Assembly: GCA_022564295.1 (NCBI GenBank)
Contig: JADFLR010000041.1
Span: 1 to 33,642, forward strand
Direction: 5' to 3'
From: Bacteroidota bacterium
Lineage (GTDB): Bacteria; Bacteroidota; Ignavibacteria; Ignavibacteriales; Ignavibacteriaceae
DNA: 33,642 nt
Within the stretch, counting starts at the first letter, position 1. Each line of letters starts with the position of its first letter. Positions 1-33,642 of the stretch are shown in pieces. The position numbers were made by a program, and so were the translations under genes. Below the pieces are notes generated by a model. That model made no database searches, was not told the DNA's origin, and saw nothing but the letters and a program-made list of their open reading frames with translations.

Positions 1-2
1 CA

Positions 3-380
3 CTTCATAAGCCAAAGCGATTTTTCGGTGCGGCTCGTAACATAGAAGACGGTGGAAGCTTAACAATTATTGCAACTGCACTAATTGATACCGGAAGTAG
101 AATGGATGATGTTATTTTTGAAGAATTTAAAGGAACCGGTAATATGGAACTTGTTCTTGATCGCAATCTTAGCGATAGAAGAATTTTCCCTGCAATGGAT
201 GTTAATCGTTCCGGAACACGTAAAGAAGAACTATTGATTAAAGAGGATGATCTGGCTAAACTATGGATATTGAGAAAAATAATAAGCGATTTTAGTTCTA
301 TTGAAGCTATGGAATTTCTGTTAGATAAGATGAGGGGAACAAAAAATAATAAAGAGTTTATCAATAATATGAATAACTGA
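3..380 (+). CDS. rho: Transcription termination factor Rho, C-terminal part (5' truncated by window)
   Basis: The frame is open from base 3 and runs to TGA at 378-380, giving about 125 residues. The translated text reads like the C-terminal third of Rho: a GAARN[22 protein letters not shown] block (ATPase domain, around the R-loop), then [15 protein letters not shown], then [21 protein letters not shown], the usual conserved tail. Rho is the hexameric RNA-dependent helicase that ends transcription. The N-terminal RNA-binding domain and the Walker motifs lie outside the window. A second methionine at 102 is internal, not a start. Followed by about 210 bases with no gene. Family identity is very secure because the blocks are long and collinear; only the missing 5' part limits it. 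Confidence 0.95.
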
Positions 381-592
381 TATTTAGCGTCTGTTCTGCT
401 GAACATTGATAAGTTGAATCATCTCACAATTATAAATCAAATTAGTAAGTGTTTATACAAGACGTTTGGACTTAAAAGATTTAAACGCAAATTATTGAGT
501 AATTAAAGTTAGTACCGTAAAAGGTGTCCCTCGCAAATAACATTGATTCCTAATTTAAACAGTGGGATATTTATTATAAAAAAAAGTCGCAA

Positions 593-1870
593 TTGAAAAA
601 GCTATTATTAATCATTCTGTTTTTAACTACAGTCCTGTTCAGCCAGCAAATAGGAAACCGTCCTAATGGTATCCGAAAATTCCGTCAATTACATGCAACA
701 GTTCAGTTAATACCAAAATCCGACTCCGAAATTTCAGTATCCTATCTTTATCGTATCCCTTACCATCGGATTATCTTTGAAAAAGATGGTAATTCGTTTA
801 AAGCTTCAGTAAGAGTATTAGTCGAAGTAATGCAAGGTGAAGAGTTAGTTGAAAGGAATTTTAAAGATAAGAAAGTAACCGTTAATGATTTTGATATTAC
901 TCAAAGCAAATCTGTGGCAATTGAGGGAGTTATTAATTTTGATCTTGAAGCAATTGAGTATGTTGTAAGAGGTATAGTGACTGACCTTAATTCCCATAAG
1001 GAGTTAAAATTAGCTCCTGTAGAAATAAATGGAATGAGTTACTTAGAATCGGGAATTTTCAAACCGATGATTATTAATTTTGCTGAAAGTAATTGTAACG
1101 GTAAAAATCTTCCTCTAATTGTTAATCAAGGAGGCAGCATCCCTTTTAGCCCTCAAGATTATCAGTTAGTGATTCCTGTGACGGATACTACTGTAGAAAA
1201 GATAACAATTGAAATGAGGAATAATGATGCAGAACAATTTACGCACACTCTAACTGAATCTTACGTTACTAAAATATCTGTGGTGGAATGTAAAGATAAA
1301 CTTTTTATTGGGCAGGGTGATAATGTATTAATAACTAAGAATTTCATTCTTCGTAACTTTAGCAGAAATTTGCAAGAAGGAGTTCTGATTACAACTATTA
1401 AACTTAATGAAGACGGAGAGGAACATGATTTTCCAATAAAAGTTGCCTGGCTGAATAAACCAATTTCACTGCGGAATCCTGAATTTGCTATAGAAATGTT
1501 AAAATACATTGAAGAGGAAGAAATAGTATCAAATTTACTGGATGAGGATGAGGAAGATTATCAAACAGCACTTCACAAATTTTGGAAACAATACGATCCA
1601 ACTCCTGAAACAGAATATAATGAGTTGATGGAAGAATATTATTCGCGGATAGATTATGCAGCATTAGAATTCCGTGGAATTAGTAAAAAGAACGGATTAT
1701 CTACAGACAGAGGAAAAATATATATTCAGCATGGTAAACCAGATAAGATTGAAAGAGCATCCGATTCGCGTGGTTACGTGGTTGAAACATGGATTTATAA
1801 AATTTTGAATCAGAGGTTTGTATTTGTAGATAAGCAAGGAACCGGAAACTTTATCCTGATAGACGGGTGA
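593..1870 (+). CDS. Exported GWxTD domain-containing protein
   Basis: A 425-residue protein starting at TTG with a clear signal peptide (K-K-L-L-L-I-I-L-F-L, then cleavage near F-S-Q-Q). The C-terminal 60 residues match the GWxTD domain: after an ALEFRG segment comes N-G-L-S-T-D-R-G-K-I-Y-I-Q-H-G-K-P-D-K-I-E at about residue 367, then V-E-T-W-I-Y. The usual tryptophan of GWxTD is a leucine here. The middle is beta-rich and unassigned. Such proteins are widespread in Bacteroidota and Ignavibacteria, are probably periplasmic or surface-linked, and have no agreed function. The start has no good Shine-Dalgarno sequence, but the signal peptide begins right there, which supports it. Lies 202 bases before pdxA; that gap holds only imperfect A/T/G-rich repeats with an ATGCATG-like motif. 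Confidence 0.8.
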   Translation: MKKLLLIILFLTTVLFSQQIGNRPNGIRKFRQLHATVQLIPKSDSEISVSYLYRIPYHRIIFEKDGNSFKASVRVLVEVMQGEELVERNFKDKKVTVNDFDITQSKSVAIEGVINFDLEAIEYVVRGIVTDLNSHKELKLAPVEINGMSYLESGIFKPMIINFAESNCNGKNLPLIVNQGGSIPFSPQDYQLVIPVTDTTVEKITIEMRNNDAEQFTHTLTESYVTKISVVECKDKLFIGQGDNVLITKNFILRNFSRNLQEGVLITTIKLNEDGEEHDFPIKVAWLNKPISLRNPEFAIEMLKYIEEEEIVSNLLDEDEEDYQTALHKFWKQYDPTPETEYNELMEEYYSRIDYAALEFRGISKKNGLSTDRGKIYIQHGKPDKIERASDSRGYVVETWIYKILNQRFVFVDKQGTGNFILIDG

Positions 1871-2072
1871 TGAAGCGAGCATGAAAAAATATTTACATAT
1901 TAGGGAATGATTATATGTATGAAATGGTAATTTGTATGAGTGCATGGTTGGATGAATGCATGAGGAATGATTCAAAAAGATTTTCAAAATTTATCTATAA
2001 GGCAGACCCGGATTCAATACATATAGTCATACATCCTTACTTTGACTCGGCGGAAATTTATAATATAAACAG

Positions 2073-3062
2073 ATGAATAAATTTGTTTTTACTTGTGGAG
2101 ATATAAATGGAATAGGACCAGAAATTGTAATTAAAACTTTAAACCAAATTACCGGTTACAAAAATTCCCATAAATTTTATTTCGTTTGTCCATTAAATAT
2201 TTTCCAAACTGTAACTCGTCATATAAAACCAACCTTCAATTATGAAATAGTAAATCAAAAAGATCAGGGTTCATCTGCTGTTGTAACAGTTATAAATTCG
2301 GGAATGGCAAAACAATCTATTGGCAAACCGACAATTACTTCCGGAAAATCTGCGTATAAATCACTCGTTTTATCTTATGAACTTTTAAGAAGAGGTGACG
2401 CAGATGCTGTTATCACTGCTCCCATTTCTAAAACAGCATCTAAGATGGCGGGGATAATTTTTAGCGGACAAACTGATATGTTTGCCAAATGGTCGAACAC
2501 AAAAAATTACGTTATGATTTTTCTTTCAAAAAAACTGTGTACTGCTTTATTTACTATTCATAATCCTTTACAAGATGTTTCTAAGCTACTGAATTTTAAG
2601 AAGTTAGATACTTTAGTTGAGGTGATAATCAGCACATTAAGAATTGATTTACGGGTTTTCGAACCTAAAATTGCTGTATTGGGATTAAATCCACACGCAG
2701 GCGAAAATGGAATAATCGGAAAGGAAGAGATTGATATAATTTCACCCGTTATAAAGAAGCATGCAAAATCGGTTTCGATTGAAGGTCCGTTTTCTTCAGA
2801 TGCATTTTTTGGGAGCAAGGCATATAAAAATTATGATATGATAATCGGGATGTATCACGACCAAGTACTCATTCCGTTTAAACTGCTTAATTTTGGTTGT
2901 GGGGTAAATTACACTGCCGGGTTGCCGATTGTTCGTACATCTCCCGATCACGGTGTTGCTTATGATATTGCCGGTAAATTTATTGCAGATGAATCGAGTA
3001 TTCTACAAGCTTTTAAATATGCACAACGTATAGTTAATAACAGGAAGAAAAAAATTGGTTAG
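2073..3062 (+). CDS. pdxA: 4-hydroxythreonine-4-phosphate dehydrogenase
   Basis: 329 residues, normal for PdxA. The N-terminus F-T-C-G-D-I-N-G-I-G-P-E matches the family's GDPxGIGPE signature. The three expected metal-binding histidines are visible: H163 in T-I-H-N-P-L, H208 in L-N-P-H-A-G-E-N-G, and H262 in M-Y-H-D-Q-V-L-I-P-F-K. The conserved tail T-S-P-D-H-G-V-A-Y-D-I-A-G is also present. PdxA is a cytosolic NAD-dependent enzyme that oxidises 4-phosphohydroxythreonine in DXP-dependent pyridoxal phosphate synthesis; PdxJ, its partner, is not in the window. The stop overlaps the next gene's start by 8 bases, so the pair is probably co-transcribed. Confidence 0.93.
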   Translation: MNKFVFTCGDINGIGPEIVIKTLNQITGYKNSHKFYFVCPLNIFQTVTRHIKPTFNYEIVNQKDQGSSAVVTVINSGMAKQSIGKPTITSGKSAYKSLVLSYELLRRGDADAVITAPISKTASKMAGIIFSGQTDMFAKWSNTKNYVMIFLSKKLCTALFTIHNPLQDVSKLLNFKKLDTLVEVIISTLRIDLRVFEPKIAVLGLNPHAGENGIIGKEEIDIISPVIKKHAKSVSIEGPFSSDAFFGSKAYKNYDMIIGMYHDQVLIPFKLLNFGCGVNYTAGLPIVRTSPDHGVAYDIAGKFIADESSILQAFKYAQRIVNNRKKKIG

Positions 3063-3807
3063 GGATAGTTCAACTTTTTATGAATCAGTATCTTTAATTT
3101 ATGAAGAACTGATGCGAGATGTGAATTATAAAAAATGGAGTAAGTATTTATTAGATATTATAAGTGAATATTTAGATAATAAGGATCCATCTATATTAGA
3201 GCTTGGTGCAGGGAATTGTAAAATAGCGAGAAAAATCTCTAAAAAATATCGCAACATTATTGCTTCCGATCTTTCACTTCGTATGCTTCAACAAGGTAAG
3301 AACGTTTTTATATCTAAAGTTTGTTGCGATATGACTTCATTACCATTTTACAATAAATTCGATCTTATCTATTCAACTTTCGATAGTGTAAATTATATTT
3401 TAAGTAAAAGAAAATTATTAACTTTATTTTTAGAAGTAAAAAAAGTTCTTTCTGCTACCGGTATATTTACATTTGATGTAAGTCTGGAAAAGAATAGTCT
3501 GGATTTTGAAGGCTCTTACACAGTTGAAGGAAAAATTAACGGATTTTCATTTACAAGAAAAAGCAAATATAATTCAAGTTCAAGAATCCATAAAAACATT
3601 TTCATTATAACTGATGAATATGGTAATGTTAAAAAGGAAATTCATACGCAAAAAATTTATAAGTTTGAAACTTATTTCGATATAATTGCAAAAGCCGGGA
3701 TGTATGTGGTTGAGTGTCTTGATGCTTTCACATTTAATAATGGAAATCAAAATTCGGAAAGAGCGCAGTTCATAATAAAAATTATTAATACAAATGCTAA
3801 GTTTTAA
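3055..3807 (+). CDS. Class I SAM-dependent methyltransferase
   Basis: 250 residues with a Rossmann-type methyltransferase core. Motif I is I-L-E-L-G-A-G-N-C-K-I-A at about residues 45-56, followed by an acidic strand end A-S-D-L-S (motif II), and F-D-L-I-Y-S-T-F-D-S (motif IV). The substrate cannot be read from the sequence. The start is TTG inside the last codons of pdxA, with an AGGAAG ribosome site 7 bases upstream, so translational coupling with pdxA is likely. It also overlaps the following ftsE-like gene by 14 bases. The arrangement pdxA, methyltransferase, ftsE suggests one transcript, but gives no clear functional link. Confidence 0.78.
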   Translation: MVRDSSTFYESVSLIYEELMRDVNYKKWSKYLLDIISEYLDNKDPSILELGAGNCKIARKISKKYRNIIASDLSLRMLQQGKNVFISKVCCDMTSLPFYNKFDLIYSTFDSVNYILSKRKLLTLFLEVKKVLSATGIFTFDVSLEKNSLDFEGSYTVEGKINGFSFTRKSKYNSSSRIHKNIFIITDEYGNVKKEIHTQKIYKFETYFDIIAKAGMYVVECLDAFTFNNGNQNSERAQFIIKIINTNAKF

Positions 3808-4465
3808 CAACGTTGAATTCAGATATACAAACCAAACAATATTTACCGATTTAAATTTTGAATTAGATGAAGCTGAATTTGCGTTCCTTATCGGTAAAAG
3901 TGGAATAGGGAAGAGCACTTTGCTTCAAATGATATACATGAATTTATTTCCTACATCAGGTTACGTTAGAGTTAACGGATACGATACTAACACTATTAAA
4001 CCGAGGCAGCTTCCTGAGTTAAGAAAAAAACTTGGTGTGGTTTTTCAGGATTTTAAACTTTTGCAGGATAGAAATGTTTATGAAAATCTTGCTTTTGTGC
4101 TTGAAGTTACAAATACACCGAGAAAAGAAATTAAGAACAAAATAAACAACGTACTCTCTGATGTTGGTCTTTCACACAAAAGATTGAATATGCCTGATCA
4201 ACTTTCAGGAGGCGAGCAGCAGCGCATAGCAATTGCACGCGCTTTATTGAACGAACCGCTTTTAATACTTGCCGATGAACCAACAGGTAATCTCGATCCT
4301 GAAACTTCAAATGAAATACTGGATTTGCTTACAACGATTAACAAGCGTGGAACGGCAGTATTAGTTGCAACTCATAATTATGCAATGGTAAAAAAAATGA
4401 ATGTGCGAATCATTAAACTTGAGCACGGGCAGGCATTTAAAGCTGTTATTAAAAAGAAAGTGTGA
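3794..4465 (+). CDS. ftsE: FtsE-type ABC transporter ATP-binding protein
   Basis: 223 residues, the usual FtsE length. Walker A is G-K-S-G-I-G-K-S-T (34-42), the Q-loop block is [10 protein letters not shown], the signature is L-S-G-G-E-Q-Q-R (137-144), Walker B is [13 protein letters not shown], and the H-loop is A-T-H-N. The Q-loop text and [14 protein letters not shown] are FtsE hallmarks that separate it from LolD and MacB. FtsE pairs with the membrane protein FtsX to control peptidoglycan hydrolases at division. No ftsX follows: the next gene is on the other strand. The start overlaps the methyltransferase gene by 14 bases. Confidence 0.85.
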
Positions 4466-4569
4466 GGGGAATTATTTGTTTCAATAGAGGAATATTGTTA
4501 ATCAATTTGAACTAATATGCACCAAACTTTGCTAAAACGTAATTCCTACTACTAAATTATTTGTATTAA

Positions 4570-6042
4570 TTATTTCACTTTAGGCATAATTTGATTATGA
4601 GAAACGTTGTTTTTGTCTAATAATTGTTTTATGAATTGAGATGCAAATATTATGATCAATGGCATAAAAGGATATTTATATCTATCCATGCCAAAGAAAA
4701 TAATAAACATTAATAATATACTTAAAATAAAACTTGTTAGAATTAAATAACTACTTAAATTTTTTTGAATATATTTCCTACTGAAACTTAAAATTGCAAT
4801 TAACATTATTAGATAATAATAAATGGAATTAAAAATATAAAGTATCCATTTTACTGTGTTATCTATTTTTAATCCTTCAAAAGAAAGAGTAAGCATACTT
4901 GTATCTTTAAAAAGAAGATGAAATAGTTTTTTTGGAATTAATAAAATAAACTTTGTGGGATTCTTAATTATGAAATCCATTGCTAATTTTGAATATTGTT
5001 TATTTTGTTCAAATGTTGACATATTTTCTATATTTACATTTTTTAATTCTTTTATTTTTGAGGGTGTAAAGTAAGTACCAATTGAATTATCGTTATTACC
5101 TATTAGTAAATTTATTCCTCCGCTTGTATTTACAATAAATAAGTGACCATAGCTTAAACTAAAAGGTAGAATAATTAACAAAGCAATAACTGGAATTGAA
5201 ATACTTTTTACAATATTTCTATACTTTTTTATTGAAATGTTATAAACAAATGGAACAATTAAAGCGAAAATAAAAACAGGTTTAATGTACAGAAGCAACC
5301 CACCTATAATTCCAAGGATAATATATTTGTTCCAAACATTTTTACTGGCAATAAAGATGTAAATAAATAATGCAAATAAAAAAGTCATTGTAACTTCGGG
5401 GGAAGTAATGTTAATCATCGAAATATGAGAGGGATAAAAAGAATAAATTACAACAAAAATTGAAGCAATTTTTTCTCCAAATAATCTAAAAGTAATTTTA
5501 TAGAATAAAATAATAGTGAAAAAAGATATAACAATATGAAAAATCTTAATAATAATTAAATAACTACCAAATAATTTATAGATTAAACCAAAAATAAATA
5601 TGGAACCAACAGGTAAATATGGAATATTAGGATAAGGAAAACTGTTCGTTTCAGCAAATGTTAAAGCTATATTATTATATTCTATATAGTCGCCAACTGG
5701 ACCTGTAGGAAATAAAATCATCCATAAAATACGGACAAGAAATGCTAAAAATAGAACAATTATTAAGTTTATAGAAAATAATTTGCTTAAAATTCTAATA
5801 ATTTTAACTTTTATAGTTAGGATTAATAAGAGTAAAAAGACAAATGTAATATAAAAATATAAAAAGTTTGAGGATAAGAATTTTATATTATTAAGACCAG
5901 AGATATTAAGACTACCCTTATTTAGATAAATATCTAATACTACTTTCATTAAATAATTAATAGGAAAGTATAGAGTTATAGAAAGAATAACTATTAATAA
6001 TATTAAACTTTTATTTTTTGGAAGTCTATAATTATTATTCAT
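4570..6042 (-). CDS. Polytopic membrane glycosyltransferase (GT39/GT83, ArnT/PMT-like)
   Basis: 490 residues with roughly ten or more hydrophobic segments. The first extracytoplasmic loop carries P-T-G-P-V-G-D-Y-I-E-Y (D118), like the acidic catalytic motif of the dolichyl-phosphate-mannose/ArnT superfamily, followed by P-Y-L-P-V-G-S-I-F and a C-terminal hydrophobic region with M-D-R-Y-K-Y-P-F-M-P, the usual R-Y tail motif of these enzymes. Such proteins move a sugar from a lipid carrier to lipid, protein or polysaccharide acceptors. The acceptor is unknown. The gene is visibly more AT-rich than adk and tadA next to it, even for a membrane protein, which may mean transfer. It is convergent with ftsE and lies 165 bases downstream of adk. 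Confidence 0.75.
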   Translation of the reverse strand: MNNNYRLPKNKSLILLIVILSITLYFPINYLMKVVLDIYLNKGSLNISGLNNIKFLSSNFLYFYITFVFLLLLILTIKVKIIRILSKLFSINLIIVLFLAFLVRILWMILFPTGPVGDYIEYNNIALTFAETNSFPYPNIPYLPVGSIFIFGLIYKLFGSYLIIIKIFHIVISFFTIILFYKITFRLFGEKIASIFVVIYSFYPSHISMINITSPEVTMTFLFALFIYIFIASKNVWNKYIILGIIGGLLLYIKPVFIFALIVPFVYNISIKKYRNIVKSISIPVIALLIILPFSLSYGHLFIVNTSGGINLLIGNNDNSIGTYFTPSKIKELKNVNIENMSTFEQNKQYSKLAMDFIIKNPTKFILLIPKKLFHLLFKDTSMLTLSFEGLKIDNTVKWILYIFNSIYYYLIMLIAILSFSRKYIQKNLSSYLILTSFILSILLMFIIFFGMDRYKYPFMPLIIIFASQFIKQLLDKNNVSHNQIMPKVK

Positions 6043-6207
6043 AAATCAAATATATCTTAACGCTATAAAATTAAATTATTAATCATCCTTTAAGAACAAA
6101 GAAAATAAAAAAGTGATTTGAAAACCGGGATTGTCTTTAATGATCTCAACATTGAAAAGAACGACAAAATGTATAATGTTTTAATTACATAAAAGAATGA
6201 ACAATTA

Positions 6208-6852
6208 TCAATTCCACAGTTCGGCTAAAATTAAGTCATTTACATCTTCAATACTGCCAATACCATTTACGGAAATTACCTTCCCTCGTTCCTGGTAATA
6301 GTTAAGAACAGGTATTGTGGTCGACTTGAATATTTTGAACCGCTTGCGGATAACATCCTCTTTATCATCATCTCTTAAATAAAAACTGTTTTCCGTATCG
6401 CAATTCGGACACTTATCCAAACCATCAATTTTTTCCAGTGAAAATATATTTCCGCACTTTTTACAAGCACGTCTGCTATTCAATCTTTTAATTAATTCTT
6501 TTTCATCTGCATAAATATTAATTACAGCAATTCGGTTGATGTTCAATTCTTTAAGTAATTTATCAAGTGCTACTGCCTGAATTTTCGTTCTCGGGAATCC
6601 ATCGAGTATAAAACCGTTTTTGCAATCAAGTTTGTTCAATCTTTCCTTTATTATACCAACCATAACATCATCGGGAACAAGATCCCCGCGGTTCATAGTT
6701 TCCTGAGCTTTTTTACCAAGATCTGTTTGTTCTTTTACTGCTTGCCGTAGAATATCACCTGTAGATATATGAGGTATTATTAATTTAGCAGATAAAATTT
6801 TCGCCTGAGTTCCTTTTCCAACTCCCGGGGCTCCGAATAATATTAATTGCAT
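6208..6852 (-). CDS. adk: Adenylate kinase with zinc-type LID
   Basis: 214 residues. The P-loop is G-A-P-G-V-G-K-G-T (7-15), followed by the AMP-binding H-I-S-T-G-D-I-L-R and G-F-P-R-T segments. The LID holds two Cys pairs, C-K-K-C and C-P-N-C, about 20 residues apart, the zinc-binding version seen in many Gram-positives and in Bacteroidota relatives. It catalyses ATP + AMP to 2 ADP in the cytosol. The start ATG is followed directly by the beta-1 strand Q-L-I-L-F, so no extra N-terminus is missing. Transcribed in reverse, 95 bases after tadA, so the two may share a promoter. Confidence 0.96.
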   Translation of the reverse strand: MQLILFGAPGVGKGTQAKILSAKLIIPHISTGDILRQAVKEQTDLGKKAQETMNRGDLVPDDVMVGIIKERLNKLDCKNGFILDGFPRTKIQAVALDKLLKELNINRIAVINIYADEKELIKRLNSRRACKKCGNIFSLEKIDGLDKCPNCDTENSFYLRDDDKEDVIRKRFKIFKSTTIPVLNYYQERGKVISVNGIGSIEDVNDLILAELWN

Positions 6853-6947
6853 TTAATTTCCATTTTTGTTAGGCGAAAATTATTACTAATCGTTTGTTTT
6901 ATCAAGTTACTGCTGTAGTTATTTAAAATTAAAAATTATTTTGATGA

Positions 6948-7418
6948 TCAATTAGTTCTTCTTCTTATATCATTAAAGAATTTCTGCAGCATTTTTTTAC
7001 TTTCGTCAGCATAGACTCCCGAATAAACTTTAATTGTATGATTTGTTCTACCATCCTCTGCCAAATTATATAAACTGCCGCAGGCACCAAATTTTGTATC
7101 GTAAGATGCGAAGTACAATTCACTAACTCTTGCAGCCAGTAATGCACCTGTGCACATCGTACATGGTTCTAAAGTAACAAAGATTGATGCACCTTCTAAA
7201 CGCCATTCTCCGATATAGTTTGATGCTGCTGTTAATGCTATCATTTCGGCATGTGCAGTTGCGTCTCTTAGTCTCACTACCTGGTTATAACCTCTGCCAA
7301 TTATTTTATTATCCTTCACAACAACCGCACCCACAGGAACTTCATTATCTTCGATTGCTTTTTCGGCTTCTTGCAAGGCGGCGTACATAAAACGGTATGT
7401 TTGTTCAGAAAAAATCAT
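6948..7418 (-). CDS. tadA: tRNA-specific adenosine deaminase
   Basis: 156 residues of the CDA fold. Zinc and catalytic residues are in H56-A-E58 and P85-C86-T-M-C89; the N-terminal E-V-P-V-G-A-V-V-V and the N-Q-V block are typical of TadA. The enzyme converts A34 to inosine in the tRNA-Arg(ACG) anticodon and is usually essential. Guanine deaminases are similar but their context and motifs differ; the E-V-P-V-G-A-V block plus length favour TadA. First gene of the reverse group tadA-adk-glycosyltransferase; a 746-base gene-free stretch lies upstream and should contain its promoter. Confidence 0.9.
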   Translation of the reverse strand: MIFSEQTYRFMYAALQEAEKAIEDNEVPVGAVVVKDNKIIGRGYNQVVRLRDATAHAEMIALTAASNYIGEWRLEGASIFVTLEPCTMCTGALLAARVSELYFASYDTKFGACGSLYNLAEDGRTNHTIKVYSGVYADESKKMLQKFFNDIRRRTN

Positions 7419-8164
7419 AATTTAATTATTGATATAACGTTGAATTAGACTGCTTTAAAACAAAAGAAATGAATTTGGCCATATAGAAACCGTGAGATGC
7501 CGTCAAAGAGTTTGTAGATGTTTTTAGGAGATAAAAATTTTCGTAGTAATGAAATTAACTGCCAGATATTGATGAAAAAATATTTTGAGAAATAATTATG
7601 AGTAAAAACTGATCTGAAGTTTTTAGGATTCTTTAAAACTTATAATCCAAAATACAAAAAATGTTACTGTTAACATTATTATTAATCCAGATATCATGAT
7701 GACGCCCTCGAAGGAAAATTTACTGAATGAGTAATTTAATAATTGTAAAACATAAGCAATTTACTTATCCAATATAAGTGCCAACTTATTTTGAGACAAA
7801 AATAGACAATTATGAATTGTATTTCAACTTTATTTGAGAATTTGTCTCATAATGAAATATTTTCTATTTATGCGAAGAAAATAATTTCCGTTGAATATCC
7901 TGGTTTATAATAAATTATTGAACTATATGAATAATTGTATTTTCATTCAAAATGATCATTGTTCTTTCTAACAAAATGGAATGGAACCTTAATTTAACTT
8001 CATCAAATACTCAATAATTATTGTTAAGCCGCCTCATTTATTTTTCTTTAGAAGCAGGTTTGAAATAATATAACTCTTTGGCTGAATAGCAGAATTTTCT
8101 TTATATTGAAATACATTTTGAAGCAAAATAATTTAAATCTCAATTTCATTAAAAAATAATCGGA
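7419..8164. other. Gene-free divergent intergenic region (746 bases)
   Basis: No reading frame with coding character was found on either strand between tadA (leftward) and the STAS gene (rightward). It is very AT-rich. It must hold the promoters for both directions. It contains a nested inverted repeat at 7792-7849, listed separately. A decayed gene or a small RNA cannot be excluded by eye. Confidence 0.5.
7792..7849. repeat. Nested inverted repeat in the tadA/STAS intergenic region
   Basis: TGAGACAAA at 7792-7800 is matched exactly by its reverse complement TTTGTCTCA at 7841-7849. Inside lies a second palindrome, ACAATT-ATG-AATTGT, at 7806-7820. The spacing is too wide for a simple terminator and there is no U-tract. 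It could be a pair of operator half-sites or a folded RNA leader. The sequence match is certain; the function is unknown. Confidence 0.45.
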
Positions 8165-8170
8165 GTGAGA

Positions 8171-8509
8171 ATGAATCTTAAAATACAAGAAAAATACAAT
8201 GCAGTGGTTCTTGAATTAAGCGGAAAACTAATGGGCGGTCCTTTTATGCAGGAGATGAATGAAACTCTTCACAAATTAATTGATGAAGGTAAGAAAAATA
8301 TAGTAGTTGATATGAGCGGAGTGTCACTCGTAACAAGTTCCGGAATAGGAATTATGATTAGCGCATACACAACAATGAAAAATGCCGGTGGTAGTATAAA
8401 ATTCTGTCAATTTTCTGATAAAGTTCACGGCGTACTTTCCATTACTAAACTCGATAGCGTTTTCGATTATTTTGAATCAGTTGATGAAGCACTAAAAAGT
8501 TACGAGTAA
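8171..8509 (+). CDS. STAS-domain anti-sigma factor antagonist
   Basis: 112 residues from ATG 8171, which has CGGAG 5-9 bases upstream; an in-frame GTG at 8165 overlaps that ribosome site and is less likely. The whole protein is one STAS domain of the SpoIIAA/RsbV type: N-terminal beta strands, then V-V-D-M-S-G-V-S-L-V-T-S-S-G-I-G (44-60) with the phosphorylatable serine at S56/S57, and a C-terminal V-F-D-Y-F-E-S-V-D-E-A. Such proteins bind a HPK-like anti-sigma kinase and release its partner when dephosphorylated. No anti-sigma kinase or phosphatase gene lies nearby, so its circuit is elsewhere. Stands alone between two gene-poor stretches. Confidence 0.85.
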   Translation: MNLKIQEKYNAVVLELSGKLMGGPFMQEMNETLHKLIDEGKKNIVVDMSGVSLVTSSGIGIMISAYTTMKNAGGSIKFCQFSDKVHGVLSITKLDSVFDYFESVDEALKSYE

Positions 8510-8711
8510 AAAAACTATTAATTTAATTTTGAAGATAGAATAGTAACTTCCAATAAATTTTAACGGATCGATTTTGATGTTTGATTCATTATTCATTCGC
8601 TATTTAATTTATTTCCATCCCGTGGTAAATCGTTTAATAAAACTAAATTCATTAGTTAGTTGATACACTAGAAAATTTTACTTACATTGTTATTAAAATT
8701 AAACAAAAGGG

Positions 8712-10001
8712 ATGCCTGTGCGTTTGTTACGTTACATAGTTCCCCTAATACTTTTGCTTACAATTACTTGTTTTCCGCAAGGAAAGGTGATTGTTATTAT
8801 TGCCGATATGGCAATTCACCCTCCCGGAGCTGATTACATAAACTCTGCTATTGAAAAAGCAATAGAAGAGAATGCTGAGTGTTTAATCATAAAACTAAAT
8901 ACTCCCGGAGGATTATTAAAATCCACACGGGTTATAGTAACTCAATTTCTCCAATCCGAAATTCCAATTATTGTTTATGTTTCACCCTCCGGTTCGCAAG
9001 CAGCTTCAGCAGGTGTGTTTATAACTATGGCTGCGCACATTGCAGCTATGGCTCCTGGAACAAACATTGGTGCAGCTCATCCTGTTACATTACAAGGTAC
9101 GCAGGATTCTATAATGATGGAAAAAGCGACAAACGATGCTGCAGCTTTTATCAGAACGATCAGTGAAAAGAGAAAACGAAATATAGAATGGGGTGAAGAT
9201 GCTGTTAGGAAGAGTTTATCAATTACTGAAACTGAAGCACTTGAATTGAATGTTATAGATATCATCGCAAAAGATATAAACGATTTATTAGAACAGATTG
9301 ACGGAAGGGAAGTTGAAACTTCAATAGGGCTAAAAACTTTACACACGAAAAATGCGGATTTAATTATTTTGGAAATGACTTTCGCACAAAAAATTCTAAG
9401 CATATTAAGTAACCCTAACATAGCTTATATATTATTGATGCTTGGAATTTACGGATTGTTTTTCGAGCTGTATAACCCGGGAGCATTATTCCCGGGAATA
9501 ATTGGCGGTATTTGTTTGATTCTTGCTTTTTATTCGATGCACACTTTGCCGGTAAACTACGCTGGTCTGGCTTTAATAATTTTAAGTATAATTCTGTTCT
9601 TATTGGAAATAAAAATTGTAAGTCACGGTGCTTTATCTATTGGCGGAGTAATTTCTTTATTTTTAGGTTCGATGATGCTAATTGATACCGAATCTATTTT
9701 GGAAGCAATGGAGATATCAATGGAATTAATAATATTTATAGTAGTACTCACTTCTGCATTTTTCATTTTTGCCATTACATTAGGAATAAAAGCACAACGT
9801 AAAAAACCAACAACAGGAATCGAAGGATTGATTGGTGAAATAGGAAAAACCGTTACCAAACTTTCACCTTCAGGAGAAATAACCGTGCACGGTGAGTTTT
9901 GGAAAGCTGAATGCCTTGAAGGTGAAATTGAAGAGGGTGCTGATGTTGAAGTTGTTGTTGTTCAAAATCTTAAATTAAAAGTTAAAAAAGTAAGCGAATA
10001 A
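8712..10001 (+). CDS. NfeD-family membrane serine protease (ClpP-class)
   Basis: 429 residues. A signal peptide is followed by a ClpP/crotonase-fold protease domain (about 25-190) with L-N-T-P-G-G and the nucleophile S99 in Q-A-A-S-A-G-V-F-I; the lysine of the Ser-Lys dyad is expected near E-K-R-K-R-N. Then come about four membrane segments (230-340) and a C-terminal OB-fold NfeD domain ending K-L-K-V-K-K-V. Long NfeD proteins act with slipin/stomatin proteins on the membrane, and the next gene is exactly that partner 30 bases on. The ATG touches AAAAGGG directly; GTG at 8718, six bases after the same motif, may be the true start and would remove only two residues. Confidence 0.9.
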   Translation: MPVRLLRYIVPLILLLTITCFPQGKVIVIIADMAIHPPGADYINSAIEKAIEENAECLIIKLNTPGGLLKSTRVIVTQFLQSEIPIIVYVSPSGSQAASAGVFITMAAHIAAMAPGTNIGAAHPVTLQGTQDSIMMEKATNDAAAFIRTISEKRKRNIEWGEDAVRKSLSITETEALELNVIDIIAKDINDLLEQIDGREVETSIGLKTLHTKNADLIILEMTFAQKILSILSNPNIAYILLMLGIYGLFFELYNPGALFPGIIGGICLILAFYSMHTLPVNYAGLALIILSIILFLLEIKIVSHGALSIGGVISLFLGSMMLIDTESILEAMEISMELIIFIVVLTSAFFIFAITLGIKAQRKKPTTGIEGLIGEIGKTVTKLSPSGEITVHGEFWKAECLEGEIEEGADVEVVVVQNLKLKVKKVSE

Positions 10002-10031
10002 TTTTCAAAATTAAAATAATAGAAGGACGCT

Positions 10032-10802
10032 ATGCCAGATTTAGCTACATACTTTGGAATTATAATTCTCTTCATTATAATAATTCTTTCAAGTGCTATC
10101 CGTATTCTTCGCGAGTACGAAAGGGGAGTTGTATTCCGTCTTGGAAGATTGATTGGTGCAAAGGGTCCGGGATTAATTCTTCTTATTCCCGTAGTGGATA
10201 GAATGGTGAGAGTTAGTTTGCGAACAGTTGTAATGGACGTACCGCCCCAGGATATTATAACCAAAGATAACGTTTCGCTTAAAGTAAACGCGGTTGTTTA
10301 CTTTAGAGTTGTACAGGCTGAAAAAGCAATTGTTGAAGTTGAAAGATACCTTGAAGCTACATCGCAGCTATCTCAAACAACATTACGCAGTGTTTTGGGG
10401 CAGTCTCAATTAGATGAACTATTAGCCGAACGTGATCAGATAAACCGGCAGCTTCAAACAATTATCGATCATCAAACAGAACCGTGGGGAATTAAAGTTT
10501 CTAATGTTGAGGTAAAACACGTCGATCTTCCACCCGAAATGCAGCGTGCAATGGCAAAGCAGGCAGAAGCCGAAAGAGAAAGACGCGCAAAAATTATTCA
10601 TGCGGAAGGCGAATTCCAGGCAAGTCACAAACTTCGTGAAGCAGCAGATGTTATAAGCGGAAATCCAACTGCATTGCAGTTAAGATATTTACAAACATTA
10701 ACCGAAGTAGCATCGGAAAAAAACTCAACGACAATTTTCCCCGTTCCAATCGATTTACTTAGACCTTTTATTGAAATGATTGAAAAGAAAAAAGAAGAAT
10801 GA
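10032..10802 (+). CDS. Slipin / stomatin-like SPFH-domain membrane protein
   Basis: 256 residues. One N-terminal membrane anchor (about 6-25) is followed by the SPFH domain: [15 protein letters not shown], then [22 protein letters not shown], and the helical [11 protein letters not shown] segment. This is the slipin class that pairs with long NfeD. It likely forms a membrane scaffold regulating or being cleaved by the upstream protease. Start ATG has GAAGGA about 5 bases upstream. Co-transcription with the NfeD gene is very likely from spacing and from the known pairing of these families. Confidence 0.92.
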
Positions 10803-11179
10803 CATAAGTCTTAACTCTTTTGGAATTCAATGAGATGTTTGAATATCAATACAGAAAATAAAGAGAAAGAAATTTCTTTGGATGACTCAATAATCTTCAA
10901 ATCATCATTTCAGAAATTCCGATTATATTCTGAAGAAAAGCAATCACTATTAACTCAAGAGATTGCTTAACTATACTTTGCAATGAATATAATAATATTT
11001 CAAGATAGACAGAGAGGTCTTATGAGAATATTTGGTTTAAGCCATCTTTTTTTAAACGGAACCAACCTATATCCCATTTGGATTTAAATTAGTTTAACAA
11101 ATATTTACATTTAAAATTCTTCAGAAAAATGTTATAGCTAAACTTAATCCTGTACGGTAAATTATAATTAATAATTATA
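10803..11179. other. Intergenic region (377 bases) with one weak small ORF
   Basis: No recognised gene. A 46-codon frame runs from ATG 10830 to TAA 10970 on the plus strand; it is polar (K/E/S-rich), has only a weak GGA upstream, and matches nothing I recognise, so I do not call it a gene. A second ATG at 11022 follows GAGGTCTT, a context much like the NmrA gene's start, but stops after 21 codons; it may be a gene relic. Confidence 0.35.
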
Positions 11180-11776
11180 TTGATTTCTAAACACAAGAAT
11201 AAATCTATGTTACAATTCTTAGCAAGTGCATTTTTAAAATTATTCGGCTGGGATGCTGTTCAGGGTCTTCCAAAATTTAAAAAGTACGTTCTTATCGGTG
11301 CACCGCATACAAGCAATTGGGATTTTGTATTAGCAATGCTTGTTGCTCTTGCAATTGGTTTACGTTTTAAGTGGCTGGGAAAGCATACACTTTTTAAAAA
11401 TCCTTTTGGATATGTATTAAAGTTTTTTGGAGGCATTCCGATTGACAGAACAATACATTCTTCAGTGATTGAACGAGTTGCCGAAATGTTTAATAATAGT
11501 GAACGGCTTGTAATTGCTATTACACCCGAAGGTACAAGATCTAAAACAGAATTTTGGAAAAGTGGTTTTTATTACATTGCATTGAATGCAAAAGTTCCTG
11601 TTGCATTTGCCTTTCTCGATTACGAAAATAAAAAAATTGGTGTCGGCGATCATTTTATTCCTTGCGGAGATATCGATGCAGATATGCAGATCATCAGAAA
11701 TTTTTACAGCGGTATAAAAGGAAAGAGACCTGAAAAACAGGGGGAAGTAAGAGTAAGACCGAAGGTAAATGATTAA
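11180..11776 (+). CDS. PlsC-like 1-acyl-glycerol-3-phosphate acyltransferase family protein
   Basis: 198 residues. The LPLAT motifs are clear: H43-T-S-N-W-D48 (the H-x4-D catalytic pair), G-G-I-P-I-D-R, and T-P-E-G-T-R-S for the acyl-acceptor site, followed by K-V-P-V-A-F-A-F. The form H-T-S-N-W-D and short length resemble the subfamily of stand-alone acyltransferases in Bacteroidota rather than canonical PlsC. It probably acylates a lysophospholipid or another membrane lipid on the cytoplasmic face. The start is uncertain: TTG 11180 gives 198 residues, ATG 11207 gives 189 and begins just before the hydrophobic L-Q-F-L-A-S-A-F segment; neither has a clear ribosome site. Confidence 0.8.
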   Translation: MISKHKNKSMLQFLASAFLKLFGWDAVQGLPKFKKYVLIGAPHTSNWDFVLAMLVALAIGLRFKWLGKHTLFKNPFGYVLKFFGGIPIDRTIHSSVIERVAEMFNNSERLVIAITPEGTRSKTEFWKSGFYYIALNAKVPVAFAFLDYENKKIGVGDHFIPCGDIDADMQIIRNFYSGIKGKRPEKQGEVRVRPKVND

Positions 11777-12051
11777 TGATTGTTAATAAATTAGCTGTGA
11801 TAAATCCCTCACAAAGGGGAGTCGAGTTTAAAAGCTTAATTTAATTCCATTGGGCAGTTTGTATCGTTTCAATCCTAAAATGAAATTTCTATACACTTCA
11901 GTTAATCTCCAAATCAGGATTCAAGAAAGAACAAAGATGAAACAAAGTGTTTCTTTAAAACTTTTTTATATATTGGGTAAAAAAAATACAAATAGAAGAT
12001 TATGGGAGTTAAGTAAAATATTTTTTTTATTATATAAAATAAGGAGGTCTT

Positions 12052-13002
12052 ATGACTGATAAAAAAATAATTGCAGTTGTTGGTTCTACCGGTGCTCAGG
12101 GTGGTGGTTTGGTTCGTGCAATTATGAACGACCCGGGTGGAGGTTTTACTGCACGTGCACTTACAAGAGATCCAAACTCCGATAAAGCGAAAGCACTCTC
12201 AGACCTGGGCGCCGAAGTTGTAAAAGCTGATGTGGATGATACCGAAAGCTTGAAGAAGGCATTCAATGGTGCTTACGGCGCATACTGTGTTACATTTTTC
12301 TGGGAACATATGTCACCCGAGAAAGAACTCACCCAGGTGAAAGCATTGGCAGATGCATCAAAGGATGCGGCACTCAGCCATGTTATCTGGTCTACACTTG
12401 AAGATACACGCGAATGGATTCCACTAACCGACGACCGCATGCCCACTTTAATGGAAAAGTACAAGGTACCACACTTTGATGCAAAGGGTGAAGCAAATAA
12501 ATTTTTTCCGGAGCGTGGAGTTCCCGTTACTTTCCTGCTTACATCTTTTTACTGGGATAACCTGATTTATTTCGGGATGGGACCGAAGAAGGGAGAGGAT
12601 GGTAAGCTTGCTTTTACATTGCCAATGTCTGATAAGAAACTGCCGGGTATTGCTGCAGAAGATATTGGTAAATGCGCATACGGGATATTTAAAAATAGCG
12701 ATGAGTTTATAGGTAAAACCGTTGGTATAGCAGGAGAACACCTTACCGGTGCACAGATGGCAGCTTCGCTTACAAAAGCATTGGGCGAAGAGGTTAATTA
12801 CAATAATGTTCCACCAGAAGTTTACCGCGGCTTCGGTTTTCCCGGCGCAGATGATATTGGGAATATGTTCCAGTTTAATCAAGATTTCGAAGAATATTTT
12901 TCCGGAATCCGCAATCTTGATCTTTCCCGCTCACTAAACCCTGCACTGCAGACTTTTGATGCATGGCTTGAGAAAAATAAGGACCGTATTCCTATTGAGT
13001 AG
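12052..13002 (+). CDS. NmrA-family NAD(P)-binding protein
   Basis: 316 residues. The N-terminus has the atypical-SDR Rossmann motif V-V-G-S-T-G-A-Q-G-G-G (9-19), then A-R-A-L-T-R-D-P and A-E-V-V-K-A-D-V-D-D, the pattern of NmrA/HSCARG-like proteins. W-S-T-L-E-D occupies the SDR strand-5 position with no Y-x3-K catalytic pair, so it may sense NAD(P) redox state instead of acting as an oxidoreductase. An excellent AAGGAGG lies 5-6 bases before the ATG. The gene uses more G and C than its neighbours and is followed by its own terminator, consistent with a single-gene acquisition; that is inference. Confidence 0.85.
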   Translation: MTDKKIIAVVGSTGAQGGGLVRAIMNDPGGGFTARALTRDPNSDKAKALSDLGAEVVKADVDDTESLKKAFNGAYGAYCVTFFWEHMSPEKELTQVKALADASKDAALSHVIWSTLEDTREWIPLTDDRMPTLMEKYKVPHFDAKGEANKFFPERGVPVTFLLTSFYWDNLIYFGMGPKKGEDGKLAFTLPMSDKKLPGIAAEDIGKCAYGIFKNSDEFIGKTVGIAGEHLTGAQMAASLTKALGEEVNYNNVPPEVYRGFGFPGADDIGNMFQFNQDFEEYFSGIRNLDLSRSLNPALQTFDAWLEKNKDRIPIE

Positions 13003-13022
13003 TTAAAACCTGAAAATTAAAG

Positions 13023-13053
13023 AAGTCATCGGTTTTAAGCCGGTGGCTTTTTT
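13023..13053 (+). terminator. Rho-independent terminator after the NmrA gene
   Basis: AAGTCATCGG (13023-13032) pairs with CCGGTGGCTT (13040-13049) over ten positions, two of them G-U, around a 7-base loop; the 3' arm runs into a six-T tract (13048-13053). It starts 21 bases after the NmrA stop codon. This is the clearest intrinsic terminator in the window. Confidence 0.85.
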
Positions 13054-13256
13054 ATGAGACCTACTAAAGCGGCATTAACTTACTTTATAAACCGAATGAT
13101 AAAGATTGTAATTTCTTACAATTTGTCCCAATTTGAAAATGAAAAGATTATAATCCCACCTAAAAATCCTTTATAATCTTTCTTTGGCAAGTTCATTAGT
13201 AGTTTGCCAACGGTTTTGTGAGATTGTTTAATAAACAATTAAAAAGGAGACTCAAA

Positions 13257-13766
13257 ATGCAAACGTACAGAGGATTCGTATTAGTAATTTTGCTTGTTCT
13301 TACTATAGTGTTAGTACCATCTGTAACTGCTCAACCGGATAAAAACAAAGATATAGCTACTCAGATGATAAATGCAATAAACGAACGCGATTATGATCTG
13401 CTTGATGAAATAATTGCACCTAATTTAGTGCGGCATTGCCAGGCGACACCAAATCTCAATATTCGCAGCCTGAACGAATTCAAGGAATTTCTTAAAGAGG
13501 ATTTGAAAACGTTTCCTGATTCACATATTACTACAGAGATGCTGATTGCTGAAGGAGATCTGGTTGCAGGTTATCATACATATTCAGGTACTCAGAAAGG
13601 AGCAATGGGTCCTTTCCCAACAACAAATAATAAAGCTGATTTAAAGTTTCTCGGTATTTTGCGTATTGAGGATGGAAAGATTGCGGAGATGTGGGTTGAA
13701 TGGGATAACATGGCATTTCTAACACAGTTAGGTCATTTCCCTCAGCCGGAGACAACTGGGGAATGA
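13257..13766 (+). CDS. Exported SnoaL-like (ester cyclase-type) protein
   Basis: 169 residues from ATG 13257, chosen because AAAAGGAGA ends 6 bases upstream and a signal peptide (L-V-I-L-L-V-L-T-I-V, cleavage after V-T-A-Q) begins there; an upstream in-frame start at 13218 would spoil it. The mature part is one NTF2-like cone of the SnoaL/polyketide cyclase type: N-A-I-N-E-R-D-Y-D-L-L-D-E, then V-R-H-C at the usual N-H position, F-P-D-S-H-I-T, and G-D-L-V-A-G-Y-H-T-Y-S-G-T-Q-K-G. SnoaL-like proteins bind small hydrophobic ligands; the substrate is unknown. Secretion of such a domain is uncommon but known. Lies 204 bases after the terminator. Confidence 0.75.
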   Translation: MQTYRGFVLVILLVLTIVLVPSVTAQPDKNKDIATQMINAINERDYDLLDEIIAPNLVRHCQATPNLNIRSLNEFKEFLKEDLKTFPDSHITTEMLIAEGDLVAGYHTYSGTQKGAMGPFPTTNNKADLKFLGILRIEDGKIAEMWVEWDNMAFLTQLGHFPQPETTGE

Positions 13767-14073
13767 ACAATAATTAATTAGAAATAATTTTGATGTTACA
13801 AAATACAAATCATCGTATTAAGAAGGTTAGTAATTGGTATTGAGTCTTAATTTTCACAGCAGGTCAAAAATAATATTAGGAGTTAGCCTATCTAATACTA
13901 TTCGTATATATAGTTAAAAGTTAACAATAAATAATTAAATAGAACTTTTTTGTTGGCTTAAATGAGATTATTAATATTCGATTAAGTTTATAATAAAACA
14001 GGATTTGTCAAAAATCAAGTGTATGCTTTTCCTGTTAAGTGTAAGTTACGTGTTTTGAAAAAGTACTGTTATT
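13767..14073. other. Intergenic region (307 bases) ending in a 41-nt repeat
   Basis: No coding frame seen. AT-rich. It holds a GTTAACAATAA stretch near 13928 and, at its right end, the first copy of the 41-nt repeat (14008-14048). The arms AACAGGA (13998-14004) and TCCTGTT (14030-14036) around the repeat are exact inverses, so the stretch can fold. Confidence 0.5.
14008..14048 (+). repeat. 41-nt repeat, copy 1 (upstream of the HEPN-like gene)
   Basis: 34 of 41 positions match 21829-21869. Shared blocks are CAAAAATCAAGTG, TTTCCTGTTAA and TAAGTTA. In both copies the first block can close a small hairpin (TTTG or CTTG paired with CAAG around C-A-A-A-A-A-T). Copy 1 ends exactly 25 bases before the ATG at 14074, the same distance as copy 2 has to its gene. 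GTTAAGT inside it fits the integron core-site consensus GTTRRRY. May be a cassette boundary or a shared leader; undecided. Confidence 0.6.
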
Positions 14074-14853
14074 ATGAAAATGAATTTTGAGGATTTTTCT
14101 AAAAGAGAAAGTGAGCTGATTTTCAAAATCTCTCATCTTTCCAGCATTTTGACTGATAATAATTCAAAAAGGCACATTAATCTTGGGCTTCATAACCGAT
14201 TCCTTATGTTAAAGATTGCGAGGAACAAGATTATTCAAATTATCCAAGAACAAAATGACACTCCATTAAATTCTGAAAATGCATCGTGGTTGAAATTATT
14301 ATTAAACTCTTACTATATTAATCTTCGTGGTGCCTTAGATAATCTGGCTTGGTTTTTAAACTATGAATTCAAGTTGCAAGAGAAAATAATTGAAGATGGT
14401 GGCAAGGGGAACTCATTTAGTTTTACTGATTTATTTGGTAAGGACTTTTCTGCAAAATTAAAAAGTGTTAAACAAACTCTTGCTGAAGAATTGGAACATC
14501 ATAAAGATTGGTATATCGATCTGAAAAAAATTAGAGATCCCGCTGCCCATCGAATTCCTTTATCATTTGTTCAAGGTGTTGTTACTGAAAATGAATCTGA
14601 TAAACTGAAAGAACTAATTTCTGAGTCGGAATTAATTATTAAGGAATTCTCTAAAGGTAATTTTTCTAAATTGGATGAAGCTATTAAGAATCAAAATAAC
14701 TTTTCAAAATTAGGACACTTTCAACCAATTATTGTTACATCTCAAGGTTCTAAATATGAACTTAAATCTGTACCTCAACAAATTGATAAAGATCATAAAG
14801 AATTTTTGTGTGTTACAGAAGTTATCATTGATAATATATTTAAAAACACATAA
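14074..14853 (+). CDS. Unknown protein with HEPN-like R-x4-H motif
   Basis: 259 residues, mostly helical and polar, no signal peptide. I do not recognise a named family. The middle holds Y-I-N-L-R-G-A-L-D-N-L-A-W followed, about 60 residues later, by K-K-I-R-D-P-A-A-H-R-I-P (R154 to H159). An R-x4-6-H pair at the end of a helical bundle is the catalytic mark of HEPN ribonucleases, and the N-L-R-G-A-L-D-N helix is in the right place for the first bundle helix. No obvious antitoxin partner is adjacent. The gene sits behind the 41-nt repeat and is flanked by gene-free DNA, as expected for a cassette-borne or defence gene. Domain assignment is tentative. Confidence 0.5.
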   Translation: MKMNFEDFSKRESELIFKISHLSSILTDNNSKRHINLGLHNRFLMLKIARNKIIQIIQEQNDTPLNSENASWLKLLLNSYYINLRGALDNLAWFLNYEFKLQEKIIEDGGKGNSFSFTDLFGKDFSAKLKSVKQTLAEELEHHKDWYIDLKKIRDPAAHRIPLSFVQGVVTENESDKLKELISESELIIKEFSKGNFSKLDEAIKNQNNFSKLGHFQPIIVTSQGSKYELKSVPQQIDKDHKEFLCVTEVIIDNIFKNT

Positions 14854-15149
14854 CCAGCTTTTCCGCCCGACCGTGTTTTTAATACGGCATTTCTCAAATT
14901 TTCAGGTTAAGTGAAAAAGTTGAGTTCGCCGCAATAGTGTGCCCTAATAAATAATTTTTCTCTAATTTACCCCCCATTAAATAATATATAAAATCTCACT
15001 ATTGAAATCTTTAAACTACAAATCACTTCACATAAATATTTCACAAGCTACAAGTAATGTTATAAAACGCAAATTAATTTTTATGGTACTATAACTTAAC
15101 TAATGATATTGCTCTCTCACCGGCAATGAATCTTTAAGGAGTTTTTTAA

Positions 15150-15404
15150 ATGAAAAAAAAAGATGTTCATGAATATTGGAAAAAAAACATTCGGGTTGTT
15201 TTGATACTATTAAGTATCTGGTTTTTAGTGTCGTATGTTTTTGGAATTTTCCTCGTCGATTTTATGAATCAATTTTCCGTTGGCGGTGCAAAACTTGGAT
15301 TTTGGTTTAGTCAACAAGGCTCAATTTATGTGTTTGTCGTATTAATTTTTATCTATGTAAGGATAATGAATAAGCTCGATAAAGAATACGATGTAAATGA
15401 GTAA
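15150..15404 (+). CDS. Sodium:solute symporter small subunit (DUF4212)
   Basis: 84 residues with two membrane helices: W-K-K-N-I-R-V-V-L-I-L-L-S-I-W-F near the N-terminus and a second helix after G-F-W-F-S-Q-Q-G-S-I-Y-V-F. The N-R/W-F-x-V-S-Y-x-F-G pattern and the Q-Q-G-S motif are those of the DUF4212 / symporter small-subunit family. It always sits before a large SSS-family transporter, as here (34 bases). AAGGAG lies 9 bases before the ATG. The family is thought to assemble with the large subunit. Confidence 0.9.
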   Translation: MKKKDVHEYWKKNIRVVLILLSIWFLVSYVFGIFLVDFMNQFSVGGAKLGFWFSQQGSIYVFVVLIFIYVRIMNKLDKEYDVNE

Positions 15405-15437
15405 ACATCCCAACTATAAATTTTCCCGGAGTAAAAT

Positions 15438-17126
15438 ATGACTGTTCAGACCTGGACATTTCTTTTAATTGCCGTAACATTTGCAATATATATTGGTATA
15501 GCAATTTTGTCCAGGGTAAAGACTACAAAAGATTTTTACATAGCCGGGGGTCACGTTCCTCCCTTACTTAATGGAATGGCAACAGCAGCAGATTGGATGT
15601 CGGCGGCATCATTCATTTCCATGGCTGGACTCATTTCATTTATGGGATATGATGGGGGTGTATATTTAATGGGCTGGACGGGCGGCTATGTACTGCTTGC
15701 TCTTCTACTTGCACCATATTTAAGAAAGTTTGGAAAATTTACAGTGCCGGATTTTATCGGCGACAGATACTACTCAAACGTTGCAAGAACAGTTGCTGTT
15801 GTTGCAGCTATCGTTGTTTCATTCACTTATATTGCCGGACAAATGCGCGGTGTAGGAGTTGTGTTCGCACGCTTTCTTGAAGTGCCGGTTGATACCGGTG
15901 TTTTTATTGGGATGGTGATAGTTTTTTTTTATGCCGTGCTTGGTGGAATGAAAGGTATAACCTACACTCAAGTTGCGCAGTACTGCATTTTGATTTTCGC
16001 ATATATGGTTCCGGCAATATTTATTGCCCTCTCCATGACGGATAACATTCTGCCTCAGCTTGGTTTTATTGGGAAAGAAACAGAGTCCGGAATGTATCTT
16101 CTCGAAAAATTAGACCAGTTGCATCACGATTTGGGATTTCATGAATACACCACAGGATCGAAATCAATGATTGATGTATTTGCAATTACTTTTGCACTTA
16201 TGGTTGGCACTGCCGGACTGCCGCATGTTATTGTTAGATTTTTTACAGTTCCAAAAGTTGCAGATGCACGAAAGTCCGCAGGCTGGGCTTTGCTATTTAT
16301 TGCCGTACTATACACAACCGCACCGGCCGTTGCAGTGTTTGCAAGAACTAATTTAATTAATACTGTAAGTGAAAAAAAATACGAGGAAATGCCGGAGTGG
16401 TTTAAAAGCTGGGAGGAAACAGGATTAATAGTTTTTAACGACAAAAATGATGACGGTAAAATTCAATATTTGGGAAATGCCGAGAAGAACGAACTAACAA
16501 TTGACAGGGATATAATGGTTTTGGCAAACCCGGAAATTGCCCAGTTGCCTTTTTGGGTAATTGCACTTGTTGCAGCAGGCGGTCTTGCCGCTGCACTATC
16601 CACAGCAGCAGGATTGCTATTGGTAATTTCTTCTTCTCTATCCCATGATTTAGTTAAAAAACAGATAAAGCCCCACCTTTCGGAAAAGCATGAATTAATA
16701 CTGGCGAGAATAGGTGCACTTATTGCAATTGTTGTTGCTGGTTACTTTGGTGTAAATCCGCCTGGATTTGTGGCAGCAACTGTTGCGCTTGCTTTTGGGC
16801 TGGCGGCGGCTTCATTTTTCCCGGCAATAATTTTGGGAATATTTGATAAACGAATGAACAAAGAAGGAGCTATCGCCGGAATGGTAGTCGGCATGGTTTT
16901 AATGTTCGGGTATATGGCAGTATTTAAACTTGGCTGGTTTGTAGATGAAATACCACCGGCATCCGAATGGTGGTTTGGAATTTCGCCGGAAGGATTTGGT
17001 ACAGTTGCTATGCTGGTAAATTTGACAGTATCATTATTGATATCACGTTTTTATCCTGCACCACCGGAACATGTGCAGCAAATGGTGGAGGATATTAGAG
17101 TTCCGAGAAAAAGTAAAGAGACTTAA
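15438..17126 (+). CDS. Sodium:solute symporter large subunit (SSS family, ActP-like)
   Basis: 562 residues, about 13 membrane helices. N-terminal F-Y-I-A-G-G-H-V-P-P-L-L-N-G-M-A-T-A-A-D-W-M-S-A-A-S-F is the SSS sodium-site region; P-D-F-I-G-D-R-Y-Y and S-F-T-Y-I-A-G-Q-M-R-G follow. G-L-P-H-V-I-V-R-F-F-T-V matches the ActP branch. A hydrophilic insert near 310-355 contains an N-D-K-N-D-D-G-K EF-hand-like stretch, typical of the subfamily found with DUF4212. Likely substrate is acetate or another short organic acid, but specificity is not proven by sequence. Good GGAG upstream. Its stop abuts a reductase remnant. Confidence 0.9.
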   Translation: MTVQTWTFLLIAVTFAIYIGIAILSRVKTTKDFYIAGGHVPPLLNGMATAADWMSAASFISMAGLISFMGYDGGVYLMGWTGGYVLLALLLAPYLRKFGKFTVPDFIGDRYYSNVARTVAVVAAIVVSFTYIAGQMRGVGVVFARFLEVPVDTGVFIGMVIVFFYAVLGGMKGITYTQVAQYCILIFAYMVPAIFIALSMTDNILPQLGFIGKETESGMYLLEKLDQLHHDLGFHEYTTGSKSMIDVFAITFALMVGTAGLPHVIVRFFTVPKVADARKSAGWALLFIAVLYTTAPAVAVFARTNLINTVSEKKYEEMPEWFKSWEETGLIVFNDKNDDGKIQYLGNAEKNELTIDRDIMVLANPEIAQLPFWVIALVAAGGLAAALSTAAGLLLVISSSLSHDLVKKQIKPHLSEKHELILARIGALIAIVVAGYFGVNPPGFVAATVALAFGLAAASFFPAIILGIFDKRMNKEGAIAGMVVGMVLMFGYMAVFKLGWFVDEIPPASEWWFGISPEGFGTVAMLVNLTVSLLISRFYPAPPEHVQQMVEDIRVPRKSKET

Positions 17127-17129
17127 AAA

Positions 17130-17270
17130 TTCATTGGACTTGATCCCATAGATGCAGGTGACTTAAGAAGTGCTCGATTTATTGAACCTTTAGCCGCATT
17201 ATGGGTACATCTTGCCAGTGAAATGAAGCTTGGGGGAGAGAACATTGCTTTGAAATTTTTACGAAGGTAA
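17130..17270 (+). pseudogene. C-terminal remnant of a COG2085 / F420-dependent NADP reductase-like gene
   Basis: Right after the symporter stop, and in the same frame, 46 codons read F-I-G-L-D-P-I-D-A-G-D-L-R then R-F-I-E-P-L-A-A-L-W-V-H-L-A and end A-L-K-F-L-R-R before TAA. From memory of the family this is the conserved C-terminal end of predicted dinucleotide-binding oxidoreductases related to NADPH:F420 reductase (D-x-x-D-A-G-x-L-R, L-E-P-L-A-x-L-W-I-H-L-A, F-K-L-L-R-R). The Rossmann half is absent. No start or ribosome site precedes it, so it is a relic left by deletion or insertion. Confidence 0.6.
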
Positions 17271-17345
17271 AAAAGTTGAGAACAATTATTGAATTTTTAA
17301 ATAAATAACAGAATATGCTATAAAATGATTAAAGTAAGGTGATTT

Positions 17346-17981
17346 ATGAATTTAGTTGTTGGTCAAAAATGCAGATGTTCTTTCTTTTTTACTTTTATTT
17401 TATCTCTGTACTTAGTGCTTGGTTGTTCAGAATCACATCCACCTGAATCTTCACTGCCGCACGTTAAAATGAAGACTGCACTGGGAGATATTATCTTAGA
17501 GATCGATACTATAAATGCACCGGTTACTGCGGCAAACTTTTTAAAATATGTCGATGATAAAATTTTTAATTCAGCATTCTTTTATAGAGTTGTCAGGATG
17601 GATAACCAGCCAAATAATAAAATAAAAATTGAAGTGATCCAGGGCGGACTTGGATTTGATGATAGCCCTTTAAGTCTCTCCCCAATTGAACATGAAACAA
17701 CGGATAAAACTGGTATTCTGCATAAAGATGGAGTGATATCAATGGCAAGGATGGAACCCGGTACAGCTAGCTCTGAAATTTTCATCTGCGTTGGTGACCA
17801 GCCTGAATTGGATTTTGGCGGAAAAAGAAATCCGGATGGACAGGGATTCGCTGCCTTCGGTAAAGTTATGAAAGGGATGGATGTAGTGAGGAATATTCAA
17901 TCTAAACCAAATAAAGAACAAATGCTTGTTACACCGGTAAATATTATTGAAGTTGTAATGATGAAACCGGCTAATGATTAA
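17346..17981 (+). CDS. Cyclophilin-type peptidyl-prolyl isomerase lipoprotein
   Basis: 211 residues. A lipobox L-V-L-G-C27 follows a hydrophobic stretch, so the protein is probably a lipoprotein. The cyclophilin domain begins at V-K-M-K-T-A-L-G-D-I-I-L-E and includes A-P-V-T-A-A-N-F, F-F-Y-R-V-V, V-I-Q-G-G-L-G, G-V-I-S-M-A-R, S-E-I-F-I-C-V and F-A-A-F-G-K-V-M-K-G-M-D-V-V. The catalytic arginine is in F-Y-R-V-V. It differs from the common form by a short insert before I-Q-G-G and by the lack of the central tryptophan. Role: prolyl isomerisation of envelope proteins. Starts ATG after AAGGTGAT. Followed by a sulfatase 38 bases on. Confidence 0.88.
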   Translation: MNLVVGQKCRCSFFFTFILSLYLVLGCSESHPPESSLPHVKMKTALGDIILEIDTINAPVTAANFLKYVDDKIFNSAFFYRVVRMDNQPNNKIKIEVIQGGLGFDDSPLSLSPIEHETTDKTGILHKDGVISMARMEPGTASSEIFICVGDQPELDFGGKRNPDGQGFAAFGKVMKGMDVVRNIQSKPNKEQMLVTPVNIIEVVMMKPAND

Positions 17982-18019
17982 TAATGTAGATTGTAGAATT
18001 AGAAATTGAAGGAATTGAA

Positions 18020-19873
18020 ATGAAAGATGATTTGTATAATTTCCAGGACAACGAAACGGAGCAGCTTAAACAGTATGAAAACGTATTCACACTTGGTAAC
18101 GTGGTAACATGCAAAGGAAATATTAAAGCATCTTTTCTACATGGAAAGCAGGTTGTATTTCATTATATGAAAAAAATTATTAAAAGTAAATCCTCGAAAG
18201 AAAAATCCAGTTGGAAAGTGGATTATATAATTCGAAACATCATAGTTCAATATTTCCTCTTCTTGATAATTGTTGGAAGTTTATATTCGTGTTCGAATCC
18301 ATCCCAAGAGAGCAAACAAGATCAAAGACCAAATATCCTGTTAATTGTTGCTGATGACCTGGGATATGCTGACCTTGGTTGTTATGGGGGTGATATTGAG
18401 ACTCCGAATATAGATCGACTGGCTTCTACCGGATTGCGATTTAGCAATTTTCATACCTCACCTCTTTGTGCACCTACCAGGGCTATGCTGCTTTCGGGAA
18501 ACGACAATCACATTGCGGGGATGGGTGTACAAAGTCTTGTTACAAACGAATTCGGATATGAAGGTAAGCTGACCGACCGCATAGCCATCATACCCGAAGT
18601 CCTTGGAAATGCAGGGTATCACACGTACATGGCAGGCAAATGGCACCTTGGAATGGATTCATTATCAAATCCTAACCAAAAAGGTTTTGAACATTCATTT
18701 GTAAATCTCAGGGGTGCGGGAAACCATTACAATGATCAAGGCATATTTAAGGAAACCCCAGTTACAATCTATACTGAAGATGGTAAACCCGCTAAGTGGG
18801 AAAATGGTAAGTACTCAACAGATTACTACACAGATAAATTGATACAGTACATTGATATTAATAAGGGAGACGGGAAACCGTTTTTCGTCTTTGCAGCATA
18901 TACCTCTCCACATTGGCCGTTACAGGCAGATGAAAAATATTGGAAGAAATATGAAGGTCGTTATGATGATGGATATGAAAAATTGAAAGAAAGAAGATTT
19001 GAAAGTCTTAAAAGAGTTGGAATGGTTCCCGAAAACGCAGTTCTTCCTCCAAATCATGAAAGAGTAATTCCGTGGGATTCCTTATCTGAAGCAGAAAAAA
19101 AGAAGGAAGCCCGGAAGATGGAACTTTATGCCGGTATGGTCGATAATCTCGATTTCAATATCGGTCGATTAATACAACACCTGAAAGATATTGGAGAATT
19201 TGAAAATACCTTGATACTTTTTATGTCAGATAACGGAGCCGCTTCTGAAGATTTTTATTACCACGATACCTATGGTCCATTCATTCGTGAAAATTTTAAT
19301 GATGACTATGAAAACATGGGAAAACCTAATTCATTTATATCCTATGGTCCACAATGGGCGGAAGCTGGTTCTTCACCGTTTCGATATTTTAAGGGACATA
19401 TTACAGAAGGTGGTATCACAGCTCCAATGATTATATCCGGGCCTGGTGTAGAAAAGAAAAATGAAATTTATGCCGGATTGGTGACCCTGATGGACATTGC
19501 TCCGAGTTTTTACCAGGCAGCCGGGACTGAATACCCTGCAACCTTCAGAAATAAAAAAATATATCCTCTTAAAGGAAAATCATTTATGAATCTTATCTCC
19601 GGTGCGGCAGAACAGGTACATGACGAAGAATATATTTTTGGTTTGGAACACCGCGGCAGAGCAATGCTGAGAAAAGGTGATTGGAAGATTGTCAATAACA
19701 ATCCTCCATTTCAACCTGAGAATTTTAAGTTGTATAATCTTTTTAATGATCTGGCAGAACTTAATGATCTAAGGGAACAGGAAAAGGATAAGTATGAAGA
19801 ATTAATGGACGAATGGTTTAAATTCTCTAAGGAAATAAAAGCGCAATTCCCAAGTCCTGAAGGAGAAGAGTAA
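18020..19873 (+). CDS. Sulfatase (arylsulfatase family, formylglycine Cys type)
   Basis: 617 residues as drawn. The core starts R-P-N-I-L-L-I-V-A-D-D-L-G-Y-A-D-L-G-C-Y-G-G, with the metal-binding D-D. The maturation motif is C150-A-P-T-R, so an anaerobic or FGE-type sulfatase-maturing enzyme must exist elsewhere. T-Y-M-A-G-K-W-H-L-G and L-F-M-S-D-N-G-A supply the other active-site groups. It hydrolyses sulfate esters, probably outside the cytoplasm. Odd: 49 hydrophilic residues precede an internal ATG (18167) that opens a lysine-rich leader, a hydrophobic segment and L-Y-S-C, a lipobox. That ATG may be the true start of a lipoprotein; the upstream ATG does have AAGGA 7 bases before it. Confidence 0.9.
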   Translation: MKDDLYNFQDNETEQLKQYENVFTLGNVVTCKGNIKASFLHGKQVVFHYMKKIIKSKSSKEKSSWKVDYIIRNIIVQYFLFLIIVGSLYSCSNPSQESKQDQRPNILLIVADDLGYADLGCYGGDIETPNIDRLASTGLRFSNFHTSPLCAPTRAMLLSGNDNHIAGMGVQSLVTNEFGYEGKLTDRIAIIPEVLGNAGYHTYMAGKWHLGMDSLSNPNQKGFEHSFVNLRGAGNHYNDQGIFKETPVTIYTEDGKPAKWENGKYSTDYYTDKLIQYIDINKGDGKPFFVFAAYTSPHWPLQADEKYWKKYEGRYDDGYEKLKERRFESLKRVGMVPENAVLPPNHERVIPWDSLSEAEKKKEARKMELYAGMVDNLDFNIGRLIQHLKDIGEFENTLILFMSDNGAASEDFYYHDTYGPFIRENFNDDYENMGKPNSFISYGPQWAEAGSSPFRYFKGHITEGGITAPMIISGPGVEKKNEIYAGLVTLMDIAPSFYQAAGTEYPATFRNKKIYPLKGKSFMNLISGAAEQVHDEEYIFGLEHRGRAMLRKGDWKIVNNNPPFQPENFKLYNLFNDLAELNDLREQEKDKYEELMDEWFKFSKEIKAQFPSPEGEE

Positions 19874-20005
19874 GTAAATTCAGAAGCAGTAATTTGTTAC
19901 ACATTTCCTTTCATCTTCTAGGTGGAATTTACTAGCTAAAGAAAAGTATGTAACTTGGAAACAAGATCATCAATAATTCATTCAGATAAATATGAGGAAA
20001 TAGAT

Positions 20006-20998
20006 ATGCGAAGAATCCTATTATTTTTATTGCTCTTTTTAAGCGCAAGTAACTGGCAAATTATTTATACATGGAATTCTTCGAGTCACGGAATTGTTGC
20101 AATTATTGCTTATGATTTGATGGATACCGAATCCAGAAACAAGGTGCTTGATCTTATCAAACATCATCCAAGGTATAAGGAAGATTTTATTGATGCACTG
20201 CCTGATACATCAAAATTCTGGACTCAAACAGAAAGAGAGCAATGGATCTTTGCTCAAATTGCACGTTGGTCGGATATCGCAAGAGGATTTAAAGATGAGA
20301 TGAGGGATAAATATCATCATAGTACATGGCATTATATAAATCTTGGTGTTTTCCCGAATGAGAAATTAAAAGATGAATTTGGCACTTCTTTGCCATCAAA
20401 TACAAATTTAATTTACAATGATGCTTCGGAATTTGAAAGAATGAATATAATGGAAGCATTAGGTTATATTTCAGAACAGTTTGAATCGGAAGCAACTACC
20501 AAGATGGAAAAAGCTGTTCTCTTGTGCTGGTTATTTCATCTCGTTGGGGATCTACACCAACCTTTACACTCTTCGGCAATGTTCACACCAAGATTGTTCA
20601 GTAAAGGTGATCGTGGTGGAAATAGTATTAAAGTTGGTAAATATAATCTGCATTCTACCTGGGATTGGGCTTTGGGAGGTGAAAGAGAAATATCGAAGAT
20701 GGCTGATTTTTCGGATGCCATTCGTAAAGATGAAAAATTAAATTCTATCGGTATAAATGCAAAAGAAGAGCTCAATTTTAATCGCTGGTTAGAAGAGAGC
20801 TATAGTTTGGCGAAAAGTATAGCGTACACAGAAGATGTTCGTGATACAGTGGCGTCAGCAGAAAATTCCAACTCAACTGAGTTCCCTTCTTTTACAATGA
20901 ACGATGAATACAAATTTAATATGGAGGAAGCTGCTAAAGAAAGAGTTGTACAGGCAGGATACAGGTTAAGTGCAATATTAGATTTAATTAACCTTTAA
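20006..20998 (+). CDS. Exported S1/P1-type zinc nuclease
   Basis: 330 residues from ATG 20006, preferred over a TTG 51 bases upstream because GAGGAA lies 6 bases before it and it begins the signal peptide (R-R-I-L-L-F-L-L-L-F). Cleavage before W23 would free the tryptophan that in this family is the first residue and a zinc ligand. Further ligands: S-S-H-G, H-Y-I-N-L, the H-x3-D motif in H-L-V-G-D-L-H-Q-P-L-H, and D-R-G-G-N-S with N-L-H-S-T-W-D. It cleaves single-stranded DNA and RNA and mononucleotide 3'-phosphates outside the cell, likely for phosphate scavenging. Length is somewhat above the family's usual 270-300. Confidence 0.9.
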   Translation: MRRILLFLLLFLSASNWQIIYTWNSSSHGIVAIIAYDLMDTESRNKVLDLIKHHPRYKEDFIDALPDTSKFWTQTEREQWIFAQIARWSDIARGFKDEMRDKYHHSTWHYINLGVFPNEKLKDEFGTSLPSNTNLIYNDASEFERMNIMEALGYISEQFESEATTKMEKAVLLCWLFHLVGDLHQPLHSSAMFTPRLFSKGDRGGNSIKVGKYNLHSTWDWALGGEREISKMADFSDAIRKDEKLNSIGINAKEELNFNRWLEESYSLAKSIAYTEDVRDTVASAENSNSTEFPSFTMNDEYKFNMEEAAKERVVQAGYRLSAILDLINL

Positions 20999-21124
20999 TA
21001 TTTCAAATAGCGATAGAATAATTAAACGAAATGATTGCCAGTGCAAAACAAATAATATTATTTTTATTAACTTGTTGTATCGTTACTAACTAGGAAAATA
21101 AATCATCTTAAAATTTGAGGAGTT

Positions 21125-21484
21125 ATGAAATTTCTCGGTATCCGTTTTTGTTCTGTATCTGAAAATGCAGAAGAGCTTGCTAAATTTCTTGGCGATGGGT
21201 TGGGGCTTGAAACTCAAAATTTTCAAGATTTAAATTCATCACAAGAGTTTTCAGGAGCGGTTTTTCCTGCAGGTGATAGCTGGATAGAGGTTTGGAAAGA
21301 AGGGCCCGGTATGCCCAAAGGTATAATGCTGCAAATTATTGTGGACGATGCAGATGCCTGGGCTGCAAGAGCAAAAGAGAACGGTTTGGATCCGGAAGGA
21401 CCAATCGATGAACATGGAGAACGAATATATTATTTGCAAGCTCCCGGGGGACTGCCTGTTTCTTTTCAATCAAAACTTGAATAA
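21125..21484 (+). CDS. VOC-family (glyoxalase/bleomycin-resistance fold) protein
   Basis: 119 residues, a single VOC module pair: M-K-F-L-G-I-R-F-C-S-V then E-L-A-K-F-L-G-D-G-L-G-L-E, and the second half G-I-M-L-Q-I-I-V-D-D-A-D-A-W with A-P-G-G-L-P-V-S-F at the end. The usual R-D-P-x-G motif is replaced by Q-A-P-G-G. GAGG lies 5 bases before the ATG. Substrate unknown. First of a run of small forward genes; 24 bases separate it from the next, so they are probably co-transcribed. Such VOC genes are frequent in cassette arrays. Confidence 0.75.
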   Translation: MKFLGIRFCSVSENAEELAKFLGDGLGLETQNFQDLNSSQEFSGAVFPAGDSWIEVWKEGPGMPKGIMLQIIVDDADAWAARAKENGLDPEGPIDEHGERIYYLQAPGGLPVSFQSKLE

Positions 21485-21508
21485 AATTTTATAAAGAAAG
21501 GTGATTCA

Positions 21509-21772
21509 TTGAATATAACTGATATATCTTTGGAAGCTCTTGAGAACGCATTATCTGCCGCAGGCGAAAGCCATCATGATTACGAACTTAATAAATTAAG
21601 CGGTGTGCGTGACGAGCAATGGGCTGGTTGGTACTCTGCCTATGTTTTAGGACGACTCGGCGACTTTGTATCTCCGACCACTTTAACGAATTGGTTAGAA
21701 GAAGTTCCCAATGATGAAAATTGGTCTGCTTTGGCATCAAAATATGTGCTTAGTAAACTAAGTTCAGTGTGA
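21509..21772 (+). CDS. Small unknown protein, cassette-like
   Basis: 87 residues starting at TTG with AAAGGTGA just upstream. Acidic and helical; D-E-Q-W-A-G-W-Y-S-A-Y-V-L-G-R-L-G-D-F and W-S-A-L-A-S-K-Y-V-L look like conserved family text. I do not recognise a characterised family, though small proteins with a W-A-x-W-Y-A-A-Y-x-L-G block are, to my memory, often found beside VOC and DUF2834 genes. No signal peptide or membrane segment. Directly after the VOC gene, so perhaps its partner. Confidence 0.6.
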   Translation: MNITDISLEALENALSAAGESHHDYELNKLSGVRDEQWAGWYSAYVLGRLGDFVSPTTLTNWLEEVPNDENWSALASKYVLSKLSSV

Positions 21773-21828
21773 TGTTTGAAATAAGAAATTTGCTTAATTT
21801 TGATTTGGCATTGTTCACTGAGTACTTG

Positions 21829-21869
21829 CCAAAAATCAAGTGCGAGCATTTCCTGTTAAATATAAGTTA
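21829..21869 (+). repeat. 41-nt repeat, copy 2 (upstream of the DUF2834 gene)
   Basis: Matches copy 1 (14008-14048) at 34 of 41 positions and ends exactly 25 bases before the DUF2834 start codon. The first block forms GTACTTG / CAAGTGC with one G-U pair around an 8-base A-rich loop. GTTAAAT in it also fits GTTRRRY. The preceding R-type half expected of a complete attC was not found. Confidence 0.6.
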
Positions 21870-21894
21870 GTCATTTCATATTGAAAGGAGAAAC

Positions 21895-22200
21895 ATGAAG
21901 AAATTATATCTATTACTAGCTGTCATAGGGGCTATTGTTCCTTATTTTTTCTTTTTCCAATTCATCCAGGCTGAAGGGATAAACATATCTGCTTTTGTTT
22001 CTGCACTTTTTGTAAATGGTGCTGCTGGTGGCTTTACCGCGGATGTTTTGCTGTCATCCTTTATCTTCTGGTTATTTATGTTTAAGCAAGTCAAAGAATC
22101 AAGTGGTCCAAAACCATATCTATTTATTGTTCTAAATCTTACTATTGGGCTGTCCTGTGCTTTGCCGGCTTATCTATATGCACGAGAGAAAGCGAAATAA
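21895..22200 (+). CDS. DUF2834 small membrane protein
   Basis: 101 residues with three hydrophobic segments: the N-terminal K-K-L-Y-L-L-L-A-V-I-G, then S-F-I-F-W-L-F-M-F, and L-F-I-V-L-N-L-T-I-G-L-S. Conserved text includes G-A-I-V-P-Y-F-F-F, F-V-N-G-A-A-G-G-F-T-A-D and A-L-P-A-Y-L-Y-A-R-E, the pattern of DUF2834. Function unknown. GAAAGGAG lies 6 bases before the ATG. DUF2834 genes are recurrent in integron cassettes, and this one is bordered by a 41-nt repeat before and an attC-like site after it. Confidence 0.8.
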   Translation: MKKLYLLLAVIGAIVPYFFFFQFIQAEGINISAFVSALFVNGAAGGFTADVLLSSFIFWLFMFKQVKESSGPKPYLFIVLNLTIGLSCALPAYLYAREKAK

Positions 22201-22243
22201 TGAAAAACTTGAAGTATGATTATCAGCATTACTACATAAATGT

Positions 22244-22315
22244 GTCCAACAAAGAGCTGCACATTATCGCGAATCCGACGCTCTCAATAGTGGGAGGTGA
22301 GTTCACCCGTTAGCT
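22244..22315 (+). repeat. attC-like recombination site
   Basis: 72 bases, the size of a short integron attC. The left box GTCCAAC (22244-22250) and the right box GTTAGCT (22309-22315) share the AAC/GTT ends. Just inside, GAGCTGCAC (22254-22262) pairs with GTGAGTTC (22297-22304) through eight pairs, one G-T, with G22259 left unpaired: the single extra base on the left inner box is the known asymmetry of attC sites. The spacers are 3 and 4 bases, and the loop holds a further CTCTC/GGGAG hairpin. It lies 45 bases before the next gene. Weak point: only about five of seven outer-box positions pair. No integrase gene is in the window. Confidence 0.5.
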
Positions 22316-22359
22316 GGTTAATCAGCATTGCATCTTATAAATTGAAAAGGGGTTTAGAA

Positions 22360-22732
22360 GTGAGAGCAAGTTCTGTAATTGTGTTTGTTAGCAACATGAA
22401 AAGATCTGTATCGTTTTACAGGGATAAGCTCGGTCTTCCTCTGAAGTTCGAAACTCCCCAATGGAGCGAGTTCGCAACTGATGGCGCAACTATGGCGCTT
22501 CACCAAAGTAGAAAGTATCAATTCTGCTGAAGACAATCCACAAGAACTCCCCGCGGGTCGTTGCCGTCCCGGTTTAAGTGTTCTCAATCTTGATGAATTC
22601 CATGAAAGAATGATTGAAAATCATATAACCTGCATTCAGGAACCAGAGGAGACTTTTGGTACTCTGATTGCACAGTATTTAGATCCCGACGGTTTATCAA
22701 TATCTGTCAGTGAGGAGAGAAAAAGCAGCTAA
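22360..22732 (+). pseudogene. VOC-family gene broken by a frameshift
   Basis: GTG 22360, seven bases after AAGGGG, starts V-I-V-F-V-S-N-M-K-R-S-V-S-F-Y-R-D-K-L-G-L-P, a clear VOC N-terminus, and continues to A-T-M-A-L-H-Q before hitting TGA at 22530. From about 22500 the next frame continues the same protein: S-A-E-D-N-P-Q-E-L-P-A-G-R-C-R-P-G-L-S-V, then Y-L-D-P-D-G-L-S-I-S-V to TAA 22732. The join is a one-base slip near 22490-22515; I see no slippery heptamer with a downstream knot, so a true mutation or an assembly error is likelier than programmed shifting. The stop codon overlaps GCTAACAA, as at the start of an attC. Confidence 0.75.
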
Positions 22733-23078
22733 CAAGAGACTGCTGTTGATCCTTCGTCAAGCTCAGGACAAGGTTTTTCTTTCATCTTGGTTATATATCG
22801 AAGAGGCGAATGCCATTATTGTGGACTCAAAGAGACAACCAAAACAGTGAGGGTGGGGGATGTTGGCGTGAAGGGCGTATCCATTCTACTAAATATTTTT
22901 AAAATCCATTACTTGCTGATCATTAAGTTTATTTATCTTGACTTTCAACAAAAATTATCTCAAGTTAATAGTCAAACAATATTTTCTACACCTTGGACGA
23001 GGTTGTGGAGCGGATTATAGCACTTATCAGAATACTCTTACCATAACTTAGACCCCCTGAAGTTTAGGATAAATTATA
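22733..23078. other. Intergenic region (346 bases) with cassette and repeat relics
   Basis: Begins with GCTAACAAGAG, which looks like the left half of an attC, but no right half was found; a copy of the TCCTTCG repeat (22747-22771) sits where the inner part should be. A 77-codon frame at 22787-23020 starts Cys/His-rich and then becomes I/L/F-rich with no family signal, so I do not call it. Nothing else recognised. Confidence 0.45.
22747..22771 (+). repeat. TCCTTCG-type palindromic repeat, copy 1
   Basis: 25 bases, TGATCCTTCGTCAAGCTCAG then GACAA. Its ends TCCT and AGGA are inverted. Two further copies lie at 23801 and 28850. It resembles the widely dispersed CCTTCGACAAGCTCAGG element of environmental genomes (from memory). 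Here it lies in non-coding DNA, inside a broken attC-like site. Confidence 0.7.
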
Positions 23079-23864
23079 ATGTGGAAAACTTATAAGTGGA
23101 AATTATCAAAAAATTTATCTTTACTTTTTATTGCGTGTATTTTATTCCAACTAACTGCCTTTGCACAGCAAGGGTGGATTGAACAAACTAGTGGGACAAT
23201 ATGGCCGTTAACTGCTGTCAGCTTCATCGATTCAGATAACGGCACGGCTGTGGGTTATGAAGGAACAATCCTAAGAACTACTGACGGCGGAACAACTTGG
23301 ACATCACAAACAAGCGTAACAAAAAACCATTTAGAAGGTGTCAGCTTCACCGATTCAAATAACGGTACTGTTGTAGGACAATATGGAACCATCCTAAGAA
23401 CAACTGACGGAGGTACAACCTGGACATCACAATCAAGCGGACCAACAGAACGGTTGAATGCTGTCAGCTTCATCGATTCAGATAACGGTACTGTTGTAGG
23501 ACAATATGGAACCATCCTAAGAACAACAAATGGCGGTGTTTCTTTTGTTAAAGAGGAAGAGATTGAAGAAATACCAACTGATTACACCCTAAGTCAGAAT
23601 TACCCCAATCCATTTAACCCAAGTACAAGTATACAGTATGCAGTAAGTAGTAGGCAATTTGTTAGCTTGAAGGTTTATGATTTACTCGGAAGGGAAATTG
23701 CAACAATCGTTAACGAAGAAAAACCTGCAGGTAATTATGAAGTAAGTTTCGATGCCGCAAACCTAACCAGCGGAATATATCTCTATAAAATTCAGTCTGG
23801 TGATCCTTCGTCAGGCTCAGGACAGAGCTATACTGATGTGAAGAAGATGATCCTCCTACGGTAG
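23079..23864 (+). CDS. T9SS-sorted protein with YCF48-like repeats
   Basis: 261 residues. A signal peptide (cleavage near A-F-A-Q-Q) is followed by three repeats of about 41 residues with V-S-F-x-D-S-x-N-G-T-x-V-G and G-T-I-L-R-T-T-(D/N)-G-G; two of these have the YCF48/PSII-stability form I-L-R-T-T-D-G-G-T-T-W. The last 80 residues are a T9SS sorting domain: N-Y-P-N-P-F-N-P, L-K-V-Y-D-L-L-G-R-E-I-A, P-A-G-N-Y-E-V-S-F-D-A, G-I-Y-L-Y-K-I-Q, ending K-K-M-I-L-L-R. A nine-residue D-P-S-S-G-S-G-Q-S insert near the end is encoded by a dispersed repeat. Three blades are few for a beta-propeller, so it may be a shrunken or growing array. Secreted and probably surface-bound. Confidence 0.85.
   Translation: MWKTYKWKLSKNLSLLFIACILFQLTAFAQQGWIEQTSGTIWPLTAVSFIDSDNGTAVGYEGTILRTTDGGTTWTSQTSVTKNHLEGVSFTDSNNGTVVGQYGTILRTTDGGTTWTSQSSGPTERLNAVSFIDSDNGTVVGQYGTILRTTNGGVSFVKEEEIEEIPTDYTLSQNYPNPFNPSTSIQYAVSSRQFVSLKVYDLLGREIATIVNEEKPAGNYEVSFDAANLTSGIYLYKIQSGDPSSGSGQSYTDVKKMILLR
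23801..23825 (+). repeat. TCCTTCG-type repeat, copy 2, inside a sorting domain
   Basis: Differs from copy 1 at two positions. It lies in frame in the gene ending at 23864 and encodes G-D-P-S-S-G-S-G-Q, a stretch absent from the homologous tail of the gene ending at 31731. Confidence 0.75.
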
Positions 23865-24068
23865 TCTGCCAGTTAGTGGTGGGACTACGAGGGATTGGTT
23901 TTAATTTGATAAAGCATAGAAGAAGAGAATATTATAGGATAAAAGTTAATTCAGTTACTCTCTTTATAATGAGGAGCGATAAAATATTATGAATAATAAA
24001 AGAGTATCACCCAAATTTATTGTCATTCCTTTAATCGTACCTTCTTCAGGTTTCAATCTGAGGCTGAT

Positions 24069-24122
24069 CCCGCATTGCGGGAAAATCTCTTTCTCTCATT
24101 CGGATCGAGATGGAGTTTTCTT
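24069..24122 (+). repeat. Hairpin plus 37-nt intergenic repeat, copy A
   Basis: CCCGC-ATT-GCGGG (24069-24081) forms a 5-bp hairpin; three bases on begins ATCTCTTTCTCTCATTCGG followed by ATCGAGATGGAGTTTTC. The same core recurs at 27828 and 28727. Lies between the end of a T9SS-protein gene and the end of ribH, two converging genes. Could act as a bidirectional terminator or be a miniature mobile element. Confidence 0.55.
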
Positions 24123-24157
24123 ATCATCACTTTATTTTCCCTGACTTTTATCCTGGG

Positions 24158-24619
24158 TTAAAGCTTTGTTAACAGGTTTACCATTTCAATTGCTGATAGA
24201 GCAGCATCCCATCCTTTATTGCCTGCTTTTATCCCCGCTCGTTCTAATGCCTGTTCGATTGTATCGGATGTTATAATACCGAATATAACAGGTACACCTG
24301 TTTCCAAACCAACATTGGCAACACCTTTGGACACTTCCGAAGCTATATATTCAAAATGCGGAGTACCGCCGCGAATTACAGCACCGAGACATATTATTGC
24401 ATCATACTTAGAAGATTGAGCCATCTTTTTTGCTGCTAAAGGTATTTCAAAAGAACCTGGAACCCAGGCAACTGTTATACTATCATTTTTACATTCGTGG
24501 CGCAATAAACAATCACGGGCACCTGATAGTAGCTGTGTTGATATCAATTCATTAAACCTGCTTATAACTATTCCAAATTTTTTGTTTTTTGCGGTTAGAT
24601 TTCCTTCTATAATTTTCAC
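24158..24619 (-). CDS. ribH: 6,7-dimethyl-8-ribityllumazine synthase
   Basis: 153 residues starting at GTG with AAGGAG about 9 bases upstream. Family text is complete: F-G-I-V-I-S-R-F-N, then [25 protein letters not shown] (with the catalytic His), and [17 protein letters not shown] at the usual place. It condenses the DHBP made by RibBA with 5-amino-6-ribitylaminouracil, giving the substrate for riboflavin synthase; particles are usually 60-mers or pentamers. Last gene of the reverse ribDEBAH operon, 19 bases after ribBA. Its 3' side faces repeat copy A. Confidence 0.96.
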
Positions 24620-24638
24620 TCTTTTCGCTCCTTTATTT

Positions 24639-25898
24639 TCAATGCTGCTTCATAATATTTTCTTTAAACTTAAATATATGACCTAAGCGATCGCGCTTTG
24701 TCTTCAAATAGCTTTCATTTATTTCATTCGGTGGTATCTCGATTGGTACCCGCTCAACAATTTCCAGGTCATATCCTTTTAAACCAACTATTTTCTTTGG
24801 ATTATTCGTCAGCAACCTTATCTTTTTTAAACCTAGATCCTTAAGTATTTGTGCACCGGTTCCATATTCTCTTAAGTCCGGTTTGAAACCTAAAGCTTCA
24901 TTTGCTTCAACAGTGTCTTTGCCCTTTTCCTGTAAAGAATATGCCATCAGTTTATTTACAAGCCCTATGCCTCTGCCTTCCTGCCTCATATACAGTATCG
25001 CACCTTTTCCTTCAGCCTGTACCATCTTCATTGCTACCGAAAGCTGATCTCCGCAATCACATCGCATTGATCCGAAAACATCACCTGTTAAACATTCGGA
25101 ATGTATTCTGACTAAAACCGGTTCATCACCACTGATATCACCTTTAACCAAAGCAATAGGATTATCCTGCGCATCGAGAATATTCTCATACAAATGCAGC
25201 TTAAAATCTCCAAACTTAGAGGGGAGATCAACGATAACTTTGCAACGGACAAGCCTCTCTTTAATTCTTCTGTATTCAATTAAATCGGCGATAGTGATAA
25301 TTTTTAAATTATACTTTTCTGCAAAGTCGAATAATTTAGGAATGCGGGCCATAGTACCGTCAGTATCCATTATCTCGCATAAGATCCCCATAGGTTTTAA
25401 TCCGGCTAACTTTATCAGATCAACAACAGCTTCTGTGTGTCCCGCTCTTTTTAATACCCCGCCTCTTTTTGCGATCAAAGGAAAAATATGACCGGGACGC
25501 CCGAAGTCTTTTGGTTTTACATCTTCATCAGCAGCCATTGTTATTGTCTTTGCCCTATCATGAGCAGAGGTACCGGTAGATGTGTTATATTTATAATCTA
25601 TTGAAACTGAAAAGGGTGTTTGATGAAGTGCTGTATTGTTTTCTACCATAAAATCCAGATCTAATTTTTCTGCTTTTTCTCTGGTTAAAGTTAAGCAAAG
25701 AATACCCCGCGCTTCCCTTGTAATAAAGTTTACATCTTCCGGTCTTACGAGCTCTGCAGCCATAACAATATCACCTTCATTCTCGCGATCCGGATCATCC
25801 ACAACAATAACCATCTTACCGGTTTTTATATCTTCTATTGCTTCTTCAATCGTGTTGAATATATATTCCGGGTTATTCATAGAACCATAGTTATTCAT
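24639..25898 (-). CDS. ribBA: Bifunctional DHBP synthase / GTP cyclohydrolase II
   Basis: 419 residues. The N-terminal half is DHBP synthase: [12 protein letters not shown] with the acidic metal site, [16 protein letters not shown] and H-T-E-A-V-V-D-L. The C-terminal half is GTP cyclohydrolase II: zinc cysteines in [17 protein letters not shown], then R-Q-E-G-R-G-I-G-L and L-L-T-N-N-P-K-K. Both active sites look intact. It starts both branches of riboflavin synthesis, from ribulose 5-phosphate and GTP. Its ATG overlaps the ribE stop by one base (TAATG), with AAGGAG 11 bases upstream, so coupling is likely. A second in-frame ATG lies six codons in. Confidence 0.96.
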
Positions 25899-26542
25899 TA
25901 GTAACCTAACTCCTTAAGCCAATTTTCAGACAGCTTATTTTTTTGTTCGAATTCTTTTTTGTTAGTTAGTCTTTCAACATACTTTGCTAAGACATCAGTT
26001 TCAATATTAACTCTATCTTCTGCATTTTTATACTGCAGCGTTGTGTTGTTCCACGTATGGGGAATTATAGAAATACCAATCGTTGAATCTTTTAACTCGG
26101 CAATTGTTAAACTAATACCATCAATTGTTATTGAGCCCTCATCAATTAAATACTTTTTCATATTATCAGGAACGTTAACTCTCATAAGATAATTATCTCC
26201 TAACTTTATTATCTCTTTAATTACTCCCGTTCCATTCACATGTCCCAGGACGAAATGTCCGCCAAGTCTATCACTTAATTTTAAGGAAAGTTCGAGATTC
26301 ACCGGTGAAGAAATCTGCAATTCGGCAAATGTGGATTTTTCTAAAGTTACTCCAACAGTATCAACCTTAAATCCATGTTCATCAACTTCTGTTACTGTTA
26401 AGCACACGCCATCAACACTTACTGAATCATTCACTGAAATATCATTCAGAATTTTTCGTGCGGAAATTTTAATCTTTTTTCCGCCGGGGATCGGGTTTAC
26501 TTCCGATACATTTCCTATTTCTTTAATTATTCCTGTAAACAT
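25898..26542 (-). CDS. ribE: Riboflavin synthase, alpha chain
   Basis: 214 residues made of two lumazine-binding repeats. It starts M-F-T-G-I-I, as nearly all family members do; the first repeat has S-V-D-G-V-C-L-T-V and G-G-H-F-V-L-G-H-V, the second S-I-T-I-D-G-I-S-L-T-I-A and I-S-I-I-P-H-T. It dismutates two lumazine molecules to riboflavin plus the pyrimidine that RibH reuses. Called ribC in E. coli naming. Lies 48 bases after ribD and overlaps ribBA by one base, so it is clearly in the operon. The Lys/Asn-rich C-terminal 20 residues are less conserved, as usual. Confidence 0.95.
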   Translation of the reverse strand: MFTGIIKEIGNVSEVNPIPGGKKIKISARKILNDISVNDSVSVDGVCLTVTEVDEHGFKVDTVGVTLEKSTFAELQISSPVNLELSLKLSDRLGGHFVLGHVNGTGVIKEIIKLGDNYLMRVNVPDNMKKYLIDEGSITIDGISLTIAELKDSTIGISIIPHTWNNTTLQYKNAEDRVNIETDVLAKYVERLTNKKEFEQKNKLSENWLKELGY

Positions 26543-26590
26543 ATACCAAAGTTAACTCTTTTTACTAATTAAATAATACATAAAAGTAAA

Positions 26591-27673
26591 TTACTGTCTG
26601 TCTACCAACACAATTTTCAAATCTTCACCAAGTCTTTCTGTTTTTTTTATTTTTAACTTTTTGATCCCGTTTGTTTCAAAGGCACTTATTCCTTTACCAA
26701 GAATTTTAGGGGATTGAAGAATTACTATCTCATCAAATAATTCCTGAGATATAAATTGTGAAAAAATTTGTCGTCCACCCTCAACCAATAACGATGTAAT
26801 ACTTTCTTTTCCTAACTCTTTCAAAATACCATCTAAGTCCAGCTTCTTTTTATCAGCAGGAAGTTGAAAAATTTTAATTCCAAGTTTTTCGAACTGTTCA
26901 ATTTTTTCCTGATGAGAGTTTTCAGAGGTGAATATCCAGGTTTTTTCATCACCAGTCAACTTAATAATATTTGAATCGGGAGAGACTGATAAATCCCCAT
27001 CAATTATAATTCTTATCGGATCGCGGCCTTTAACTTCTCTAACTGTTAACCGGGGATCATCCACTTTTATTGTATTTGCTCCAACCAAAACTGCATCATA
27101 CCTGTCGCGCAGTTGATGAACATATTTTACAGAGTCCTCTCCCGTTAACCATGTTTGTACATCCTTATCAGCGCTTATCTTGCCATCAATTGATTGTGCA
27201 ATTTTGATTGTTATGTAAGGAACTTTTTCGATTACATATTTGAAGTAAAACTTGTTTACTTCTTTTCCTTCATCTTCCAATATTCCTGTATCAACTCTAA
27301 TTCCTGCTTTCCTTAACTGTTTTACACCATTTCCGTTTACATTTGGATTTGGATCTAAATTGCTAATAACAACTCTTGAAATTTCTTTACTAATTATAAG
27401 GGGGACACAAGGCGGTGTTTGTTTATTAAAGTGGCAGCATGGCTCAAGATTGCAATAAAGCGTTGCACCTTTAATTTCTTCATTTGAAGATTCAACAGCG
27501 ATTACTTCGGCATGTGCTCCGCCAAAGTTCTTATGCCATCCCTCACCAATAATGCTCCCATCTTTAACAATTACGGTACCAACAAACGGATTTGGGCTGA
27601 CAAATCCTCTTCCTTTATCGGCTAATTCAAAGCACCGTTTAATGTACGTTAAGTCCTGTGTTGAGAATTTCAT
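26591..27673 (-). CDS. ribD: Bifunctional pyrimidine deaminase / reductase
   Basis: 360 residues. The N-terminal CDA-fold deaminase has V-S-P-N-P-F-V-G-T-V-I-V, G-A-H-A-E-V-I-A (zinc His and catalytic Glu) and C-N-L-E-P-C-C-H with T-P-P-C. The C-terminal reductase begins Y-I-T-I-K-I-A-Q-S-I-D-G-K-I and includes D-A-V-L-V-G-A-N-T-I-K-V-D-D-P-R-L-T and L-L-V-E-G-G. Both halves look active. It catalyses the second and third steps of the pyrimidine branch of riboflavin synthesis. First gene of the reverse operon. Its leader (27674 onward) shows no FMN-aptamer sequence that I can recognise. Confidence 0.96.
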   Translation of the reverse strand: MKFSTQDLTYIKRCFELADKGRGFVSPNPFVGTVIVKDGSIIGEGWHKNFGGAHAEVIAVESSNEEIKGATLYCNLEPCCHFNKQTPPCVPLIISKEISRVVISNLDPNPNVNGNGVKQLRKAGIRVDTGILEDEGKEVNKFYFKYVIEKVPYITIKIAQSIDGKISADKDVQTWLTGEDSVKYVHQLRDRYDAVLVGANTIKVDDPRLTVREVKGRDPIRIIIDGDLSVSPDSNIIKLTGDEKTWIFTSENSHQEKIEQFEKLGIKIFQLPADKKKLDLDGILKELGKESITSLLVEGGRQIFSQFISQELFDEIVILQSPKILGKGISAFETNGIKKLKIKKTERLGEDLKIVLVDRQ

Positions 27674-27827
27674 TTTAATGAAAAATTATTTTTATTATTT
27701 CTTTAAGAAAGTTAGTAAGAATTTAAATAGCAGGAAATGGGATTTTCCATACAAATTAAATTATCCATCAATTTAAATTATTTGATACTGATATTTCAAC
27801 GAAGTAAGGTGCCATTATGCTGGTTAA

Positions 27828-27864
27828 ATCTCTTCCTCTCATTCTGGTATAGATAAAGTAATCT
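27828..27864 (+). repeat. 37-nt intergenic repeat, copy B
   Basis: ATCTCTTCCTCTCATTCTGG followed by TATAGATAAAGTAATCT. Shares the core CTCTCATTC and AGATAAAGT with copies A and C. The upstream hairpin is decayed here (GCCATTATGC), so this is the most worn copy. Confidence 0.5.
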
Positions 27865-27975
27865 CATTATAATTTATGTATTAAAGACAGAAATAGTTTG
27901 CCGCTAATTCACCAATTAATTCAATTATTCCCGCTCCTTACTCAAATAAGATGTTGCATCTATAAATGTACTATT

Positions 27976-27997
27976 ATATATTGTATATACAATATAT
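27976..27997. promoter_or_regulatory. Perfect 22-bp palindrome, likely antitoxin operator
   Basis: The half ATATATTGTAT is followed at once by its exact reverse complement ATACAATATAT, so all 22 bases are symmetric. It ends 15 bases before the antitoxin ATG and overlaps the ribosome site region (GAGGAAAA). Ribbon-helix-helix antitoxins bind such symmetric sites and repress their own operon, so autoregulation by the next gene is the natural reading. A/T-only composition makes part of the symmetry easier by chance, but 11 matched pairs are hard to explain that way. Confidence 0.7.
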
Positions 27998-28012
27998 CAA
28001 GAGGAAAATATT

Positions 28013-28264
28013 ATGGCAACTACACAGATGATAATCCGGCTGGATGAAAGAGTTAAAGCGAACCTTGCCAGACTTGCAAAAGCTGATGGCAAAAATTCAA
28101 GCCTTGTAATAAGAGAACTGATTGTGAGTTATATTCAGGAACGTAGTATGGATAAATATATTGATGATCTGTGGAAGCGTGTAGGTAGAAAATTAAACCG
28201 GAATGCAATAAAGCAGAAAGAAATTGTTAAGGCAATACACGATGTTAGAGCAGCTAAGAAATGA
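28013..28264 (+). CDS. Ribbon-helix-helix antitoxin
   Basis: 83 residues. The N-terminal T-Q-M-I-I-R-L-D-E-R-V-K strand and K-N-S-S-L-V-I-R-E-L-I-V-S-Y-I helix make an RHH (CopG-like) DNA-binding unit in the first 45 residues. The remaining lysine-rich helical tail probably wraps the toxin. AAGAGGAAAA lies just before the ATG. It overlaps the PIN toxin gene by four bases (ATGA), the usual arrangement for co-translation in a fixed ratio. The 22-bp palindrome in front should be its operator. Confidence 0.85.
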   Translation: MATTQMIIRLDERVKANLARLAKADGKNSSLVIRELIVSYIQERSMDKYIDDLWKRVGRKLNRNAIKQKEIVKAIHDVRAAKK

Positions 28265-28674
28265 GAGTTGTAATTGATACAAACGTCTTTATATCTTCCT
28301 TTTTAGGCAGGGGAAATCCTAAAAAAATTATCGACCTCTGGAAAAATGGAAAGTTAACCATATGCCTTTCCAGAGAAATAATAGATGAATATGTTGAAGT
28401 TTTAATTCAACTGGGAATAAAAAATTCAAGGGAGATTGAGGAACTGCTGCAATTATTTGCGCAAGGATATCATTCCACCTTTATTGCCAAAACAAAAACT
28501 ATAAAAATAGTAATGGAAGATCCTGATGATAATAAATTCTTTGAATGTGCTGTGGCTTTAAATACAAAGTATATTATTTCCGGCGATAAGCAAGTGCTTA
28601 AGGTAAAAAATTACTTCGGAATAAAAGTCGTTAATCCAAAAATATTCTTACAAGATTTTGAGGGTAATAAATAA
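28261..28674 (+). CDS. PIN-domain toxin (putative ribonuclease)
   Basis: 137 residues, one PIN domain of the family annotated as a putative toxin-antitoxin component (COG1569). Acidic catalytic residues: D6 in V-V-I-D-T-N, the glutamate in R-E-I-I-D-E-Y, and D-P-D-D-N-K-F with I-S-G-D-K-Q-V-L near the end. PIN toxins are Mg-dependent RNases that cut tRNA or rRNA or mRNA when freed from antitoxin. All key acids are present, so it should be active. Starts with ATG overlapping the antitoxin stop. A CTGCC-GAAT-GGCAG hairpin follows 30 bases after the stop. Confidence 0.87.
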   Translation: MRVVIDTNVFISSFLGRGNPKKIIDLWKNGKLTICLSREIIDEYVEVLIQLGIKNSREIEELLQLFAQGYHSTFIAKTKTIKIVMEDPDDNKFFECAVALNTKYIISGDKQVLKVKNYFGIKVVNPKIFLQDFEGNK

Positions 28675-28703
28675 AGACTTAACCGGCTAATCCTACTTTA
28701 AAC

Positions 28704-28763
28704 CTGCCGAATGGCAGATAGATTAAATCGCTTCCTCTCATTCGAATCAAGATAAAGTTTTTT
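28704..28763 (+). repeat. Hairpin plus 37-nt intergenic repeat, copy C
   Basis: Hairpin CTGCC-GAAT-GGCAG (28704-28717), then from 28727 ATCGCTTCCTCTCATTCGAA followed by TCAAGATAAAGTTTTTT. Same order as copy A, although the hairpin sequence differs while its pairing is kept. Lies right after the PIN toxin gene. Confidence 0.55.
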
Positions 28764-28829
28764 CACCCTTATTGTAATTGCAAACAATTTACCTTAATTT
28801 ATAATTGCAAAGATCATTAACCCTCTCGA

Positions 28830-28913
28830 ATGACTGCAATACAGGCCGGTGATCCTTCGTCAAGCTCAGGACAGAGTTATACTGATGTGAAGAAGATGAT
28901 ATTGATGAAATAA
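28830..28913 (+). pseudogene. Relic of a T9SS sorting-domain C-terminus
   Basis: A 27-codon open stretch reads M-T-A-I-Q-A-G-D-P-S-S-S-S-G-Q-S-Y-T-D-V-K-K-M-I-L-M-K before TAA. From I-Q it matches the tail of the YCF48-repeat protein (ending 23864), including the insert encoded by the TCCTTCG repeat (28850-28874). The rest of the sorting domain and gene is gone. It shows that a third such gene once stood here, immediately before the HAF-repeat gene. Confidence 0.75.
28850..28874 (+). repeat. TCCTTCG-type repeat, copy 3, inside the sorting-domain relic
   Basis: TGATCCTTCGTCAAGCTCAG then GACAG; 24 of 25 positions match copy 1. Same frame and position within the tail as copy 2. Confidence 0.75.
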
Positions 28914-28966
28914 AATATCACACTTTTAAGCTTTTTGAAATAATATAAAAAAGAAGGATTAATAAT

Positions 28967-30166
28967 ATGCATTGTAAAAAGAATATTTCATTCGTACTTA
29001 TTTTATTCTTTACTTTTCTTCTACAAGCAGAGATGCTTGCACAAGCTACCTTCGAAGGTCTCGGTCACCTGCCGCCGGGTATGGATGTTTGGAGTTCTGC
29101 ATTTGGTGTATCGGCGGACGGTTTAGTGGTGGTAGGTTGGAGTGATGATGATGTTATTACGAAGGCTTTCCGCTGGACTGAATTGGGCGGCATGGAGGAT
29201 CTGGGTGGTCTGCCGGGCACGTTTGATGATACCGAGGCTCGTTCCACATCAACAGACGGCTCAGTTGTAGTGGGTTTCAGTAAAAGTGGACATCCTAATA
29301 TTCCGGAAGCTTTCCGCTGGACGTCGGGCGATATGGTAGGACTTGGTTTCCTGCCTGGTATTAATTCACGGAGTTATGCTTCTGATGTATCGTCAGACGG
29401 CTTAGTTGTGGTGGGTAGAGGTCAAAGTGGTAACCCCCAGGTTACCGAAGCCTTCCGCTGGACGCAATCGGGCGGCATGATAGGACTGGGTTTCCTGTCC
29501 AGTATTATTTTACAAAGTGAGGCATATGGAGTATCGTCAGACGGCTCAGTTGTAGTGGGTCGCAGTAGGACAGATAATAATTTGGATGAAGCTTTTATTT
29601 GGACAGAATCGGGCGGTATGGTAGGTCTGGGTGATCTGCCAGGTGGTGTAGGAATTAGCCGTGCTTACGATGTTACGCCTGATGGTTTAATCGTAGTAGG
29701 ATCTGCCACTGGTCCCAATGGATTAGAGCTCTTTCGATGGACCAGTGCAGGTGGTATGGAAGGATTAGGTAATCGAGGTGGTACTATAGGACCTGGACCA
29801 TATGCCGTTTCGGCAGATGGATCGGTTATAGTAGGTACACTGGATGCAAATGATAGCGTTTTTATTTATACCGATGCCGATGGAATACGAAACCTCAAGG
29901 AAGTTTTGGAAAGCGATTTTGGGCTAGACCTCAGCGATTGGACATTAGATTATGCCAGAGAAATTTCTGATGACGGTAAGGTCATAGTCGGTGTGGGAAG
30001 GCACCCTAACGGTATTAGAGAGGCCTGGCGGGTGATATTAATTGGCTCTCAAGTGTCGAATGGAACAATCCGGACGGTGGCGACTTCAGCGACTCAAAGA
30101 ACTGGGTGGGTGGCTCGGTGCCAGATGAAGACCAACTCGCAGTCTTCGATACAACAAGTGGCTTAA
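28967..30166 (+). CDS. Secreted HAF-repeat protein, N-terminal part of a frameshifted gene
   Basis: 399 residues. A signal peptide (F-V-L-I-L-F-F-T-F-L-L, cleavage after L-A-Q-A) is followed by seven HAF-type extracellular repeats, each with (S/D)-x-D-G-x-V-(V/I)-V-G and usually A-F-R-W-T-x-x-G-G-M with G-L-G-x-L-P-G. These repeats fold as small beta units and are known from secreted proteins of unknown role. The true sequence reads through R-E-A-W-R-V, after which this frame becomes meaningless (S-N-G-T-I-R-T-V-A-T-S) and stops. The other frame continues sensibly with V-E-W-N-N-P-D-G-G-D-F-S-D-S-K-N-W, so the slip lies near 30015-30060. Start ATG follows AAGAAGGATT. Treat with the next entry as one gene. 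Confidence 0.8.
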   Translation: MHCKKNISFVLILFFTFLLQAEMLAQATFEGLGHLPPGMDVWSSAFGVSADGLVVVGWSDDDVITKAFRWTELGGMEDLGGLPGTFDDTEARSTSTDGSVVVGFSKSGHPNIPEAFRWTSGDMVGLGFLPGINSRSYASDVSSDGLVVVGRGQSGNPQVTEAFRWTQSGGMIGLGFLSSIILQSEAYGVSSDGSVVVGRSRTDNNLDEAFIWTESGGMVGLGDLPGGVGISRAYDVTPDGLIVVGSATGPNGLELFRWTSAGGMEGLGNRGGTIGPGPYAVSADGSVIVGTLDANDSVFIYTDADGIRNLKEVLESDFGLDLSDWTLDYAREISDDGKVIVGVGRHPNGIREAWRVILIGSQVSNGTIRTVATSATQRTGWVARCQMKTNSQSSIQQVA

Positions 30167-31731
30167 TTTACGAGGTCACTTTCAGCAACAATGAGACAAA
30201 CTCTGCTCTATTTGTTGGTAACAACTCGGTTGCCTTCAACTTAAATTCAAATACCTATACTATAAACGCTTTTGGTGAGAACGCAATCCTGATCGGTACG
30301 CAAAGTGCGAATATCGAAGATTCGCATCTTTTCATCACTAATGGCACAGTGAAAGCAATGGGTGATGTAATTATTGCAGGTGATGATAGGCGGGGCGAGT
30401 TGACTGTAACAACCGGTGGTTTACTTGAAATTGGCGGTATGGCACATAATGTGTTACTTGTAGGAGCCTACCCCTGCAGTTTCGGTCCTTGTGGTCATTT
30501 GGAAATCCGTGCCGGAGGATTTGTGATTAGTTCTACAGAAAGCCAAATCGGTTTAATGGCATCGTCCGAAGGAAGTGTTTTGGTAACTGGCAATGGGTCA
30601 CAGTGGATTACTTTTGATACTTTATACATCGGCTATGAGGGCAGTGGGGGATTAGTGGTAGCAAACGGTGGGGATGTTTTAAGCAGTAATGCTACCATCA
30701 GCCAAAAACCAACAGGGATTGGTTCCGCGCAGGTGGAAGGTGAATTTTCAAGATGGACAATACCAGGTTTGTTAAATATGAGTAATACTGGTGGTGTTGC
30801 ATTCCTTCGTGTTCTTAGCGGCGGTACAATAGATATTGGAACATTGTCAATGGGTCTAAATGCTACGGCGGATGTAACAGGTGGTACACTAATTATTGGC
30901 GGTATTGGGCCAATAACAATCTCATCTCCTCATTCAACATCAATTGGTGAAACAACCGGCGGAGGAGAGGCTTATGTAGATTCTTTATACTTAACACAGG
31001 GAGCTACACTACTAGCAGACACAGTAATATTTGAAGAAGGTGGTTTTCTTGGTGGTGACGGCAGCTTTCCGTTTGATGTGACCAATTCCGGAGGCATCAA
31101 TCCTGGCAACACAGTTGGAAGCTCCGGTATTTTCACTGTTGATGCTAACTACACCCAGCTCACCACCGGCACATTGTTCATCGAACTGGGCGGTCTTAAT
31201 CCCGGTGAAGGGTATGACCAGCTGATTGTTACCGGCATCGCACAACTGAGCGGTACGCTGGATGTTTCTGCAATAATTAACTTTGAACCACAGGTTGGTC
31301 AGAAGTATGAAATTATTTCAGCAAATACCGTAACAGGCACATTTGATCAGATTGTTTCACACGGCGGACTTGGGTTTGATGTTACTTACAATAGTAACAA
31401 TGTTTCAATTACAATAACTTCTCCAGTTGATGTTAAGGATGAGGATTTAATTCCTACAGATTACGTGCTTTACCAGAATTATCCCAATCCATTTAATCCA
31501 ACAACGAAAATAAAATATGGAATTCCTAACAGTGGTTTAATAATACTTCAAGTTTATAATTTACTTGGAGAAGTTGTAACAACTCTTGTTAATGAGCAGC
31601 AGCCTGCCGGTAATTACGAAGTGAGTTTTGATGCCACATCCGCCGCAGGCGGATTATCCAGTGGAATATATCTATATAAAATTCAGGCTGGGGAATTTAT
31701 TGAGACTAAAAAGATGGTTTTATTAAGATAG
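30106..31731 (+). CDS. Adhesin-like repeat protein with T9SS tail, C-terminal part of the frameshifted gene
   Basis: Drawn from ATG 30106, but coding text in this frame starts by about 30050. It opens with the W-N-N-P-x-G-G-D-F-x-D-x-x-N-W-x-G-G-x-V-P-D block common to autotransporter-like passengers, then beta-solenoid repeats of the T5SS/PEP-CTERM-associated type: V-T-G-N-G-S-Q-W, L-Y-I-G-Y-E-G-S-G-G-L-V-V-A-N-G-G. Next is the passenger end G-I-N-P-G-N-T-V-G-S-S-G-I-F with Y-D-Q-L-I-V-T-G-I-A-Q-L-S-G-T-L-D-V. The last 85 residues are a T9SS sorting domain (N-Y-P-N-P-F-N-P to K-K-M-V-L-L-R). A palindrome inserts S-A-A-G-G in that tail. Without the upstream signal peptide it would not be exported. 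Confidence 0.8.
   Translation: MGGSVPDEDQLAVFDTTSGLIYEVTFSNNETNSALFVGNNSVAFNLNSNTYTINAFGENAILIGTQSANIEDSHLFITNGTVKAMGDVIIAGDDRRGELTVTTGGLLEIGGMAHNVLLVGAYPCSFGPCGHLEIRAGGFVISSTESQIGLMASSEGSVLVTGNGSQWITFDTLYIGYEGSGGLVVANGGDVLSSNATISQKPTGIGSAQVEGEFSRWTIPGLLNMSNTGGVAFLRVLSGGTIDIGTLSMGLNATADVTGGTLIIGGIGPITISSPHSTSIGETTGGGEAYVDSLYLTQGATLLADTVIFEEGGFLGGDGSFPFDVTNSGGINPGNTVGSSGIFTVDANYTQLTTGTLFIELGGLNPGEGYDQLIVTGIAQLSGTLDVSAIINFEPQVGQKYEIISANTVTGTFDQIVSHGGLGFDVTYNSNNVSITITSPVDVKDEDLIPTDYVLYQNYPNPFNPTTKIKYGIPNSGLIILQVYNLLGEVVTTLVNEQQPAGNYEVSFDATSAAGGLSSGIYLYKIQAGEFIETKKMVLLR
31639..31653. repeat. In-frame palindrome inside a sorting domain
   Basis: TCCGCC-GCA-GGCGGA, a perfect 6-bp stem with a 3-base loop, adds S-A-A-G-G between F-D-A-T and L-S-S-G-I-Y. 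The equivalent place in the protein ending at 23864 reads F-D-A-A-N-L-T-S-G-I-Y with no insert. Confidence 0.7.
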
Positions 31732-31747
31732 TTAGTGGAACGAAGAA

Positions 31748-31762
31748 CCTGCCTACGGCAGG
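31748..31762. repeat. GC-rich hairpin after the T9SS gene
   Basis: CCTGCC-TAC-GGCAGG, a 6-bp stem with a 3-base loop, 16 bases after the stop codon; a second CAGG follows. No T-tract, so it is not a standard terminator. Similar CTGCC/GGCAG stems occur in repeat copy C. Confidence 0.6.
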
Positions 31763-31836
31763 CAGGGATGATTTTGATGAAAAAAATATTACGCTCTTAA
31801 ACTTTTTGAAATAATATAAAAGGAAGGAATAATACT

Positions 31837-33642
31837 ATGCATTGTAAAAAGAATATTTCATTCACACTTATTTTTTTATTTACTTTTCTTCTGCAAGCAG
31901 GGGCGCTGGCACAAGCAAGCTTCGAAGGTCTTGGTGACTTACCGGGTGGATTTTTTGAGAGTACTGCCCTTGGAGTTTCGGCAGACGGCTTGGTGGTGGT
32001 GGGCGTGGGTAACAGTGCGAACGGAGATGAGGCATTTCGCTGGGAGAACAATGTTATGATTGGACTCGGTGACCTTACTGGTGGAGTTTTTCAGAGTCGT
32101 GCTATTGGCGTTTCAGCAGACGGATCTGTGGTGGTGGGCGCAGGTGTTAGTGAAAACGGAAATGAAGCTTTTCGATGGACAGTTTCGGGTGGAATGGTAG
32201 GTCTCGGCGACCTGCCGGGCGGAAATTTTTCAAGTTCTGCTAATGACGTTTCAGCAAATGGGTCGGTCGTGGTGGGCAAAGGTACAATTTTCGCAGAATT
32301 TGCTGTTCGTTGGATAGGCGGTATCATCGACACCTTGGGTGACCTCCCGGGTGGACAAAATAGCAGTGTAGCTTTTGCTGTTTCGGCAGACGGGTCGGTT
32401 GTTGTAGGTCTCGGATTCAGTGCGAACGGAATTGAGGCTTTTCGCTGGGTGAACGATGTGATGATCCCTCTGGGCGACCTGCCGGGTGGAACTTTCCAAA
32501 GTCGTGCTTATGGTGTTTCAGCAGACGGATCAGTCGTAGTGGGTTATAGTACAAGTGAGAACGGATCATTTGAGGCTTTTCGCTGGGAAAACAATGTGAT
32601 GATCCCCCTGGGTGACCTGCCGGGCGGACAATTTTTTAGTATTGCTAATAGCGTTTCGGCAGACGGATCGGTAGTGGTGGGCCAGGGTAACACTGCGAAC
32701 AACGGAGGAGAGGCTTTTATCTGGACAGCCTCGGACAGCATGCGATTGCTTCAGGATATCCTGGTCAGCAAGTATGGTCTGGATCTGAACGGTTGGGTTC
32801 TAAAAACTGCGAATGGCATCTCCGAAGATGGTACGGTCATCGTAGGTATCGGAACGAATCCCAATGGCTTTATTGAGGCTTGGCGGGCGGTCATTCCACG
32901 TGGATCTGGATCAATCACGGTGATCAGTCCTTTCGCTGGTGAACTTTGGATTGCAGGTGAGCAGGACACAATAAAATGGCAAAGTGAGGTTGTTGATTTC
33001 GTGGACATTTCATATAGTCTTAACGGAGGAACTGACTTTAACACTATCGTTCTTGGTTATCCGGCAGATTCTGGAAAATATGTTTGGGATATTCCCAATT
33101 CTTTGCTTTCAAGAAAATGTCTCATTCAAATTGATTATGTAGATCCTCCTTTTAAGCTCTCTGCCCAAAGCGGTTTATTCAAAATTAAAGGTTATGAGCT
33201 GACACGTATCGATGCAAATGATGATTATGAATTATTCCTCCCTCATAAAGATGGGTGGATGTTCGGTAATGCGAGAACTAATATGTGGCCAATGAGCTGG
33301 TGGAATCAATTCAACTATAATGGAGGAACCGATCCGTATACAGATGAACCATATCCACATCAATTCTCGAGTAAGATAGATAGTACTTTCCCGGATTGGC
33401 CTTTGTGGGTAAAAACATTTGGAACGGATCAATGTTACTGGTCAACTTTTTTTGGTATTTATAAAGACGTGTCAGTTGAAAAGTGGAAAAAACGGCGTCA
33501 TTGGAACGGCTCGTGCTATGGGTTTGCAGGGTCAGGTTTTCTGGGCTTTAACTATAAAGATGAATTTATAAATGGTCATCCGGGTATTCCGCAATACGAT
33601 ACTCTTTCATCTGTATTTCTATCCGCTATTTCAAGAGCAGCA
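31837..33642 (+). CDS. Secreted HAF-repeat protein with KNH-like domain and papain-like Cys motif (3' truncated by window)
   Basis: The frame is open for 602 codons from ATG 31837 to the window edge. The signal peptide is nearly identical to that of the gene at 28967. Residues about 30-345 hold seven HAF repeats (V-S-A-D-G-S-V-V-V-G, G-D-L-P-G-G, E-A-F-R-W). Residues 360-450 look like a Kre9/KNH-type surface domain: I-T-V-I-S-P-F-A-G-E-L-W, D-T-I-K-W, F-V-D-I-S-Y-S-L-N-G-G, S-G-K-Y-V-W-D-I-P. Then a W-rich part with N-G-S-C560-Y-G-F-A, reminiscent of the G-S-C-W-A-F active site of papain-like peptidases. The His/Asn partners would lie beyond the window, so the peptidase call is a guess. A T9SS tail is expected downstream. 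Confidence 0.75.
   Translation, partial: MHCKKNISFTLIFLFTFLLQAGALAQASFEGLGDLPGGFFESTALGVSADGLVVVGVGNSANGDEAFRWENNVMIGLGDLTGGVFQSRAIGVSADGSVVVGAGVSENGNEAFRWTVSGGMVGLGDLPGGNFSSSANDVSANGSVVVGKGTIFAEFAVRWIGGIIDTLGDLPGGQNSSVAFAVSADGSVVVGLGFSANGIEAFRWVNDVMIPLGDLPGGTFQSRAYGVSADGSVVVGYSTSENGSFEAFRWENNVMIPLGDLPGGQFFSIANSVSADGSVVVGQGNTANNGGEAFIWTASDSMRLLQDILVSKYGLDLNGWVLKTANGISEDGTVIVGIGTNPNGFIEAWRAVIPRGSGSITVISPFAGELWIAGEQDTIKWQSEVVDFVDISYSLNGGTDFNTIVLGYPADSGKYVWDIPNSLLSRKCLIQIDYVDPPFKLSAQSGLFKIKGYELTRIDANDDYELFLPHKDGWMFGNARTNMWPMSWWNQFNYNGGTDPYTDEPYPHQFSSKIDSTFPDWPLWVKTFGTDQCYWSTFFGIYKDVSVEKWKKRRHWNGSCYGFAGSGFLGFNYKDEFINGHPGIPQYDTLSSVFLSAISRAA

Follow-up and report, generated by a model that had tools for sequence, protein, structure and literature searches.

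Many T9SS sorting tails of Ignavibacteria share, at one site and in one reading frame, an insert of eight residues encoded by a dispersed DNA repeat; the insert is a derived state by comparison with tails that lack it, lies in a loop of the modelled tail, and shows no detectable amino-acid constraint. We lean, if only slightly, toward explaining these inserts as REP-derived sequences that are tolerated in an exposed loop of the tail, have been gained repeatedly, and are copied and lost together with the tails. The insert would then be a fragment, 24 nt long, of a palindromic REP-type repeat lodged in loop b6-b7, between the last two strands. Since this turn is probably exposed and tolerant, copies in frame could persist there as passengers; they would have been gained more than once within Ignavibacteria and would afterwards have multiplied and been lost with the tails, through gene or tail duplication and probably through recombination between tails. 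The REP origin of the first copy and the tolerance in the cell are steps that we infer. In the window, by which we mean the whole 33,642-nt stretch of DNA that was analysed, the relevant features are as follows.

22748 to 22778, + strand: third copy of the repeat, in no listed ORF, reading GAT...ACAAGGTTTT; immediate flanks tail-like, probably a fragment of an inserted tail
23079 to 23864, + strand: ORF of 261 aa with a Ycf48-like part and a C-terminal T9SS type A sorting domain holding the insert (profile search)
23595 to 23861, + strand: T9SS sorting tail with the insert in its last hairpin turn (alignment, model)
23805 to 23828, + strand: the 24-nt insert CCTTCGTCAGGCTCAGGACAGAGC (P-S-S-G-S-G-Q-S), flanked by a GAT codon on the left and, on the right, by the last strand's Y codon
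28839 to 28913, + strand: relic of a tail end that has the repeat (IQAGDPSSSSGQSYTDVKKMILMK-stop) and lacks the more upstream tail sequence (sequence reading)
31444 to 31731, + strand: second sorting tail of the window, without the insert (KIQAGEFIETKKMVLLR), used as internal comparison (profile search, model)

The three window copies start at 22748, 23802 and 28851 and have 2, 1 and 0 mismatches over 26 nt. A chance origin of the repeat was ruled out, as 100 shuffles gave 0 matches to set beside these three copies and the reversed pattern gave 0 matches in the same genome at up to two mismatches. An earlier note on this DNA had placed a 25-base repeat at 22747, 23801 and 28850; these positions stand, as do the in-frame tail insert at 23802 and the relic at 28851, which ends KKMILMK-stop, but the first copy is probably not the simple non-coding copy described there, since it has tail-like flanks and looks like tail debris. 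The nine added residues of that note (D-P-S-S-(G/S)-S-G-Q-S) come down to a net gain of 24 nt, or eight residues, just before the last strand when tails without the insert are compared.

In the ORF at 23079-23864 the Ycf48-like part scores 88.8 bits, under the cut-off of that model, and the C-terminal match to TIGR04183 scores 38.9 bits, above the membership cut-off of 23. Because of the insert, this latter match stops at model position 62 of 72, so that the sorting-domain family profile is cut short where the insert begins. Models of the two window tails, with the insert (pLDDT 78.3) and without it (pLDDT 81.6), have the same six main strands; residues 80-88 of the inserted tail form a loop within a block of pLDDT about 62, and without the insert the turn consists of two residues. 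A Foldseek search with the inserted-tail model returned weak matches to varied beta-sandwich proteins, with GbpA at rank 1 (E 1e-3) and the T9SS protein PorZ (5m11) at rank 4 (E 4e-3), which would accord, if weakly, with the Ig-like beta sandwich of type A sorting domains.

The window's own genome (4.07 Mb in 59 contigs) has 15 matches to CCTTCGNCAAGCTCAGGAC with at most two mismatches. Eight of them occupy the same position, in one frame, within T9SS sorting tails, in agreement with the earlier proposal of a dispersed repeat inserted in frame, and their consensus reads ...G(D/N/S)-PSxxSGQ(S/G)-(F/Y)...(K/R/Q)K(M/L)...; seven are in frames with a whole sorting domain and one (L014) is in a 121-codon frame without the domain start. 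Three more copies are tail-end relics that begin near the repeat (L002, L009 and the window copy at 28854), three are elsewhere (L012, L013 and L015, with longest open frames of 73, 47 and 43 codons), and one is the window copy at 22751 (22748 over 26 nt), with its tail-like flanks. The genome has 150 scored TIGR04183 matches out of 217 candidates; 69 tails, a part of these 150, were examined and 8 have the repeat.

The copy at 22751 is outside every listed ORF of at least 80 aa and is spanned by a stop-to-stop frame of 95 codons. Its flanks are like those of tail inserts over 15 nt on the left (p=0.004) and 8 nt on the right (p<0.0001), the likeness being gone over 35 nt on the right (p=0.24); among the other non-tail copies scored in this way, L012 was weakly tail-like to the left and to the right (p=0.01 for either side), L069 to the left alone (p=0.007), and the rest not at all. 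Given this resemblance, the copy is probably debris of an inserted tail. As the own-genome copies of this form, the GGAC form, are mostly in tails or tail debris, it is no evidence of independent non-coding mobility.

That the insert is a derived state follows, at the level of sequence comparison, from close paralogues (88-94% identical) and orthologues (77-83%) without it. The neighboring tails at L204 are 90% identical over their shared part and differ by an additional 24 nt between GAT/GAC and TTT, the inserted tail having 3 mismatches to the repeat and no domain start in that frame. One tail pair (L094), 94% identical, is a net 24 nt apart, insert against empty, and so are the L001 and L160 tails, at 88% identity. 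Two congeners have orthologues without the insert, one of the L003 gene (L174, 77% identical) and the other of the L006 gene (L188, 83% identical over the body). Tails with and without the insert exist side by side in the own genome and the relatives compared, and the likeness to the protein-coding palindromic elements of Rickettsia holds, as here too there is in-frame insertion in conserved proteins with empty sites in relatives. The contrary thought, that the insert might be an ancestral part of the domain, is only half borne out: it does occur across the class, but it is missing from most own-genome tails, and the site is empty in close paralogues and orthologues.

Nor is the insert a one-off, since the repeat is found in many Ignavibacteria tails. 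We collected 222 distinct tails from the own genome and relatives, calling the repeat at up to four substitutions; it is present in 89, with CCT a codon in all 89 and F or Y next in 87. Some of these tails had been fetched because of the repeat and some with a set distance to K-K-M, so that 89/222 is no frequency and the common frame is partly built in. As the tail finder requires a match to the domain core, tails with a large core insert were possibly missed, and since the search patterns limited mismatches, old copies were missed. When the tails were aligned to an 81-column model and inserts of at least four residues were counted, part of which is native length variation, 114 entries fell in loop b6-b7 (columns 68-70), 51 in loop b5-b6 (columns 53-56), 39 at column 22 and 2 at column 18 in loop b2-b3, and 3 at columns 65 and 72. 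The DILGEE loop had no insert of whatever length in the 222 tails. DILGEE is equated with loop b3-b4, and the other loops are named, by a by-eye alignment to the RgpB motif FDMNGRR quoted in PMC11285876; according to that paper, T9SS function in P. gingivalis requires both loop b3-b4 and the C-terminus, and the insert-free DILGEE loop would on this alignment correspond to the essential loop. Native loop variation was considered as the source of the inserts and rejected: the turn does vary natively (24-residue ends, for example ATGVDGTNF), but the PSxxSGQ inserts are one DNA sequence.

The repeat itself is present, at up to one mismatch, in 49 of 196 genomes of relatives, in a patchy manner. 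Two counts are free of the bias of fetching, one in the family of the own genome (f1), where the search was made without regard to context, and the other a species-wide scan. Family f1 has 80 copies in 23 genomes at up to one mismatch. In a count that combined these 80 rows with rows of a tail-linked pattern read as tails, a pattern that also matches non-tails, 45 of 47 GGAC-form copies were in tails or tail relics at this site (43 by coordinate, L331 and L332 by reading), the two outside tails being one copy in G025 and that at window position 22751. None of the 31 GGAT-form copies matched the tail-linked pattern, and one of the two copies ending in GGGC was in a tail. The species-wide scan covered 84,980 species genomes, from which records of the own genome are possibly absent, for the repeat followed by K-K-(M/L) after 12-24 nt. 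It returned 37 stretches, 26 of them with sorting tails (one of two L078 matches being degenerate), in records named Ignavibacteria, Ignavibacteriae, Ignavibacteriales, Ignavibacteriaceae, Ignavibacterium, Melioribacter, or 'Bacteroidetes bacterium' B74T1L10, and the distance from the repeat to K-K-(M/L) is 17 nt in all matches of these 26. The other 11 stretches, from Proteobacteria, candidate phyla and others, have no tails. The whole-genome searches covered inserts in the one orientation, by their DNA sequence.

The two forms of the repeat differ in structure. The GGAT form mostly reads GTCATCCTTCGACAAGCTCAGGATGAC or near it and makes a hairpin with 8-bp arms; this relative (GTCAT...ATGAC) folds at -5.3 kcal/mol (z -3.2). 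The coding form has lost the outer arms of the palindrome and has no hairpin fold, so that the word palindromic, used earlier for the window copies, does not suit them: the 26-nt copy folds at only -0.8 kcal/mol (z 0.56). In the frame of the tail, GGATGA would create a stop codon. Among 16 f1 GGAT copies that were read, 7 of them viewed only in stretches of 248-401 nt, 13 are in no open frame of more than 84 codons and three (L059, L067 and L335) are in longer frames. One of these (L335, G057:C42:439800-440150) has the GGAT form in frame (ILRQAQDD) within an open frame that is no shorter than 111 codons and looks glycosyltransferase-like by eye, and another (L059, in G023) has it inside a 381-codon open frame (ILRQAQDDILREAPRSGRQ), a putative gene. 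Unlike a REP, which is mostly intergenic and of high copy number, the GGAC form is predominantly tail-linked in f1 and has only the 15 own-genome copies.

A mobilizing enzyme was looked for among Y1 transposases. The own genome has four matches to PF01797, one with stops, and at these four loci of 2.7-3.3 kb the repeat is absent at up to three mismatches over 16 nt. Y1 genes L142-L145 (G000) sit among palindromes of their own, for example CCACGACCTTTAGGTCGTGG and CACCTAACTGAAGTTAGGTG, which are other families by eye. We therefore rejected the own-genome Y1 transposase as mobilizer, the adjoining palindromes being other families and the repeat missing from the loci; the arrangement of REP/RAYT systems, a cognate Y1 gene flanked by the same repeat, was not found in this genome. 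Y1-family matches occur in 172 of the 196 relatives and the repeat in far fewer, and for that reason the presence of a Y1 gene says little. In G166 a transposase between two inverted copies was also considered and rejected, since the two large ORFs there are glycosyltransferase-like and response-regulator-like by eye. Movement may be by RAYT-type transposition, by recombination between tails, or by both.

Trees of 194 tails (83 inserted) were made with the loops left out; the other 28 of the 222 had under 60 core columns or lacked the C-terminal K motif. At about 70 residues per tail these trees are weak, and with gains and losses pooled they need 38 insert changes on the protein tree and 36 on the DNA tree; collapsing branches with support under 0.8, 0.9 and 0.95 lowers the number to 27, 13 and 7. 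With shuffled labels 55-70 changes are needed, against the 36 observed on the tail tree, so the insert is also inherited along tails, and recurrence and spread with the tails both seem to act in this comparison. The clustering means that inheritance or spread within tails explains much, and since the observed changes fall below the shuffled range we give some weight to a single origin, a possible though clearly less probable account in which one ancient REP insertion in one tail was followed only by duplication, gene conversion, horizontal transfer and frequent loss, the repeat itself being immobile. One site, orientation and frame fits such an origin; moreover, the GGCTGG variant is in tails only (in G163 and G104, 10 of 10 rows within one mismatch are tails, 8 with that core), own-genome tail ends are alike at the DNA level (one 72-nt tail end has 40 matches, of which 15, counting its own place, reach 83-100% identity across 67 nt or more), and inserted neighbors are sometimes sisters, as in L232/L233 and L242/L243. 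A single origin is harder to reconcile with inserted tails whose nearest tail is uninserted (for example L204, L001, L003 and L094), with the at least 7-13 changes on well-supported branches, with a second palindrome in the same turn (L327, L160), and with tandem units of different cores in G036. Our preferred explanation, of repeated gain and tolerance, has difficulties as well: the Y1 genes of the own genome adjoin other palindromes and not the repeat, and random insertion with tolerance would not by itself lead to a single position, orientation and frame.

Selection for the insert, a Ser/Gly-rich loop that alters cargo sorting, anchoring or processing, seems improbable to us. Recurrence at one exact turn, beside the C-terminal motif required for T9SS function in P. 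gingivalis (PMC11285876), and the use of one hydrophilic frame would suit it, but synonymous change is not in excess: the fixed insert columns have 22 synonymous and 31 non-synonymous differences, with an expected synonymous share of 1/3 (p=0.24), so that amino-acid constraint in the insert was not detected and, of the two outcomes first envisaged, the insert appears to be tolerated. The 8 inserted tails among 69 examined in the own genome also argue against selection, as does RgpB, where according to the same paper eleven residues in place of three in loop b5-b6 left export unaffected. Most improbable of all, in our judgment, is a transposase with the turn's DNA as its target (T before, TTT after), inserting there again and again. 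T is the last base of the preceding codon in 82 of 89 inserted tails compared with 44 of 77 uninserted ones (p=1e-7), and the spacing to K-K-(M/L) is constant in the 26 scan stretches; the preceding T may reflect target preference or may be part of the element, the GGAT form mostly reading CATCC. Against such an enzyme, none of the own-genome Y1 loci links a transposase to the repeat, and in L067 and L234 both the loop and the frame that hold a related repeat are different.

Palindromic inserts in frame are known; what appears new, by the open-licence literature searched, is their accumulation in one secretion domain. Palindromic elements in frame in Rickettsia genes and REPs inside ORFs have been described in PMC3733652. 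The Rickettsia elements resemble the insert in being short, palindrome-derived and in frame inside many protein genes with likely functional products; they differ in that here there is one host domain family, a fixed turn and loss of the outer arms, and the likeness is one of description. The GTAG/CGTC REPs in the same paper are similarly 20-40 nt long, dispersed and stem-loop forming, with some intragenic copies. Unlike the single tail turn, these intragenic copies are described with stress on DNA synthesis and repair genes and at otherwise differing sites, although recB of two Xanthomonas has a REP insertion at about one site; the main text of PMC3733652 contains no mention of Ignavibacteria or T9SS. 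PMC2759123 presents enterobacterial repeat units RU-1 to RU-3 as small mobile repeats fused in frame to genes, but these are 103-168 bp long and in various genes, compared with an eight-residue loop of one domain here. PARCEL repeats (PMC2996958) are coding, have dyad symmetry and occur partly in membrane-targeted proteins, yet they are tandem amphipathic repeats of 25 residues and not single short loops in a sorting domain. The b5-b6 hairpin of PorU and PorZ (PMC11285876) likewise lengthens a loop of a T9SS sorting domain, and the added residues were tolerated in an export test; it is a different loop and was not reported as repeat DNA. A REP-like palindrome has been described in Caldithrix according to PMC5317091, whose main text had no match for T9SS. 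In the open-licence literature searched, the exact repeat string was absent and no report of palindromic or REP inserts in T9SS cargo was found; of six encoded peptide strings only RQAQG (most matches) and PELVEG were matched, in works that appear unrelated from their titles and the beginnings of their abstracts.

These tails are a collection of many natural insertions in a secretion signal, and the 222 of them point to loops that accept extra residues and loops that do not, no mutagenesis being needed. They also suggest that junk-like repeats can enter proteins in bulk by way of a domain with at least 150 copies per genome.

Other palindromes are found in the same domain. Loop b2-b3 has CCCTCTCCTTACCAAGGAGAGGG (SPYQGEG) in L047, L083 and L182, and the own-genome tail L014 has in this loop a stretch sharing 15-mers with it, which makes four genomes in all; the same loop has TTTCCCCTCTCGAGAGGGGAA in L073 and L262 and CCCTTCTCCAAAGGAGAAGGG in L250. 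In the L067 tail loop b2-b3 is longer by about 34 residues (RQAQDD...SLSKSD) through two GGAT-type repeats in inverted arrangement. The last turn, b6-b7, has a different palindrome, CCCCGCAAACGGCGGGG, in L327 and a shorter form of it in L160 of the own genome, and G036 has two tandem units with different cores. A more speculative reading, which we hold to be rather unlikely, is that a coding mini-repeat descended from a REP has made the sorting tails its habitat, has largely lost its non-coding life and spreads from tail to tail at the fixed turn by tail-specific recombination or target-specific transposition, with several other palindrome families independently colonizing permissive loops.

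Several further loci deserve mention. The 30 matches in G176 were considered as tails and rejected; most of these loci have a composite repeat unit, none reads as a tail, and the longest open frames over the matches run from 44 to 549 codons. A Staskawiczbacteria contig (L095, 3103-3500 and 5852-6300) has the same repeat in frame, as PSASSGRG and PSTGSGQ, in genes that by eye read like the alpha and beta subunits of ATP synthase. A tail-end relic without the repeat (L328, G000:C24:32114) reads SFVETKKMILMK-stop, with no upstream tail in the preceding 120 nt read. At L165 (G000:C10:158800-162300) three adjacent genes have similar tails ending TGNN(I/F)QTIKMSLLK and not in the usual KKM form. 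Finally, at 28967-30166, 30106-31731 and 31837-33642 of the window a T5SS/PEP-CTERM-repeat protein that has a sorting tail stands between two HAF-repeat proteins; the overlap of the first two of these ORFs, 61 nt long and in different frames, may be owing to a frameshift or a split gene.
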